Source of the DNA: Clostridiales bacterium
GTDB lineage: Bacteria; Bacillota; Clostridia; Lachnospirales; Lachnospiraceae
Reading direction: 5' to 3'
Length of the DNA: 64,000 bases
NCBI GenBank assembly: GCA_029007845.1
Contig: JAQXIP010000110.1
Coordinates: 1 to 64,000 of the forward strand
This document shows, one piece after another, positions 1-64,000 of this stretch (position 1 is its first letter; every line of letters starts with the position of its first letter). The notes beneath the pieces are model-generated. The model made no database searches, was not told the origin of the DNA, and was given only the letters and a program-made list of their open reading frames with translations. The translations under genes and the position numbers were made by a program.

Positions 1-8
1 CGGTCTGC

Positions 9-1217
9 GTGTCCATATTTGAAAAAATGTGTTCTGAAAAATCGGACGAGATTATTCTTTTATGCCGCCAGATTGATACGCTTGAGGAGACAAATGAAGA
101 ACTTCAGGTGAATCAGGATAAGATCAAAAAAGCCAATGAGATGCTTGGAATCCAGAAAATCCAATTAGAGGCAGCCAACAAGCAGGTGCGCAATATTAAC
201 GTAGAAATGGGAATCCAGAATGAAGTGCTCCGTCACATTAATACGGTGATGGATATTCAGGAATTAATGGAGAATATCACAGATTTATTAATATCAAAAG
301 TAAATTTGTCTTTTTGTGCAATTGTGATCTTCCCTGGTGTATTAGAAAATGAGAATCCGTATATTAGTTTGAAAACCCAGAACGATGAGCAGATATTCCA
401 GATGCTTCATGAGGTCATTGAGGAAGGCAGGATGGAGCCGTTCATCCGTCATCAGGATGTTTATGTCGATAACTTTGTGAACTCGAACAAATATCAGGTT
501 AATTTTGAAGGGGTTGCAGGTTCCCTTCTCGTTATTTCCATGGCAAAGAGTGGTACAAAAAAAGGTTATCTATTTGTGGGAAATGATAAGAACAACTTTT
601 TTCAGGAAAGTGATAATTTCTATGAAGCAATCAGCCAGCAGTTTTTGATTGCGATGGAGAATTCCAGCTTGTATTATAAAATGGAGCAGATGGCAATCCA
701 TGATGGGTTAACCGGAATCTATAACCGCCGCCACCTGATGGAATTATTTCAAAAGTGCCGAAGTGAAGCGAAAAGCAGTCACACACCGTTATCAGTTGCC
801 TTGTTTGATATTGATCACTTTAAGCTGATTAATGATACGTATGGGCATTTGTTTGGAGATGTGGTAATTAAAACGATTGCCTCTTTGGCACAGGAAGTTG
901 CAAAACACTATAATGGAATTGCAGGCCGGTATGGTGGAGAGGAATTTGTGCTGATCTTTCCTGGAAAGGATATAAAGGAAGCACTTGTCCCGGTAAATAA
1001 TCTTCGTGACAGAGTCAAAACACTGGTGTTAAACCATAATGGAAAAGATGTGTCTGTTAATGTCAGTGCCGGAATTACCAGCTATCCGGAAATCTGCGAT
1101 AATCCGGATGAACTGTTGAACCGTGCCGATTGGGCAATGTACAGTTCCAAGCAGAATGGACGTGACAAGATCACGGTTGACAGTGATGAGATTCTGCAAT
1201 CAGTAAAAATGGAATAA
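9..1217 (+). CDS. Diguanylate cyclase (GGDEF), 5' end probably outside window
   Basis: Synthesises cyclic di-GMP from two GTP. The readable protein (402 aa) has a coiled-coil-like N-terminus (about residues 15-70), a GAF-like middle section (about 85-215) and a C-terminal GGDEF domain whose active-site motif reads GGEEF near residue 310. The four residues that would form the inhibitory RxxD site, five positions before GGEEF, read HYNG, so product inhibition is probably absent. The reading frame starts on a GTG only nine bases into the window and has no visible ribosome binding site, so the true gene very likely begins upstream and may carry further sensor domains. The MBL hydrolase follows after 20 bases. 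Confidence 0.88.
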   Translation: MSIFEKMCSEKSDEIILLCRQIDTLEETNEELQVNQDKIKKANEMLGIQKIQLEAANKQVRNINVEMGIQNEVLRHINTVMDIQELMENITDLLISKVNLSFCAIVIFPGVLENENPYISLKTQNDEQIFQMLHEVIEEGRMEPFIRHQDVYVDNFVNSNKYQVNFEGVAGSLLVISMAKSGTKKGYLFVGNDKNNFFQESDNFYEAISQQFLIAMENSSLYYKMEQMAIHDGLTGIYNRRHLMELFQKCRSEAKSSHTPLSVALFDIDHFKLINDTYGHLFGDVVIKTIASLAQEVAKHYNGIAGRYGGEEFVLIFPGKDIKEALVPVNNLRDRVKTLVLNHNGKDVSVNVSAGITSYPEICDNPDELLNRADWAMYSSKQNGRDKITVDSDEILQSVKME

Positions 1218-1237
1218 AATCAGGAGGAATATTCGAC

Positions 1238-2038
1238 ATGGAACTTTGTAGTATAGCAAGCGGAAGCAGTGGTAATTGTATCTATGTTGGCAATGACCAT
1301 ACGCATCTTTTGCTTGATGCAGGAATTAGTGGCAAGAAAATCGAACAGGGACTTTCTTCCATTGATATTAATCCGGAACATTTATCCGGAATTCTAATTA
1401 CCCATGAGCACTCGGATCATATTAAAGGTCTTGGTGTGATGGTTCGCAGATATCATCTACCCGTTTACGCAACTGCAGAAACCATCCACGCAGCACTGCA
1501 TGGGAAAAGCAGTATTGGCAAAATCCCGCAGGAATGTATTCATCTTGTGACACCAGATGAGCCATTTACGATTCAGGATATCAACGTCATGCCGTTTTCC
1601 ATTTCGCATGATGCGGCCAATCCGGTATCCTATACTTTTTCCCAGGAGGATGGAAAAAAAGTAGGGGTTGCTACCGATCTCGGTGTCTATGATGATTATA
1701 TTGTTAAGAATCTTGCAGATTCGGATGTCCTTTTACTTGAGGCAAACCATGATATCAGCATGCTGGAAGTCGGACCATATCCTTATGTTTTAAAACAACG
1801 CATATTAGGAAAACGGGGTCACCTTTCCAATGATAACACGGGCAGGCTTTTAAATGAATTGCTGCACCCAGGTTTAAAACATGTCTTTTTAGGACATCTG
1901 AGCAAAGAAAATAATTACCCTGATCTGGCATTTGAAACAGTAAAATGTGAGATGGAGAAAGAAAATCCGGATATCCTGCAGAAAATCTCCCTTCAGGTTG
2001 CAAAGAGGGATGATGTATGCGAACCGGTTTTTGTATAA
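1238..2038 (+). CDS. MBL-fold metallo-hydrolase (YycJ/WalJ-like)
   Basis: A 266-aa metallo-beta-lactamase-fold hydrolase. The metal-binding signature HEHSDH is at residues 56-61, the N-terminus has the GSSGNC motif of the YycJ/WalJ subgroup, and later His and Asp ligands are present (SHDA, GHLS). YycJ-type proteins in Firmicutes are thought to be nucleases linked to WalKR or DNA processing; here there is no walKR neighbour, so the substrate is unknown. A good ribosome binding site (AGGAGGAA) precedes the ATG. It probably shares a transcript with the upstream cyclase and the downstream ACT protein. Confidence 0.85.
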   Translation: MELCSIASGSSGNCIYVGNDHTHLLLDAGISGKKIEQGLSSIDINPEHLSGILITHEHSDHIKGLGVMVRRYHLPVYATAETIHAALHGKSSIGKIPQECIHLVTPDEPFTIQDINVMPFSISHDAANPVSYTFSQEDGKKVGVATDLGVYDDYIVKNLADSDVLLLEANHDISMLEVGPYPYVLKQRILGKRGHLSNDNTGRLLNELLHPGLKHVFLGHLSKENNYPDLAFETVKCEMEKENPDILQKISLQVAKRDDVCEPVFV

Positions 2039-2069
2039 TAGATCAAAACAAATGGAGGACAGTTTCATT

Positions 2070-2342
2070 ATGAAAAAAGCGATTATAACAGTAGTAGGAA
2101 AAGACAGTGTTGGGATTATTGCCAAGGTGTGCACGTATCTTGCAAATAATCAGATTAATATTATGGACATTTCACAGACAATTGTGCAAGGCTTCTTTAA
2201 TATGATGATGATTGTGGATCTGAATGCTTCCGGAAAATCTTTTGATGTGATTTCCGAAGAATTAGACCAGATTGGTGAGGAAATTGGATGCAGCGTAAAA
2301 CTTCAGATGGAAGACATATTTAATTCCATGCACCGTATTTAA
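2070..2342 (+). CDS. ACT domain protein (UPF0237 family)
   Basis: A single ACT domain of 90 aa, a small regulatory fold that binds amino acids or related ligands. The frame is open further upstream, but the chosen ATG follows an AATGGAGGA ribosome binding site and gives the usual family length; the N-terminus (ITVVGKDSVGIIAKV) is typical of stand-alone ACT proteins. It sits 24 bases before a DUF711 protein, a pairing common in Firmicutes and archaea, so the two products probably act together. The ligand is not known. Confidence 0.9.
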   Translation: MKKAIITVVGKDSVGIIAKVCTYLANNQINIMDISQTIVQGFFNMMMIVDLNASGKSFDVISEELDQIGEEIGCSVKLQMEDIFNSMHRI

Positions 2343-2366
2343 AAAAGGATAGGAGAACGATCATAT

Positions 2367-3731
2367 ATGATTAACATAAATGAAGTTATTGAAACGAATT
2401 CCATGATTGAACAGATGAATCTGGATGTTCGTACGATTACACTTGGTATCAGTCTTTTGGATTGTATTGATCCGGATCTGGAGGCATGTAAGGATAAAAT
2501 ATATCAAAAGATTACGACTCTTGCGAAAGATCTGGTCTTTACCGGTCAGGAAATCGAAAAAGAATTCGGCATTCCGATTGTCAATAAACGGATTTCCATT
2601 ACCCCGATTGCAATTGTAGGTTCCGCAGCTTGTAAAAAGCCGGAGGATTATGTAGAACTTGCAAAAACCCTTGACCGTGCAGCCAAAACAGTTGGTGTGA
2701 ATTTTATTGGCGGATACTCTGCCATCGTGTCAAAGGGGATGACAGAGAGCGACCGGATCTTTATGGAGTCGATTCCGGAAGCATTAAAGGTTACAGACCG
2801 GATATGCAGCTCAGTGAATGTTGGATCTACAAAGACCGGGTTAAATATGGATGCTGTGCGGAAAATGGGAGATATTATTAAACAGACAGCAGAACTAACG
2901 AAAGAGCAGGATTCCCTTGGCTGTGCAAAATTAGTTGTCTTGTGTAATGCCCCGGATGACAATCCGTTTATGGCAGGTGCATTTCATGGTGTGTCTGAAG
3001 CAGAAGCAATTATCAATGTAGGTGTCAGCGGACCAGGAGTTGTAAAAAAAGCATTGGAAAGCTGTCATGGGGCTGATTTTGGAACAATGTGTGAAACCGT
3101 GAAAAAAACGGCATTTAAAATCACCCGTGTTGGCCAGTTAGTAGCAAGAGAAGCATCGAAACGGCTCGGGATTCCATTCGGAATTGTGGATCTTTCTCTG
3201 GCACCAACTCCTGCGGTTGGTGACAGTATTGCAGAGATCTTTCAGGAAATGGGACTTGAGAGGGCTGGAGCGCCAGGAACCACTGCGGCTTTGGCACTGT
3301 TAAATGATCAGGTAAAAAAAGGTGGTGTAATGGCTTCTTCTTATGTGGGCGGATTAAGTGGTGCATTTATTCCTGTTAGTGAAGATCAGGGAATGATTGA
3401 TGCGGTAAGTGACGGTGCACTCACCTCAGAGAAGCTGGAAGCCATGACTTGTGTCTGCTCGGTTGGCCTGGATATGATTGCAATCCCTGGAGACACAAAG
3501 CCAGAGACGATCTCCGGCATTATTGCAGATGAGATGGCAATTGGAATGATTAACCAGAAGACAACTGCGGCTCGTCTGATTCCGGTTATTGGAAAAACGG
3601 TTGGCGAGTCTGCGGAGTTTGGCGGTTTGCTAGGATATGCACCAATTATGCCGGTTAATTCTTTTTCCTGTGATGAATTCGTAAACCGGGGCGGAAGAAT
3701 TCCGGCACCAATCCATAGTTTTAAAAATTAA
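2367..3731 (+). CDS. DUF711 / PFL family protein (UPF0210)
   Basis: A 454-aa member of the UPF0210 (DUF711) family, whose fold is related to the glycyl-radical enzyme barrel although no glycyl-radical loop is visible. Length and sequence are full and collinear with the family. It follows the ACT-domain gene with an AGGAGAA ribosome binding site, and a terminator lies about 60 bases after its stop, so the ACT gene and this one form the end of an operon. The reaction is not established. Confidence 0.88.
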
Positions 3732-3793
3732 TTGAAAATGGCAGGAATATATTTGGCATTTTTGCATAAGTTTATGTTGTCATGAAAAAAATC

Positions 3794-3826
3794 AGGGTGT
3801 CCACAGAAATGCTGGATGCCCTTTTT
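3794..3826 (+). terminator. Rho-independent terminator after DUF711 gene
   Basis: The arms AGGGTGTCCA (3794-3803) and TGGATGCCCT (3813-3822) form a 10-bp stem, including two G-T wobble pairs, with a 9-base loop and a run of five T. It lies between the DUF711 gene and the dipeptidase. Its position makes any start of the dipeptidase upstream of 3858 unlikely. Confidence 0.75.
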
Positions 3827-3857
3827 GAAGGATTATGAAGAAGAAAGGCGGAAAAAC

Positions 3858-5306
3858 ATGTTTGAGCAATTGGATGCACATGGGATATTTGAATATTTTC
3901 AGAAGATCAGTGAGATTCCAAGAGGTTCGGGTCATACTGGCCAGATCAGCCGTTATCTTGTGGAAACAGCTAAGAAAAAAGGATTTTGGGTGTGTCAGGA
4001 CGAAGTGGGCAATGTATTAATAAAAAAACCAGGATCAAAGGGCTGTGAGCATCTTCCTCCAGTTACCATTCAGGGGCATATGGATATGGTATGTGAGAAA
4101 AATAGTGATACGATCCATGATTTCTTAAACGAAGGATTAAAGCTTAAGCTTGAGGGAGATTTTATCTATGCCGAGGGTACAACACTTGGCGGGGATGATG
4201 GGATTGCGCTGGCATATGGTTTCGCATTACTGGATGAGGAAAATCTGGTGCATCCTCCCCTACAGATTTTGTTTACCGTAGATGAGGAAACCGGAATGGA
4301 CGGTGCATGGGCATTTGATGGATCACTTCTTGAGGGCACGGCATTTTTGAACCTGGATTCTGAAGAGGAAGGCATTTTTATTACAAGCTGTGCAGGAGGA
4401 CTTACCGGGATCCTTCACGTGCCGGTTGTTTATCAGGAGTGTTACGACAAACATCTTGTCTCTTTTTCGATCAGCGGTCTGAAAGGCGGTCATTCCGGTA
4501 CGGAAATTAATCAGAATCTGGCAAATGCCAATCAGCTCATGGGACGCTGCCTGTCTTTCTTACAGGAACATGCTTCCTTTTCCATTGTTAGCCTTGAGGG
4601 CGGATTAAAGGAAAATGCTATACCAAGAGAAGCATCTGCCATTCTTTCGGTAACCGATCTGGATTTATTTTTATCAGAAGCAGACCGGTTGAAACAGGAG
4701 CTTTTGGACGAATTAAGAGGATTTGAACCAGGACTTTCCATTACCGTTAAAACAATTACACCGGATAAAAAGAAAACAACAATGCTTACCAAAGAATCTG
4801 CGATGGATGTCATTGACCTTCTTCAATTTCTTCCAAATGGAGTTCGTTCTATGAGCAGCCACGTAGACGGTCTTGTTGAGACATCCCTTAATATCGGAAT
4901 TATCCGGCTTAATGAGAAAGAATTAACGGTAACTTGTTCGGTAAGAAGTTCTGTAGAACAGGCAAAGATGAATGTAAGCCGGATTTTAAAACGAATGGCT
5001 CATCGGTTTGAAGGTACCTATGAGATGCGGGGCAATTATCCGGGCTGGCCATATCGGGAACAATCAAGGCTTCGGGAGATCTGTGTTGAAACATATCAGG
5101 AGAAGTATGGGAAAGAACCGGTATTAGAAGCATTACATGCAGGTCTGGAATGTGGAATCCTGCTTGGCAAGAAACCGGAACTTGATATTGTTTCTATGGG
5201 ACCGGACATTTTTGATATCCATACTCCAAAAGAGCGGATGTCAATTTCTTCGGTAAACCGGGTATACGATTTTCTCTGTACCGTATTAGAAAAACTGACC
5301 CGTTAG
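3858..5306 (+). CDS. pepD: Aminoacyl-histidine dipeptidase (M20 family, PepD-like)
   Basis: A cytosolic zinc dipeptidase of 482 aa that splits Xaa-His and other dipeptides. The M20 signature residues are visible: GHMDMV (metal His and catalytic Asp), GGDDGIAL (bridging Asp) and DEETGMDG (catalytic Glu and metal ligand). The ATG at 3858 is preferred because it follows a GAAAGGCGG ribosome binding site and gives the typical N-terminus; an in-frame ATG at 3816 lies inside the preceding terminator. The length is normal for PepD. Confidence 0.9.
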   Translation: MFEQLDAHGIFEYFQKISEIPRGSGHTGQISRYLVETAKKKGFWVCQDEVGNVLIKKPGSKGCEHLPPVTIQGHMDMVCEKNSDTIHDFLNEGLKLKLEGDFIYAEGTTLGGDDGIALAYGFALLDEENLVHPPLQILFTVDEETGMDGAWAFDGSLLEGTAFLNLDSEEEGIFITSCAGGLTGILHVPVVYQECYDKHLVSFSISGLKGGHSGTEINQNLANANQLMGRCLSFLQEHASFSIVSLEGGLKENAIPREASAILSVTDLDLFLSEADRLKQELLDELRGFEPGLSITVKTITPDKKKTTMLTKESAMDVIDLLQFLPNGVRSMSSHVDGLVETSLNIGIIRLNEKELTVTCSVRSSVEQAKMNVSRILKRMAHRFEGTYEMRGNYPGWPYREQSRLREICVETYQEKYGKEPVLEALHAGLECGILLGKKPELDIVSMGPDIFDIHTPKERMSISSVNRVYDFLCTVLEKLTR

Positions 5307-5350
5307 AGGAATCTTGTCGGTTAAAAGTGGATGAAATTTATAAGAGATTG

Positions 5351-5359
5351 TGATAGAAT
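5351..5359 (+). promoter_or_regulatory. Possible extended -10 promoter of alarmone synthetase gene
   Basis: TGA followed directly by TAGAAT forms an extended -10 element about 50 bases before the start codon. No good -35 hexamer is seen at the right distance, so the assignment is tentative. Confidence 0.35.
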
Positions 5360-5406
5360 AAAACTAGTTTTGTAAGGAAAATTTGAGAGCGGAAAGGAAA
5401 TTGATC

Positions 5407-6210
5407 ATGGAGATTCAGTTATGGAGAGAAATCCTGGATCCTTATGCATTGGCGGTAGAGGAATTAGTTGTTAAATTTAACCATATGATTACCGAATTTC
5501 GGAATGCGGGGGAATATTCCCCAATTGAACAGGTAAATGGACGGGTGAAGTCCATCTCCAGTATATTGGAAAAAACACAGAAAAAGAAAATTGATCTGGA
5601 AGATTTTGAAAACTACCTGGATGATATTGCGGGAATCCGTATCATATGCCAATTTGTAGAGGATATTGATAAAGTCGTGGAGCTTGTACGAGACCGGAAT
5701 GATATGGAAGTAGTCAGTGAAAAAGACTACATAAGCAATGCAAAGGCAAGTGGATACCGCAGTTATCATATGATTGTGAATTATACGGTGTATACCTACA
5801 AAGGTCCAAAAGCGTTGAAGGCAGAGATTCAGATTCGTACACTTGCCATGAATTTCTTGGCAACAATTGAACATTCCCTGCAATACAAATACAAAGATAA
5901 CATGCCGGAACATGTGCGGAAACGTCTGCTTAAGTCGGCGCAGGCAATTGTGGTATTAGATGATGAGATGTCAAAAGTCCGGGGAGAGATTATGGATGCC
6001 CAGAATTCCTTTAAACGTAAGGCAAATGTGGTAGCTGATATTCTGACAAATATCCAGAATCTTTACAAAGTGGCAAATAAACGGGAAGTCGTGAAAATTC
6101 AGGATGAATTTTTCCGAATCTACCAGATGGACGATTTATCACAGTTAGAGCGTTTTAATAAGGAACTGGATATGATATCAGAGGGATATCGCGCACAGAG
6201 CCTGTACTAA
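5407..6210 (+). CDS. Small alarmone synthetase, (p)ppGpp synthase family
   Basis: A 267-aa stand-alone RelA/SpoT synthetase domain that transfers pyrophosphate from ATP to GTP or GDP. Visible motifs are the substrate-binding ASGYRSYH and the EIQIRT...HSLQYKYK block; there is no HD hydrolase, TGS or ACT domain, so it belongs to the small RelP/RelQ-type enzymes, with a longer C-terminus than usual. The ATG at 5407 is preferred over an in-frame TTG at 5383 because GGAAAGGAAA sits at correct spacing before it. Confidence 0.88.
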   Translation: MEIQLWREILDPYALAVEELVVKFNHMITEFRNAGEYSPIEQVNGRVKSISSILEKTQKKKIDLEDFENYLDDIAGIRIICQFVEDIDKVVELVRDRNDMEVVSEKDYISNAKASGYRSYHMIVNYTVYTYKGPKALKAEIQIRTLAMNFLATIEHSLQYKYKDNMPEHVRKRLLKSAQAIVVLDDEMSKVRGEIMDAQNSFKRKANVVADILTNIQNLYKVANKREVVKIQDEFFRIYQMDDLSQLERFNKELDMISEGYRAQSLY

Positions 6211-6240
6211 TTCGAGAAAGGGACCATTAAGGAAAATACC

Positions 6241-7638
6241 ATGCAGAAATTACCGGAAGCTTTTGTAGAGCGGATGAAAGAGATGTTAGGTGGAGAGTTT
6301 GAAGATTATGAGGCAAGTTTCGAAAAACCTTCGTATACGGGGCTTCGTGTGAATAACCGCAAGCTCTCTACGGAACAATTTGAACAGATCAGCCCGTTTC
6401 CTTTGTCAAGGGTACCTTGGACAAAGAACGGGTTTTACTATGATGGAAAAGACCAGCCGGCAAAACATCCTTATTATTATGCCGGATTATATTATATACA
6501 GGAACCGAGTGCCATGACACCGGCTGCCATATTACCGGTAGAACCTGGGGATAAGGTGCTCGATCTCTGTGCGGCTCCCGGAGGAAAAAGCACCGAACTT
6601 GCTGCAAAATTAAATGGAACGGGTGTATTGGTATCCAATGATATCAGTGCATCGAGAACAAAAGCACTACTAAAAAATCTGGAGCTTTTTGGTTCCGACC
6701 GCTGTGTGGTATTAAACGAAGTTCCAGATCATCTTTCCCAGACCTTTTTTGAATACTTTGACAAAATACTGATTGATGCGCCATGTTCGGGAGAAGGCAT
6801 GTTCCGGAAAGATGCAGCGATCCGGAAAGCGTGGGAAAAGCAGGGACCGGATTTTTATGCAAAGATTCAGCGCTCCATTCTGGATGCAGCAGTGCAGCTT
6901 CTGAAACCAGGTGGGATGATGCTTTACTCCACATGTACGTTTTCCAGTGTAGAAAACGAAGATTCCATTATATATGCACTGGCAAAGTATCCGGAGCTTT
7001 CGCTTGTTCCGGTTCCGAAGGATTACGGTTTTGCGGACGGACGGGTTGATCTTGTTTCAGAAGAGATTCCAATTTCCGAAGAAAGGAAAAAAACGATTGC
7101 CAATACAGCAAGGTTATGGCCGTTCCGGATTCAGGGAGAAGGACATTTTGTAGCGCTTCTAAAAAAAGAAGGGGAATGTCAGAGAGGCTCCTTTGAAAAG
7201 AAAGGAATCCACCCTGACTTTGTCAAGCTTCCAAAGGAAATCCTGGATTTTCTTTCACACACCGGCTGTTCCTTTGAGGGATACCGGCCAGAACTCCATG
7301 GCGAGCGGTTGTTCTTGATACCAGAAGAGATTCCGGATCTGAAAGGACTTCGGGTTGTAAGAAGTGGGTTGTTTGCCGGATACGATCTGAAAAACCGCTT
7401 TGAACCAAGCCAGGCGTTTGCCATGACACTTGACTCCAGCCATTGGGATAACTGTCTATCTTTGGCTGCCAGTGATCCAAAGGTTGTCAAGTATTTAAAA
7501 GGAGAAACACTTGATCTTTCGGAGGAATTAAAGCCCGGCTGGGTACTTGTGCTTGTTGACGGCTATCCGCTAGGCTGGGGAAAATATGCAAAGGGACGCT
7601 TGAAGAATAAGTATCTGGCAGGATGGAGAATGATGTAA
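6241..7638 (+). CDS. rsmF: 16S rRNA m5C methyltransferase (RsmF-type)
   Basis: A SAM-dependent RNA cytosine-C5 methyltransferase of the RsmB/RsmF (NOL1/NOP2/Sun) family, 465 aa. It shows the SAM-binding DLCAAPGGKS near residue 107, DAPCSGEGMF near 180 with the product-release Cys, and YSTCTF with the nucleophilic Cys. The C-terminal region resembles the RsmF-specific RNA-binding extension rather than the NusB domain of RsmB. Its stop codon overlaps the start of the next gene, also an rRNA modification enzyme. Confidence 0.88.
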   Translation: MQKLPEAFVERMKEMLGGEFEDYEASFEKPSYTGLRVNNRKLSTEQFEQISPFPLSRVPWTKNGFYYDGKDQPAKHPYYYAGLYYIQEPSAMTPAAILPVEPGDKVLDLCAAPGGKSTELAAKLNGTGVLVSNDISASRTKALLKNLELFGSDRCVVLNEVPDHLSQTFFEYFDKILIDAPCSGEGMFRKDAAIRKAWEKQGPDFYAKIQRSILDAAVQLLKPGGMMLYSTCTFSSVENEDSIIYALAKYPELSLVPVPKDYGFADGRVDLVSEEIPISEERKKTIANTARLWPFRIQGEGHFVALLKKEGECQRGSFEKKGIHPDFVKLPKEILDFLSHTGCSFEGYRPELHGERLFLIPEEIPDLKGLRVVRSGLFAGYDLKNRFEPSQAFAMTLDSSHWDNCLSLAASDPKVVKYLKGETLDLSEELKPGWVLVLVDGYPLGWGKYAKGRLKNKYLAGWRMM

Positions 7639-8372
7639 TGAAAGGAATTCGTCTGGATAAGTATCTGGCAGATATGAAAAAAGGCACAAGAAGCCAGATA
7701 AAAACAGATATACGGAAAGGAATTGTTTCGGTGAACGGGGTTGTGGAGAATTCTCCCCAGCGTAAGATTACGAGTGAGGATCAGGTGTGTTATGGGAAGG
7801 AAACGGTTTCTTATGACCCACACCGTTATTTTCTCATGAATAAACCTGCTGGTGTCATTACCGCTACAAAAGATGCAAAAGAACGGACGGTTCTTTCTTT
7901 ATTAAAGCCAGAGGACCGTACTTCGGATCTGTTTCCGGTAGGGCGTCTTGATAAAGATACGGAAGGACTTTTGCTTTTAACGAATGATGGAGAACTGGCT
8001 CATACGCTGCTTTCACCTAAAAAACATGTCGAGAAAGCTTATTATGTAAGACTGGATGGAGTCCTTACGAAAGAAGGAATCGGTGAACTGGAAAGGGGCA
8101 TTCTATTAAAAGACGGGACAAGATGCAAGCCTGCCCAGTGTGAGGTGCTGGCAACGGATTTGAGTTTAAAAACCTGTGAGGTAGTTCTTACGATTACGGA
8201 AGGAAAATATCATCAGGTTAAGCGGATGATGGCTGCCTTAAAAACCCATGTGTCGTATCTGAAACGGATTCGCATGGGGACGCTTGTTCTGGATGATTCT
8301 CTTACTGCAGGGACTTACCGGGAATTAACAAAAGAGGAACAAAATAAGCTTATGGAAAGCATAAAGCATTAG
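7638..8372 (+). CDS. rsuA: Pseudouridine synthase, RsuA family
   Basis: A 244-aa pseudouridine synthase with an N-terminal S4 RNA-binding domain (IRLDKYLADM...) and the catalytic motif GRLDKDTEGLLLLTNDG, whose Asp is the nucleophile. The family modifies U516 of 16S rRNA. The ATG at 7638 overlaps the stop of the methyltransferase gene by one base and is preceded by GGATGGAG; an in-frame ATG 15 bases earlier has no good ribosome binding site. Translational coupling with the preceding gene is likely. Confidence 0.87.
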   Translation: MKGIRLDKYLADMKKGTRSQIKTDIRKGIVSVNGVVENSPQRKITSEDQVCYGKETVSYDPHRYFLMNKPAGVITATKDAKERTVLSLLKPEDRTSDLFPVGRLDKDTEGLLLLTNDGELAHTLLSPKKHVEKAYYVRLDGVLTKEGIGELERGILLKDGTRCKPAQCEVLATDLSLKTCEVVLTITEGKYHQVKRMMAALKTHVSYLKRIRMGTLVLDDSLTAGTYRELTKEEQNKLMESIKH

Positions 8373-8383
8373 AGGAGGTACCG

Positions 8384-10258
8384 ATGGGATTTTTACCTGT
8401 ATGTAAACAAGATATGAAAGCACGTGGGTGGGACTGCGTCGATTTTGTATATGTAATCGGGGATGCCTATGTGGATCACCCATCTTTTGGACCAGCCATA
8501 ATCAGCCGGGTGCTTTCGTCCAGAGGATACCGGATTGGCATCATCAGCCAGCCGGATTGGAACGATGAGACTTCGATACAGGAATTTGGCATGCCCCGTC
8601 TTGGCTTTCTTGTCTGTGCCGGAAACATGGATACGATGGTAAACCATTACACCTCTGCTAAAAAAAGAAGACATCAGGATGCATACACTCCAGGCGGTGT
8701 AATTGGCAGACGTCCTGACCGTGCAACGGTCGTATATTGTAATTTTATTCGGAAAGTGTATAAAAAGGTTCCGATTATTATCGGTGGAATTGAAGCAAGC
8801 CTAAGAAGACTGGCTCATTATGATTATTGGAGCGATTCCCTGAAGCGCTCGATACTTTTAGACTCCGGAGCAAATCTTTTATCTTATGGAATGGGAGAAC
8901 ATTCCATTGTAGAGATTGCAGAAGCACTGGACGCAGGCATTCCGGTGGAACAGATTACTTATGTCCGTGGAACGGTATACCGGGCAAAGGAAGTGGAAAT
9001 GGATGACCAGACAATTATGCTTCCTTCCTATAAAGAATTGTGCCAGGAAAAGAAAGCATATGCCGAAAGTTTTTATACCCAGTACATGAATACCGATCCA
9101 TATTCCGGAAAACGGCTGGTGGAGCCGTATAAAGAAAAAGAATATGTTGTCCAGAATCCACCGGCATATCCGCTTACGACACAGGAGATGGATGATATCT
9201 ACGATCTACCATATATGCGGACGTATCATCCAATGTATGAAAAAGATGGCGGCATTCCGGCACTTGCCGATCTGCGTTTCAGCCTTGTAAGTAACCGTGG
9301 ATGCTTCGGTGGATGCAGTTTTTGTGCCTTAACCTTTCATCAGGGGCGTATTCTGCAAACGAGAAGTAAAGAGTCTATTTTACGGGAAGCAGAACTTATG
9401 ATTCAAGATCCGGATTTTAAGGGATATATTTTTGATGTGGGAGGACCTACGGCGAATTTTCGCCAAAAAGCCTGCGAAAAACAGGAGACAAAAGGCGTAT
9501 GTCCGGCTAAACAATGTCTTTATCCAAAACCATGTCCCAATTTACGGGTGAGCCACGAAGAATACCTGGACATCCTTCATGCACTGAGAAGCCTTCCGGG
9601 AGTAAAAAAAGTATTTATCCGTTCTGGAATCCGATTTGACTATGTAATGGCAGATAAAAGTGACCGTTTTCTGAAGGAGCTTTGTGAGAATCATGTAAGC
9701 GGGCAGTTAAAAGTTGCCCCGGAGCATGTGTCTGGTGAGGTTCTAAAATATATGGGAAAACCGGATAATCATGTATATGAGGCATTTATTGAACGCTATA
9801 CGAAGGTGAACCGGCTGATTGGCAAAAAACAGTATGTGGTTCCTTACCTCATGTCTTCCCATCCCGGTTCAACGATGAAGGAAGCAGTCAAGCTGGCGGA
9901 ATATGTGAAAAAGATGGGGTTTAACCCGGAACAGGTGCAGGATTTTTACCCGACACCGTCCACGATATCGACCTGCATGTTTTATACCGGACTTGATCCG
10001 AGAACCATGAAACCGGTCTATGTGCCAAAATCCCCTCACGAAAAGGCAATCCAGCGGGCATTAATCCAGTACCGGAATCCGGATAATTATGATCTGGTGC
10101 TGGAAGGACTGAAGCGTGCCGGACGCATGGATTTAGTAGGATTTGACCAGACAACCTGTCTTATCTCACCGAGAAAAATAAAAAAATCCAGACAGCCGGT
10201 GAAAAGGGAAGAAGCGAAGAAAAAGAAGAAAACGATACGAAATGTTCATAAAAAATAA
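8384..10258 (+). CDS. YgiQ family radical SAM protein (UPF0313)
   Basis: A 624-aa radical SAM protein. The 4Fe-4S cluster motif CFGGCSFC lies at about residues 306-313, after a long N-terminal domain typical of YgiQ (FLPVCKQDM...). The C-terminal tail is very rich in Lys and Arg. A strong AGGAGGT site precedes the ATG. Members are widespread but the reaction is unknown. The gene sits in a run of RNA modification genes, which is only a weak hint at function. Confidence 0.88.
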   Translation: MGFLPVCKQDMKARGWDCVDFVYVIGDAYVDHPSFGPAIISRVLSSRGYRIGIISQPDWNDETSIQEFGMPRLGFLVCAGNMDTMVNHYTSAKKRRHQDAYTPGGVIGRRPDRATVVYCNFIRKVYKKVPIIIGGIEASLRRLAHYDYWSDSLKRSILLDSGANLLSYGMGEHSIVEIAEALDAGIPVEQITYVRGTVYRAKEVEMDDQTIMLPSYKELCQEKKAYAESFYTQYMNTDPYSGKRLVEPYKEKEYVVQNPPAYPLTTQEMDDIYDLPYMRTYHPMYEKDGGIPALADLRFSLVSNRGCFGGCSFCALTFHQGRILQTRSKESILREAELMIQDPDFKGYIFDVGGPTANFRQKACEKQETKGVCPAKQCLYPKPCPNLRVSHEEYLDILHALRSLPGVKKVFIRSGIRFDYVMADKSDRFLKELCENHVSGQLKVAPEHVSGEVLKYMGKPDNHVYEAFIERYTKVNRLIGKKQYVVPYLMSSHPGSTMKEAVKLAEYVKKMGFNPEQVQDFYPTPSTISTCMFYTGLDPRTMKPVYVPKSPHEKAIQRALIQYRNPDNYDLVLEGLKRAGRMDLVGFDQTTCLISPRKIKKSRQPVKREEAKKKKKTIRNVHKK

Positions 10259-10272
10259 CACAGGAGGCAGAC

Positions 10273-10845
10273 ATGATACGAAAGAAGAAAAAGGGAGAGT
10301 TTCAATATCTCGACCGGTTAAAAAGTAATTATCTATGGAAAATATTATTATTTCTTGTAATTGGTCTTAGTATTTTTGTAATCGGACTTTTGTTAAATAA
10401 AATGGAACCCCAGAATATTTTCTCAGTTGTTGCTATACTGATGGTTTTGCCAGGGGCAAAACAGGTCGTGGGGCTGATTGCCACGGTTCCCTATCATTCG
10501 GTGACAAAAAAAGAATATGAACATATTTCCTCTCATCTGAAGGAAGGGCAGACCTTGTATGTGGACATGCTTATGACCTCAAAGGATCGCATTATGCTTT
10601 TTCCATATATGGTGGAGGTTCCGGGAAAGATCATTGCCCTGGCGGATCCGAAGGAAAAGGATGTAAAAGGCGTGGAAAAATATTTATTTCAGAATGTACG
10701 GAATTATTGTTCGGATTATCAGGTTTGTGTCTTTAAAGAGGAAAAGTATTTTCTCAGGGAACTGAACCGGATGACTCCGGCGGATGTGAGAGAAGACGAA
10801 CGGGAACAGGTGTTAAAGATTCTGTTTACTCTTGTGATGCCATAA
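10273..10845 (+). CDS. Conserved hypothetical membrane protein
   Basis: A 190-aa protein that I do not recognise. A basic N-terminus is followed by two hydrophobic segments (about residues 22-42 and 52-72) and a soluble C-terminal part of about 115 residues, predicted to be cytosolic. The soluble part contains DMLMTSKDRIMLFPYMVEVPG and a C-terminal charged stretch. It has a good GGAGG site, sits 15 bases after the radical SAM gene and just before an RluA-type synthase, and looks co-transcribed. Confidence 0.75.
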   Translation: MIRKKKKGEFQYLDRLKSNYLWKILLFLVIGLSIFVIGLLLNKMEPQNIFSVVAILMVLPGAKQVVGLIATVPYHSVTKKEYEHISSHLKEGQTLYVDMLMTSKDRIMLFPYMVEVPGKIIALADPKEKDVKGVEKYLFQNVRNYCSDYQVCVFKEEKYFLRELNRMTPADVREDEREQVLKILFTLVMP

Positions 10846-10881
10846 TTCTTGTTCACGGTTATTAGAAGGGAGAGAACCTTT

Positions 10882-11922
10882 TTGCAGGAATTGATCATCG
10901 GTGAAAATGATGCTGGACAGAGACTTGATAAGTATCTGTCCAAATATCTGAAGGAAGCGCCGAAGAGTTTCCTATATAAAATGCTTCGGAAGAAAAATAT
11001 TGTACTAAACAAGAAAAAAACAGATGGTACCCAGAGGCTTTGCCTTGGGGATCGTGTACAGCTTTTTTTATCAGATGAAACCATTGCAAAATTTCAAGGT
11101 ACGAAATCTGAGCCGGTGGATCCTAAGAGGATCTGTCCGGTTGAGACAAAGCCAGACGTTATATTTGAGACAGATGATGTTATTTTTTTCTCAAAGCCCG
11201 CAGGGATGCTTTCCCAGAAAGCCCGTCCGGATGACGTGTCAATGATTGAATATCTGAACTGGTATTTATTACAGAACGGAGAACTAAAAAAGGAAGAGCT
11301 CCTTACCTTTCATCCGGGCGTGTGCAACCGTCTTGACCGGAATACAAGTGGAATCATTGCTGGTGGAAAGACGCTTGCCGGGCTGCAGGCGTTGTCCCTT
11401 GTCATTCAGTCACATGCCTGTGGAAAATTTTATCTGTGCATCGTGAAGGGGACGATTCAGAAGGAAGAGACGATTGAAGGTTATCTGGTAAAAAACCATA
11501 GCCACAACCGGGTTACGGTACAGGCAGAACAGACAGAAGGTGCAGATTATATCTGTACCCGTTATATGCCTTTAGCAGGAAATGGAGAATATACGCTTTT
11601 AAAAGTCCAGCTTATCACGGGAAAATCCCATCAGATCCGCGCCCATCTTCAGTCAATCGGCCACCCGGTAGCCGGGGATGGAAAATATGGGGATGTAGCA
11701 GTTAATAAGCTGTTCCGGAAGCGGTTTGGTCTCAGACACCATCTCCTGCATGCATGGGAGATGACATTCCCAGAACAATTAGAAAAAGAAGTGTTTGAAA
11801 GCTGCCACACAAAAGAAGAGGCGGCCAGATGGTATGCGGTTTATCATGATCTGGCGGGGAAAAAACTTACGGCACCTCTGCCAGCGCAGTTTGAGATGAT
11901 AAAACATGCACTGTTTGAGTAA
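10882..11922 (+). CDS. Pseudouridine synthase, RluA family
   Basis: A 346-aa RluC/RluD-type enzyme that isomerises uridines in 23S rRNA. It has an N-terminal S4 domain (GQRLDKYLSKYL), the catalytic NRLDRNTSG motif around residues 150-160, and GKSHQIRAHLQSIGHP, a family hallmark. The start is a TTG at 10882 behind AGAAGGGAGAG; an open frame upstream has no better start. It probably belongs to the same transcript as the preceding membrane protein and recU. Confidence 0.85.
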   Translation: MQELIIGENDAGQRLDKYLSKYLKEAPKSFLYKMLRKKNIVLNKKKTDGTQRLCLGDRVQLFLSDETIAKFQGTKSEPVDPKRICPVETKPDVIFETDDVIFFSKPAGMLSQKARPDDVSMIEYLNWYLLQNGELKKEELLTFHPGVCNRLDRNTSGIIAGGKTLAGLQALSLVIQSHACGKFYLCIVKGTIQKEETIEGYLVKNHSHNRVTVQAEQTEGADYICTRYMPLAGNGEYTLLKVQLITGKSHQIRAHLQSIGHPVAGDGKYGDVAVNKLFRKRFGLRHHLLHAWEMTFPEQLEKEVFESCHTKEEAARWYAVYHDLAGKKLTAPLPAQFEMIKHALFE

Positions 11923-11945
11923 AGGAAGAAGGAGGAAAAGAGGTT

Positions 11946-12500
11946 ATGCCATCATGGAATTCCAGAGGTCTCCGTGGCTCATCTTTAGAAGAATTGATTA
12001 ATATGACAAATGAGCGGTACCGGAGCCAGAAACTGGCATTAATCCAGAAAGTGCCAACACCGATTACTCCCATTCAGATTGACCAGTCAACACGGCATAT
12101 CACCCTTGCCTATTTTGACAAGAAAAGTACCGTAGATTACATTGGTGCGGTGCAGGGAATTCCGGTATGTTTTGATGCAAAAGAATGTGCCAGCCTGACC
12201 TTTCCATTACAGAATGTCCACGAACATCAGATTGCATTTATGCAGGAAATGGAAGGACAAGGGGGTGTTGCTTTTCTCATTATTCACTTTGCACCGAATG
12301 ATGTGTTTTACTATCTGACATTCCGCGATCTGTTAAAATTCTGGAACCGGGCAGAGAAAGGTGGAAGAAAAAGCTTTTTATATGAAGAGTTAGATCCCAG
12401 ATACCAGATTCCGCCCCATCAAGGGGTATTTGTTCATTATCTGGAGTGCCTGCAGCAGGATCTGTCTGACCGGGAACAAAGCGAAACTGCCGGCAAATAA
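11946..12500 (+). CDS. recU: Holliday junction resolvase RecU
   Basis: A 184-aa member of the RecU family, the Firmicute four-way junction endonuclease of recombination repair. Recognisable motifs are SRGLRGSSLEELI, the PTPI segment, KSTVDYIGAVQG (acidic metal ligand) and FDAKE (Glu-Lys pair of the nuclease core), then FPLQNVHEHQ and GGVAFLIIHF. The length is normal. AAGGAGG precedes the ATG. A terminator follows within 50 bases, so this ends the operon before the phosphate genes. Confidence 0.9.
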   Translation: MPSWNSRGLRGSSLEELINMTNERYRSQKLALIQKVPTPITPIQIDQSTRHITLAYFDKKSTVDYIGAVQGIPVCFDAKECASLTFPLQNVHEHQIAFMQEMEGQGGVAFLIIHFAPNDVFYYLTFRDLLKFWNRAEKGGRKSFLYEELDPRYQIPPHQGVFVHYLECLQQDLSDREQSETAGK

Positions 12501-12545
12501 ATATTAAAACTTTCCACATGGAGGAAGCTTTAGAGCAAAACCAGT

Positions 12546-12577
12546 AAAAGGGACTGCATATTGGGCAGTCCCTTTTT
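12546..12577 (+). terminator. Rho-independent terminator after recU
   Basis: AAAAGGGACTGC (12546-12557) pairs perfectly with GCAGTCCCTTTT (12565-12576) around a 7-base loop, ending in a T tract. It separates recU from the phosphate operon. Confidence 0.88.
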
Positions 12578-12599
12578 ACATTCATTTTACAAAAAACAG

Positions 12600-12655
12600 A
12601 TAACAGACTTTACATCCCTTTTTTATGATTAGATACGTGATAAGGAACTTATCGC
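12600..12655 (+). promoter_or_regulatory. Likely pst promoter region with inverted repeat
   Basis: The stretch between the recU terminator and pstS has a TATGAT -10 candidate (12624-12629) and upstream ATAACA and TTTACA hexamers (12600 and 12609), plus an inverted repeat GATAAG-gaa-CTTATC (12639-12653). The hexamers resemble Bacillus PhoP half-sites, but their 9-base spacing is not the usual 11. PhoP control is expected from the gene content, not proven by this sequence. Confidence 0.35.
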
Positions 12656-12684
12656 AATAATCGAAAAGAAAAGAGGAAAATTAC

Positions 12685-13626
12685 ATGAAAAAGAAAAGAA
12701 TAGCAACAATGATGTTAAGCGCAGTATTAGCAATTGGATGTCTGGCAGGCTGTGGTGGCGGTGCCCAGAATACAGCTTCTAATGCCACCGGAAATGCGGA
12801 CACAAAAAACAGTGGAACAGAAGTTACTTCTGACTTTGACAAGACGAGTCCTATTTCCGTTGTATCCAGAGAAGACGGATCCGGTACAAGAGGTGCTTTC
12901 GTTGAACTGTTTGGAATCGAGCAGAAAGATGGAGACGGAAATAAAATAGACTATACAACAGATGAAGCAATTGTAACAAACTCTACTTCCGTTATGATGA
13001 CAACGGTTGCGGGCGATGCAGCTGGAATCGGTTATGTTTCCCTTGGTTCACTGGATGATTCGGTAAAAGCTTTAAAAATTGACGGCGCAGAAGCAACTGT
13101 AGATAACATTAAGAGTGGTACATACAAAATCTCCCGTCCGTTCAACATTGTAACAAAAGGGGAAGTAAGCGATGTTGCACAGGATTTCATTGATTACATT
13201 ATGAGTGCGGATGGTCAGGCAGTGATTGAAGAGAATGGTTATATTTCTGTATCAGATGCACCGGCTTATAGCGGCAGCAAACCATCTGGAAAAATTGTTG
13301 TTGCCGGTTCTTCTTCTGTTACACCAGTAATGGAAAAATTAAAAGAAGCATATCTTGCAGTTAATACGAATGCAGACATTGAAGTACAGGAAAGTGATTC
13401 TACCACAGGTGTTACTTCTACCATTGATGGAATCTGTGATATTGGTATGGCATCCCGTGATCTTGCAGACAGTGAGAGCGCAGAAGGAATTACCGCAAAG
13501 GCAATCGCACTGGATGGAATTGCAGTAGTCGTAAATAAAGAAAATCCGTTAGAAAATATCACAAAAGATGACGTTATGAAGATTTACATGGGTGATATCA
13601 CAACATGGGATGAGGTTTCCGAATAA
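12685..13626 (+). CDS. pstS: Phosphate-binding lipoprotein PstS, circularly permuted
   Basis: The 313-aa phosphate-capturing lipoprotein of the Pst ABC importer. A lipoprotein signal ends in LAGC near residue 22. The two halves of the mature protein are in reversed order: the block usually found in the C-terminal half (SVVSREDGSGTRGAF, TTVAGDAAGIGYVSLG, RPFNIVTKGE) comes first. The usual N-terminal block (VAGSSSVTPVMEKL, GICDIGMASRDL, ALDGIAVVVNKENPL) follows, and the protein ends at DITTWDEVSE, exactly where the canonical protein would continue into SVVSRE. Both phosphate-binding segments are present, so binding is expected. First gene of the pst operon. Confidence 0.9.
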   Translation: MKKKRIATMMLSAVLAIGCLAGCGGGAQNTASNATGNADTKNSGTEVTSDFDKTSPISVVSREDGSGTRGAFVELFGIEQKDGDGNKIDYTTDEAIVTNSTSVMMTTVAGDAAGIGYVSLGSLDDSVKALKIDGAEATVDNIKSGTYKISRPFNIVTKGEVSDVAQDFIDYIMSADGQAVIEENGYISVSDAPAYSGSKPSGKIVVAGSSSVTPVMEKLKEAYLAVNTNADIEVQESDSTTGVTSTIDGICDIGMASRDLADSESAEGITAKAIALDGIAVVVNKENPLENITKDDVMKIYMGDITTWDEVSE

Positions 13627-13655
13627 AAAGTGATTCTATTATAAGGAGAAGCAAA

Positions 13656-14504
13656 ATGAAAAAACACAAAGAAAAGATAATGGAATGTGTATTCATGTTT
13701 TCTGCCTGTATCTCTATCCTGGCTGTTCTCCTGATCTGTGTGTTTCTTTTTGTAAATGGCGTACCGGCCATGAAGGAAATTGGATTTGGAAAATTTCTGA
13801 CCGGTCAGATGTGGCGGCCAAAAAATGATATCTATGGAATTCTTCCAATGATTATCGGAAGCATTTATGTCACCGGAGGAGCTATCCTGATTGGTGTGCC
13901 AGTTGGAATTCTGACAGCGATCTTTCTGGCAAAATTTTGTCCGAAAGGACTCTACAAAATCATTAAGCCAGCAGTAGATCTGCTGGCAGGAATTCCTTCT
14001 GTTGTATACGGATTCTTTGGTCTGGTCGTGATTGTTCCTTTCGTACGGGAACACTTTCAGGGAAATGGACAAAGCATACTGACTGCCTCTATCTTACTTG
14101 GAATCATGATTCTCCCTACCATAATCGGTGTGTCAGAATCAGCTATTCAAGCGGTTCCACAGTTTTATTATGAAGGTGCCCTTGCACTTGGCGCAACGCA
14201 TGAAAGAAGCGTGTTTCTGGCTATGCTGCCGGCTGCAAAATCTGGTATCTTCGCAGCCGTTGTGCTAGGAGTAGGACGCGCAATCGGAGAAACGATGGCA
14301 GTGATTATGGTAGCTGGTAACCAGCCACGAATACCAGACAGCATTTATAAAGGAGTCCGTACATTGACAGCTAATATCGTTTTGGAAATGGGATACGCCA
14401 CAGATTTACACCGGGAAGCACTGATTGCCACCGGAGTGGTACTCTTTGTATTTATCTTGTTAATTAATACCGCATTTTCTCTGTTAAAACGAAAGGAGGG
14501 TTAA
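13656..14504 (+). CDS. pstC: Phosphate ABC transporter permease PstC
   Basis: A 282-aa inner-membrane permease with about six hydrophobic segments. The loop facing the ATPase is present (EGALALGATHERSVFLAMLPAAKSGI), with the GA...G EAA-type motif. It forms the channel with PstA. AAGGAGAAG precedes the ATG, 29 bases after pstS. Normal family length. Confidence 0.92.
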   Translation: MKKHKEKIMECVFMFSACISILAVLLICVFLFVNGVPAMKEIGFGKFLTGQMWRPKNDIYGILPMIIGSIYVTGGAILIGVPVGILTAIFLAKFCPKGLYKIIKPAVDLLAGIPSVVYGFFGLVVIVPFVREHFQGNGQSILTASILLGIMILPTIIGVSESAIQAVPQFYYEGALALGATHERSVFLAMLPAAKSGIFAAVVLGVGRAIGETMAVIMVAGNQPRIPDSIYKGVRTLTANIVLEMGYATDLHREALIATGVVLFVFILLINTAFSLLKRKEG

Positions 14505-14510
14505 GGGACG

Positions 14511-15389
14511 ATGGATATGATAAACCGTGTGACTTTTTCGCAGAAAGTGAAAACCTATTTAAAACATCCCGGATCCCTTCTTTTATGGATTTTAGTAGCG
14601 TTTTCAGCAGTGGTTACTGTTGGAGCACTTGGCTTTATTATAGTTTATATCTTAGTCCATGGGGTGCCGTATCTCTCTCCTTCCTTATTTGCACCAAAAT
14701 ATACAACCGAAAATGTCTCAATGCTTCCGGCAATTATAACAACGCTGGAAATGACAGTTTTAGCACTGATTTTTGCGGTGCCCCTTGGAGTTTTTTCTGC
14801 AATCTATACAGTGGAATATGCCAAAAAAGGAAATAAGCTGGTAGCCATTGTCCGTCTTACGGCTGAAACTCTTACCGGAATTCCTTCCATCGTATATGGA
14901 TTGTTTGGCCTGTTATTCTTTGTAGGTACACTGAAAATGGGAATGTCATTGATTGCAGGTGCATTGACTCTGGCAATCATGGTACTTCCGGTTGTTATGC
15001 GTACAACGGAGGAGGCATTGCTTTCCATTCCAGACTCATACCGGGAAGGAAGCTTTGGCCTTGGTGCAGGAAGACTTCGTACGGTATTCTGCATTGTTCT
15101 GCCACCGGCCATGCCTGGTATCCTTTCCGGAATCATTCTGGCAATCGGCAGAATTGTAGGAGAAACCGCAGCGTTAATGTATACTTCCGGAACGGTAGCA
15201 GAAGTTCCTAAGAATATTTTTTCCTCCGGACGGACGCTGGCAATCCACATGTACTGTCTGTCAAGAGAAGGTTTATATACCGATCAGGCCTATGCCACAG
15301 CAGTTGTTCTGCTTCTTATGGTAATCCTGATTAACTTCCTGTCAGGCTTGATTGCAAAGAAAATCGGAAAGAATGGAGAAAAGAAATGA
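14511..15389 (+). CDS. pstA: Phosphate ABC transporter permease PstA
   Basis: A 292-aa permease, partner of PstC, with about six hydrophobic segments and the ATPase-contacting loop [21 protein letters not shown]. It starts six bases after pstC, behind the AAGGAGGG that lies at the end of pstC, and its stop overlaps the start of pstB (ATGA), so the three genes are tightly coupled. Confidence 0.92.
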
Positions 15390-16139
15390 AAGATAAATTT
15401 CAGGTAAAAAATTTGGATCTCTATTATGGAGATTTCAAAGCGCTAAAAGATATTAATCTGAATTTGAAGGCAAACGAGATTACCGCATTTATCGGTCCGA
15501 GTGGATGCGGTAAATCCACCTTTTTAAAGTCGTTAAACCGGATGAATGATCTGGTTGAAGGGTGCCGGATTACAGGTGAAGTAACATTGGACGGAGAAGA
15601 CATTTATGGAAATATGGATGTCAATCTTCTTCGTAAACGGGTTGGCATGGTGTTCCAGAAACCAAACCCATTTCCAATGAGCATTTATGACAACATTGCA
15701 TTTGGACCAAGAACCCATGGTGTTCATTCAAAAGCAAAATTGGACGAGATTGTAGAGACTTCTTTGAAAAATGCAGCAATCTGGGATGAATTAAAGGATC
15801 GTTTAAAAAAGAGTGCGCTTGGATTATCCGGCGGCCAGCAGCAGCGTCTGTGTATTGCCCGTGCCCTTGCGGTACAGCCGGAAGTAATTCTGATGGATGA
15901 GCCGACCTCTGCCTTAGACCCAATCTCTACTACCAAAATTGAGGATCTCGTTTTAGAATTAAAAAAAAGATTATACCATTATTATGGTTACCCACAATAT
16001 GCAGCAGGCAACCCGTATATCCGATAAAACAGCATTTTTCCTTCTCGGTGAAGTCATTGAGTATGGAGATACTGCCCAGATGTTTTCCATGCCTGCGGAT
16101 AAACGGACAGAGGATTATATTACAGGCCGGTTTGGCTGA
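15386..16139 (+). CDS. pstB: Phosphate ABC transporter ATPase PstB, frameshifted near 15960
   Basis: The ATPase of the Pst importer. Walker A (GPSGCGKS, about residues 34-41), signature LSGGQQQR and Walker [13 protein letters not shown] are intact. As read, the frame leaves the family sequence after VLELKK and stops at 16027. Removing one A from the run of eight A at 15961-15968 restores [21 protein letters not shown], containing the switch His, and continues to the TGA at 16137-16139, giving about 250 aa, the normal length. Either the run has gained a base in the organism, or the consensus is wrong, or slippage on the A run restores the frame. Confidence 0.85.
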
Positions 16140-16173
16140 TGCAATTTGACTTATGTAGAAAGGAAGAACTGGA

Positions 16174-16821
16174 ATGCGTAACCGATTTGACCGTCAGTTA
16201 GAAGAACTGAATAATGAACTGATTACTATGGGAAGCCTGATTGAGCAGGAGATTGAGATGGCTGTTTCCGCTCTGGTAAGACAGGATGCCATAAAAGCCC
16301 AGGAAGCGATTGATTTTGATGAAGAAATCGACCATCAGGAAAAAAATATTGAAAATCTCTGTCTGAAGCTTTTACTTCAGCAGCAGCCGGTAGCAAGAGA
16401 TTTACGCCAGATCTCTTCTGCATTAAAAATGATTACCGATATGGAGCGGATTGGGGATCATGGAGCAGACATCTCAGAGATTACCCTTATGATGAAGGGA
16501 AAACCATATATCAAGAAGCTTGAGCATATTCAGGAGATGGCAAAAGAGACTACCATGATGGTAATCAATTCCGTAGATGCTTATGTGAATAAAGACGTAG
16601 GACTTGCGAAAAAGGTAATTGAACGGGATGACGTAGTAGATGACCTTTTTGATGAGATCAAAGAAGAACTCATAAGACTCATATCCGAAAATGCCAATAA
16701 TGGAGAGCAGGCTGCAGACTTATTAATGGTGGCAAAATACTTCGAGCGGATCGGGGATCATGCGACCAATATTGCAGAATGGGTTATCTTTTCCATTACT
16801 GGAAAGCATGAAGATGATTAA
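16174..16821 (+). CDS. phoU: Phosphate transport regulator PhoU
   Basis: A 215-aa all-helical protein with the two PhoU three-helix repeats; both metal-binding signatures are present (ERIGDHGADISE near residue 90 and ERIGDHATNIAEW near 195). PhoU dampens Pst transport and signals phosphate sufficiency to the PhoR kinase. Last gene of the pst run, 34 bases after the restored pstB stop. Confidence 0.93.
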   Translation: MRNRFDRQLEELNNELITMGSLIEQEIEMAVSALVRQDAIKAQEAIDFDEEIDHQEKNIENLCLKLLLQQQPVARDLRQISSALKMITDMERIGDHGADISEITLMMKGKPYIKKLEHIQEMAKETTMMVINSVDAYVNKDVGLAKKVIERDDVVDDLFDEIKEELIRLISENANNGEQAADLLMVAKYFERIGDHATNIAEWVIFSITGKHEDD

Positions 16822-16829
16822 AACTTCTA

Positions 16830-16858
16830 TTGTTTTATCCGGAAATTTTCGTTATAAT
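16830..16858 (+). promoter_or_regulatory. Promoter upstream of small membrane peptide and phoPR
   Basis: TTGTTT (16830-16835), a 17-base spacer and TATAAT (16853-16858) form a good sigma-A promoter between phoU and the 38-aa peptide gene, so phoPR can be transcribed apart from pst. Confidence 0.6.
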
Positions 16859-16902
16859 AGCCATAATTAAGATACAGTAAATGATTAAAGGAGGAAACGG
16901 AT

Positions 16903-17019
16903 ATGTGGACAATGAAACAGTTCATGATTATTATTGTCGCAGCCGTGGTTGGTGGCATTATTGGAGGCATTGTTGGTCTGATTAAACAATTCATGAAAAA
17001 AAAGAATGATAAAAAGTAA
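16903..17019 (+). CDS. Small hydrophobic membrane peptide (38 aa)
   Basis: The sequence encodes 38 residues: a short amphipathic start, one glycine-rich hydrophobic helix (about residues 7-27, with GGIIGGIVG) and a strongly basic tail (KKKNDKK). A strong AAAGGAGGAAAC site sits at ideal spacing before the ATG, which argues for translation. It lies between phoU and phoP, under its own promoter. I do not recognise a family; the glycine pattern suggests helix packing against another membrane protein, perhaps PhoR, which is inference from position only. Confidence 0.65.
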   Translation: MWTMKQFMIIIVAAVVGGIIGGIVGLIKQFMKKKNDKK

Positions 17020-17055
17020 TTTATATATTTAAAACATGTAGGAGAAATGAATGTT

Positions 17056-17727
17056 ATGGCTAACATTTATGTTGTAGAAGATGACGAAAATATCCGGGAG
17101 ATTGAGTGTTTTGCATTAAAGAATTCGGGACATGAAGTTTCTGGGATGGTAAATGCAGCCCAGTTCGATGCTGCCCTGAAAAAAGGCATTCCAGACCTGA
17201 TTATACTGGACATTATGCTTCCAGATAAGGATGGACTTACAATATTAAAAGAACTGCGGGAGAATGAATCTACCAGAAAGATTCCGATTATTATGGTAAC
17301 CGCCAAAACAACAGAGCTTGATAAGGTAAAGGGGCTTGATATGGGAGCCGACGATTACCTTTCCAAGCCTTTTGGCGTTATGGAGCTCATTTCAAGGGTG
17401 AAAGCCCTGCTTCGACGAAGCGGACGTCTGGAAAATGACAGCTGTCTGAAAGCAGGCCAGATTCAACTGGATCTGAAGAAGCATTTAGTTATGGTCGGGA
17501 CACAGACCTGTGAGCTGACTTATAAAGAATATGAACTGTTAAAATTATTCATGGAAAACCAGGGGACGGTTCTTACAAGAGAACTTCTTATGGACCGGAT
17601 CTGGGGAACGGATTACATCGGAGAATCCAGAACGCTGGATATGCATATTAAGACTTTGAGACAAAAACTGAAGGAAGAATCTTCCCGCATTAAGACTGTT
17701 CGGAATGTGGGATACAAAATGGAGTAA
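17056..17727 (+). CDS. phoP: Response regulator PhoP-type (OmpR family)
   Basis: A two-component response regulator of about 223 aa. The receiver domain has the acidic pair EDDE near the N-terminus, the phospho-acceptor Asp in LIILDIMLPDKDG near residue 51, the conserved T (MVTAK) and K (LSKPF). A winged-helix output domain follows (TYKEYELLKLF, RELLMDRIWG, VRNVGYKM). The ATG at 17056 has AGGAG 11 bases upstream; an ATG at 17047 is too close to it. Adjacent phoR and the pst genes make phosphate control the likely role. Confidence 0.88.
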   Translation: MANIYVVEDDENIREIECFALKNSGHEVSGMVNAAQFDAALKKGIPDLIILDIMLPDKDGLTILKELRENESTRKIPIIMVTAKTTELDKVKGLDMGADDYLSKPFGVMELISRVKALLRRSGRLENDSCLKAGQIQLDLKKHLVMVGTQTCELTYKEYELLKLFMENQGTVLTRELLMDRIWGTDYIGESRTLDMHIKTLRQKLKEESSRIKTVRNVGYKME

Positions 17728-17735
17728 ATAAACAC

Positions 17736-19043
17736 ATGAAAAAAAGGATTAACTTTCAGGTATTGATGATATCGGCACTGGCTGTATTATTCACAGTACT
17801 ACTTACCTCAGGGGTTTTCTATGAGGTTTTTGAGCAGGAAGTAATGAACAATCTGAAGACCTATGCGGATATTTTAATGGAGAACGGAAACCGTCAGCAG
17901 ATTGACGGCATAAGAATCACGGTTGTGTCGGAAGACGGAACCGTGATTTATGATTCTGATGCAGACATTCTTAAGATGGGGAATCATCTGAAACGTCCGG
18001 AAATCTCACAAGCGCTAAAGAAAGGAAGCGGAACGGCAAAACGTCACTCCCAGACACTTGATAAAATGACCTTTTACTATGCCATAAAACAGTCAGATGG
18101 AACGGTGCTTCGGGTGGCAAAAGAAGCAGGAAGCCTGTACAGCCTGATGAAACGGGCAGTTCCTTATATTTGTTTTGTCGTAATCTGGGTTTTTGTATTG
18201 TCGGCATTCTGTTCCCATGTTCTGACCAAAAAACTAGTGGCACCAATCGAAGAAGTTGCGAATAACATGGAGCATTGTGAGTCGGTTTCGGTGTATAAAG
18301 AGCTGAAACCGATTGTGGCAACGATTCAGAACCAGCATGAATCTATAATCCGCAACGCAACAATGCGTCAGGATTTCACTGCAAATGTATCTCACGAATT
18401 AAAGACGCCTCTTACTGCCATATCCGGATACGCAGAGTTAATTGAAAGTGGTATGACCGATCAGGAGGAGACCGCCCGTTTTGCCGGAGAGATTCATCAG
18501 AATTCAAAGCGTCTCCTCACCTTGATTAATGATATTATCCGCTTGTCCGAATTAGACAGCATGGATTCCGGCGTGGTGATGGAAGAACTGGATTTGTACC
18601 AGATCGCAGAGAATTGTGTGGAGATGCTCAAAGTAAATGCCCAGAAAAACAATGTATCAATCGGACTGTCCGGAAGCAGCCAGAAAATCATTGCAAATAA
18701 AGAAATGATGAACGAGTTGTTGTATAATCTGTGTGACAACGCAATTCGGTACAATGTATCTGGTGGAAATGTATTTGTTTCAGTAACCGGTGATGCAAAG
18801 AAAGTCGTATTGACTGTATCCGACACGGGAATCGGTATCTCGCCAGAAAACCAGAAACGGGTATTTGAACGTTTTTACCGGGTGGATAAAAGCCGTTCCA
18901 AGAAAACCGGAGGCACCGGTCTTGGTCTTGCCATTGTCAAACATGTGCTTGTCCAGCACCCAAACAGCAGTCTGAATCTGGAGAGTGAAGTGGGCAAAGG
19001 AACAAAAATGCAAGTCACGTTTTTAAGAGAAGAGAAAAAATAA
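17736..19043 (+). CDS. phoR: Sensor histidine kinase PhoR-type
   Basis: A 435-aa membrane kinase. Two transmembrane segments (about residues 7-27 and 145-167) enclose a small extracytoplasmic domain with GTVIYDSD, a PAS-like or Cache-like fold. No cytoplasmic PAS domain is evident. The H-box FTANVSHELKTPLTA carries the phospho-His near residue 220, followed by the N-box NELLYNLCDNAIRYN and the G-boxes DTGIGIS and GGTGLGLAIVKH. It starts eight bases after phoP, with GGAG inside the end of phoP. Confidence 0.88.
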   Translation: MKKRINFQVLMISALAVLFTVLLTSGVFYEVFEQEVMNNLKTYADILMENGNRQQIDGIRITVVSEDGTVIYDSDADILKMGNHLKRPEISQALKKGSGTAKRHSQTLDKMTFYYAIKQSDGTVLRVAKEAGSLYSLMKRAVPYICFVVIWVFVLSAFCSHVLTKKLVAPIEEVANNMEHCESVSVYKELKPIVATIQNQHESIIRNATMRQDFTANVSHELKTPLTAISGYAELIESGMTDQEETARFAGEIHQNSKRLLTLINDIIRLSELDSMDSGVVMEELDLYQIAENCVEMLKVNAQKNNVSIGLSGSSQKIIANKEMMNELLYNLCDNAIRYNVSGGNVFVSVTGDAKKVVLTVSDTGIGISPENQKRVFERFYRVDKSRSKKTGGTGLGLAIVKHVLVQHPNSSLNLESEVGKGTKMQVTFLREEKK

Positions 19044-19066
19044 GAGAAATAATAAAGAGTTTTAGT

Positions 19067-19097
19067 GCTTTACAAGAGTAAAGCATTGTGCTATGAT
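19067..19097 (+). promoter_or_regulatory. his promoter with inverted repeat over the -35
   Basis: TTTACA (19069-19074), a 17-base spacer and TATGAT (19092-19097) preceded by TG (extended -10) form a convincing promoter for hisZGD. A perfect inverted repeat GCTTTAC-AAGA-GTAAAGC (19067-19084) covers the -35 box and could be an operator. Confidence 0.7.
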
Positions 19098-19133
19098 TCT
19101 ACGTGCAATCAAAAAACAAGCTGGAGGTTTTTT

Positions 19134-20375
19134 ATGAGCTACAAAATGACAGAAGGCTCCATTTATCAGAGCCTGTTACATACGCCAGAGGGTGTGCGGG
19201 ATATTTATGGAATTGAGTGTGAAGAAAAATTAAGAATACAGAATACCATGCATCAGATCTTAAAAAGCTATGGTTTCCGGGACATTCAGACTCCGATGTT
19301 TGAATTTTTCGATATTTTTAATAAAGAACGTGGGACAGTTGCATCACGCGAAATGTACAAATTTTTTGACCGGGAAGGAAATACCCTGGTGCTAAGACCG
19401 GATATGACACCGTCCATTGCCCGTTGCGTGGCAAAATATTGCAAAGAAGAAGAATTTCCAATCCGTCTTTGTTATACGGGAAATACGTTTATCAATCACA
19501 GTGACAGTTACCGCGGAAAATTAAAAGAGATGACGCAGATAGGTGCAGAGCTTATCAATGACGATACATCCGATGCCGACGCAGAGATGCTGGCGCTTAC
19601 GATTGAGTGCCTGAAAAACTGTGGATTAGAAGAATTCCAGGTTGAAGTGGGACACGCAAAATTTGTGGAAGGACTGTTAAATGAGGCAGACTTTAATGAA
19701 GAGGAAGCAGCTTCTTTCCGGATGCTATTAGAGTCAAAAAACCGGTTTGGAATGGAAGATTTAGTCGAGAGCAAAAAGCTGTCAGGGGATTTGAAGGAAC
19801 TGATCCTAAAATTACCGGAATTATTCGGCTCCATTGAAAACCTTCAATATGCAAAAGAAAAAGTGAAGAATTCCGTCTCTTTAAAAGCACTGGAACGCCT
19901 GTTAAAACTATATACACTTTTGGAAAACTACGGGTTAAGTGATTATGTCACCTTTGATCTTGGAATGTTCAGCAAATATGATTATTATACCGGTATCATT
20001 TTCCGTGCCTATACATACGGAAATGGGGAAGCGGTGATGAAGGGCGGACGTTATGATAACCTTTTAAAACAGTTTGGCAAGAAATCACCAGCCATTGGAT
20101 TTGCCATAGAAATGGATCAGCTCATGATGGCATTGTCCCGCCAGAAGAAGCTTTCAGAGGTGAGGGAGCCGATTACACTGCTGCTCTATGATACCTCCCA
20201 ACAGAAGGCGGCCATTGAGATGGCAAATGACCTTAGAAAAAATGGCAGGAACGTTCAGCTTGTCAGAAAATCATCCGCAAAGAATCTGGAGTTATACAAA
20301 AAATATGCATTGCGCCAGCAGGTGGCGGAAATGATTTATCTTCATAATGGTACGAAGGAGGAAGTGATCCTATGA
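19134..20375 (+). CDS. hisZ: ATP phosphoribosyltransferase regulatory subunit HisZ
   Basis: A 413-aa paralogue of histidyl-tRNA synthetase lacking aminoacylation, needed as partner of the short form of HisG. Class II synthetase-like blocks are visible ([47 protein letters not shown]). The ATG at 19134 follows CTGGAGG; the frame is open upstream but contains the promoter. The stop overlaps hisG by four bases (ATGA). The next gene is a short HisG, as expected. Confidence 0.9.
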
Positions 20376-21034
20376 CACGTTATCTGACCTTTGCTCTTGC
20401 GAAAGGACGTATTGCAAAAAAAACATTAAGCTATCTTGAACAGGTAGGCATCACCTGTGAAGAAATGAAAGATCCGGATACAAGAAAACTGATTTTTTGT
20501 AATGAAGAGCTGAAATTAAAATTTTTCCTGGCAAAAGCTACGGATGTACCTACCTATGTGGAGTATGGTGCGGCAGACATTGGTGTTGTAGGAAAAGATA
20601 CCATTATGGAAGAAGGACGGAAGATGTACGAAGTCCTTGACCTGGGACTTGGAAAATGCCGTATGTGTGTGGCTGGACCTGAATCTGCCAAAAAAGTACT
20701 CGAAAGCGGCGAGATTATCCGGGTCGCTACCAAGTATCCACGGATTGCAAAAGATTATTTCTATAACAAAAAACATCAGACCGTAGAAATCATTAAGTTA
20801 AACGGTTCCATTGAACTGGCTCCGATTGTTGGCTTATCAGAAGTTATTGTGGATATTGTGGAAACGGGTTCCACTTTACGGGAAAATGGTCTTGTTGTTC
20901 TTGAAGAAATCTGTCCATTGTCAGCCCGGATGGTAGTGAATGAAGTCAGCATGAAGATGGAACACGAACGTATCAACAGCCTGATTAAAAATCTGAAGGA
21001 AGTTCTGGATAAGGAAAAGGAGCATAAATCATGA
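20372..21034 (+). CDS. hisG: ATP phosphoribosyltransferase HisG (short form)
   Basis: The 220-aa catalytic subunit for the first step of histidine synthesis, joining ATP and PRPP. Motifs are [10 protein letters not shown], the ligand segment [23 protein letters not shown] and the PRPP-binding region [15 protein letters not shown]. It lacks the C-terminal regulatory domain of long HisG, consistent with HisZ upstream. Overlaps both neighbours by four bases. Confidence 0.93.
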
Positions 21035-22326
21035 GAATTGTTACATTACAGGAGAGTACAAAGAAAAACATTCTGGAAAATCTGTTAAAAAGAAGTCCGA
21101 ATCAGTATGGACAGTATGAGGACAGTGTAAAAGAGATTCTGGAAGCGGTAAAAACCAGAAAAGATGAAGCATTATTTGAATACGAGGAAAAGTTTGACCA
21201 TGCCGTGCTGACTCCGGAGACGATACGTGTTTCTGAGGCAGAGATACAAGAAGCATATGAAGAAGTCGATGCTTCTCTTCTGGTTGTTATCCGCAAGGCA
21301 CTTGAGAACATCCGGTCATTTCATGAAAAGCAGAAGCAGTATAGCTGGTTTGATCCAAAGCCGGATGGAACGATTCTTGGACAGAAAGTAACTGCCCTTG
21401 CCAGAGTCGGAGTATATGTTCCGGGAGGAAAGGCAGCATACCCTTCTTCGGTACTGATGAATGTTGTCCCTGCTTCGGTTGCCGGAGTGAAAGAGATTAT
21501 TATGACCACTCCGCCATCCCTTGAAGGAGGAAAGGTAAACCCTGCGACACTGGTGGCGGCAAAAGAAGCCGGAGTTGATGTGATCTATAAAGCGGGAGGT
21601 GCCCAGGCCATTGGTGCAATGGCATATGGAACGCAAAGTATTCCAAAGGTAGATAAAATTGTAGGTCCTGGAAATATTTATGTTGCATTGGCAAAAAAGG
21701 CAGTATTTGGTCATGTCAGCATTGATTCGGTTGCAGGTCCAAGTGAAATTCTTGTTCTGGCAGATGAGACGGCTAATCCACGTTACGTTGCGGCTGATTT
21801 ATTGTCTCAGGCGGAACATGATGAACTGGCCAGTGCCATTCTTGTTACTACTTCCAGAGAACTGGCTGAAAAAGTATCGGAAGAAGTCGATGCTTTTATA
21901 AAGACACTTTCAAGAAAAGAGATTATCCAGAAATCCCTGGATAACTTCGGATATATTCTCGTTGCCCAGACAATGCAGGATGCCATTGATGTTACAAATG
22001 AGATCGCTTCTGAGCATCTTGAGATTGTTACAAAAGATCCGTTCCAGACGATGACAAAGATTCAGAATGCTGGTGCAATCTTCCTTGGAGAATACAGCAG
22101 CGAGCCGCTGGGAGATTATTTCGCAGGACCGAATCACATTCTTCCAACGAATGGAACTGCCAAATTCTTTTCACCGTTAAGTGTGGATGACTTTATTAAG
22201 AAGTCCAGCATTATCTCTTATTCAAGAGAAGCATTAGAACCAATTCATGAGGATATTGAGGCATTTGCAAAAGCAGAACAATTGACTGCACATGCGAATT
22301 CCATTGCGGTCCGCTTTAAAAAATAA
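21031..22326 (+). CDS. hisD: Histidinol dehydrogenase HisD
   Basis: A 431-aa zinc- and NAD-dependent enzyme for the last two oxidation steps to histidine. Family signatures are [29 protein letters not shown], the [15 protein letters not shown] region with Zn ligands, and ASEHLEIV with the catalytic Glu-His. Normal length. Last gene of the hisZGD unit; a terminator split by a mobile element follows. Confidence 0.94.
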
Positions 22327-22366
22327 TTGTAGATTTGTCAGGTATCGGATTTCGTTTCTAAGTCCT

Positions 22367-22630
22367 AGTCAAAAAGGCTTCTGCATGTAACAGTTTAGCC
22401 GTGATGAGCGCACAGCCGCCGGAAGCACGCAGAATATCAGATACCATGAAATACCCGCTTTTGCTCCATTGAACACGTAGCGGTACAAAGGTTTTGCAAA
22501 AAAATCAAAACCAAGTGCCGACGTGTTCAAAGGGATATTTCATGGTACCTGATATTCGGTGTGCTTCCGGCGGCTGTGCGCTCATCACGGCTGAACTGTT
22601 ACCTCTGCATAAAAAAGATGCAGGGCTTTT
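22367..22630 (+). terminator. hisD terminator split by a palindromic element
   Basis: The left arm (CAAAAAGGCTTCTGCAT, ending at 22386) and right arm (ATGCAGGGCTTTTTT, 22617-22631) would form one terminator hairpin if the 216-bp element and one copy of its 8-base target duplication were removed. The element sits in what was the loop region. The rest of the 400-bp hisD-hisB gap holds only this structure and the hisB promoter. Confidence 0.6.
22387..22602. mobile_element. MITE-like palindromic element, copy 1 (216 bp)
   Basis: A non-coding palindrome whose terminal 67-base arms match at all but four positions. Ends are GTAACAG and CTGTTAC. Inner shorter arms (TTGAACACGT / ACGTGTTCAA and GGTTTTG / CAAAACC) extend the hairpin to a short loop. 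The flanks TTCTGCAT (22379-22386) and CTCTGCAT (22603-22610) are an 8-base duplication with one mismatch. Copy 2 lies at 57134. GTAA ends and 8-bp duplications are the hallmarks of IS66-family transposition; no transposase is encoded in the window. Confidence 0.85.
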
Positions 22631-22659
22631 TTGACAGATAAATAAAAATTGGGTATAAT
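22631..22659 (+). promoter_or_regulatory. hisB promoter
   Basis: A consensus TTGACA (22631-22636), 17-base spacer and TATAAT (22654-22659). The -35 box begins at the end of the T tract of the hisD terminator, so hisB-hisA-hisIE form a separate transcription unit from hisZGD. Confidence 0.88.
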
Positions 22660-22727
22660 GAATAGGATTACAGTGTTACGAAATGATATGGCGGCATTCA
22701 TTCCAGAATATGACGGAGGCGTAAAGT

Positions 22728-23318
22728 ATGAAAACAAGATCAGCAAAAGTGAACCGGAAAACACAGGAAACAGATATTCATATGGATTTTTCACTGGATG
22801 GTTCCGGCAAGACATCCATTCAGACAGGAATCGGTTTTTTTGATCATATGCTGAATAGTTTTACCAGGCATGGTCTGTTTGATATGACGCTTACAGTGAA
22901 AGGGGATCTGGAAGTAGATGGTCATCATACCATTGAGGATACCGGCATTGTATTAGGAACAGCAATAAAAGAGGCAATCGGGGACAAAAAAGGAATAAAA
23001 CGGTTTGGTTATTTTATTCTTCCTATGGATGATGCCCTGGTGCTATGCTCGCTGGATTTATCCGGAAGACCGTACCTTTCCTTTGATGTTCCCTTTACGG
23101 TAAACCGTGTGGGATACATGGATACGGAACTTGCAAAAGAGTTTTTTTATGCGGTTACATACAGTGCCGGAATGAATCTGCATCTGAAGCTTTTGTCTGG
23201 GGAGAATAATCATCATATTATGGAAGCTATGTTCAAGGCATTTGGAAAAGCATTGGATGAAGCGGTCATGCAAGATACAAGAATACAAGGTGTTTTATCT
23301 ACCAAAGGAAGTTTATAG
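22728..23318 (+). CDS. hisB: Imidazoleglycerol-phosphate dehydratase HisB
   Basis: A 196-aa monofunctional manganese enzyme for the sixth histidine step. It shows the family metal-binding motifs GFFDHML, DGHHTIEDTGI and the later EN NHHIMEAMFKAFGKAL block. ACGGAGGCG precedes the ATG. First gene of the second histidine unit, followed eight bases later by the HisA-like gene. Confidence 0.93.
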   Translation: MKTRSAKVNRKTQETDIHMDFSLDGSGKTSIQTGIGFFDHMLNSFTRHGLFDMTLTVKGDLEVDGHHTIEDTGIVLGTAIKEAIGDKKGIKRFGYFILPMDDALVLCSLDLSGRPYLSFDVPFTVNRVGYMDTELAKEFFYAVTYSAGMNLHLKLLSGENNHHIMEAMFKAFGKALDEAVMQDTRIQGVLSTKGSL

Positions 23319-23326
23319 GAGGCATA

Positions 23327-24082
23327 ATGGAAATCATACCAGCAGTCAACATCATTAATGGTCATTGCATTAAAATTACTGCCGGAACCTATGAAGGAGC
23401 AGAGATTTACTCCCATTCTCCTCATAAAATGGCATTACAGTGGGAGAGCCAGGGGGCAAAACGCCTTCACGTAACGGATTTGGATGGGGCGTTTTCCGGT
23501 TATCTTGTTAATATTGAATCTATACAAAAGCTGATGGATGAAGTGAAGATTTCGGTTGAACTAGGCGGAGGAATCCGTTCAATTCAGGAAGTGGAAAAAG
23601 TCTTAAATCTGGGTGCAGACCGGGTAGTAATTGGCACAAAGGCAGTAGAAAATCCGAAGTTTATCCAGGAGGCACTTAGTCTGTTTGGCAGAGAACATCT
23701 GGTTGTATCCATTGCAGCACAAAATGGAATGGTTGCGGTAGATGGGTGGTCCAGAGTCAGCAGCTATAATGCGCTGAATCTAATCAGCGAACTGATTGAA
23801 ATGGGGATTCGCTATGTGGAATATACCGATATCTCTGAGTTTGGCATTGGCAGTACACCAAATGTAGAGACAATGTATGAGATTGCCCGGAGAAAGGAAA
23901 TCGAGCTTACGGTATATGGCTGTTTTAATACTTACAAGGATCTTGAAAATGTTGCCCAGGCAGGCGCATATGGAGCAATCGTAGATAATGCATTATATGA
24001 GAACCGGATATTGCTTCCAAATGCGATTGCATTTTTTAACAAGGATAAAGGAAAGGACGAAAACGATGGATTCACAGAATAA
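23327..24082 (+). CDS. HisA-like TIM-barrel protein lacking catalytic aspartates
   Basis: A 251-aa beta/alpha-barrel clearly related to HisA, the ProFAR isomerase ([37 protein letters not shown]). Residues needed for catalysis in known HisA are changed: the first-strand Asp is Asn8, the SxDxR Asp is Ala130 in SIAAQNG, and the Asp of the xxDG loop is Phe172 in YTDISEFG. The GGGIRS phosphate loop is kept but the second one reads YGCFN. It may be a pseudoenzyme or have another activity. It overlaps the HisIE fusion gene by 17 bases. Confidence 0.8.
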
Positions 24083-25337
24083 ACGAATTATTCCGTACAT
24101 TTATGCAGAAAATGAAATACAGGCAAATGTCATCCGGCTGGCACAGCGGTATGAGACAATCGGTGCCGATGAACTGTTCATCTATAATTATGCCATGGAT
24201 GAGGCTTCCAGAGAAGAATTTTTAGAAACGGCAAAACAGATCGGCAAGCTGGTTGATATTCCTTTTACCATTGGCCTCTATGTGAACCGTTTTGAAGATA
24301 TAAAAAAGGCACTGTATACCGGAGCAAAGCATGTGGTTGTAAAAGAAGAGATTACCGAAAACTGGGATGCAGTAAAAGAAGGAACAGACCGGTTTGGCAA
24401 AGACAAAGTGGTGGTGGAGCTTACCTGTTCTGATGATTTTGGTCAGGTGGATGAAGTAAAAAAACTGGAAGAACTGAATGTATATGCTGTTCTTTTAAAG
24501 CATGTTGATGTCAATGAACGGCTGAAGGAGAACCTGAAACGGGTTGACATGCCGGTGATTATCCGTGATTCCCTTACAAGAAATGATCTGTCCGAGCTGA
24601 TGGGACTGGATCATGTCTGGGGCGTCTCTACGAATTATTTTGAGAATAAGGAGTTAATGCCTGCAAAACTGGCGCTTAAGAAAGAGGGAATTCCGGTAAA
24701 TACGTTTGAAAGTGCCATCCCGTTCTCTGAATTTGTAACAGACTCTGCCGGTCTTGTTCCGTGTGTTGCCCAGGATTACAAAACCGGTGAAGTACTGATG
24801 CTGGCATATATGAACGAAGAGTCTTATAAAAAGACCATCGAGACCGGACGGATGACCTATTACAGCAGAAGCCGTCAGGAACTTTGGTGTAAGGGCGATA
24901 CTTCCGGTCATTATCAATACGTAAAAGCATTGAAGATTGACTGTGATAATGATACAATACTTGCAGAAGTGAAACAGGTTGGTGCTGCATGCCATACTGG
25001 CAACCGTTCCTGTTTCTACCGTGAATTAGTGAACCGCTCCGGTGATTTTGTGAATCCGCTTACCGTCCTCACCGAAGATTATGATGTGATTGCGAACCGG
25101 AAAGCACATCCAAAGGAAGGTTCCTATACGAATTACCTGTTCGAGAAAGGAATCGATAAAATATTAAAAAAATGTGGTGAAGAGGCAACCGAGATTGTGA
25201 TTGCCGCCAAAAATCCAAATGCGGAAGAACTGAAATATGAGATTTCAGATTTTCTGTACCACCTGATGGTTCTTATGGTTGAGTGTGGGCTGGATTGGAA
25301 CGATATCGTGAAAGAACTTGCGAACCGCCGGTCTTAA
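24066..25337 (+). CDS. hisIE: Degenerate HisF-like domain fused to HisI-HisE
   Basis: A 423-aa protein. The first 215 or so residues resemble HisF ([32 protein letters not shown]) but lack the catalytic Asp of RIIPCLD (Tyr13 here), the GGGI phosphate loop (GLYVN) and the later IDxDG motif. From about residue 222 it is a normal bifunctional HisIE: phosphoribosyl-AMP cyclohydrolase with [23 protein letters not shown] and [12 protein letters not shown] metal residues, then phosphoribosyl-ATP pyrophosphatase ([15 protein letters not shown]). The ATG at 24066 follows GGAAAGGACG. The HisI and HisE steps should work; the barrel is probably structural. Confidence 0.85.
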
Positions 25338-25357
25338 ACGGAAAGGAGAGAAGGAAC

Positions 25358-25519
25358 ATGCTTTTTGTGAAGTATCTTTTATTTTATCTTTTTAAGGCGC
25401 TGTTTCTAGCAGCGGTAGCTGTTTTAGGGATCTTTGCAGGCAAAAAATTACGGGATCATAAAACGGCCCGTATGCAAAGAGAAGCACAGGAAGTTAATGA
25501 AATTACCGAAACAAAATAG
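25358..25519 (+). CDS. Small membrane protein (53 aa), unknown
   Basis: A 53-residue protein with one long hydrophobic helix (about residues 4-28, LLFYLFKALFLAAVAVLGIFAG) and a charged cytosolic tail. AAAGGAGAGAAGGAAC gives a strong ribosome binding site. It lies between hisIE and alaS with short gaps, suggesting co-transcription. I do not recognise a characterised family. Confidence 0.7.
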   Translation: MLFVKYLLFYLFKALFLAAVAVLGIFAGKKLRDHKTARMQREAQEVNEITETK

Positions 25520-25548
25520 AAAGAAACCACAATTTGGAGGAAAAAATA

Positions 25549-28185
25549 GTGAAAGCGTATGGAGTAAACGAATTAAGAAAAATGTATCTCGATTTTTTTG
25601 AGAGCAAAGGACATCTGGTAATGAAGAGTTTTTCTCTTGTACCACATAATGACAACAGTCTTCTTCTGATTAATGCCGGAATGGCTCCATTAAAGCCTTA
25701 TTTTACCGGTCAGGAGATTCCGCCGAGAAGACGTGTGGCTACCTGTCAGAAGTGTATCCGTACCGGAGATATTGAGAATGTTGGAAAAACAGCCAGACAT
25801 GGTACATTTTTTGAGATGCTCGGTAATTTTTCTTTTGGAGATTACTTCAAACACGAAGCGATTAACTGGTCCTGGGAATTCTTAACAGAAGTCATTGGTC
25901 TGGATAAAGACCGTCTGTATCCTTCTGTTTATGAGACCGATGATGAAGCTTTTGAGATCTGGAATAAAGAAGTCGGTGTTCCGGCAGACCGCATTTTCCG
26001 GTTTGGTAAGGAAGATAACTTCTGGGAACACGGGGCAGGACCTTGCGGTCCTTGTTCGGAGATCTATTATGACCGTGGTGAAAGCTACGGATGCGGAAAA
26101 CCTGGATGTACGGTTGGATGTGACTGTGACCGTTATATGGAAGTGTGGAATAATGTATTTACCCAGTTTGAAAATGACGGAAAAGGAAATTATACCGAAT
26201 TAGAAAATAAAAATATTGATACCGGCATGGGTCTGGAACGTCTTGCCGTAGTCGTTCAGGATGTGGATTCTATCTTCGCGGTGGATACGATTAAAGCGCT
26301 TCTTGACAAAGTGGCACAGATTGCTGGAACAGAGTATAAAGTGGATGAGACAAAGGATATTTCCCTTCGTCTGATTACCGATCATATCCGTTCTGTCACA
26401 TTTATGATTTCTGACGGAATTATGCCAAGCAATGAAGGCAGGGGATATGTTCTGCGCCGTCTTTTAAGAAGAGCAGCAAGACATGGCCGTCTTCTTGGAA
26501 TTAAAGGAAAATTCTTATCTGAGTTAAGCAAGACCGTAATCGAACTTCATAAAGATGGTTATCCGGAACTGGAAGAAAAACAGGAAATGATCTTTAAGGT
26601 ATTATCAGAAGAAGAAGAGAAATTCAATAAAACCATTGATCAGGGACTTTCTATGTTGTCTGAGCTGGAAGCTTCTCTGAAAAAATCCGGTGAAACCGTT
26701 CTTTCTGGTGACCAGGTATTCAAGTTATATGACACATATGGATTCCCGGTTGACCTGACAAAAGAAATTCTGGAAGAAAAAGGCATTTCCATTGATGAAG
26801 ACGGATTTAAAAAGGCAATGGAAAAGCAGCGTGAACAGGCAAGAAAAGCCCGTAAAACAACCAATTATATGGGTGCGGATGTGACGGTATACCAGTCCAT
26901 TGATGCAGCCATTACATCAAAATTCGTTGGATATGACCGGACAAGCCATGTATCCAAAATCACTGTTCTCACAACGGAAACAGATCTGGTTCAGGCACTT
27001 GCAGATGGTGATATGGGAACCATAATAGTGGAAGAAACGCCATTTTATGGAACGATGGGCGGCCAGGTAGCGGATACTGGAATGATTACCACGGATACCG
27101 CTGCCTTTGAGGTACTTGATACCATCCATCTTCAGGGCGGCAAGATCGGTCATGTTGGAAAGATGGTAAAAGGCATGCTGTCGGTTGGAGATGAGGTTAC
27201 TTTAACGATTGACGAAGGACGCAGAAATAATACCGGGAAAAACCACAGTGCTACCCACCTATTACAGAAAGCCCTTCGGATGGTGCTTGGAACTCATGTA
27301 GAACAACAAGGATCTTATGTTGATAAAGACCGTCTGCGTTTTGACTTTACTCATTTCTCAGCAATGACAAACGAAGAGTTACAGCAAGTGGAATCGATTG
27401 TAAATGAGGAAATCCAGAAAGCACTTCCGGTTGTTACCGATATTATGACGCTGGATGAGGCAAAGAAAACCGGTGCCATGGCATTGTTTGGTGAAAAATA
27501 TGGAGAAACCGTACGAGTGGTGCGTATGGGAGACTTTAGTACAGAACTTTGCGGTGGTACCCATGTTGCCAATACCTCTGCCATTACGACATTTAAGATA
27601 CTGTCTGAGAGTGGAATTGCAGCAGGAGTGCGCCGTATCGAAGCATTAACCGGGGATGCGGTATTTGAATATTACCGTAATATGGAACAGACACTCCATG
27701 AGGCAGCCCATGCAGCGAAAACCGAGCCGGACAAACTGACGCATAAGATTTCTTCTATGCTTGAGGAAATCAAAGAATTTCAGTCTGAAAATGAGAAACT
27801 GAAAAATAAACTGGCAAAAGACGCCCTTGGGGACGTAATGAATCAGGTTGTGGATGTAAAAGGGGTTAAGCTTCTGGCTGCTTCTGTGGAAAATGTTGAC
27901 ATGAATGGTCTTCGCACATTAGGCGACCAGTTAAAGGAGAAACTGGGAAGTGGTGTTGTGGTACTGGCTTCTTCCAATGACGGAAAAGTAAACCTGATTG
28001 CGATGGCAACGGATGATGCCATGAAAGCCGGTGCTCATGCAGGCAACCTTATCAAAGCGATCGCTTCTGTAGTAGGCGGTGGCGGCGGTGGACGTCCAAA
28101 TATGGCTCAGGCAGGCGGAAAGAATCCGGCAGGAATTCCAGATGCAATCGCAAAAGCAAAAGAAGTATTGGAAGAACAACTGTAA
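25549..28185 (+). CDS. alaS: Alanyl-tRNA synthetase
   Basis: An 878-aa class II synthetase charging tRNA-Ala. The catalytic domain (HLVMKSFSLVPHNDNSLLLINAGM split by motif 1/2 residues, CQKCIRTGDI), the editing domain with HSATHLL and the zinc-binding CGGTH, and the C-terminal DHHA1 domain with a glycine-rich GGGGGGRP are all present. The start is a GTG at 25549 behind TTTGGAGG; an in-frame TTG within that site is rejected. Full length. Confidence 0.95.
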   Translation: MKAYGVNELRKMYLDFFESKGHLVMKSFSLVPHNDNSLLLINAGMAPLKPYFTGQEIPPRRRVATCQKCIRTGDIENVGKTARHGTFFEMLGNFSFGDYFKHEAINWSWEFLTEVIGLDKDRLYPSVYETDDEAFEIWNKEVGVPADRIFRFGKEDNFWEHGAGPCGPCSEIYYDRGESYGCGKPGCTVGCDCDRYMEVWNNVFTQFENDGKGNYTELENKNIDTGMGLERLAVVVQDVDSIFAVDTIKALLDKVAQIAGTEYKVDETKDISLRLITDHIRSVTFMISDGIMPSNEGRGYVLRRLLRRAARHGRLLGIKGKFLSELSKTVIELHKDGYPELEEKQEMIFKVLSEEEEKFNKTIDQGLSMLSELEASLKKSGETVLSGDQVFKLYDTYGFPVDLTKEILEEKGISIDEDGFKKAMEKQREQARKARKTTNYMGADVTVYQSIDAAITSKFVGYDRTSHVSKITVLTTETDLVQALADGDMGTIIVEETPFYGTMGGQVADTGMITTDTAAFEVLDTIHLQGGKIGHVGKMVKGMLSVGDEVTLTIDEGRRNNTGKNHSATHLLQKALRMVLGTHVEQQGSYVDKDRLRFDFTHFSAMTNEELQQVESIVNEEIQKALPVVTDIMTLDEAKKTGAMALFGEKYGETVRVVRMGDFSTELCGGTHVANTSAITTFKILSESGIAAGVRRIEALTGDAVFEYYRNMEQTLHEAAHAAKTEPDKLTHKISSMLEEIKEFQSENEKLKNKLAKDALGDVMNQVVDVKGVKLLAASVENVDMNGLRTLGDQLKEKLGSGVVVLASSNDGKVNLIAMATDDAMKAGAHAGNLIKAIASVVGGGGGGRPNMAQAGGKNPAGIPDAIAKAKEVLEEQL

Positions 28186-28229
28186 AAATATTCTGAACCA
28201 TTTTTTTCCATCTTTTTCGCAAAAAGTGG

Positions 28230-28257
28230 TTGACGAATTATTCTTTTATGTTATAAT
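28230..28257 (+). promoter_or_regulatory. rpsU promoter
   Basis: TTGACG (28230-28235), a 16-base spacer and TATAAT (28252-28257) give a strong promoter about 100 bases before rpsU. The leader contains CAGTTGT and ACAACTG arms (around 28315-28341) that can pair just before the ribosome binding site GGAGGGAGG. Confidence 0.75.
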
Positions 28258-28363
28258 CATATTTGTGCTATTTGAGTATCCTTCTGTTCGGTGGGGGATC
28301 AATTATTAACCCAGACAGTTGTAAGGCACAATAAACAACTGGAGGGAGGTTAGGTGTGAGACT

Positions 28364-28540
28364 ATGTCAAATGTTATCGTGAAAGAGAACGAATCTTTAG
28401 ACAGTGCTCTCCGCAGATTCAAAAGAAGCTGTGCGAAAGCAGGTATTCAGCAGGAGATTCGTAAAAGAGAGCATTATGAGAAGCCAAGTGTAAGACGTAA
28501 GAAAAAATCAGAGGCTGCTCGTAAACGTAAATTTAACTAA
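28364..28540 (+). CDS. rpsU: Ribosomal protein bS21
   Basis: A 58-aa basic protein of the small ribosomal subunit, beginning [20 protein letters not shown] and ending in a Lys/Arg-rich tail (EAARKRKFN), fully collinear with bS21. It has its own promoter and terminator, so it is expressed as a single gene. Confidence 0.95.
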
Positions 28541-28554
28541 TTGTGCGAGATAAT

Positions 28555-28585
28555 GGGGCTGTTCCTTATGGGACAGCTCCTTTTT
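28555..28585 (+). terminator. Terminator after rpsU
   Basis: GGGGCTGTTCC (28555-28565) pairs with GGGACAGCTCC (28570-28580), with two G-T wobbles, over a TTAT loop, followed by five T. Confidence 0.82.
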
Positions 28586-28770
28586 CTAAGAAAACTCTGC
28601 CAGACCAGATGGAATCGGTCATAAATTTTCCGGTTCTGCCATACAATGTTCATAGCAAGTATCTGGGTGTGGTAATCTTTATGGGAAAAGCATATCGTTC
28701 TGACCATCAGAAAAACAAGAAAAGAATTCTTGCCAATGCCCATATCACACAGCCAAAGGGAAAATCAGAT

Positions 28771-29043
28771 ATGGAAAAAGCGGTTTTTTTTGAAGAAATA
28801 TCCAATGCGATTGCCATTCCCCAGGATGTTCTTGGAAACCTGCCGATTGTTACTGTTACCGGAAGGCAGCTGGTTCATATTGAAAATTATAAAGGAATCA
28901 TCCAGTATCAGAGTGATACGGTACGGGTTCAGACAAAAGCAGGAGTGCTTTGCGTAAATGGGAAACGGTTATCCATTGACTATTATTCATCCGATGAGAT
29001 GCGAATATCAGGACACATTCTTGAAATCAGATATCAAATGTAG
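28771..29043 (+). CDS. yqfC: Sporulation protein YqfC (YabP family)
   Basis: A 90-aa YabP/YqfC-family protein; IPQDVLGNLPIVTVTGRQLVHIENYKG matches the family core in two blocks, and the C-terminus (MRISGHILEIRYQM) also fits. The family is sigma-E controlled in Bacillus. The ATG at 28771 has AAAGGGA upstream and gives the normal length; the frame is open further upstream without a ribosome binding site. It is followed 14 bases later by yqfD, the usual partner. Confidence 0.85.
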   Translation: MEKAVFFEEISNAIAIPQDVLGNLPIVTVTGRQLVHIENYKGIIQYQSDTVRVQTKAGVLCVNGKRLSIDYYSSDEMRISGHILEIRYQM

Positions 29044-29057
29044 AAAGAGGGAGCAGC

Positions 29058-30314
29058 ATGCATCGGGTAATCCGTTGGTTTCGGGGGTATGTAAGAGTAC
29101 AGGTCAAAGGTCGTTCTCCGGAACGCTTTTGCAATCTTTGTTCGAACCGTGGAATAATCGTATGGGATTTTGGCATTGATGAGAATCATCAGTATCATTT
29201 ATGTATGTATCGTTCTGATTTTAAGAAACTGCTGCCAGTTGTGAAAAAATCCGGAACAAGACCCTGTATCGAAAAAAGAATTGGATTTCCTTTTTTTCTG
29301 AAATGCTGGTCAAAACGGAAAGTGCTTGTCACCGGATTTCTTTTTTTTATCGCCATTCTGCTTTTTTTGTCCCGGTTTATCTGGAATATCGATATTGAGG
29401 GAAACTACACCTATACGGATGAAGAAATGCTTAAATTTCTTGCAAAAAAGGGGATTACGACCGGATGCACCATCCAGTCAGTCAACTGCGCGGTCATGGA
29501 AGAAGAGATCCGGAAGCATTATTCCGACGTTGGATGGGTATCGATGGATATTAACGGCACGAATCTCCGGGTTCGCATTGTAGAAACCAATATGCCGGTT
29601 CCCTATGAAAAACAGACAAAACCATGCCATCTTGTTGCAAGCCATTCTGGAACGGTGGAATCCATTGTGACACGTTCTGGTGTTCCTCTTGTGAAAAAAG
29701 GGGCTGTCGTAACAGCCGGAGCTATCGTGATTTCCGGGATAGAAGAACTTTATGGTGACTTTGACGTCCCTGCAGGGAAAAAAGGTGTTGCAGCAGATGG
29801 AACGGTAAAAATCCGTACCTCATACGAGTACGAGGCAGTCATTCCGCTGAAAATAAACGCAAAAGTTTATCTTGATAAAGAGACGGTACAGTACGGAATA
29901 AAAGTGTTCCAAAAGAGATTTTATCTGTATCCTCCACTTTACCGTTTCCAATCTGAAACCCGTTATGATATAATAACCAGTGAAAATGTGTGGAGTATCG
30001 GTTGTTTTTCTCTTCCATGTGCCTCGATCAACCGGAGAATCCGTCCATATAAAACCGTGGCTGACACCCTTAATGTGGATGAGGCAAAGAAAAAAGGAGA
30101 AGAACGATTAGAAAATTATCTGGATCATCTGGATCAGAAAATCGTATCCGTTCTAAAAACGGATATCCACTATAAAAAAGAAACGGATGCGCTGATTCTG
30201 ACCGCTGACATTGCCGTCATAGAACAGGCGGGAGAGATACGGTATGTGACCGACTCAGAGCTTCTATCTGATGATCAGGATCATGCGGCAAAAGAGGAGG
30301 AAAAAACGGATTAG
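29058..30314 (+). CDS. yqfD: Sporulation protein YqfD (SpoIV-stage)
   Basis: A 418-aa membrane protein. A soluble N-terminal region (about 80 residues) is followed by one transmembrane segment near residues 92-112 and a large extracytoplasmic domain. The pattern NIDIEGNYTYTDEEMLKFL and later EEIRKHYSDVGWVSM are typical of YqfD, required for engulfment-stage sporulation in relatives. AAGAGGGAG precedes the ATG. With yqfC, phoH and ybeY it forms a cluster conserved in spore formers. Confidence 0.87.
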   Translation: MHRVIRWFRGYVRVQVKGRSPERFCNLCSNRGIIVWDFGIDENHQYHLCMYRSDFKKLLPVVKKSGTRPCIEKRIGFPFFLKCWSKRKVLVTGFLFFIAILLFLSRFIWNIDIEGNYTYTDEEMLKFLAKKGITTGCTIQSVNCAVMEEEIRKHYSDVGWVSMDINGTNLRVRIVETNMPVPYEKQTKPCHLVASHSGTVESIVTRSGVPLVKKGAVVTAGAIVISGIEELYGDFDVPAGKKGVAADGTVKIRTSYEYEAVIPLKINAKVYLDKETVQYGIKVFQKRFYLYPPLYRFQSETRYDIITSENVWSIGCFSLPCASINRRIRPYKTVADTLNVDEAKKKGEERLENYLDHLDQKIVSVLKTDIHYKKETDALILTADIAVIEQAGEIRYVTDSELLSDDQDHAAKEEEKTD

Positions 30315-30334
30315 GAAAGGAGTAATTTCGGAGA

Positions 30335-31342
30335 ATGGGAATTGTAGAACAAGTTATGAACATTCCTGCAGAACATGAGAAGAATCTGTTTGGACAATTA
30401 GATTCTTATATGAAGCTGATTGAGCGCAATCTGAATGTTACGCTTGTCTTAAGAGAAAATGGTCTGAAAATCATTGGCGAACCGGATCGGGTAGAGGAGA
30501 CTCAGGCTGTGATGAAAGAACTGTTAGACCTGTCGATCCGTGGAAATGTCATTACCGAGCAGAATGTGAATTATGCGCTCGCAATTATCACGGAGAACCG
30601 CAAACATCCGGATCAGGCAGTACACATGACCGAGTTTGATAAGGATGTAATCTGCCATACGATTCAGGGGAGACCAATTAAGCCAAAAACATTTGGGCAG
30701 AAGCGTTATGTGGATGCAATCCGGAACCATATGATTGTATTCGGAGTTGGTCCTGCCGGAACCGGGAAAACCTATCTTGCCATGGCAATGGCGATAAAAG
30801 CTTTTAAAAATGATGAGGTCAGTAAAATCATTCTTACACGGCCAGCCATTGAGGCAGGAGAGAAGCTGGGATTTCTGCCAGGTGACCTCCAGAGTAAAGT
30901 AGATCCTTATCTGCGTCCCCTTTATGATGCACTCTATCAGATTATGGGACCGGACAGTTACCTGAAAAATGTCGAAAAAGGCTGTATAGAAGTTGCGCCA
31001 TTAGCTTACATGCGAGGACGTACGCTGGATAATGCCTATATTATTCTGGATGAGGCGCAGAATACGACACCGGCTCAGATGAAGATGTTCCTCACCCGGA
31101 TCGGCTTTGGCTCAAAAGTAATCGTAACCGGGGATCTGTCTCAGAAGGATCTGCCAGATGGCACGAAATCCGGTCTGGAACAAGGTCTTAGAATACTAAA
31201 TAAAATCGATGATATCGCAATCTGTGAACTGACTAGCAAGGATGTGGTAAGGCATCCGCTTGTGCAGAAGATTGTAGATGCCTATGACAAATATGAAAGG
31301 AGTCATAATGGGAATCATAATCGAGAAAGAAACAAAGGATGA
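30335..31342 (+). CDS. phoH: PhoH family ATPase
   Basis: A 335-aa cytosolic P-loop protein with an N-terminal KH-like segment (NVTLVLRENGLKIIGEPDRV) and the PhoH ATPase core: Walker A GPAGTGKT near residue 140, Walker B YIILDEAQNTT and VTGDLSQKDLP. PhoH proteins are predicted RNA-associated ATPases and often sit beside ybeY, as here. It overlaps ybeY by 35 bases. Confidence 0.92.
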   Translation: MGIVEQVMNIPAEHEKNLFGQLDSYMKLIERNLNVTLVLRENGLKIIGEPDRVEETQAVMKELLDLSIRGNVITEQNVNYALAIITENRKHPDQAVHMTEFDKDVICHTIQGRPIKPKTFGQKRYVDAIRNHMIVFGVGPAGTGKTYLAMAMAIKAFKNDEVSKIILTRPAIEAGEKLGFLPGDLQSKVDPYLRPLYDALYQIMGPDSYLKNVEKGCIEVAPLAYMRGRTLDNAYIILDEAQNTTPAQMKMFLTRIGFGSKVIVTGDLSQKDLPDGTKSGLEQGLRILNKIDDIAICELTSKDVVRHPLVQKIVDAYDKYERSHNGNHNRERNKG

Positions 31343-31802
31343 GCTGGGATTTGATTACGAAGATGTGATAAAAAAAGTAATTGACTCAGCACTGGATTAT
31401 TGTAACTGTCCTTATGAGCCGGAAGTTTCCGTACTATTAACCGATGATGATGAAATACACCGGCTGAACCGGGAATTCAGGGGTATTGACCGGACTACGG
31501 ATGTATTGTCATTTCCAATGATAACCTATCAAAAAGCGGGTGACTTTTCTCTTCTCGAAGAGATGGAAGACTGTTTTCATCCGGAGACCGGAGAGCTTCT
31601 GCTTGGAGATATTGCCATATCTGTGCAACGCGCCAGAGAACAGGCAAAAGAGTATGGACATTCACTTCTGCGCGAGATTGCTTTTCTGACAGCACATAGT
31701 ATGCTGCATCTTTTTGGATATGACCATATGGAAGAATCAGAGCGCAAAGAGATGGAGGACAAGCAGAGAGATATCCTTGACCGGATCGGAATTACAAGAT
31801 AG
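31308..31802 (+). CDS. ybeY: Endoribonuclease YbeY (rRNA maturation)
   Basis: A 164-aa metalloprotein with the zinc site HSMLHLFGYDHM (HxxxHxxxxxH) and LNREFRGIDRTTDVLSFPM, both family hallmarks. It acts in 16S rRNA 3'-end maturation and ribosome quality control. The ATG at 31308 follows AAAGGAG and lies inside the end of phoH. Confidence 0.93.
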   Translation: MGIIIEKETKDELGFDYEDVIKKVIDSALDYCNCPYEPEVSVLLTDDDEIHRLNREFRGIDRTTDVLSFPMITYQKAGDFSLLEEMEDCFHPETGELLLGDIAISVQRAREQAKEYGHSLLREIAFLTAHSMLHLFGYDHMEESERKEMEDKQRDILDRIGITR

Positions 31803-31815
31803 AGGGGAGAAAATC

Positions 31816-32925
31816 ATGAAATTACAGAAAAGAGGAATGTGCCTGGTTTTATGCCTGATCCTTACCGTTTTACAGACCTTCACCCTTTCCGGGTGTGGAA
31901 AAAAAGCAGGGAATACCGTAAATGAACCGGCTAATACAACTCCACCGGCACAAGTGGCAGAAACTGAGAACAAGTCCAAAGAAGAAAACCTGCATGAAGG
32001 AGAGTTCCAGAGTACTATATCCGGGTTATGGCTTCCGGAAAAACTGGAAGGAAAACGGCCTTATGCAATTATGATTAACAACATTGAAGTTGCAAGCCGC
32101 AATCAGAGTGGAACTTCCCAGGCTTCCATTATCTATGAGGCTGTTGTGGAAGGCGGAATCACAAGAATGATGGGAATCTATGAGGATTTTGATTCGGACC
32201 GCATTGGTTCCACAAGAAGTGCAAGACATTATTTTGTCAGCTTTGCGGATGAATATGATGCCATTTACTGTCATTATGGACAGACCAAATATGCGCTAAA
32301 GAAAATATCTGAGCTGGGTGTTGATAATCTTTCCGGCTTATCATCAGAAGGAGAAACGGTCTATTATCGTGACAACAGCTTAAAAGCACCTCATAATGCA
32401 TTTGCAAGTTATGATGGAATCAAGAAGGGAACCAAGTTAAAAGGATACCGTACAAAGCTTCGTAAGAATGTGACAACCCATTACAAGTTCTATGAAGAAG
32501 ATACTGATCTGGATGGGGAAATCCAGGCAGACAAAGTCACTTTAAAGTTTTCCGGGTATACGTCTCCCTATTTTTCTTATAACAAAAAGAAAAAATTATA
32601 CTACCGCTATGAATTCGACAAAAAACACGTAGACACCCAGACGGGAAAACAGTTAAAATTTAAGAATCTCATCATCCAGTATGTAAATGAGTGGACATTG
32701 GATGATAAAGGATATCAGACGATGGATATTGAGAATTCCAGCGGAAAAGGCTATTACATAACAAATGGAACGGCAACTAAGATTACCTGGGAGAAAAATG
32801 AGAAGAAAAAGTCAATGCATTACCGGACGGAAGACGGGAAGCTTCTTACCGTCAATCCGGGGAAAACGTATATTGCGATATTCCCGGATCGAAGCAGTTC
32901 TGAAGTGACATTTAGTAAAGAGTAA
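31816..32925 (+). CDS. DUF3048 lipoprotein (YerB-like)
   Basis: A 369-aa exported lipoprotein. The signal peptide ends in LSGC near residue 26, followed by a low-complexity linker and two DUF3048 regions (RPYAIMINN, EAVVEGGITRMMGIY, RSARHYFV). Function in Bacillus (YerB) is unknown. GAGGGGAG precedes the ATG. The gene follows ybeY and precedes a lipid flippase-like protein, weakly suggesting an envelope role. Confidence 0.85.
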   Translation: MKLQKRGMCLVLCLILTVLQTFTLSGCGKKAGNTVNEPANTTPPAQVAETENKSKEENLHEGEFQSTISGLWLPEKLEGKRPYAIMINNIEVASRNQSGTSQASIIYEAVVEGGITRMMGIYEDFDSDRIGSTRSARHYFVSFADEYDAIYCHYGQTKYALKKISELGVDNLSGLSSEGETVYYRDNSLKAPHNAFASYDGIKKGTKLKGYRTKLRKNVTTHYKFYEEDTDLDGEIQADKVTLKFSGYTSPYFSYNKKKKLYYRYEFDKKHVDTQTGKQLKFKNLIIQYVNEWTLDDKGYQTMDIENSSGKGYYITNGTATKITWEKNEKKKSMHYRTEDGKLLTVNPGKTYIAIFPDRSSSEVTFSKE

Positions 32926-32958
32926 CTACGTTTGAATAACAAAGGAGTACAAGCTGTT

Positions 32959-34608
32959 ATGGGTACAAAAAAGAAGAATAATTATCTGGTACAAGGTTCG
33001 ATTCTTGCTGCCGCATCCATTCTGGTGCGGGTGATCGGTCTTGCGTACCGGGTTCCAATGACCAATATCCTTGGCTCAGAGGGCAATGGAATCTATTCCA
33101 TCTCATTTAATATCTATAATATTGTGCTGATTCTTTCTTCTTACAGTCTGCCGCTGGCTGTATCGAAAATGATTGCGGCTAAAAATGTACAAAAAAAATA
33201 TCAGGATTCCTATCGGATTTTTTTACATGCAATCGTATTTGCACTGGTAGTTGGAACTGTTGCCGGCATGGCATTATATTTTGGAGCTGATTTTCTTGCA
33301 AAACTTTACCGGACACCGGGAGTAGAAAAACCACTCCGGATTCTGGCTCCTACTGTTTTTGTAGTTGCCCTGTTAGGAGTGTTCCGTGGACTGTTCCAGG
33401 GAAAACAGACGATGGTTCCCACCGCTTTATCCCAGCTTTTAGAACAGGTAGTCAATGCCTTTGTAAGCGTCTATGCGGCATACAGTTTTATGAAAGCCCA
33501 CAGTGCCTCTAAAGATATATCTGCTTATGGTGCCGCAGGTGGAACAGCCGGTACGCTGGCAGGAGCCATATCTGCCCTTGTATTTCTGATGCTGATTTTC
33601 GCAATCTATTATCCAACGCTGCGCCGTCAGTTAAGACGGGATAAAGACTCCAATTATGAGTCTTCCAAGGAAATCTATCTCATGCTTGGGGCAACCATTC
33701 TCCCAGTCATATTGAGCCAGACCGTTTACCAGCTTAGCGGAACAGTGGATGATATGATGTTTAAAAATATTATGGCGGTAAAAGGGATGGATGACGGCTT
33801 AAGTGCGGATTTAATTGGTGTATATGGAAGCCAGTACCGCCTTCTGATTAATGTACCAGTGGCAATATCCTCTGCCATGGCATCTTCTTTGATTCCAAGT
33901 ATTGTTAGTTCCATCACCCAAAGCCAGATGGACCGGGCAAGAGAAAAAGTGACCTCTTCCATTAAATTTAATATGGTTATTGCGATTCCTGCCGCAGTAG
34001 GACTGGCTGTCCTGGCAAAACCTATCATGATGCTGTTATTTCCAAGCATATCAAATTACTGGGGGCTGGCAGCTTCTATGATGATCTATGGTTCTCTTGC
34101 AGTTGTATTTTATGCGCTGTCTACCATCACAAGTGCGGTGCTGCAGGGAATTAATAAAATGAATCTTCCGGTTACCCATTCCATGATATCCTTGATTACT
34201 CATGTAATACTTGTTCTGTTCCTTTTGTACTTTACTAATGCTGGGATCTATGCACTGATTATCGGAAATGTAACGTTCCCGCTGGTGGTATGTATCTTGA
34301 ATGCATTATCCGTAAAAAAACATTTGGATTACCGGCAGGATGTGATGAAAACCTTTGTTGTTCCAGCGATCTGCTCGTGCGTGATGGGTGCAGTTACGCT
34401 TGGAACCTATTTCCTCGTACACCTTCTTTGCCATCATTTTGTGATTGCATTATTTGCAGCAATTATCGTTGCGGTTTTTGTATACCTGATCTTAATTCTT
34501 GCATCAAAATGTTTTGAAGAGCAGGAGTTAAAGGAACTGCCATTTGGAAGAAAGATTCTGGTAGTTGGAAGAAAGCTGCATTTTTATCCGGCAGAAGAAC
34601 AGGAATAA
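32959..34608 (+). CDS. Polysaccharide/lipid flippase, SpoVB/MurJ-like (MOP family)
   Basis: A 549-aa integral membrane protein with about 14 hydrophobic segments and the MOP-superfamily opening (GSILAAASILVRVIGLAYRVPM). Closest in character to SpoVB/YtgP proteins, which flip lipid-linked cell wall precursors in Firmicutes. AAAGGAG lies 11 bases before the ATG at 32959; an in-frame TTG at 32932 is less likely. Which substrate it carries cannot be told from sequence. Confidence 0.85.
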   Translation: MGTKKKNNYLVQGSILAAASILVRVIGLAYRVPMTNILGSEGNGIYSISFNIYNIVLILSSYSLPLAVSKMIAAKNVQKKYQDSYRIFLHAIVFALVVGTVAGMALYFGADFLAKLYRTPGVEKPLRILAPTVFVVALLGVFRGLFQGKQTMVPTALSQLLEQVVNAFVSVYAAYSFMKAHSASKDISAYGAAGGTAGTLAGAISALVFLMLIFAIYYPTLRRQLRRDKDSNYESSKEIYLMLGATILPVILSQTVYQLSGTVDDMMFKNIMAVKGMDDGLSADLIGVYGSQYRLLINVPVAISSAMASSLIPSIVSSITQSQMDRAREKVTSSIKFNMVIAIPAAVGLAVLAKPIMMLLFPSISNYWGLAASMMIYGSLAVVFYALSTITSAVLQGINKMNLPVTHSMISLITHVILVLFLLYFTNAGIYALIIGNVTFPLVVCILNALSVKKHLDYRQDVMKTFVVPAICSCVMGAVTLGTYFLVHLLCHHFVIALFAAIIVAVFVYLILILASKCFEEQELKELPFGRKILVVGRKLHFYPAEEQE

Positions 34609-34654
34609 TCCGGGCGATAGATGGACATACTCCGCTTAGGAAGGAGTTTTGTCT

Positions 34655-35263
34655 ATGAGATGGAAACGATGGATTGTGATGGGCTCTGTGCTTGTTTTGC
34701 TGGCAGGCTTCTGTTTTGCATTCTACTTAGGCTGTTACCAGAAGATGAATGACCGTCTGGAATCAAAGAAAGAACAGGCTGTATTGCCCCAGAAATCGGT
34801 GGAGGTAAATCAGACGGGTTCAACTGTAAAAAAGGATGCGGTATGTGAATTCCGTTATCTGGATACGGCCACCGGAAAACAGTGGACTGAGTCCGAACCG
34901 GTTGATCCGGAATGGATTGGACTTACCCGCCAGGAAGTTATCGCTTCTCTTGCACAGGAAATTTCGGATATGAGTCTGGAGGAATACCAGAAGGGACTGG
35001 TCTCTTCCCAGTTATCTTCTTTTTCCGAAAGAAAGCTTGTGGTTGAGAAAACCTACAACAGTAAAGCCCATCCATATGAATTCTATATGATTGTCTATGA
35101 CAATATGCTTGTAGTATATTACAGCGATAAAAAGACGGTATATGACTATACCGGAATTATGGTGGATGATATACCAATGAAGGATCAGATTACCTTAAAT
35201 CATGGAATGTATATCCGGGATGAGGAAGAGCTGTATGAATTGCTGCAAAGCTATTCCAGCTAA
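34655..35263 (+). CDS. Membrane-anchored protein with BofC-like C-terminus
   Basis: A 202-aa protein with one N-terminal transmembrane helix (about residues 5-25), a Cys-containing linker, and an extracytoplasmic region. The C-terminal part (YSDKKTVYDYTGIMVDDIP...EEELYELLQSYSS) resembles the end of BofC, an inhibitor of the sigma-K checkpoint in Bacillus, but similarity is limited and judged by eye. The ATG at 34655 follows AGGAAGGAG. Neighbours are a SpoVB-like flippase and a flavoprotein. Confidence 0.7.
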   Translation: MRWKRWIVMGSVLVLLAGFCFAFYLGCYQKMNDRLESKKEQAVLPQKSVEVNQTGSTVKKDAVCEFRYLDTATGKQWTESEPVDPEWIGLTRQEVIASLAQEISDMSLEEYQKGLVSSQLSSFSERKLVVEKTYNSKAHPYEFYMIVYDNMLVVYYSDKKTVYDYTGIMVDDIPMKDQITLNHGMYIRDEEELYELLQSYSS

Positions 35264-35278
35264 AAGGGAGGTATCAGG

Positions 35279-36511
35279 ATGAAAACCGATATACTGGTTG
35301 CCGGAGCCGGAGCATCTGGCCTGATGGCGGCTATCTGCGCTGCCCGGACAGGAGCGCGCACAGCCATCGTCGAGAAGAAAAAAGAACCGGGAAAAAAGAT
35401 TCTGGCAACGGGAAATGGAAAATGTAATTTTACAAACCAATTCCAAAGTCCATCCTGTTACCGTTCCAGTTCGCCGGAAGAACTGGTTACCAGAATCAGG
35501 GAACAGTTACCTTATGAGGACACGGTGCAGTTTTTCCGGGAACTTGGAATTATACCTTATATGAAAAACGGATATGTATATCCGTATTCCGGTCAAGCCT
35601 CCTCCGTCCTTCAAGTACTGTTAACGGAGTTAAAAAGGCTAAATGTACCAATCTATACAGAGGAACCGGTAAAAGAGATCCGTTCTGCTAAAAACGAGGG
35701 ATTCGATGTATTCTGTGCCAGCCAGAAATGGAATGCGAAAATAGTCATCATCGCCTGTGGCGGAAAGGCTTCGCCAAATCTTGGTTCAGATGGAAGTGGA
35801 TATGAATTGTTGAAAAGGATGGGGCACCGAATTGTTCCAGTGGCACCGGCACTTACCGGATTACAGGCACAGGGCATGGATTTTAAGAAGACATCAGGTG
35901 TCCGGACGCCTGCCAAGGTGGATTTATACATAGATCAGAAGTTTGTCTGCTCCGACAAGGGGGAACTTCAGCTGACGGCTTATGGAATCTCCGGTATCCC
36001 GGTGTTCCAGATCTCCCGTTATGCTACTCTGGCTCTGAGAAACAGACAGTCTGTAACTGCGGTGATTCAGTATGTACCGGATTTATATGAAAATATGGAG
36101 CAATTGATGGAAGAAGTCTGGAACCGGAGAAAACCAGAGAAAAGCTGTGGAGAGCTTTTGACGGGATTTCTTAACCAGAAATTAGCCCTTGCCCTTCTTT
36201 CCGCAGCGGGAATAAAAGAGAAACAGCCGTCCATGGAATTATCGAAAAATCAGCTAAGCCGGCTTATTTCGGTAATCTGGGGGCAGAAGCTTACGATTAC
36301 CGGAGATACCGGAATGGAACACGCACAGGTTAGCACCGGAGGGGTAAGCCTTGATGAAATTAATCCGGATACGATGGAATCCTTAAAGATGCCGGGAATC
36401 TATCTGTCAGGAGAAGTGCTAGACGTAGACGGGATCTGTGGAGGATATAATCTCCAGTGGGCCTGGACGACCGGATATGTGGCAGGCCAGGGAGCTGCCC
36501 GGGCGCTTTAG
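35279..36511 (+). CDS. HI0933/YhiN family flavoprotein
   Basis: A 410-aa FAD-dependent oxidoreductase. The N-terminal dinucleotide fold ILVAGAGASGLMAAI, the ATGNGKCNFTN motif of the HI0933 family, ACGGKASPNLGSDGSG and the C-terminal GICGGYNLQWAWTTGYVAG FAD loop are present. Substrate unknown; some relatives (BaiN) act on bile acids, but that cannot be inferred here. AAGGGAGGT precedes the ATG. Confidence 0.88.
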   Translation: MKTDILVAGAGASGLMAAICAARTGARTAIVEKKKEPGKKILATGNGKCNFTNQFQSPSCYRSSSPEELVTRIREQLPYEDTVQFFRELGIIPYMKNGYVYPYSGQASSVLQVLLTELKRLNVPIYTEEPVKEIRSAKNEGFDVFCASQKWNAKIVIIACGGKASPNLGSDGSGYELLKRMGHRIVPVAPALTGLQAQGMDFKKTSGVRTPAKVDLYIDQKFVCSDKGELQLTAYGISGIPVFQISRYATLALRNRQSVTAVIQYVPDLYENMEQLMEEVWNRRKPEKSCGELLTGFLNQKLALALLSAAGIKEKQPSMELSKNQLSRLISVIWGQKLTITGDTGMEHAQVSTGGVSLDEINPDTMESLKMPGIYLSGEVLDVDGICGGYNLQWAWTTGYVAGQGAARAL

Positions 36512-36592
36512 TCAAAATGCAAAACTGTAATGAATGTGTAAAAGAGTTGGATTTCAAATCGTGAGTTAATGCAAATGAAAGAAGGAAGAATT

Positions 36593-37993
36593 ATGAATTC
36601 AACGGAACAACCAGAGATGACTGAGAAGAAAGAATTCCTTAGGACAGAACCTTTGGGCAAGCTTATGTTTCGATTGTCTCTTCCAACGGTAGTGGCTCAG
36701 CTCATTAATATGCTGTACAACATTATCGACCGAATTTACATCGGGCATATTCCGAACGTAGGTGCGTCTGCCCTTACAGGTGTCGGGGTGTGTATGCCGC
36801 TAATTCTGATTGTATCCGCTTTTGCAGCTCTGGTAGGTTCTGGCGGTGCACCGAGGGCATCGATATATATGGGAAAGAAGGATAAAGAGTCGGCGGAAAA
36901 GACACTTGGAAACTGCTTCTTTTTACAAATTTTGATATCTATTGCACTTACGGTGGTACTTTTAATCTGGAACCGAAGCTTTCTGATGTCATTTGGTGCC
37001 AGTGAAAATACCATTGAATACGCGGCAAGTTATATGAATATTTACGCGTTGGGAACGAGTTTTGTGGAACTAACCTTAGGAATGAATTCCTTTATTACCG
37101 CACAGGGATTTGCAAAAACAGGAATGTGTTCTGTGCTGATTGGTGCTGTTTCAAATATTATTCTCGATCCTTTGTTTATTTTTGGTTTTCATATGGGGGT
37201 AAAAGGAGCAGCCCTTGCAACCATTATTTCACAGGCACTTTCCTGTATCTGGGTAGTCAGTTTCCTTTGTGGAAGGAAGACCTCCCTAAAAATAAGACGC
37301 AAGAATCTGATCCTTGAATCCAAAATTATACTTCCATGTCTGGCTTTAGGTGTTGCAACATTTATCATGCAGGCCAGTGAGAGTATCATCTCCGTATGCT
37401 TTAACAGTTCCCTGCAAAAGTATGGTGGAGACCTTGCAGTAGGTGCTATGACCATCCTTACCAGTGTCATGCAGTTTGCCATGCTTCCACTTCAGGGACT
37501 TGGACAGGGAGCACAGCCAATCATTAGCTACAGTTACGGAGCAAACGATTTGGTGCGTGTGCGTGCGGCATTTAAACTGTTATTGAAAGTGAGCCTGACT
37601 TATTCCGTTGTATTGTGGGCAATCGTCATGGCTTTTCCGAGCGTATTTGCAGCAGTATTTACTTCCAATGCAGAACTTCTTGCATTTACAAAAGTCGCAA
37701 TCCGCATTTATATGGCATCCATGTTTTTGTTCGGCATTCAGGTTACCTGCCAGATGACATTCAATGCCCTTGGAAAAGCGAAAGAATCCATTATTGTTGC
37801 AGTGATGAGAAAGTTCGTATTGTTGATTCCGTTGATTTATATTATGCCACAGCTGATACAGTCAAATCAGACCATGGCAGTATACTTGGCAGAATCCGTT
37901 GCGGATTTATTTGCCGTAACCTTTACTGCAATTTTATTTTCAATACAATTTAAGAAAATCATTCTAAAATCACGTTTACAAAGAGAAAAGTAA
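36593..37993 (+). CDS. MATE family efflux transporter
   Basis: A 466-aa transporter of the multidrug and toxin extrusion family with about 12 hydrophobic segments. The N-terminus (LGKLMFRLSLPTVVAQLINMLYN in two blocks) and the repeated pattern GQGAQPIISYSYGA are typical of the DinF/NorM-like group. The ATG at 36593 follows AAGGAAG; an in-frame ATG at 36569 has no site. Substrate cannot be predicted. Confidence 0.9.
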   Translation: MNSTEQPEMTEKKEFLRTEPLGKLMFRLSLPTVVAQLINMLYNIIDRIYIGHIPNVGASALTGVGVCMPLILIVSAFAALVGSGGAPRASIYMGKKDKESAEKTLGNCFFLQILISIALTVVLLIWNRSFLMSFGASENTIEYAASYMNIYALGTSFVELTLGMNSFITAQGFAKTGMCSVLIGAVSNIILDPLFIFGFHMGVKGAALATIISQALSCIWVVSFLCGRKTSLKIRRKNLILESKIILPCLALGVATFIMQASESIISVCFNSSLQKYGGDLAVGAMTILTSVMQFAMLPLQGLGQGAQPIISYSYGANDLVRVRAAFKLLLKVSLTYSVVLWAIVMAFPSVFAAVFTSNAELLAFTKVAIRIYMASMFLFGIQVTCQMTFNALGKAKESIIVAVMRKFVLLIPLIYIMPQLIQSNQTMAVYLAESVADLFAVTFTAILFSIQFKKIILKSRLQREK

Positions 37994-37996
37994 AAA

Positions 37997-38056
37997 ATAC
38001 CTTCTAATTTAAAACCGAAAAAGATTCAAATTTTCCATATGCAAAGTCGAAGGTAT
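37997..38056. repeat. Weak inverted repeat before ATPase relic
   Basis: ATACCTTC (37997-38004) and GAAGGTAT (38049-38056) are perfect 8-base arms around an AT-rich loop of 44 bases. It could be a weak terminator for the MATE gene or chance. No T tract follows. Confidence 0.3.
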
Positions 38057-38114
38057 CGTAAGAAAACAATAAAAGTAGATTTATTGGCAAAACTAAAATA
38101 ATGAGGTGAATGAC

Positions 38115-39132
38115 ATGCCATTAACTAAAATTGAAGCAAAAAAATTTTACAGTATTTGAGAACGTATCGATTCCGTTTTGTGATGGTCTCAATGTACTGG
38201 TTGGGGAAAATGGAGTTGGAAAAACACATATAATGAAAGTTGCCTATGCTGCCTGCCAGGCATCCAAGCACGATATATCATTTTCGCAGAAAACAGTGAT
38301 GCTATTCAGACCGGATAAATCCAGTATCGGGCGGCTTGTAAACAGGAATAAGAATGGCAATAATACAGCGAATGTTTCTGTTATATCAGATGCCGCAAAG
38401 ATTAATATGTTATTTTCAACACAGACCAAAAAGTGGGATGCGGAGGTTAAGTATGAAGAAAAATGGGAAAAGCAGATGTCTGATTTGAGCAGTGTATTTA
38501 TACCTGCAAAAGAGATTTTATCCAATGCGTGGAATTTGGATGCTGCTGTTAAAATGGGAAATGTGGAATTTGATGATACCTATTTGGATATTATTGCTGC
38601 AGCAAAGATTGATATATCAAGTGGCGTTGACTCTGCAATAAAAAAGAAATATCTGAATATTTTGCAGAAAATCAGTTCGGGAAAGGTTACTTTACAAGAT
38701 GACCGTTTTTATTTGAAGCCGGGAACGCAGGCAAAGCTGGAATTCAACTTAGTAGCTGAGGGGCTGCGAAAGATCGCATTGTTATGGCAGTTGATCAAAA
38801 ACGGAACATTGGAAAAGGGCTCCGTATTATTCTGGGATGAACCAGAGGCCAATATCAATCCAAAATATATACCGGTTCTGGCGGAACTGCTCATTATGTT
38901 GGAAAGAGAAGGAGTTCAGATTTTTGTTTCAACACATGATTATTTTCTATCCAAATATATTGAAATAAAACGGGGCAGAGACAGCAGAATACAGTATATT
39001 TCTTTATATAGGGATGAGGATGACAGCATACAGTGCGAAACGGCTGGAGAATTTGAATTGCTGGAACACAACGCAATCATGGATACATTCCGTGAGCTTT
39101 ATAGAGAAGAAATCGGGGTGGTACTGAAGTGA
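38115..39132 (+). pseudogene. AAA ATPase (OLD/SMC-like), frameshifted near its 5' end
   Basis: An ABC/AAA-type ATPase of about 338 aa: Walker A GENGVGKT, a degenerate signature VAEGLRKIALL, Walker B VLFWDEPEANINP and the switch His in FVSTHDYF. The ATG at 38115, after AATGAGGTGA, opens a frame that stops at 38160 (MPLTKIEAKKFYSI). Removing one A from the run of seven A at 38138-38144 joins this start to the long frame beginning NFTVFENV. The region is AT-richer than its neighbours. Such ATPases often pair with a nuclease-like partner in abortive-infection or similar modules; the following gene is a fragment of one. Confidence 0.75.
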
Positions 39133-39299
39133 AGTTGATTACAGAATCAGAAATGAATTTTGGAAAATTTCAGTATGAAGATATATTTCATATTGAGAAT
39201 TCCAAAATATATAAAGATCTTGGTACAGGAGTAAAGACAGTTGAATTTGTATTAAGATATCACGAAAATAGCATTATTTTTCTGGAAGCGAAGTTATGA
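39129..39299 (+). pseudogene. Truncated companion of the ATPase (nuclease-like fragment)
   Basis: A GTG-started, 56-residue frame overlapping the ATPase stop by four bases (GTGA). It reads MKLITESEMNF...VEFVLRYHENSIIFLEAKL and then stops. The closing IIFLEAK looks like the (D/E)xK strand of a PD-(D/E)XK nuclease fold, so the rest of the domain seems to be missing. The 250 bases after it contain no gene, which fits a deletion. Confidence 0.5.
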
Positions 39300-39553
39300 T
39301 AGATGATACTATTTACCATTATTGAAGTGTAGAGACAATTTTAAATATAATTTAGAAATCACACAATAAGGTTATCGGATTTATGTAAATCTACGGATAG
39401 AAGGATCATGAGAAAGGGTCTTATCAACTCAAACACAAAAAACAGTGGCGATTCTTTTTCATAGGTGGTAGAATAAAGGTCAGATGCCCAAAAGAGTCTG
39501 ACTGTTACATAAGTCATGGAGAGATGAAAAGTCTGGCAGAAAGGATCATTTTT
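39300..39553. other. Non-coding gap after the ATPase relic
   Basis: A 254-base AT-rich stretch with no convincing gene, terminator or RNA structure. It probably contains remains of the truncated companion gene and the promoter of the following flavoprotein gene. Confidence 0.5.
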
Positions 39554-41215
39554 ATGATAAAAATAACCCAGCTAAAGATTCCGGTAGCGGTCTTTAAAGA
39601 GCATGCCCGTTCGTTTCGTTTTTCGGAAGAGGAAAACCGGGTAGTGAAAGAGACGATCTGTAAGAAGTTCCGGCTTTTGGAAACCGATATCACGGAGTGC
39701 TTCATTCTGCGCAAATCCGTTGATGCAAGGAAACGGGAAACCGCAAGTTATGTCTATACGGCAGTAATTGCAGTGAAGAATGAAAAGGCACTTTTGAAAA
39801 AAGACCGAAAACACCAGATGGAACTATATGAGCCGGCCCGGTATTCTTCTCCTGCTATAATGGGAGAACAGACGCTGTCTCACCGTCCGGTTATTGTAGG
39901 AACCGGACCGGCAGGCTTGTTCTGCGGTCTGTTTCTTGCAAGACAAGGATTTCGTCCAATTCTATTTGAACGGGGCTATGAAGTACAGGAACGGCTGAAG
40001 GCGGTAGAATCCTACTGGAATGGGAAGACAGCACTGGATGAACGCTGCAATGTACAGTTTGGAGAAGGCGGTGCAGGGACATTTTCTGATGGAAAACTGA
40101 ATACGGCCATTAAAGATCCATCCGGACGAATTCGTAAGGTATTAGAAACCTTTGTAGAATATGGTGCGCCGGAGGAGATTCTGTATGAGAAAAATCCCCA
40201 TATTGGTACGGATTATCTGACGGGTGTGGTAAAGGCAATGCGTCAGGATCTGATCTGCCATGGAGGAGAAGTTCATTTTAACTCCAAGGTAACGGATCTG
40301 GATATAAAGGACAACCAGATCCGGGGGGTAGAGATCAATCATGAGACCTGGTATCCTTGTGAGGTGGCAGTTTTTGCCATCGGACACAGTGCAAGGGATA
40401 CCTTTTCCATGCTTTTACAGCATGGGATTCCGATGCAGCAAAAGGCCTTTGCAGTTGGAGTCCGTATCCAGCATCCGCAGGAGATGATTGACCAGCGGCA
40501 GTGGGGTGAGGCAGCCCCGTTTCTTCCGGCTGCAAATTATAAACTAACTTATCAGTGTAAGGCAGGAGGGGACAAGCCGGACACAAAACATCCAAGAGGG
40601 GTTTATTCCTTTTGTATGTGCCCAGGTGGATATGTGGTGAATGCCTCCTCTGAGAAAGAACGTCTGGTTGTTAACGGAATGAGTAACTATCTAAGGGATT
40701 CCGGGAATGCCAACTCTGCTTTGATCGTTACGGTTACCCCGGAAGATTTTGGAAGCGGGGATGTGCTGGCGGGCATGCATTTTCAGCAGCATCTGGAAGA
40801 AAAGGCTTATCAGTGCGCTGGAGGGGCCATACCGGTTCAGCTGTGGGGAGATTTTTTAGAAGACCGCTGTTCCACAGAGCTTGGAAGCGTCACGCCTGCT
40901 ATGAAAGGAAAATGGGAATTTGCCAATGTAAGAGCCATCCTTCCGGATACGGTCAATGCTTCGTTAATGGAAGCAATGCCTTATTTTGACCAGATCATCC
41001 CTGGATTTGCAAGAGCGGACGCACTGATATCCGGTGTGGAGTCCCGGACTTCTTCACCTGTCCGCATCCTGCGGGATGAGAAGATGGAGTCTGCCATCCG
41101 GGGCATCTATCCATGCGGGGAAGGTGCCGGATATGCCGGTGGAATTACATCTGCCGCAGTAGACGGGATAAAAATATATGAGCAGATTATAAAAACTTGG
41201 AAAGGGTCACTATGA
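39554..41215 (+). CDS. FAD-dependent dehydrogenase (COG2509 type)
   Basis: A 553-aa flavoprotein with an N-terminal domain of about 100 residues (IKITQLKIPV...RKSVDARKRE) followed by the Rossmann motif VIVGTGPAGLFCGLFLA and a C-terminal FAD loop GEGAGYAGGITSAAVDG. FGEGGAGTFSDGKLNT is a strong family signature. The physiological substrate is unknown. The ATG at 39554 follows AAAGGA and matches the usual N-terminus; an ATG at 39524 is possible. The stop overlaps proB by four bases. Confidence 0.87.
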   Translation: MIKITQLKIPVAVFKEHARSFRFSEEENRVVKETICKKFRLLETDITECFILRKSVDARKRETASYVYTAVIAVKNEKALLKKDRKHQMELYEPARYSSPAIMGEQTLSHRPVIVGTGPAGLFCGLFLARQGFRPILFERGYEVQERLKAVESYWNGKTALDERCNVQFGEGGAGTFSDGKLNTAIKDPSGRIRKVLETFVEYGAPEEILYEKNPHIGTDYLTGVVKAMRQDLICHGGEVHFNSKVTDLDIKDNQIRGVEINHETWYPCEVAVFAIGHSARDTFSMLLQHGIPMQQKAFAVGVRIQHPQEMIDQRQWGEAAPFLPAANYKLTYQCKAGGDKPDTKHPRGVYSFCMCPGGYVVNASSEKERLVVNGMSNYLRDSGNANSALIVTVTPEDFGSGDVLAGMHFQQHLEEKAYQCAGGAIPVQLWGDFLEDRCSTELGSVTPAMKGKWEFANVRAILPDTVNASLMEAMPYFDQIIPGFARADALISGVESRTSSPVRILRDEKMESAIRGIYPCGEGAGYAGGITSAAVDGIKIYEQIIKTWKGSL

Positions 41216-42063
41216 ATCAGAAGAGAGAACAACTAAAAAAGAAAAAACGGATTGTCATCAAAATTGGCTCCTCCACCATTACCCATGAAGAGACAGGCAG
41301 TCTGGATTTTATGAAACTGGAAAAGCTGGTGCGGATTGTAACCGATCTTAGAAATCAGGGAAAAGAAGTGGTTTTAGTATCCTCCGGTGCCATTGCAGTA
41401 GGAAGAAAAACGGTGGGATTAAAAGAACGGCCTGAAGAGATTTCCCTCCGGCAGGCTTGTGCAGCCGTTGGACAGGCAAGACTTATGATGGTCTATCAGA
41501 AACTGTTTGCAGAATATAACCAGGTACCGGCACAGATTCTCATGACCAAGTATACTATGATTAACGATATCAGCCGGAAAAATGCGCAGAATACGTTCCG
41601 GGAGCTTCTGGGGCTTGGCGTGATTCCGATTGTAAATGAAAATGATACCGTAACAACCGACGAGGTGGAATTCGGGGATAATGATACACTTTCTGCGATT
41701 GTGGCTGCCCTGATTGGTGCGGATATGCTTCTGTTAATGTCGGATATTGACGGTCTATATACCGATGACCCAAACAAGAATCCCAATGCCCGTTTTATTG
41801 AGTATGTCGAAGAGATTACGGATGACCTGGATCAGATGGCAAAAGGCTCCAACAGTTCGGTGGGAACCGGTGGAATGTCTACTAAGTTGTCAGCAGCACG
41901 AATTGCCGTTGATGCCGGTGCGGACATGGTTATTTCCAATGGGGGAGACCTTATGAATATTGTCCGGGTTCTGGAAGGGCAGTCTGTTGGTACTTTATTT
42001 TGTGCACATAAAATCAAGGATTTCAAATTACTCGATTACCTGAAAACACCACAGTATTCTTAA
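41212..42063 (+). CDS. proB: Glutamate 5-kinase (short form, no PUA domain)
   Basis: A 283-aa amino acid kinase for the first step of proline synthesis. Motifs are IVIKIGSSTITH, VSSGAIAVG, VNENDTVTTDE and GTGGMSTKLSAARIA. The C-terminal PUA domain of the Escherichia coli enzyme is missing, which is normal in many Clostridia. Its partner proA lies 870 bases downstream, separated by two small genes. GGAAAGGG precedes the ATG. Confidence 0.93.
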   Translation: MNQKREQLKKKKRIVIKIGSSTITHEETGSLDFMKLEKLVRIVTDLRNQGKEVVLVSSGAIAVGRKTVGLKERPEEISLRQACAAVGQARLMMVYQKLFAEYNQVPAQILMTKYTMINDISRKNAQNTFRELLGLGVIPIVNENDTVTTDEVEFGDNDTLSAIVAALIGADMLLLMSDIDGLYTDDPNKNPNARFIEYVEEITDDLDQMAKGSNSSVGTGGMSTKLSAARIAVDAGADMVISNGGDLMNIVRVLEGQSVGTLFCAHKIKDFKLLDYLKTPQYS

Positions 42064-42143
42064 AACTTGCCGTGCGGTTTTGCGAATATATGGGGAGAGG
42101 TTCTGTATAGTAACGATTCAGGTTTCGCAAAAGGAGGATATAC

Positions 42144-42347
42144 ATGGATAATGAAAAAATAGATCGGATTAATACCCTTTACCACAAATCCCAGTCAGTA
42201 GGTCTTACTCCGGAGGAAAAAGAAGAGCAGGAACGGCTTCGGAAAGAGTATATTGCTGCGATCCGGAATAACATGAGAAGTACATTGAATAACATATCAA
42301 TTGTTGAGGAGGATGGATCGATTACCGATCTGTCAAAGAAAAAATGA
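42144..42347 (+). CDS. DUF896 family protein (YnzC-like)
   Basis: A 67-aa helical protein of the DUF896 family (RINTLYHKSQSVGLTPEEKEEQERLRKEYI in two blocks), whose Bacillus members YnzC and YlaN-like relatives form small helical hairpins of unknown role. A strong AAAAGGAGG site precedes it. The stop overlaps the next start by four bases. Confidence 0.9.
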   Translation: MDNEKIDRINTLYHKSQSVGLTPEEKEEQERLRKEYIAAIRNNMRSTLNNISIVEEDGSITDLSKKK

Positions 42348-42934
42348 CGATTCCAACCAAAAAAGAAATAAGAAGTGAGATGCTTAGCCGCCGCAACGCG
42401 TTGAGCAGTCAGGAGATTGAGACAAAAAGTGAACACATCCGGCTTAGATTATCCGGCGAAACGGTCTATCAGAATTGCGGGATTCTGTTGACCTATGTGT
42501 CCTACCAGAGTGAAGTGGATACATTAACAACGATAGCAAACGCATGGGAAGACAAAAAGAAGGTATTTGTTCCGAAAACAGGGAACGATGGACAAATGGA
42601 ATTCTATGAAATCAAATCCTATGAGGATCTGCTGCCGGGGTATCGTGGAATTCTGGAACCAAAAGGGGATACCAGCCGTTTTGTGCCAGAAGAAGAAAGA
42701 ACAGAAAAAGTATTGGTTCTTGTGCCGGGCTGTGCCTTTGATCCCCAGGGAAACCGGATTGGATATGGCGGTGGATATTATGACCGTTATCTTCCACGGA
42801 TCAGGAACGGAATCCGAATCGCTCTTTGTTATGATTTCCAGTTAATAAAAAAAATTATGCCAGATCCGTATGACCAGAAAGTAGATGCGCTTATTACAGA
42901 AAAACGGGTTCTGTTAAGAAAGGAGTATGTATGA
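42344..42934 (+). CDS. 5-formyltetrahydrofolate cyclo-ligase
   Basis: A 196-aa ATP-dependent enzyme converting 5-formyl-THF to 5,10-methenyl-THF. It has the N-terminal [15 protein letters not shown] and the active-site block [15 protein letters not shown] near residue 145. Overlaps both DUF896 and proA by four bases, so translation is coupled within the pro cluster. Confidence 0.92.
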
Positions 42935-44181
42935 ACGAATATTTGGAAGAATTAGGAAAAAATGCAAAAAAAGCAGCAAGACTGCTTAATAATCTTTCCC
43001 AGGAAGAAAAAAATGAGGGACTGTTATCGGTGGCTGACCAGTTAATCAGCCAGACGCCTTATCTTTTGGAGGAAAACCAGATTGATGTACAAAAGGCAAT
43101 CGAAAACGGGGTAAAAGATTCTCTGGTAGACCGTCTCCGGCTGACACCGGAACGGATCGGTGCGATGGCAGAAGGACTTCGCCAGATTGCTGCACTTGAG
43201 GATCCGATTGGCGAGATTCTTTCGATGAAAACCCGTCCAAACGGGCTTCAGATCGGTCAGATGCGTGTGCCTCTTGGTGTAATCGGAATCATTTATGAAT
43301 CCCGTCCAAATGTAACTGCAGATGCGTTCGGTCTTTGCTTTAAGACCGGAAATGCCGTAATTCTTCGAGGTGGAAGTGATGCCATTCATTCAAACATCGC
43401 TGTAAAAAATGTAATCCAGGACGGACTAGAGGATGCCGCCCTTCCAAAAACCGCCATTGCACTTCTTGAAGATACTTCACGGGAAACGGCTGCCGAGATG
43501 ATGAAATGTGATGAATATATTGATGTGCTGATTCCAAGAGGAGGAGCCGGACTAATCCGTTCGGTTATGGAGAACAGCACGATTCCGGTCATTGAGACCG
43601 GAACCGGTAACTGCCACATCTATGTGGATGAATCAGCGGATCTTGATATGGCAGTTCGGATCATTGAAAATGCAAAAACACAGCGCATGGGTGTATGCAA
43701 TGCCTGCGAATCTCTTGTAATCCACCGCAGTGTGGCTGACAAGATTATTCCTATGATTGCCGATACCCTTGGCAAAAAAAAGGTTGAGATCCGTGCAGAT
43801 GAAGATTCACGGGTCATTGCACCACAATTAACTCCGGCTTCAAAGGAGGATTGGGGAACTGAATACCTTGATGCCATCATTTCCATGAAAGTAGTCGATT
43901 CCATCGAAGAAGCGATTGAACACATTAACCAGTATAATACCGGTCATTCAGAGGCGATTATTACGAGTAATTACAAGAATGCACTCCGGTTCCAGCGGGA
44001 GATCGACGCAGCTGCTGTGTATGTGAATGCCTCAACCCGGTTTACGGATGGTTTTGAATTCGGATTTGGTGCGGAGATTGGAATCAGTACCCAGAAGCTT
44101 CACGCCAGAGGACCAATGGGACTTTTGGCGCTGACCACCACAAAATATGTCATTTTCGGAGACGGACAGATTCGGGAATAA
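42931..44181 (+). CDS. proA: Gamma-glutamyl phosphate reductase
   Basis: A 416-aa NADPH-dependent reductase for the second step of proline synthesis. The aldehyde-dehydrogenase-like fold shows [14 protein letters not shown], the catalytic Cys in [10 protein letters not shown] and the C-terminal [18 protein letters not shown] precedes the ATG. A terminator follows directly. Confidence 0.94.
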
Positions 44182-44202
44182 GCACAAACCGGTATATATT
44201 TT

Positions 44203-44250
44203 AAAACCTGCCATACATTTTATCTATAAAGTGAATTGGCAGGTTTTTTT
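44203..44250 (+). terminator. proA terminator abutting the next start codon
   Basis: AAAACCTGCCA (44203-44213) pairs perfectly with TGGCAGGTTTT (44237-44247) around a 23-base loop, followed by a seven-T tract that runs straight into the ATG at 44251. The only AGG ribosome binding candidate for that ATG is inside the 3' arm. Confidence 0.78.
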
Positions 44251-45141
44251 ATGTTATTTCGCATCTCTTCACGAGAGGATAATTGGAACCGGAAAGCAAC
44301 CTACCACGATCTGATGCAGTATATCCGGGAACTAATTTTTTTATTTCCTGATTTTATTGCATTGGAATACATTGGAACTTCTGCGGATAAACGGAAGATT
44401 CCGCTGCTGACTGTTGCAAGAAGAAACAGCCAGACAAAGCAAATTAAGAATCATTTTTGCTTTGTCTCAGGAGTGCATGGCAGGGAAGCTGTGAATCCTC
44501 TTGCACTTTTACATATGGCCTATTGGTATGCAAGATACCGGAAAGACTGGCTGTCATGGAATTGCCTGTATATTATCCCCGTGCTCAACCCGGATGGGTA
44601 TGTCATTGCGACGGAAGGAAAGAGTGCTATCTCCAATATTCTTTATCAAAAGAGAATTCTTTTAGAAAAAACCGAGGCGGCTTTCTGGAAATGGAATGCC
44701 CGGGGGATTGATATCAACCGGAATTTTCCTTCTGTGTTGTGGAAGAAAACAGAAACGTCAGGATACCCTGCAAGTGAGAAGGAGACATTGGCTTTAATGG
44801 GATTTTTAACGCATCATTCCGTTCAGGTGTTTTTTGACATTCATTCCAGAGGAAACCAGATCTTTTATTATCGAAAAACAGAATCAGATTCTTATAATGT
44901 GAAGCAGCGGCTTCTGGCAGAAGAAATCCGGGAATTAACCGGATATACCATGATGGAACCGGATGAGGAAATAACGGACGGAGACTGTGGGGGAAATACG
45001 GTTCATTACGTGGCAGAACATTTTAAGATTCCGGCATTTACTTTGGAAACAATACCGGAAGAAGAGACCTTTCCACTTCCTTTTTCCTATCAGGAAGATA
45101 TTTTTGAAAAAATTGTATTAATTCCAATGAAACTGGTATAA
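44251..45141 (+). CDS. M14 family zinc carboxypeptidase-like protein
   Basis: A 296-aa M14 metallopeptidase domain. Zinc ligands are in GVHGRE (HxxE) and DIHSRG, the substrate-binding Arg in GIDINRNFP, and the catalytic Glu in FTLETIPEE. No signal peptide is visible. Relatives cut murein peptides or gamma-D-glutamyl bonds. The start at 44251 sits immediately after a terminator T tract, so initiation is unusual; a downstream start is possible but would remove conserved residues. Confidence 0.82.
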   Translation: MLFRISSREDNWNRKATYHDLMQYIRELIFLFPDFIALEYIGTSADKRKIPLLTVARRNSQTKQIKNHFCFVSGVHGREAVNPLALLHMAYWYARYRKDWLSWNCLYIIPVLNPDGYVIATEGKSAISNILYQKRILLEKTEAAFWKWNARGIDINRNFPSVLWKKTETSGYPASEKETLALMGFLTHHSVQVFFDIHSRGNQIFYYRKTESDSYNVKQRLLAEEIRELTGYTMMEPDEEITDGDCGGNTVHYVAEHFKIPAFTLETIPEEETFPLPFSYQEDIFEKIVLIPMKLV

Positions 45142-45166
45142 AAACATACACAAATGAGCAAAAAAA

Positions 45167-45175
45167 TGTTATAAT
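45167..45175 (+). promoter_or_regulatory. Extended -10 promoter before miaB
   Basis: TGT followed by TATAAT (45170-45175) makes an extended -10 element 49 bases before the start codon; the -35 region is weak. Confidence 0.45.
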
Positions 45176-45223
45176 ACTGGAATGGTCGTAACACTGATTA
45201 AAAGGATAGGAGAATAATACACC

Positions 45224-46720
45224 ATGACTCAGAAGGAAAAGAAACCGTACGAGATAAAAGAGGCACAGCATGCCACAAGAGAGCAGAACCGTCTTGAGAC
45301 AGTGCGCCAGTTTGAATATATGGAGCGTTTAAAGGGGAAGATTAAGGAACTTGAACAGGAAGCCGGGCATCCGCTGAAAGCCTGTGTCAACACGTTCGGG
45401 TGTCAGATGAATGCCAGAGATTCAGAGAAAATGATCGGAATTCTTCATGAGATCGGCTATACCATTACCCCAAAAGAAGAGGATGCCGATTTTATCTTAT
45501 ACAATACCTGCACGGTCCGGGAAAATGCCAATGAACGGGTATATGGACGGCTTGGTCATATCAAGCATCAGAAAAAAGAGAAGCCACATCTGATGGTTGC
45601 CCTGTGTGGCTGCATGATGCAGGAAGAAAAAGTCATTGAGACAATCCAGAAAAAGTATTCCTTTGTAGATATTGTATTTGGGACTCATAACGTATTTAAA
45701 CTGGCAGAGCTTTTGTGGAGCCGTCTGGAATCAGACCGGATGATTATTGATATCTGGAAAGATACGGATCAGGTAGTGGAAAATCTTCCAAGTGAGCGGA
45801 AGTATTCCTTTAAGGCGGGCGTCAATATTATGTATGGCTGTAATAATTTCTGCAGCTACTGTATTGTGCCATATGTACGTGGAAGAGAGCGAAGCAGGCT
45901 GCCGGAGGATATTATTGATGAGGTAACCCGCCTGGCAGAAGACGGGGTAAAGGAAATCATGCTGCTTGGACAGAACGTGAATTCTTATGGAAAGAATCTG
46001 GCAAAACCAATGTCGTTTGCCAGCCTGCTTGCAGAAGTAGAAAAAGTGCCTGGGATTGAACGCATCCGTTTTATGACATCCCATCCGAAGGATTTATCCG
46101 ATGAATTGATCGAAGTCATGAGCCGGTCTGATAAAATCTGCCGGCATCTGCATCTTCCGCTCCAATCCGGAAGCACCCGGCTGTTACAGATTATGAACCG
46201 AAAATATACAAAAGAGGATTATCTTCTTCTTGTGAAAAAAATCCGCAATGCAATACCGGATATTTCACTGACTACGGACATTATTGTTGGTTTTCCGGGA
46301 GAGACTGAGGAAGATTTTCAAGAGACACTGGATGTGGTAAGACAGGCTGAATACGACAGTGCTTATACCTTTATCTATTCCAAACGTACGGGAACACCTG
46401 CTGCCGCAATGGAAAACCAGGTTCCAGAGGATGTGGTAAAGGACCGGTTTGACCGTCTGCTTCAGGTTGTATCCGAGGTAGGGGCGAATATCAGTGGAAA
46501 AGACACGGGAAAAGTGATGACCGCATTAATTGAAGAACAAAACAGCCAGAATCCGGAACTGGTCACCGGACGGCTCTCGAATAATATGCTTGTTCATCTG
46601 AAGGGAACAGTGGACATGATTGGTAATATTTATCCGGTCCGTCTGGATGAGTGCAAGGGATTTTATTATCTTGGCTCTCTTGCAAATGAGAAGGAAGGTC
46701 TTGGAGGTGAAGGACATTGA
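45224..46720 (+). CDS. miaB: tRNA 2-methylthio-N6-isopentenyladenosine synthase MiaB
   Basis: A 498-aa radical SAM methylthiotransferase acting on i6A37 of tRNAs. The N-terminal cluster domain begins NTFGCQMNARDSEKM, with further Cys in YNTCTVRENA and CGCMMQ; the radical SAM triad is CNNFCSYC near residue 205; a TRAM domain ends the protein. An N-terminal extension of about 45 residues is common in Clostridia. Confidence 0.94.
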   Translation: MTQKEKKPYEIKEAQHATREQNRLETVRQFEYMERLKGKIKELEQEAGHPLKACVNTFGCQMNARDSEKMIGILHEIGYTITPKEEDADFILYNTCTVRENANERVYGRLGHIKHQKKEKPHLMVALCGCMMQEEKVIETIQKKYSFVDIVFGTHNVFKLAELLWSRLESDRMIIDIWKDTDQVVENLPSERKYSFKAGVNIMYGCNNFCSYCIVPYVRGRERSRLPEDIIDEVTRLAEDGVKEIMLLGQNVNSYGKNLAKPMSFASLLAEVEKVPGIERIRFMTSHPKDLSDELIEVMSRSDKICRHLHLPLQSGSTRLLQIMNRKYTKEDYLLLVKKIRNAIPDISLTTDIIVGFPGETEEDFQETLDVVRQAEYDSAYTFIYSKRTGTPAAAMENQVPEDVVKDRFDRLLQVVSEVGANISGKDTGKVMTALIEEQNSQNPELVTGRLSNNMLVHLKGTVDMIGNIYPVRLDECKGFYYLGSLANEKEGLGGEGH

Positions 46721-47730
46721 TTTACCCGGCATTTTTAGAGAAGGATTGTCCGATTGGCGTGACGGCACCTTCTGATGGTAATTCAGAAGAGCTGGATTAT
46801 GTACGTCTGGATTCTGCCGTCTCACATCTGAAAGAGCATGGTTATCCGGTACTTCTTACAAACGATGTAAAAAGCAGCCGGAAAGGCCGCAGTGCAGATG
46901 GGAAAACAAGAGCATCTGAGTTTTTATCTTTATGGAACAATCCGGATATCCGGCTGATTATTTCCGCAAAGGGCGGGGACTATCTAATGGAGATTCTTTC
47001 GTTTCTTGACTTTGACGAGATGAAAAAGCATCCGGTCTGGTTTCAGGGATATTCGGATAATACCGGATTAACCTTTTTAATTACAACCCTTTGCGACATT
47101 GCTTCGATCTATGGTAATAACTTTAATGATTTCGGCATGGAGCCTTGGCATCAATCACTGGTTCAGAATGAAGCTCTCTGGAAAGGGGAACCGGTGCTGC
47201 AGAACAGCTTCGATTTTTGTGAAAATAAGTTTCACGACCGTGTTATCGGACTGGAAGGATATCATCCGGATGAAAAAGTATGCTGGAGCTGCCTTTCTAC
47301 CGATACAGAACCGTTGTCTTTACAAGGACGGCTTCTGGGCGGCTGTCTTGATGTTCTTTTGAATCTTTGTGGAACACGGTATGACAAAGTAAAAGAATTT
47401 GTGAGCCGTTACAAGCAGGATGGAATTGTGTGGTATCTGGAGAGTTTTGCACTTGGCAGTGAAGAGCTTGCCCGTGGATTGTGGCAGCTTCGGGAAGCTG
47501 GATGGTTCCAGCATGCAAAAGGTTTTGTATTTGGAAGACCGTGTTTTTTCCATTCTGACACGGATACCAGTTATGAAGAAGCCGTTGTCTCGGTTCTGGG
47601 AACGAGTCTGCCCATTTTGTTCCAGGCTGATATCGGACATCGGGGACCACAGTTTGCGATTGTAAACGGATCAATCGGAACGATTACCTATGCTAATGGC
47701 GGCGGCAGTCTTTCCATGGAATTCCGATAA
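46717..47730 (+). CDS. S66 family peptidase (LD-carboxypeptidase/MccF-like)
   Basis: A 337-aa serine peptidase of family S66. The nucleophile is in FQGYSDNTGL, the Glu in YLESFALG and the His in DIGHRGPQ. MccF-type members inactivate peptide-nucleotide antibiotics; LdcA members trim murein tetrapeptides, and sequence alone leans to the MccF-like branch. The start is a TTG overlapping the miaB stop (TTGA), with a perfect GGAGGTGA seven bases upstream. Confidence 0.85.
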   Translation: MIYPAFLEKDCPIGVTAPSDGNSEELDYVRLDSAVSHLKEHGYPVLLTNDVKSSRKGRSADGKTRASEFLSLWNNPDIRLIISAKGGDYLMEILSFLDFDEMKKHPVWFQGYSDNTGLTFLITTLCDIASIYGNNFNDFGMEPWHQSLVQNEALWKGEPVLQNSFDFCENKFHDRVIGLEGYHPDEKVCWSCLSTDTEPLSLQGRLLGGCLDVLLNLCGTRYDKVKEFVSRYKQDGIVWYLESFALGSEELARGLWQLREAGWFQHAKGFVFGRPCFFHSDTDTSYEEAVVSVLGTSLPILFQADIGHRGPQFAIVNGSIGTITYANGGGSLSMEFR

Positions 47731-47758
47731 AGGATCATATAGTAAGGGGATTGTTTAC

Positions 47759-50700
47759 ATGCTTCCTATTTCACAGGATATGATAAGGGGACTGGTGACC
47801 GATGAAGCCACCTTTTACCGGGGAGTACATTATTATAAAAAGAATGCCGTATCACATGTTACCTGGTCAAAAAACAGCCGCACCTATTATGGGATCGTTC
47901 ATGGCGGAAATGATTACCAGGTATCGATACAGGAATTAACGGACGGACAGGTAAAGTATGCCTGTAATTGTCCGTTCCATATCAAAAATGAAGGTGCCTG
48001 CAAACATGTAGTGGCAATGATGCTTTTTTTGGAACACTATCTTTCCCATAACCAGAATGGGGAAACGGCGCAGAGCGCTGAAGAAAAAAAAGTCCAGCAG
48101 ATTCTGGATTATTTTGGACAGGAGTATGTAAAAAAGCCGGAAGCAGAGGAGTTTGCGCTGGAAGTTACGATCAGGATTCCCGAGATACTATCTGGGACTT
48201 CTGGAAGATGTTATGTCTCTCTTCAGGCAGGCGGGGAACGTTTTTATAAGGTTTCCAATATTAAAAAATTTCTGGCCGATTTATATGCAGGGAATGATTT
48301 TTCGTTAGGAAAGCAATTTAAGTACGTAGCAGGAGAGAATTCTTTTTGTGAATCCGCAAGGCGCATTCTTTCTTACCTGATGGAAATCTACGAGATCGAA
48401 TCAACGCTTGGAAAAGTATACTATAACAATCTGTATTCCAAGGCGGAGATGGTTCTATCAGCCGATATGTTAAAAAGGCTTTTACATCAGATTGGCAGTG
48501 AACCGTTTCATCTGATTCTTGGCGAACATGACCTAGGCGAGATTCATTTTGCAAAAGAAAATCCACCGATTGTTTTCCGGCTGGAGAAGGAAGATCAGAA
48601 TTTTCTTCTAAGCCAGGAGAACAACACCGTTATGCAGTCTGTCTCGAAAAAGGGCGACCTGATATTATGTGGTGATACGTTATATGAGACGACTGCGAAC
48701 TTTGCCCGGGATTATCTTCCGTTTTACCAGTCCCTTGGCCAGAACAGAGAGGTTCTCCAGTTCGCCCAGGAACAAAAAGATCGTTTTGTTGAACTCGTTC
48801 TGCCACGGATTCAGGAATCAGTGGCAATTCATGTTCCGGATGATATGAAGGACTGCTATATAAAAGAACCACTCCATAAAAAAGTATATCTGGATGCAGA
48901 GGGAATGCATGTAACAGCACGAATTGAATTTGTATATGGGAATTTTGCCATTGATTCCATCAAAGGAGAGCTTCCTGCGGGATATATTATTGCCAGGGAC
49001 AGGGACGAAGAGCAGGAATTTTTATCTTTTTTCCGGCAGTTCCACTTCCGGATTATAAAGAATCATTACAGGATGGAAAAAGAGGAGGACATTTATCAGT
49101 TATTAAGCGAAGGACTTCCAAAACTGCTGCACTGTGCAGATGTATATATTTCTGACACTTTGGCAAGTATGAAACCAAGAAAGCTTACGGCTGGGAAGGT
49201 GCATATGAATTATCAGGAAAGCAGCCATCTCTTAGAGCTTTCGTATGATTATCCCGAGGTATCAAAGGAAGAGCTTCATGACCTGATGACTTCCCTGATT
49301 CTGAAAAAACGATATCACCGTCTGAAAGATGGAACATTCCTGTTATTACCGGAATCAGAAGAATCACCGGATCAGATCCTTTCCAAATTGCCAAAAGGAA
49401 GCCACCGGCTGTCAAAGGATGGGAATCTTATGGTGGCCGGACAGTTTGCACCATATCTTTCGATGTTGATTAATCATAAGGATATGCTTTCCATACAGGA
49501 AATGGACACACGGATCCGGATTCCTTCTACCGTCCATGCAACGCTTCGTTCATATCAGCGAACCGGTATCCGCTGGCTCTGCCATCTGGCATCCCGGCAT
49601 TTTGCCGGAATACTGGCGGATGATATGGGGCTTGGGAAAACATTACAGGCAATCGCCTATATGGCAGTTCAGTTATCAAAAGAACCGGATGCCCGTTTTT
49701 TAGTTGTTTCTCCAACGTCTTTAGTTTATAACTGGGTAGAAGAGTTTGAAAAATTCTTTCCTTCTGCATCGGTCTGTGTCGTAGAAGGAACACCAAAAGA
49801 ACGGGAACAGTTCATCACAAAACAGAATGCATCTGTCTTTCTTACGTCCTATCCGTTAATCCGGCGGGATATTGACAATTATACAAAGCTCCGGTTTCAC
49901 ACCGTATTTCTGGATGAGGCTCAGTTTATTAAGAATCCGGATTCCCAGAATGCAAAAGCGGTGAAAAAACTAGTTTCTGCCAATCGATTTGCCATGACTG
50001 GCACCCCTATCGAGAATTCACTTATGGAGCTTTGGTCCATCTTTGATTTTCTGATGCCAGGCTATCTTTACAGCCATAAAGAGTTTATGAAACATTACCT
50101 GAAAGGGGTTTCCAGCCCGGATGGAAAAGAGATGTTAAAGGAATTGGGAAATAAGATCAATCCTTTTATTTTAAGGCGTATGAAACAGGATGTATTAAAA
50201 GAACTTCCGGAAAAAACCGAATTGACCATGACAGCATATATGACGCCGGAACAGGAGAAAATATACCGGGCATTTCTGGAAGAAAGCCGGAACCGTCTTA
50301 TGCAGTCTATTAAAGAAAATGGTGTGAAAAAAATGCGGTTTGAGATATTATCAGTGCTAACCCGTTTAAGACAGATCTGCTGTCATCCGTCTACTTTTTT
50401 GGAACATTATAACGGTGGAAGTGGTAAACTGGATCTTTTGCTGAGTACCCTTTCCCAGTTTACCGAAGATGGGCGGCGGATTCTTTTGTTCTCCCAGTTT
50501 ACTTCCATGCTCGATCTGATTGCAAAAGAACTCGACCGGGCAAAAGAAGGGTATTTTTATCTGTCTGGCAGCACGTCAAAAGAAGACCGTTCCGATATGG
50601 TTAACCGTTTTAATAACGGTGAGAATAGTATCTTTCTGATTTCTTTGAAAGCAGGAGGTACCGGTCTTAATCTTACCGGGGCAGATACAGTCATCCATTA

Positions 50701-50929
50701 TGATCCGTGGTGGAATCCGGCGGTGGAAGAGCAGGCTACTGACCGGGCTTACCGAATTGGCCAGAAACATTCGGTGGAAGTAGTGAAACTAATTACGCGC
50801 AATTCCATAGAAGAAAAAATACTAAAGCTTCAGAAAAAGAAGCAGTTATTATCGGATTCGGTAATCCGGTCTCAGGAGATTTTTCTCAATCAATTAACCA
50901 TAGAAGAACTTGAGGAGGTTTTTTCGTGA
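47759..50929 (+). CDS. SNF2/RapA-type helicase with SWIM zinc finger
   Basis: A 1056-aa SNF2-family DNA translocase. A SWIM finger (CNCPFHIKNEGACKH) lies near residue 70, followed by a long bacterial SNF2-associated region and the two RecA-like lobes: DDMGLGKT near 621, the LDEAQF box, AMTGTPIEN, and SLKAGGTGLNL / ATDRAYRIGQ. The role in Clostridia is undefined; transcription or repair is likely. The ATG at 47759 follows AAGGGGA; the frame extends upstream over the S66 gene end without a site. Confidence 0.88.
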   Translation: MLPISQDMIRGLVTDEATFYRGVHYYKKNAVSHVTWSKNSRTYYGIVHGGNDYQVSIQELTDGQVKYACNCPFHIKNEGACKHVVAMMLFLEHYLSHNQNGETAQSAEEKKVQQILDYFGQEYVKKPEAEEFALEVTIRIPEILSGTSGRCYVSLQAGGERFYKVSNIKKFLADLYAGNDFSLGKQFKYVAGENSFCESARRILSYLMEIYEIESTLGKVYYNNLYSKAEMVLSADMLKRLLHQIGSEPFHLILGEHDLGEIHFAKENPPIVFRLEKEDQNFLLSQENNTVMQSVSKKGDLILCGDTLYETTANFARDYLPFYQSLGQNREVLQFAQEQKDRFVELVLPRIQESVAIHVPDDMKDCYIKEPLHKKVYLDAEGMHVTARIEFVYGNFAIDSIKGELPAGYIIARDRDEEQEFLSFFRQFHFRIIKNHYRMEKEEDIYQLLSEGLPKLLHCADVYISDTLASMKPRKLTAGKVHMNYQESSHLLELSYDYPEVSKEELHDLMTSLILKKRYHRLKDGTFLLLPESEESPDQILSKLPKGSHRLSKDGNLMVAGQFAPYLSMLINHKDMLSIQEMDTRIRIPSTVHATLRSYQRTGIRWLCHLASRHFAGILADDMGLGKTLQAIAYMAVQLSKEPDARFLVVSPTSLVYNWVEEFEKFFPSASVCVVEGTPKEREQFITKQNASVFLTSYPLIRRDIDNYTKLRFHTVFLDEAQFIKNPDSQNAKAVKKLVSANRFAMTGTPIENSLMELWSIFDFLMPGYLYSHKEFMKHYLKGVSSPDGKEMLKELGNKINPFILRRMKQDVLKELPEKTELTMTAYMTPEQEKIYRAFLEESRNRLMQSIKENGVKKMRFEILSVLTRLRQICCHPSTFLEHYNGGSGKLDLLLSTLSQFTEDGRRILLFSQFTSMLDLIAKELDRAKEGYFYLSGSTSKEDRSDMVNRFNNGENSIFLISLKAGGTGLNLTGADTVIHYDPWWNPAVEEQATDRAYRIGQKHSVEVVKLITRNSIEEKILKLQKKKQLLSDSVIRSQEIFLNQLTIEELEEVFS

Positions 50930-51840
50930 AAAAAATGCTTTTTATTGTAAATCCTCATGCAGGAAAAGGATATATTAAAAACAGCCTGCTTTCTATTGTT
51001 GACTTATATACAAAAGCAGGTTATCTGGTGACTGTCTATACAACCCAGTGTGAAAAAGATGCTACCAATTGTGCCAGGAACCTTGCAGCAGACTATGATG
51101 TGGTCGCCTGCTCCGGTGGGGATGGAACACTGGATGAAGTGGTGACTGGTGTGCTTTCCTGTGGGAAGAAGGTACCGATTGGCTATATTCCGGCAGGAAG
51201 CACCAATGACTTTGCAAAAAGCATGTCCATATCCTCCAATAAATTGAAGGCTGCTTCGCTTGTGATGGAAGGGGCACCTTTTTATTGTGACGTTGGCATC
51301 TTTAATTCAAAACCGTTTATCTATATAGCTGCATTTGGGGCATTTACCGAAGTGTCTTATTCCACACCGCAGAATATAAAGAATTCCATGGGACATATGG
51401 CATATATTCTGGAAGGAGCAAAAAGTCTTGCTAATATTAAATCCTTTCATATCCGGATGGAATGTGACGGACACAAGATGGAGGATGACTTTATCTTTGG
51501 AATGATTACCAATTCTCTCTCGGTAGGTGGAATGAAAAGCTATGAGATGAGTGAAGTGGACTTTGATGATGGACTGTTTGAGATTATGATGATCCGCATG
51601 CCTCGTAATCCGATTGAGCTTCAGAATATTATTGGAGGACTATTATTAAATGATACGTCCAACGAGATGTTTTATTGCTTTAAGACATCCAAAGTTCTGT
51701 TTGCATCCCATACGCCGATTCCATGGACATTAGATGGAGAATTTGGCGGGGATGTAAAAGAGGCTTATGTGGAAAATCTTGAGAAGGCGTTTGCCATTTA
51801 CCGCAAAGCAAAATATCAGAACATGCCGCCGGAATCATAA
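50926..51840 (+). CDS. Diacylglycerol/lipid kinase (YegS/DagK family)
   Basis: A 304-aa cytosolic lipid kinase. The nucleotide-binding motif CSGGDGTLDEVVTG is near residue 64, and PAGSTNDFA is the second family signature. It probably recycles diacylglycerol to phosphatidic acid. The start is GTG behind GAGGAGG, overlapping the helicase stop (GTGA). Confidence 0.9.
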   Translation: MKKMLFIVNPHAGKGYIKNSLLSIVDLYTKAGYLVTVYTTQCEKDATNCARNLAADYDVVACSGGDGTLDEVVTGVLSCGKKVPIGYIPAGSTNDFAKSMSISSNKLKAASLVMEGAPFYCDVGIFNSKPFIYIAAFGAFTEVSYSTPQNIKNSMGHMAYILEGAKSLANIKSFHIRMECDGHKMEDDFIFGMITNSLSVGGMKSYEMSEVDFDDGLFEIMMIRMPRNPIELQNIIGGLLLNDTSNEMFYCFKTSKVLFASHTPIPWTLDGEFGGDVKEAYVENLEKAFAIYRKAKYQNMPPES

Positions 51841-51891
51841 AAAGAGGCAGAATGCAAGGTATGGTATCATATCTTGCATTCTGCCTCTTTT
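51841..51891. terminator. Bidirectional terminator between convergent genes
   Basis: AAAGAGGCAGAATGCAAG (51841-51858) pairs perfectly with CTTGCATTCTGCCTCTTT (51873-51890), with a short loop and T tracts on both strands. It serves the lipid kinase on + and the zinc-ribbon protein on -. Confidence 0.88.
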
Positions 51892-51900
51892 CCGGTTATC

Positions 51901-52776
51901 CTATTCTTGTTCTTCTTCCGGAAGCAGCTCATTATAATGATCTTCACACAACTGTTCAATCAGATCTCTGTCATAATCCGGAAATGCTTTTTTTGCTCTG
52001 CTAAAAATCAGCCCGCTGATATTCAGATAATTAATTTCATCACTTTCTTTTAGATTGGTATGTTCACTAATATATTCCTCTGTAATGTTTGTATTAAGCC
52101 ATGTACTGATTTTTTTAATGGCTTCCTGCTCATCCGAAATTCCTGCTTTCATTTTAATTGCACGGCGTCCGGTTCCGATACCGACTGCAAGGCATGCAGA
52201 AAAAATAACGAAATAGATCACTGCAATCGGAGTTCCATTGATTACATTTAATTTTCCGATTAAGTTGAGAATCACAAAAACATAACCGGCGACACCAAAG
52301 ACTAGAAAAAGCACGGCAGTTGAAGCATAATCCGAGTAGCGGTCTTTCTTGTTTATGTAAGGGCGTCCTCCGCCGGATCGAAGCCTTGCCGCATCATTTT
52401 CTTCTTTTAGCTCTTCGAGCTTTTCTTCTGAGTCCTGTTCTTCCTCTAACTGTTCTTCTGTCTGGTTTTCTCCCGGCTCATCCGCATTCTGGTCACTGGA
52501 AAGATAAGACTGCTTGAAAGACAGTGCCTTCTTTTCGTCTTCTTTGTTGACAAACACGAAAAAATAGCCATCGGTTTTATTCTCTTCCGATTCAGCACTC
52601 TCGATTCCCTGTTCCAGAAGATACGCTGCAAACTGATCGGCAGACTGCTGATCCACACATTTGGCAATTGCTTTGCTTTTTACCGAGGGTTTTGCACCAA
52701 CCAGCGCAACATGGCACTCACTGCATTCCGTAATTCCTTCTTTATATTCGTTTTGGCATTTTGGACACCAAGGCAT
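51901..52776 (-). CDS. Zinc-ribbon membrane protein with acidic linker, unknown
   Basis: A 291-aa protein on the - strand. An N-terminal zinc ribbon (WCPKCQNEYKEGITECSECH), a DUF2007-like segment (residues 35-90), a highly acidic Glu-rich linker (about 95-135), two transmembrane helices (about 155-205) and a cytosolic C-terminal tail. The start at 52776 follows AAAGGATG. I do not recognise a characterised function; the layout suggests a membrane sensor or scaffold. Confidence 0.75.
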   Translation of the reverse strand: MPWCPKCQNEYKEGITECSECHVALVGAKPSVKSKAIAKCVDQQSADQFAAYLLEQGIESAESEENKTDGYFFVFVNKEDEKKALSFKQSYLSSDQNADEPGENQTEEQLEEEQDSEEKLEELKEENDAARLRSGGGRPYINKKDRYSDYASTAVLFLVFGVAGYVFVILNLIGKLNVINGTPIAVIYFVIFSACLAVGIGTGRRAIKMKAGISDEQEAIKKISTWLNTNITEEYISEHTNLKESDEINYLNISGLIFSRAKKAFPDYDRDLIEQLCEDHYNELLPEEEQE

Positions 52777-52813
52777 GGTGACACATCCTTTCTTCTTTTT
52801 CTTACGCAACGCT

Positions 52814-52842
52814 ATTTTAGCATAACAGGGAACCAAATACAA
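52814..52842 (-). promoter_or_regulatory. Promoter of the zinc-ribbon protein gene
   Basis: On the - strand, TTGTAT (52837-52842), a 17-base spacer and TAAAAT (52814-52819) sit about 40 bases before the start codon. Confidence 0.5.
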
Positions 52843-52975
52843 GTTTACAATCGCCTTCAAACTATGGTACTATTATCTATGACTGTACTGCTTTTCCCGC
52901 ATATAAAACCACCTGTGAGAATATGATATGATATCAAGGTCACAAAGTCATAATAAATAAGGGAAAAGGAGGCGC

Positions 52976-53302
52976 ATGGTCTTGTTGTCAAGGCAGGAAA
53001 AGATTCAGCTTGCAAGACAGATGGTTTCACAACCACAACACAATACCAGTAAGGATTCCATCGCCAAAGAATTCCAGAAGACAGAGGAACAGAAACGTTT
53101 TCAAGGCTTTTTCATCCGGCTGGCACTTTCCATGCTAATTGGAATCGGCTGTTACATGGCACATTCTAAGGAAAATCAGCCGGCGTGGTACCAGCAGTTA
53201 ACAAAGCAGAAAGTTTATCTGGAAGAATCCATTGATTATCACATGGTAGAGGACGCTCTCCGTGAGAAATATGCGTCGATTGTAGAGCAGTATACAAAAT
53301 GA
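52976..53302 (+). CDS. Small membrane protein (108 aa), unknown
   Basis: A 108-residue protein with a charged N-terminal half, one hydrophobic helix (about residues 46-62, IRLALSMLIGIGCYMA) and a soluble C-terminal tail predicted outside the cell. AAAAGGAGGCGC gives a strong ribosome binding site. It directly precedes the radical SAM gene, with overlap or a short gap depending on the start of that gene. No family recognised. Confidence 0.7.
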   Translation: MVLLSRQEKIQLARQMVSQPQHNTSKDSIAKEFQKTEEQKRFQGFFIRLALSMLIGIGCYMAHSKENQPAWYQQLTKQKVYLEESIDYHMVEDALREKYASIVEQYTK

Positions 53303-53319
53303 AAGGAAAAAACAGAGAT

Positions 53320-55194
53320 ATGAGGAAACTTGCTTTATCGGATAAAATTCTTTTGTCGGTTGAAAAACCGGCCCGGTATATTGGAAATGAAATGAATATG
53401 GTAGTAAAAGATCCAGAGAAGGTGGATATCCGGTTCTGTATGTGTTTTCCGGATGTATACGAGATCGGCATGTCACATCTGGGAATCCAGATTCTCTATG
53501 ATATGTTTAACAAGAGAGAAGATACCTATTGTGAACGGGTATATTCACCATGGCCGGATCTGGATGCAATTATGAGAAAAGAACACATCCCTTTATTTTC
53601 ACTCGAATCCCAGCAGCCGGTTAAGCAATTTGATTTTCTTGGTATTACGCTCCAATATGAGATGTGTTATACGAATATTCTTCAGGTTCTGGATCTATCC
53701 CAGATCCCATTAATTGCTACAGACCGGAAAGAGGAAGATCCAATTGTAATCGGAGGAGGACCTTGTGCATATAATCCGGAGCCTTTAGCAGATTTTTTTG
53801 ACATTTTCTATATTGGAGAAGGAGAAACGGTTTATTTTGAACTTCTTGATGCCTATAAGGAACTGAAAACCAGCGGCAGCTATAGCCGGAAGGCTTTTTT
53901 AGAACGGGCTGCCCAGATTGAAGGTCTTTACGTTCCGCAGTTTTATGAAGCAGCGTATCACGAAGACGGAACATTGGCTTCTTTTACACCGGTAAATGCC
54001 CATGCGAAACCGGTGATCAAAAAACAGGTTGTGATGGAACTGTCGGATACGTTTTATCCGGAGAAGCCTCTGGTTCCTTATATTCAGGTCACCCAGGACC
54101 GTGTCGTTTTAGAGATTCAGCGTGGCTGTATCCGTGGATGCCGGTTCTGTCAGGCGGGAATGATCTACCGCCCAATCCGGGAACGGGATGTGGAATTCTT
54201 AAAAGACCGTGCGGCAAAGATGTTAGAGTCTACCGGACAGGATGAGATTTCGTTAAGCTCCTTAAGCTCAAGCGATTACTCCCAATTAAAGGAACTGGTC
54301 TATTTTCTGATTGATGAATTTGGCTCCAGGGGAGTGAATATCTCCCTGCCTTCCCTTCGGATTGATGCATTTGCACTGGATGTTATGAGCAAAGTGCAGG
54401 ATATTAAGAAAAGCAGTCTGACATTTGCCCCGGAAGCAGGAAGCCAGCGCTTAAGAGATGTCATTAACAAAGGGCTGACCGAAGAAGTGATTTTAAAGGG
54501 TTCCATGGATGCCTTTGAAAGCGGATGGAATAAAGTGAAATTTTATTTTATGCTTGGACTTCCTACGGAGACGTTTGATGATATTGAAGAGATTGCAAAA
54601 TTATGTGAAAAAGTTGCCGAGAATTATTACACCATTCCGAAGGACAAGCGTAATGGAAAGGTAAGCATCACAGCCAGTACTTCCTTCTTTGTTCCAAAAC
54701 CGTTTACCCCGTTCCAGTGGGTCCGTATGGCAACGAGTGAGGAATTCAAAGAGAAACAGCAGTTTTTAAGCAGTAAATTCCGGGAACAGTTAAATCAAAA
54801 AAGCATGAAATACAATTGGCATGAGTTCGACCTTACAATGCTGGAGGGTGTGCTGGCAAGAGGTGACCGCAGACTTGGAAAAGTGATTTTGTGTGCATAC
54901 CAGTCCGGTTGTATGTTCGATTCCTGGTCAGAGTTTTTCCAGTTTGATAAATGGATGGATGCCTTTTCGAAAAACAAGATCGATCCTTTGTTTTATACAG
55001 CAAGGGAACGGGCAAAGGACGAGCTTTTCCCGTGGGATTTTATCGATGCAGGTGTGACCAAACAGTTTTTATGGCGGGAATATGAAAATGCAAGGGCAGA
55101 AAAAGTGACACCAAACTGCCGTCAGGGCTGTTCCGGATGTGGTGCATTCAAGTATAAAGGAGGTGTTTGTATTGAAAGTAAGAATGCGGTTTAA
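53320..55194 (+). CDS. B12-binding-like radical SAM protein (TIGR03960 family)
   Basis: A 624-aa radical SAM protein with an N-terminal cobalamin-binding-like domain (CFPDVYEIGMSHLGIQILY) and the cluster motif QRGCIRGCRFCQAG near residue 270. It belongs to the TIGR03960 group, nearly always followed by the DUF2344 partner, as here. The ATG at 53320 is chosen by similarity to the usual N-terminus (MRKLALSDKILLSVEKPARY); an ATG at 53299 overlapping the previous stop is possible. The modified substrate is unknown. Confidence 0.85.
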   Translation: MRKLALSDKILLSVEKPARYIGNEMNMVVKDPEKVDIRFCMCFPDVYEIGMSHLGIQILYDMFNKREDTYCERVYSPWPDLDAIMRKEHIPLFSLESQQPVKQFDFLGITLQYEMCYTNILQVLDLSQIPLIATDRKEEDPIVIGGGPCAYNPEPLADFFDIFYIGEGETVYFELLDAYKELKTSGSYSRKAFLERAAQIEGLYVPQFYEAAYHEDGTLASFTPVNAHAKPVIKKQVVMELSDTFYPEKPLVPYIQVTQDRVVLEIQRGCIRGCRFCQAGMIYRPIRERDVEFLKDRAAKMLESTGQDEISLSSLSSSDYSQLKELVYFLIDEFGSRGVNISLPSLRIDAFALDVMSKVQDIKKSSLTFAPEAGSQRLRDVINKGLTEEVILKGSMDAFESGWNKVKFYFMLGLPTETFDDIEEIAKLCEKVAENYYTIPKDKRNGKVSITASTSFFVPKPFTPFQWVRMATSEEFKEKQQFLSSKFREQLNQKSMKYNWHEFDLTMLEGVLARGDRRLGKVILCAYQSGCMFDSWSEFFQFDKWMDAFSKNKIDPLFYTARERAKDELFPWDFIDAGVTKQFLWREYENARAEKVTPNCRQGCSGCGAFKYKGGVCIESKNAV

Positions 55195-55915
55195 AAAGAC
55201 CGGTTCAATGAAATTTATCGGTCATCTTGATCTCATGCGTTATTTTCAGAAGATTTTTCGGAAAGCCAATCTGCCGGTGGCATATTCCCAGGGCTTTAAT
55301 CCGCATCAGATCATGTCTTTTGCAGCCCCTCTCGGAGTAGGGCTTACCAGTGAGGGCGAATATGTAGATGTAGAAGTTACCGATATCTGGGACTCCGACC
55401 AGGCTTTATTACGGATTAATGCCTGTCTGAATGACGAAATCCAGATTCTTCAATACGGGGTTCTTCCGGATAAAACAAAACCGGCCATGTCAGTTGTTGC
55501 TGCAGCAGACTATCTGATTTTATTAAAAGAGGGAAGCTCCTTAGACCCGGAAGATACTTCTTATTCCATTGAAGCATTTCAGAAAGATTTCCGTGCCTTT
55601 TATGGACAGGACTCTATTGAGATTGAGAAAAAAACAAAGAAAAGCCTGAAGACAGTCGATATCCGGCCAATGATCCTGACATACCAGAATAGAGAAGGAG
55701 AGTCCGTGGATGGAATGCCGGTTGTTCTGATGATGCGCCTGTCTACCGGAAGCAGTGATAATTTAAAGCCAGCTCTTGTGCTGCAGGCATTTTATCACTA
55801 CACTGGGCGGACACTTTCTGAGGATTCCTTTCAGGTACACCGTCTGGATACTTATTACAATGACGAGGAAAACGGGCTTTGCTCCCTTTCTGCCCAGGGA
55901 AGGTGTATATCATGA
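55172..55915 (+). CDS. DUF2344 protein, radical SAM-associated (TIGR03936)
   Basis: A 247-aa partner of the preceding radical SAM protein; in some species the two are one polypeptide. Typical motifs are VRMRFKKTGSMKFIGHLDLMR split at the Gly, and AYSQGFNPHQIMSFA. The start is TTG at 55172 behind AAAGGAGGTG, inside the end of the previous gene (23-base overlap). The stop overlaps the RNase gene by four bases (ATGA). Confidence 0.87.
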   Translation: MKVRMRFKKTGSMKFIGHLDLMRYFQKIFRKANLPVAYSQGFNPHQIMSFAAPLGVGLTSEGEYVDVEVTDIWDSDQALLRINACLNDEIQILQYGVLPDKTKPAMSVVAAADYLILLKEGSSLDPEDTSYSIEAFQKDFRAFYGQDSIEIEKKTKKSLKTVDIRPMILTYQNREGESVDGMPVVLMMRLSTGSSDNLKPALVLQAFYHYTGRTLSEDSFQVHRLDTYYNDEENGLCSLSAQGRCIS

Positions 55916-57126
55916 ATCATATGGTGCTGTTCCGGAAAAAAGAGGCAGTTGTCTGTGCCGGTTTATCAGACGGAAAACTGGAATCTGTCCAGCTCTCTCC
56001 AGCCGCTGATCAAGATGCCGTTGGGACGATCTATGTAGGAAAAGTACAAAATATCGTGAAAAACATCCACGGTGCTTTTGTAGAACTGGCTGAGAAAAAA
56101 ATTGGGTATCTTCCAATGGATGAGATCGAAAATTCTATTTTTTTAAATGAAAAAAAGAAACCGGTACTAAAGAATGGAGATGAGCTTCTCGTCCAGCTTA
56201 TAAAGGAACCGTTAAAAACAAAGCAGGCAGGCTTATCGACCAATCTGTCTTTAAATGGAACCTTTCTTGTACTGTCTTCCGGGAAAACAACCATTGGTGT
56301 TTCTTCTAAGATTAAAGAGAAAGAGGAACGGGAACGCCTCTCAAAGATTCTTTTCGGTTTTCGTAAGGAAACGAATGATTTGTTTGGAATCATTGCAAGA
56401 ACCAGTGCAAAAGGGGCGGAGGAAGCTGTTCTTCGAAAAGAATATGAACAGTTATCTTCCTGCTTTCACGACATTCTAAGGAAAGCCCGGCATGCTTCCT
56501 GCTTTTCCAGGGTGTATGTTCCAAGACCTTCTTATCTGGATTTTGCCTTTGACTCCAATTCCAGTTTCATAAACCAGATCACAACCGATGATAAAGATCT
56601 GTATTCAGAAATCAGCAAGCTGTATGAAGACCGGGAACAAAAGCCCAAGATTGTATTTTATCAGGACACACTGATTTCCATGGAACGATACTACAGTCTT
56701 ATATCCAGCATCAGCAAATGCTTAAAAAAACAGGTCTGGTTAAAGTCGGGTGCATATCTTGTCATTGAACCAACAGAGGCACTGACTGTAATTGATGTAA
56801 ATACCGGAAAAGCGATCGCAGGAAAACGGGCTCCGGAAGAGACCTTTCACAAAATCAATCTGGAAGCGGCAAAGGAAATTGCGCGCCAGATCCGGTTAAG
56901 GAACCTATCCGGCATCATTCTGGTAGATTTTATTGATATGAAAAATCCGGAGAATCAGGTCGATTTATTAGCCACATTTCGTAGATTCTTAAGTAAGGAT
57001 CCAGTGAAAACCATACTGGTAGATCAGACAAAACTCCAGCTTGTGGAAATAACCCGGATGAAGATCAAACGACCATTGTATGAAGAACTGGCGCAGCTTA
57101 ATCTGCTGGAAGAGTACCGGGAATGA
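55912..57126 (+). CDS. rng: Ribonuclease E/G family protein
   Basis: A 404-aa RNase G-type endoribonuclease. The N-terminal S1-like domain (IYVGKVQNIVKNIHGAFVELAEKKIGYLP, in two blocks) and the DNase I-like catalytic part with metal-binding Asp in VIDVNTGK and LVDFIDM are present. No long C-terminal scaffold of RNase E. The cluster of two radical SAM-linked genes, RNase G, rplU, prp and rpmA is common in Clostridia. A mobile palindrome sits eight bases after its stop. Confidence 0.88.
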   Translation: MNHMVLFRKKEAVVCAGLSDGKLESVQLSPAADQDAVGTIYVGKVQNIVKNIHGAFVELAEKKIGYLPMDEIENSIFLNEKKKPVLKNGDELLVQLIKEPLKTKQAGLSTNLSLNGTFLVLSSGKTTIGVSSKIKEKEERERLSKILFGFRKETNDLFGIIARTSAKGAEEAVLRKEYEQLSSCFHDILRKARHASCFSRVYVPRPSYLDFAFDSNSSFINQITTDDKDLYSEISKLYEDREQKPKIVFYQDTLISMERYYSLISSISKCLKKQVWLKSGAYLVIEPTEALTVIDVNTGKAIAGKRAPEETFHKINLEAAKEIARQIRLRNLSGIILVDFIDMKNPENQVDLLATFRRFLSKDPVKTILVDQTKLQLVEITRMKIKRPLYEELAQLNLLEEYRE

Positions 57127-57133
57127 AAAGATG

Positions 57134-57350
57134 GTAACAGTTCAGCCGTGACGAGTGCACAGCCGCCGGAAGCACGCAGAATATCAGGTACCATGAAATA
57201 CCCGCTTTCGCTCAGTTGAACACGTAGCGGTACTAAGGTTTTGCAAAAAAACGCAAAGCCAAGTACCGACGTGTTCAAAAGGATATTTCATGGTACCTGA
57301 TATTCTGCGTGCTTCCGGCGGCTGTGCGCTCGTCACGGCTGAACTGTTAC
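57134..57350. mobile_element. MITE-like palindromic element, copy 2 (217 bp)
   Basis: The second copy of the palindrome at 22387. Its 67-base outer arms match at all but one position, with the same GTAACAG/CTGTTAC ends and inner arms. It is flanked by a perfect 8-base direct repeat AAAAGATG (57126-57133 and 57351-57358), the target duplication. It fills most of the 374-base gap between rng and rplU; the remainder is the rplU promoter and leader. Confidence 0.9.
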
Positions 57351-57379
57351 AAAAGATGAAGCTTACAATGAAAAAAGGG

Positions 57380-57408
57380 TTGACAGACTGTCCAATATAT
57401 GATTAAAT
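57380..57408 (+). promoter_or_regulatory. rplU promoter
   Basis: TTGACA (57380-57385), a 17-base spacer and TTAAAT (57403-57408). It lies just downstream of the mobile palindrome, so the insertion has left it intact. Confidence 0.7.
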
Positions 57409-57414
57409 AATCTA

Positions 57415-57490
57415 GTGTGCCGCACAGCGAGGTTTCAAAGTGTTATTTGGAATCGAATAACCACCACAGCTGGCGAGTAATGATTATAGG
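57415..57490 (+). ncRNA. Probable L21 ribosomal protein leader
   Basis: The rplU leader contains a perfect hairpin GTTATT-TGGAATCG-AATAAC (57440-57459) and outer arms GCC...AGC against GCTGGC that enclose it. Position, size and shape suit the Firmicute L21 leader, through which a ribosomal protein is thought to regulate the operon. Assignment is by eye. Confidence 0.5.
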
Positions 57491-57500
57491 AGGTGCCTTT

Positions 57501-57809
57501 ATGTACGCAATTATTGCAACTGGTGGAAAACAGTACAAAGTTGAAGAAGGCGATATCATTAATGTTGAAAAAATTGATGCGGAAGCTGGATCAACTGTAA
57601 ACTTTGATCAGGTTTTAGTTGTAAACAATGGAGAAGTAAAAGTTGGAACTCCAACGGTAGCTGGCGCATCTGTTGATGCTTCTGTTGTAAAACAGGCTAA
57701 AGCAAAAAAAGTTATCGTATACAAGTACAAACCAAAGACTGGTTACCATAAGAAAAATGGTCACAGACAGCAGTATACGCAGGTTAAGATTGAAAAAATC
57801 AATGCTTAA
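57501..57809 (+). CDS. rplU: Ribosomal protein bL21
   Basis: A 102-aa large-subunit protein ([40 protein letters not shown] in the family place). The ATG at 57501 follows TATAGGAGGTG; the frame is open into the leader but without a start of quality. First gene of rplU-prp-rpmA. Confidence 0.95.
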
Positions 57810-57827
57810 TCAAGCAGGACTGATACG

Positions 57828-58157
57828 ATGATCACTATTGAAAAATATTATAATGACCATGAGAAGCTATGCGGATTCCATACAGATGGACATGCAGAGT
57901 TTGCAGATGCCGGAGAAGATGTGGTGTGTGCCGCAGTTTCGGCGCTGGTGCTTAATGCAGTTAATTCCATCGAATCATTTACGGAAGATCACATTGTTTG
58001 TACTGCCAGTGAAGACGGTGGTCGGATCGATTTCCGGATTCATTCATCGGTCAGCCATGAATCAGAGATTCTTTTGAATTCCCTTTTTCTGGGATTAGAA
58101 GCAGTCAGGGATGCATATGGTGAACAGTATGGCAGAGAATTTATTCATATCATTTAA
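57828..58157 (+). CDS. prp: Ribosomal-processing cysteine protease Prp
   Basis: A 109-aa cysteine protease (YsxB family) that removes the N-terminal extension of bL27. The active-site His is in TDGHAEF and the Cys in GEDVVCAAVS. It lies between rplU and rpmA, as in other Firmicutes, and the downstream L27 carries the matching cleavage sequence. Confidence 0.93.
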   Translation: MITIEKYYNDHEKLCGFHTDGHAEFADAGEDVVCAAVSALVLNAVNSIESFTEDHIVCTASEDGGRIDFRIHSSVSHESEILLNSLFLGLEAVRDAYGEQYGREFIHII

Positions 58158-58172
58158 GGAGGTGTATGTGAC

Positions 58173-58460
58173 ATGTTAAAAATGAACCTTCAGTTTTTTG
58201 CTCATAAAAAGGGAGTTGGTTCCACAAAGAACGGTCGTGATTCCGAATCCAAAAGACTTGGCGCAAAAAGAGCCGACGGACAGTTTGTATTAGCAGGTAA
58301 CATCCTGTACAGACAGCGTGGCACCAAGATTCATCCAGGTGTAAACGTAGGACGTGGCGGAGATGATACTTTGTATGCGTTAACAGATGGTGTTCTTAGA
58401 TTTGAGCGTAAAGGCAGAGATAAGAAACAGGCTTCTGTATACCCAGTTGAGTCAAAATAA
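58173..58460 (+). CDS. rpmA: Ribosomal protein bL27 with Prp-cleaved N-terminus
   Basis: A 95-aa large-subunit protein. The start [17 protein letters not shown] contains the Firmicute cleavage motif [10 protein letters not shown], after which the mature N-terminus reaches the peptidyl transferase centre. AAGGAGGTG precedes the ATG. A terminator follows. Confidence 0.95.
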
Positions 58461-58484
58461 TAGATGAGTAACGTCTAGGATACG

Positions 58485-58526
58485 ATCCCCAAATTTTTGA
58501 GCAGTCAAGGATTTGGGGATTTTTTT
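58485..58526 (+). terminator. Terminator after rpmA
   Basis: ATCCCCAAAT (58485-58494) pairs perfectly with ATTTGGGGAT (58511-58520), followed by a T tract. It separates the ribosomal unit from obg, though some read-through is likely since obg starts 20 bases later. Confidence 0.85.
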
Positions 58527-58545
58527 CAGAAAGAAATGAGGAAAT

Positions 58546-59781
58546 ATGTTCGCAGACAGAGCTAAAATATATATCCGCTCCGGAAAAGGCGGAGATGGCC
58601 ACGTAAGTTTCCGACGGGAACTGTATGTTCCGGCAGGCGGCCCGGATGGTGGCGATGGTGGAAAAGGCGGAGATCTGATCTTTGAGATTGATGAAGGTTT
58701 AAATACGTTAAATGAGTTCCGCCATATTCGAAAATATTGTGCCGGAGACGGGGAACCAGGCAGCAAGAAACGCTGTCATGGACGGGACGGAAGCGATATG
58801 ATCGTGAAAGTTCCTCCCGGAACCATTATAAAAGAGGCAGAAAGCGGAAAAGTAATTACCGATATGAATTATGACAACCCAAGAGAGGTGATTCTTCGCG
58901 GGGGAAATGGTGGAAAAGGAAATATGAATTACGCCACTTCTACCATGCAGGCGCCAAAATTTGCCCAGCCAGGTCAGCAGGCAAAGGAACTGAACGTCAT
59001 ATTAGAGTTAAAAGTAATTGCGGATGTCGGTCTTGTAGGCTTTCCAAACGTAGGAAAATCAACCTTTTTATCCCGGGTAACCAATGCAAAACCAAAGATT
59101 GCCAATTATCATTTTACAACACTGAATCCGAACCTTGGTGTCGTCGATCTGGAAGGTGCAGATGGTTTTGTCATTGCAGATATTCCAGGATTAATTGAAG
59201 GTGCTTCTGAGGGAATTGGCCTTGGACACGAGTTTCTACGCCATATTGAACGGACAAAAGTCATTATTCATGTGGTGGATGCGGCTTCCACAGAAGGACG
59301 GGATCCAATCAGGGATATCAAGGTCATTAATGAGGAATTGGAGAGGTACAATCCGGAGCTTGCAAAAAGACCACAGATTATTGCAGCTAATAAAATTGAT
59401 GTGTTTTATGGCACGGAAGAAGAGACGGTTATTACCTTATTAAAAGAAGAATTTGAACCACAGGGGATTAAGGTCTTTCCAATATCTGCTGTTAGTGGTA
59501 AAGGGGTAAAGGAACTGCTTTATTACACAAAACAGGTTCTGGATTCTCTGGATCAAAAGCCGGTGACTTTTGAACGGGAATTCTTCCCGGAATTAATGGC
59601 AAATACAGATGACAAAGTTGCAATTGAACAGGTGGATGAACACACATTCTCCGTTACTGGTTCCCGAATCCGCAGGCTGCTTGGATATACCAACTTAGAT
59701 TCTGAAAAAGGATTTGCTTTCTTCCAGAAGTTTCTTCATGAAAACGGAATTATTGATGAACTGGAAGAAAAAGGAATTTAA
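58546..59781 (+). CDS. obgE: GTPase Obg (CgtA)
   Basis: A 411-aa GTPase involved in 50S assembly and stress control. It has the glycine-rich Obg fold (GGPDGGDGGKGG, GRDGSDMIVKVPPG), the G domain with GFPNVGKST near residue 165, DIPGLIEGA and NKID, and a C-terminal OCT domain. TGAGGAAAT lies before the ATG. Normal position after rpmA. Confidence 0.95.
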   Translation: MFADRAKIYIRSGKGGDGHVSFRRELYVPAGGPDGGDGGKGGDLIFEIDEGLNTLNEFRHIRKYCAGDGEPGSKKRCHGRDGSDMIVKVPPGTIIKEAESGKVITDMNYDNPREVILRGGNGGKGNMNYATSTMQAPKFAQPGQQAKELNVILELKVIADVGLVGFPNVGKSTFLSRVTNAKPKIANYHFTTLNPNLGVVDLEGADGFVIADIPGLIEGASEGIGLGHEFLRHIERTKVIIHVVDAASTEGRDPIRDIKVINEELERYNPELAKRPQIIAANKIDVFYGTEEETVITLLKEEFEPQGIKVFPISAVSGKGVKELLYYTKQVLDSLDQKPVTFEREFFPELMANTDDKVAIEQVDEHTFSVTGSRIRRLLGYTNLDSEKGFAFFQKFLHENGIIDELEEKGI

Positions 59782-59852
59782 GAAGGGGATACCGTGTTAT
59801 TAGAGGATTATTCTTTTGAATACTATAAATAAGAAAGTGAGTAAAATAGAGG

Positions 59853-60143
59853 ATGAATAGTAAGCAGAGAGCCTATCTGAAGGGGCTTGCCATGAACATC
59901 AATCCCATTTTCCAGATTGGAAAAGGAAGCCTGTCACCTGAGATGACAAAAGCAGTGGATGAGGCATTGGAAGCAAGAGAGTTGATTAAACTATCGGTTC
60001 TGAAAAACTGCGGGGATGAGCCAAAAGAACTGGCTGTAACGATTGCAGAACATACCCGTTCAGAGATAGTTCAGGTTATCGGAAAAAAAATTGTGTTGTA
60101 CCGGGAGTCTAAAACAAAGAAAAAGATTGAACTTCCAAAGTAA
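59853..60143 (+). CDS. yhbY: YhbY family RNA-binding protein
   Basis: A 96-aa CRS1/YhbY-domain protein (RAYLKGLAMNINPIFQIGKG, split at Asn, and the KNC...ELA helix) that associates with pre-50S particles. AGAGGATG overlaps the start region. It sits between obg and nadD, as in many Firmicutes. Confidence 0.9.
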   Translation: MNSKQRAYLKGLAMNINPIFQIGKGSLSPEMTKAVDEALEARELIKLSVLKNCGDEPKELAVTIAEHTRSEIVQVIGKKIVLYRESKTKKKIELPK

Positions 60144-60158
60144 CAGGAAGGTGGTAAT

Positions 60159-60845
60159 ATGCAGACGGTAAAAATCGGATTAATGGGTGGCACGTTTAAT
60201 CCCATTCACAATGGACATCTGCTTCTGGCAGAGGCGGCAAAGGAGCAGTACCATCTGGATCATGTGGTATTTCTGCCTGCCCGGAAACCACCACATAAAC
60301 TGGAGAAAGAAATTCTTCCAGATAAACTGCGGTTTGAATTAACCCAAAAAGCGGTCAGGGATAATTCCGATTTTTCCGTGTCATCTATAGAGCTGGAACG
60401 TCTTGGAGTTACTTATACAGCGGATACTTTGGAAATACTGTCAAAAAAACCGGATCTTTTATTGCAGGGCAATGATTCCGGTCGGCTTAAGGAATTGCTG
60501 TCTCTGGCTGCAGGGAAGATTGATTTTTATTTTATTATCGGTGGCGATTCCTTATTGCAATTTGCATCCTGGAAGTCGCCAGCAAAAATTCTGCGCAATG
60601 CAGTCATTCTTGCTTCTGGAAGAGCAGGAGTAACCGCATCTCAGGATCCTGATATTCTTTTGCAGGCGGCACAGTCGTTAGAGAAACAGTTTGGCGGCAG
60701 GATTGATCTTATAAAACTTCCGCAGATTTCCATCTCTTCCTCTGATATCCGGGAAAAGTTAAAACACAACCAGTCCATTCGCTACCTGTTACCGGAAGAA
60801 GTGAGAATACAGCTTTTACAGGAATTTGATTCTAAAAGAGGATAA
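60159..60845 (+). CDS. nadD: Nicotinate-nucleotide adenylyltransferase
   Basis: A 228-aa nucleotidyltransferase forming NaAD in NAD synthesis. Motifs are GLMGGTFNPIHNGHLLLAE and the C-terminal ISISSSDIRE. An insertion around residues 95-115 makes it slightly longer than the Bacillus enzyme, which is common in Clostridia. AGGAAGGTGG precedes the ATG. Confidence 0.93.
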   Translation: MQTVKIGLMGGTFNPIHNGHLLLAEAAKEQYHLDHVVFLPARKPPHKLEKEILPDKLRFELTQKAVRDNSDFSVSSIELERLGVTYTADTLEILSKKPDLLLQGNDSGRLKELLSLAAGKIDFYFIIGGDSLLQFASWKSPAKILRNAVILASGRAGVTASQDPDILLQAAQSLEKQFGGRIDLIKLPQISISSSDIREKLKHNQSIRYLLPEEVRIQLLQEFDSKRG

Positions 60846-60848
60846 AAA

Positions 60849-61430
60849 ATGAATGATTCAATGGAATTGATTGCAAAAATACAGGATAAGCTAAAAGATA
60901 AATTAAGTGAGAAACGTTTTCAGCACACATTAGGCGTACAGTATACCTGTGCCTGTATGGCGATGCGATATGGTGAGGACGTATATCTGGCAAGCCTTGC
61001 CGGTCTCTTACATGATTGTGTGAAATATATGTCTGATGAGAAATTATTGGAAAAATGTATGAAATACCAGATTCCGGTCAGAGATGTGGAGCAAAGGAAT
61101 CCTTATCTTCTCCATGCAAAACTAGGTGCATACTATGCAAAAGAAAAGTATGGTGTGTCGGATTCCCGTGTTTTATCTGCAATTACCTGGCATACGACAG
61201 GGAAACCGGATATGAATTTACTGGAGAAAATCTTATTTGCAGCAGATTATCTGGAACCGGGAAGAAAACAGATTCCTGGACTCACAGATGTACGCAGACT
61301 TGCTTTTGTAGATATCGATCAGACCGTCGCACTGATTTTAAAAAATACGCTTTCTTATCTGGATGGTATGAACAGTAAAGAAATTGACTCCTATACAAGG
61401 GAAGCGTATGAATATTACTCTAATCTATGA
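60849..61430 (+). CDS. yqeK: YqeK, HD-domain Ap4A hydrolase
   Basis: A 193-aa HD-domain phosphohydrolase, a symmetrical Ap4A hydrolase in Firmicutes. Metal ligands are in RFQHTLGV, AGLLHDCVKY, HAKLGAYYA and ITWHTTG. It starts three bases after nadD, with AGAGGATAA as the site, and precedes rsfS, the standard order nadD-yqeK-rsfS. Confidence 0.92.
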   Translation: MNDSMELIAKIQDKLKDKLSEKRFQHTLGVQYTCACMAMRYGEDVYLASLAGLLHDCVKYMSDEKLLEKCMKYQIPVRDVEQRNPYLLHAKLGAYYAKEKYGVSDSRVLSAITWHTTGKPDMNLLEKILFAADYLEPGRKQIPGLTDVRRLAFVDIDQTVALILKNTLSYLDGMNSKEIDSYTREAYEYYSNL

Positions 61431-61452
61431 GCTTCAAGAAAGGAAGAGAAGA

Positions 61453-61800
61453 ATGACATCAAAAGAAATGGCAAAAACAGCATATCTGGCACTGGATGAA
61501 AAAAAAGGTGGCGATATCCGGATTATTGACATATCTGATATTACCGTAATTGCAGATTATTTTATTATTGCAGATGGTTCCAATGCTCCGCAGGTGGATG
61601 CACTGGTTGATTGTGTGGAAGAGAAAATGGCGCAAAAAGGCTGTCATCCAAAGCGAATTGAGGGGAATCGTTCTTCAAGCTGGATCCTGATGGATTATGG
61701 CGATGTAGTCGTCCATGTTTTTTCAAAAGAAGACCGCTTATTCTATGATCTGGAGAGAATCTGGAGAGACGGAAAAATTGTTACGGTAGATTCGTTATAA
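61453..61800 (+). CDS. rsfS: Ribosomal silencing factor RsfS
   Basis: A 115-aa RsfS/Iojap protein that binds uL14 and blocks subunit joining under starvation. Family motifs are DITVIADYFIIADGSN and IEGNRSSSWILMDYGDVVVHVF, the latter in two blocks. The ATG at 61453 follows AAGAAAGGAAGAG. Last gene of the obg-to-rsfS run. Confidence 0.93.
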   Translation: MTSKEMAKTAYLALDEKKGGDIRIIDISDITVIADYFIIADGSNAPQVDALVDCVEEKMAQKGCHPKRIEGNRSSSWILMDYGDVVVHVFSKEDRLFYDLERIWRDGKIVTVDSL

Positions 61801-61811
61801 GACTTAAAACT

Positions 61812-61858
61812 AAGACTTCCCACGAAGCATGTCAGTGAATTTACATGTGGGAAGTCTT
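61812..61858. terminator. Terminator between rsfS and lexA (convergent)
   Basis: AAGACTTCCCAC (61812-61823) pairs perfectly with GTGGGAAGTCTT (61847-61858), followed by a T-rich run on the + strand. It probably also stops the convergent lexA transcript. Confidence 0.82.
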
Positions 61859-61901
61859 TATTTTCCGACGTAATGGCGGTTCAAGACAGTTACCGTCATG
61901 A

Positions 61902-62516
61902 TTAGAATTTGCGGAATAATCCGCAGACCTTGCCAAGAATCGAAACCTCGTCGACAATAATCGGTTCCATATAATCATTTTCCGGCTGCAGGCGGAAATG
62001 TCCCTTTTCTTTATAGAATGTCTTAACCGTAGCACTATCTTCTACAAGAGCAACAACAATATCTCCATTCAAAGCGGTATCCTGACGCTGTACCAAAAGA
62101 AGATCCCCATTAAATATTCCAACATTAATCATACTTTCGCCTTTTACCCGGAGCATAAATGTCTCTGAATTGGGAAGATCCTCTGCCAGCATAGGAAAAT
62201 AACCTTCAATATTCTCCTGAGCCAGAATCGGCTGTCCGGCTGCAACTGTTCCAACAATTGGAATACTAGCAATTTCACGTCTTGTCAGATTAAATGTATC
62301 ATCTACAATTTCAATCGCCCGGGGCTTTGTTGGATCCCGTCTTATATATCCGTTTTTTTCCAATGATTCTAAGTGAGAGTGAACGGAAGATGTTGACTTG
62401 AGATGTACTGTCTCACAGATCTCCCGGACAGTAGGGGGATAGCCTTTCTTTAGAATCTGTTCTTTTATATATTCCAGTATCTCTGACTGCTTTGCTGTAA
62501 TTTTTCCCTGACTCAT
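61902..62516 (-). CDS. lexA: SOS repressor LexA
   Basis: A 204-aa repressor on the - strand. The N-terminal winged helix (YPPTVREICETVHLKSTSSVHSHL, in two blocks), the self-cleavage Ala-Gly in TVAAGQPI, the catalytic Ser in KGESMIN and Lys in ATVKTFYK are present. The start at 62516 follows GAGGAGGAAC. A LexA box lies just upstream of its -35, so it is autoregulated. Confidence 0.95.
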   Translation of the reverse strand: MSQGKITAKQSEILEYIKEQILKKGYPPTVREICETVHLKSTSSVHSHLESLEKNGYIRRDPTKPRAIEIVDDTFNLTRREIASIPIVGTVAAGQPILAQENIEGYFPMLAEDLPNSETFMLRVKGESMINVGIFNGDLLLVQRQDTALNGDIVVALVEDSATVKTFYKEKGHFRLQPENDYMEPIIVDEVSILGKVCGLFRKF

Positions 62517-62545
62517 AATGTTCCTCCTCATCATATCTTAGAACA

Positions 62546-62574
62546 AGTATATTACATTAAAATCTGGATGTCAA
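62546..62574 (-). promoter_or_regulatory. lexA promoter
   Basis: On the - strand, TTGACA (62569-62574), a 17-base spacer and TATACT (62546-62551), 30 bases before the start codon. Confidence 0.75.
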
Positions 62575-62583
62575 ACGAAAAAT

Positions 62584-62654
62584 CGAACATAGTTTCGAAA
62601 AAGGGTTTGACAAACAGATGTTCGTGTTTTATAATATATTCAAACAGGTGTTCG
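62584..62654. promoter_or_regulatory. Three LexA boxes over the lexA/yneA divergent region
   Basis: CGAACATAGTTTCG (62584-62597), CAAACAGATGTTCG (62611-62624) and CAAACAGGTGTTCG (62641-62654) each match the Firmicute box CGAAC-N4-GTTCG with one mismatch. The first lies between the two -35 boxes; the second sits in the spacer of the yneA promoter and the third just after its -10. Confidence 0.87.
62607..62635 (+). promoter_or_regulatory. yneA promoter
   Basis: A consensus TTGACA (62607-62612), 17-base spacer and TATAAT (62630-62635). Two LexA boxes overlap or flank it, so it should be tightly repressed until DNA damage. Confidence 0.88.
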
Positions 62655-62687
62655 AGTGTTTTTAGTCAATCTTAGGAGGAATGTGCT

Positions 62688-63056
62688 ATGTATAATCAGA
62701 TTATGTTTGGGAATCCATTTGCAGGGTTCTTTCAGAAATCGAAATCAGGTTTTCTGCATGGAATGCTTATTGTATTTGTTTTAGCAGTTTGTGTCTGTTT
62801 CCTTGGGCATCATGTAACAAAAGCAGACCGTCCACACAGCCAGAAGTTGATTACAAAAGTAGAAGTAAAAGCGGGAGACAGCGTATGGCAGATTGCAGAG
62901 CAGTATTATTCCAGTGAATTTGGCTCTCTGAATGACTATATACAGGAGATAGAAGACATTAACGGTATTTCTGCCGAGTACGTTCAGGCAGGAGGATGTC
63001 TTACTATCCCTTACTACGAGGAATCCTATGATGAAACTTCTATAAATTACCAATAA
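62688..63056 (+). CDS. yneA: YneA-like SOS cell-division inhibitor (LysM)
   Basis: A 122-aa membrane protein. One transmembrane helix (about residues 25-43) is followed by an extracytoplasmic LysM domain (VEVKAGDSVWQIAEQYYSS, then LTIPY). Topology, size, divergence from lexA and SOS control match YneA of Bacillus, which delays division after DNA damage. TTAGGAGGAATG precedes the ATG. Sequence identity outside LysM is not judged here. Confidence 0.83.
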   Translation: MYNQIMFGNPFAGFFQKSKSGFLHGMLIVFVLAVCVCFLGHHVTKADRPHSQKLITKVEVKAGDSVWQIAEQYYSSEFGSLNDYIQEIEDINGISAEYVQAGGCLTIPYYEESYDETSINYQ

Positions 63057-63141
63057 TTAGTCAAAATGTGCCATACTTTTAACACCTTTGTTTTTTAGAA
63101 TCATCGATAGATGATGACAAGAGATAAAGGTGGTTATATAT

Positions 63142-64000
63142 ATGTTTTCAAAGATTTCTAACAATCCCGATTTTAACTTCAGTTTCAAAAAGTGGATTTG
63201 TTCCTGTTCCGTTGCACTGCTTTCCGGAATGTTGGTTTCTTCTCCTGTGTTGGCATCGAACCAGTCGGAATCTTTACCTGCGGATATCGCGTTGGCTTCC
63301 GAGATTGTGCCGCCCGAAGGAGATGCGATTGCCGCAGCAAGCTATTCAGGAGTATCTGTTTTTACTTTAAATGATCCGGATCAGATTACAGTTACGATGA
63401 ATGGTGTTGAAAAAAAGTATACCGGCAAATGTTATAATAACATCAGCTTCAACACAGATCCCATTGATTTATCTTCCACACCGGCAATTGTGAAAAATTC
63501 GGTATTATATGTTCCTGCCAAAAAAGTATTTTCAGAGGTGCTTCATACAGGCTACTCCTTTAATGAGACAAGCAGGACATTAACTCTTTCCCAGTTTAAC
63601 CGGACACTCAGTATGAAACTGGATGATAAAAAAGTAACATTAACAACCGATACAAAAACAATATCGAAAACGATAAGTGCTGCACCTTTTCTGGTTCAAT
63701 ATTCCATTGCTCCTGAAAACACAACCAGTGATATTATGGTTCCAGTTAGTTCGGTATGTTCCCTTTTAGGATATCAGTATTCTTCTGGAGAGAATTCCCA
63801 AAAACTGATTACGACCGATATTGCCCCTTCCGACAATCTGACAATCTATCAGACAATCCAATCACCCGTTCACAGGCTGTCTGATTTTAATACTTATCAA
63901 AATATGATTTATAATATGCGGGTTTCTGGTAATGCTACGGAAGATGTTTTCTTCGTTAATAATATCTATTCTTTTAAGGATTTGATGCAGTATTCAGTAG
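63142..64000 (+). CDS. Secreted protein with copper-amine-oxidase-like N-domains, 3' end cut by window
   Basis: An open frame of 286 codons with no stop before the window ends. A long signal peptide (basic KK, hydrophobic SVALLSGMLVSS, cut after VLA near residue 39) is followed by two stalk-like CuAO-N1 repeats (NSVLYVPAKKVFSEVLHTGY, and MVPVSSVCSLLGYQY). Such domains often precede an N-acetylmuramoyl-L-alanine amidase or other wall enzyme, which would lie beyond the window. The ribosome binding site AAAGGTGG precedes the ATG. Confidence 0.75.
   Translation, partial: MFSKISNNPDFNFSFKKWICSCSVALLSGMLVSSPVLASNQSESLPADIALASEIVPPEGDAIAAASYSGVSVFTLNDPDQITVTMNGVEKKYTGKCYNNISFNTDPIDLSSTPAIVKNSVLYVPAKKVFSEVLHTGYSFNETSRTLTLSQFNRTLSMKLDDKKVTLTTDTKTISKTISAAPFLVQYSIAPENTTSDIMVPVSSVCSLLGYQYSSGENSQKLITTDIAPSDNLTIYQTIQSPVHRLSDFNTYQNMIYNMRVSGNATEDVFFVNNIYSFKDLMQYSV

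Follow-up and report, generated by a model that had tools for sequence, protein, structure and literature searches.

The window analysed here is a stretch of 64,000 nucleotides from a Lachnospiraceae genome, and it carries two copies of a long hairpin-forming repeat, called the hairpin MITE below. Each copy has a conserved structured core between palindromic arms, ends in terminal inverted repeats and lies between direct repeats of eight bases, as follows.

22387..22602, + strand: hairpin MITE, copy 1 (216 bp)
22379..22386, no strand: left target-site duplication of copy 1, TTCTGCAT (7/8 against the right octamer)
22603..22610, no strand: right target-site duplication of copy 1, CTCTGCAT
22387..22400, + strand: left terminal inverted repeat of copy 1, GTAACAGTTTAGCC (13/14 to the consensus)
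22589..22602, - strand: right terminal inverted repeat of copy 1, GTAACAGTTCAGCC
22456..22531, + strand: conserved structured hairpin core of copy 1 (model R1, 73.5 bits)
57134..57350, + strand: hairpin MITE, copy 2 (217 bp)
57126..57133, no strand: left target-site duplication of copy 2, AAAAGATG
57351..57358, no strand: right target-site duplication of copy 2, AAAAGATG (8/8 against the left octamer)
57134..57147, + strand: left terminal inverted repeat of copy 2, GTAACAGTTCAGCC
57337..57350, - strand: right terminal inverted repeat of copy 2, GTAACAGTTCAGCC
57203..57279, + strand: conserved structured hairpin core of copy 2 (model R1, 83.3 bits)

An earlier note, made from the letters of the window, had placed the two near-palindromes at 22387-22602 and 57134-57350, and these positions are correct. 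The 8-base flanking repeats that it described are also borne out, being exact at copy 2 and matching at 7/8 positions at copy 1, and the likeness of the two copies, judged by eye to be about 90%, is 93% when computed. Copy 2 folds end to end; the folding energy of its whole length as RNA is -175.5 kcal/mol, compared with -60.7 (sd 4.4) for dinucleotide shuffles (z = -26). The palindrome is imperfect, with an asymmetric core. A stop codon immediately precedes each copy.

The number of two copies is right inside the window but not genome-wide. The window's genome is a fragmented draft (2.28 Mb, 115 contigs, 88% complete) with about 90 copies of the hairpin MITE; a covariance model of the core has 92 matches in it, and the 18-bp end has 87 forward and 77 reverse matches (164 in all; 0 for a control pattern). 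A DNA search of this genome scored 40 copies. Copies are mostly intergenic and their orientation relative to genes is mixed; for the latter reason a role in gene context or as a terminator was dropped. Several contigs of this draft start or end inside a copy, and such repeats thus mark contig boundaries. The same genome contains a second hairpin family on contigs 104, 32, 53 and 59 (L105-L108), which has the core in common, different arms and an end that reads approximately TTACTCAAACTTCGCACATG.

Shared ends, 8-bp duplications and a probable IS66-type mobiliser

The element has the features of a MITE: it is 216 bp long, has no transposase gene, is bounded by inverted ends of 14 bp (GTAACAGTTCAGCC), has a target duplication of a constant 8 bp and occurs in many dispersed copies. 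Among 42 end-bounded copies, the flanking octamers agreed at 8/8 positions in 16 and at 7/8 in nine, a total of 25. The chance of a match of at least 7/8 is about 4e-4 per copy if base frequencies are equal, and in a looser scan of shuffled flank pairs 2/207 had octamer repeats. The window's genome also contains deletion derivatives of 41, 55, 56, 61, 80, 110 and 128 bp with little or no interior. They occupy different sites, and most of them have perfect 8-bp duplications; those of 41, 55, 56, 61 and 80 bp lack the core and have 8/8 duplications at separate sites.

The same 14-bp end GTAACAGTTCAGCC bounds another MITE in this genome, whose interior consists of several small conserved hairpins and is unrelated to that of the hairpin MITE.

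L310, 1501-1665: 165-bp MITE, window's genome
L319, 1351-1515: 165-bp MITE, window's genome
L328, 1501-1665: 165-bp MITE, window's genome

Its duplications are perfect (CAATATAT, TAATGATA and AAAATAAG). It has relatives in four other genomes (G003, G105, G395 and G321), with 8/8 duplications in G003, and the loci compared with Rfam gave no match. The core-less derivatives and this unrelated interior, each with 8-bp duplications, suggest that an end of 14 bp is sufficient for transposition; with respect to transposition, the interior is cargo. The end motif GTNACNGTTCAGCCR was found in 111/397 Lachnospiraceae genomes, with a maximum of 68+69 sites and a reversed control near zero. Sampled loci in G003, G105, G208, G321, G268, G379 and G395 had varied MITE interiors with these ends and 8-bp duplications. 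The MITEs of G208 (L484-L486) are 211-242 bp long, have these same ends and contain an interior, GAACACTTGGCGAAGT...GTGTGAAAGCG, that is only distantly core-like.

In other Lachnospiraceae, the same ends lie beside IS66-family transposases. The earlier note proposed, as a check, to look for a full-length IS66 relative with the same terminal 20-30 bases, and such an element exists in G051. It is 2,308 bp long, encodes an IS66-family transposase of 581 aa and starts with GTTACTTTTCACGGGGTGGGGAAAT; the hairpin MITEs of G051 start with GTTACTTTTCATGGGGTGGGGAAAT and agree with it at 24/25 bases, and three of them carry 8/8 duplications. G404 has two copies of an IS66-family transposase gene, on two contigs; directly after each stands exactly GTAACAGTTCAGCC, and the DNA beyond it differs between the two. 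The gene terminates a short way before GGCTGAACTGTTAC, and the element is interrupted by contig ends, leaving only its right end visible. Its product scores 70.4 bits against Pfam PF03050 (DDE_Tnp_IS66; cut-off 23.1) and 135 bits against NCBIfam NF033517, which is under the equivalog cut-off of 180. C-terminal fragments of related transposases in G339 and G352, 74-79% identical, are likewise followed by GTAACAGTTCAGCC, and an IS66 remnant in G105 runs into GTAACAATTCAGCCCGCGCCATTCG, which the 165-bp MITE has as its end.

These transposases belong to a divergent clade, split from the ordinary IS66 of Lachnospiraceae with support of 100/100. Its intact members in G141, G332 and G361 are bounded by inverted ends and 8/8 duplications (GCCGGAAT, GTATTAGA and CAAAGCCC, respectively). 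The termini of the hairpin MITE and the G404 element read GTAAC, and those of the elements of G051, G141, G332 and G361 read GTTAC; ordinary Lachnospiraceae IS66 elements have GTAA[GC]CG, their ends being GTAA[GC]CGTCAAATAA. With regard to the IS66 accessory genes tnpA and tnpB, the divergent elements have, upstream of the transposase, one small ORF of 89-122 aa (L467 2112-2414, L453 1886-2155 and L473 352-720) without a Pfam or NCBIfam match. Thus, the IS66 origin suggested by the earlier note is supported by the ends shared with relatives, but the mobiliser is very probably of a divergent clade, distinct from ordinary IS66.

By the earlier note, an IS with these ends would be expected in the same genome. 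In this 88%-complete, fragmented assembly, profile and protein searches detected neither an IS66 gene nor a relative of the G404 protein. No autonomous element was found there by IS66 profile, unpaired ends, other interiors or protein search. This indicates that the partner is extinct in this genome or missing from the draft. The genes beside the solo ends examined included no transposase.

Taken together, we consider it probable (about 0.86) that the element is a non-autonomous MITE with the ends of a divergent Lachnospiraceae IS66 clade, mobilised in trans and carrying its hairpin core and palindromic arms as cargo. We infer the transposition chemistry as follows. A transposase of this IS66 clade, presumably once resident in the window's genome, would bind the 14-bp ends GTAACAGTTCAGCC in trans, make staggered cuts eight bases apart in the target and insert the element, which would produce the 8-bp duplications.

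Palindromic arms and the hairpin core

The arm consensus is a perfect 64-bp palindrome. In 29 full-length copies, 54 cells were changed in both arms (48 with the same change and six with different ones), compared with 22.6 expected from per-site rates, a comparison in which kinship between copies is not removed. Arm mismatches comprised 461 G.T and 387 A.C, which is a slight strand preference. This slight preference and the joint changes fit DNA-level copying between the arms better than they fit selection acting on a single RNA strand. We infer that the arms are homogenised in this way: one serves as the template for the other, probably through intrastrand template switching (quasipalindrome correction), which keeps them complementary. 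In G016, which has at least 150 hairpins, the sampled arms are hypervariable between copies and complementary within a copy, and constant blocks flank the variable block.

The core is the only part common to relatives in other species. In 29 aligned cores, CGCTTTCGCT, CGTARCGGTACTA and AAGTGCCGACG are kept and the remainder is variable; ten pairs have changes on both sides, compared with 4.7 in shuffles. The asymmetry of the core is conserved, with CGCTTTCGCT on one side only and a 2-nt bulge, and so is a mini-hairpin. That this asymmetry is kept despite arm copying suggests that selection acts on the core.

The core model matches 128/397 Lachnospiraceae genomes and 112/334 genera, and named hosts include Butyrivibrio, Pseudobutyrivibrio, Agathobacter, Coprococcus comes, Falcatimonas and Lachnospira. 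It has no match in the end-rich genomes G029 and G038, in the IS66 elements examined or in the searched collections of viruses, plasmids and phages. At least three kinds of end, each with 8-bp duplications, flank the core: GTAAC in the window's genome, GTTAC in G051 and CTCCC in Agathobacter, the last being the weakest case because it has only a few copies. It is conceivable, although we hold this only tentatively, that the core is a structured module maintained in its own right, as an RNA or single-strand-DNA fold with its own function, and that ends of different kinds (GTAAC, GTTAC and CTCCC) captured it in three or more lineages. It might then be a mobile regulatory or host-factor-binding hairpin in about one third of Lachnospiraceae genomes.

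Alternative explanations and known systems

The conservation of the core raises the alternative that the mobilising enzyme recognises the core itself, like in REP elements or integron attC, and that the ends are incidental. This would account for the core being the sole part conserved between species, for its occurrence under different ends with 8-bp duplications and for its conserved bulge and mini-hairpin. However, the same ends, with perfect 8-bp duplications, bound both the core-less derivatives and the MITE whose interior is unrelated, and the ends of the hairpin MITE match those of IS66-clade elements. In addition, structure-recognising enzymes of the REP/attC sort are not known to leave an 8-bp duplication. 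Recognition of the core is thus improbable; as the transposase recognition site it is largely refuted in the window's genome by the core-less derivatives and the 165-bp MITE, and it could still apply in G016 and G047, where duplications were not seen. About equally improbable is a mobiliser from outside IS66 that makes 8-bp duplications, for example of the IS256, IS1595, ISL3 or IS6 type. It would fit with the lack of a match when the window's genome was searched for IS66 genes, and with the presence of IS66 not following copy number: IS66 genes occur in 13/31 end-motif-rich genomes (E<=1e-10) versus 58/200 (E<=1e-20), and enrichment is not clear. Both observations, and the truncation of the G404 element by contig ends, also count against the favoured reading. 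Against it, IS66-clade transposases adjoin the exact 14-bp end and, in G051, the 24/25 end, and no transposase of another family lies beside the solo ends examined.

It is also imaginable that the repeats are fixed regulatory hairpins, such as terminators or structured RNAs, that spread by descent or recombination, and that the direct repeats are coincidental. The mostly intergenic copies, the structured core with paired changes on both sides and the stop codon directly before both window copies would agree with this. The duplications refute it, since they are 7-8/8, varied in sequence and present at 25/42 copies, compared with 2/207 shuffled flanks in the looser scan; the mixed orientation and the slight strand preference of the arm mismatches argue in the same direction. 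We regard this explanation as very improbable, the least probable of the three, and inserted copies may have a regulatory effect.

The reading as a MITE of an IS66-type transposase also agrees with comparison to known systems. Relatives with DDE_Tnp_IS66/NF033517 transposases bear the hairpin MITE's ends in other Lachnospiraceae, and they share 8-bp duplications with the IS66 family; a GTAA start is present where the terminus reads GTAAC, and GTTAC termini depart from it. Unlike ordinary IS66, the mobiliser forms a separate clade, has ends of the form GT[AT]AC... rather than GTAA[GC]CG..., lies below the NCBIfam equivalog cut-off and has a small upstream ORF without a known domain. Like other bacterial MITEs (Chunjie, MITEAba12, MITECca01, RUP and Correia/NEMIS), the element is short and gene-less and has terminal inverted repeats, a target duplication and a high copy number. 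A parental element in the same genome, which is usual but not obligatory for MITEs, was identified for the related elements of G051. It differs from them in being palindromic nearly throughout and in having several unrelated structured interiors per end pair across Lachnospiraceae. IS66 does not appear in a 2024 review of MITEs in prokaryotes (PMC10969869).

REP elements are also high-copy intergenic palindromes, and the core has GTAG and CGTC beside its stem. However, they are 20-40 bp long (PMC3733652), whereas the hairpin MITE is 216 bp long with an 8-bp duplication, and its tag-like bases are paired and co-vary (GCAG with CGCC). A REP/RAYT reading of these motifs was dropped because of this pairing and the duplication. 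The core resembles the structured RNAs of Rfam in its conserved stem with changes on both sides, but the hairpin MITE belongs to no Rfam family at gathering score. The window as a whole has none, ten related loci have tRNA only, and the best sub-threshold match has E = 0.32.

The hairpin MITE is part of a new, widespread MITE superfamily of Lachnospiraceae that very probably belongs to a divergent IS66 clade, and it has a recurrent structured module. No published description of the hairpin MITE family was found in the literature searched, outside which most subscription journals lie. A large set of apparently unnamed repeats of gut Lachnospiraceae is thereby tied to this clade, which makes their mobilisation testable. 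One core under several transposon ends, present in 112 genera and keeping its asymmetry while the arms co-change, also raises the question of whether bacterial MITEs carry selected modules or passive filler.

Paired and tandem cores in relatives

Cores in G037 and G047 are often paired in inverted orientation at a distance of 200-700 bp, and their flanks gave no consistent duplication. Two-hairpin units in G047 (L091, L093 and L096) and G037 (L135 and L155) have inverted cores, different arms and an A+T-rich spacer of 200-400 bp. The genes found within inverted hairpin pairs of relatives were ordinary housekeeping genes only. G147 has tandem arrays of three cores in the same orientation, about 164-187 bp apart, at 12444-12891 of contig 21 and at 125312-125713 of contig 59.
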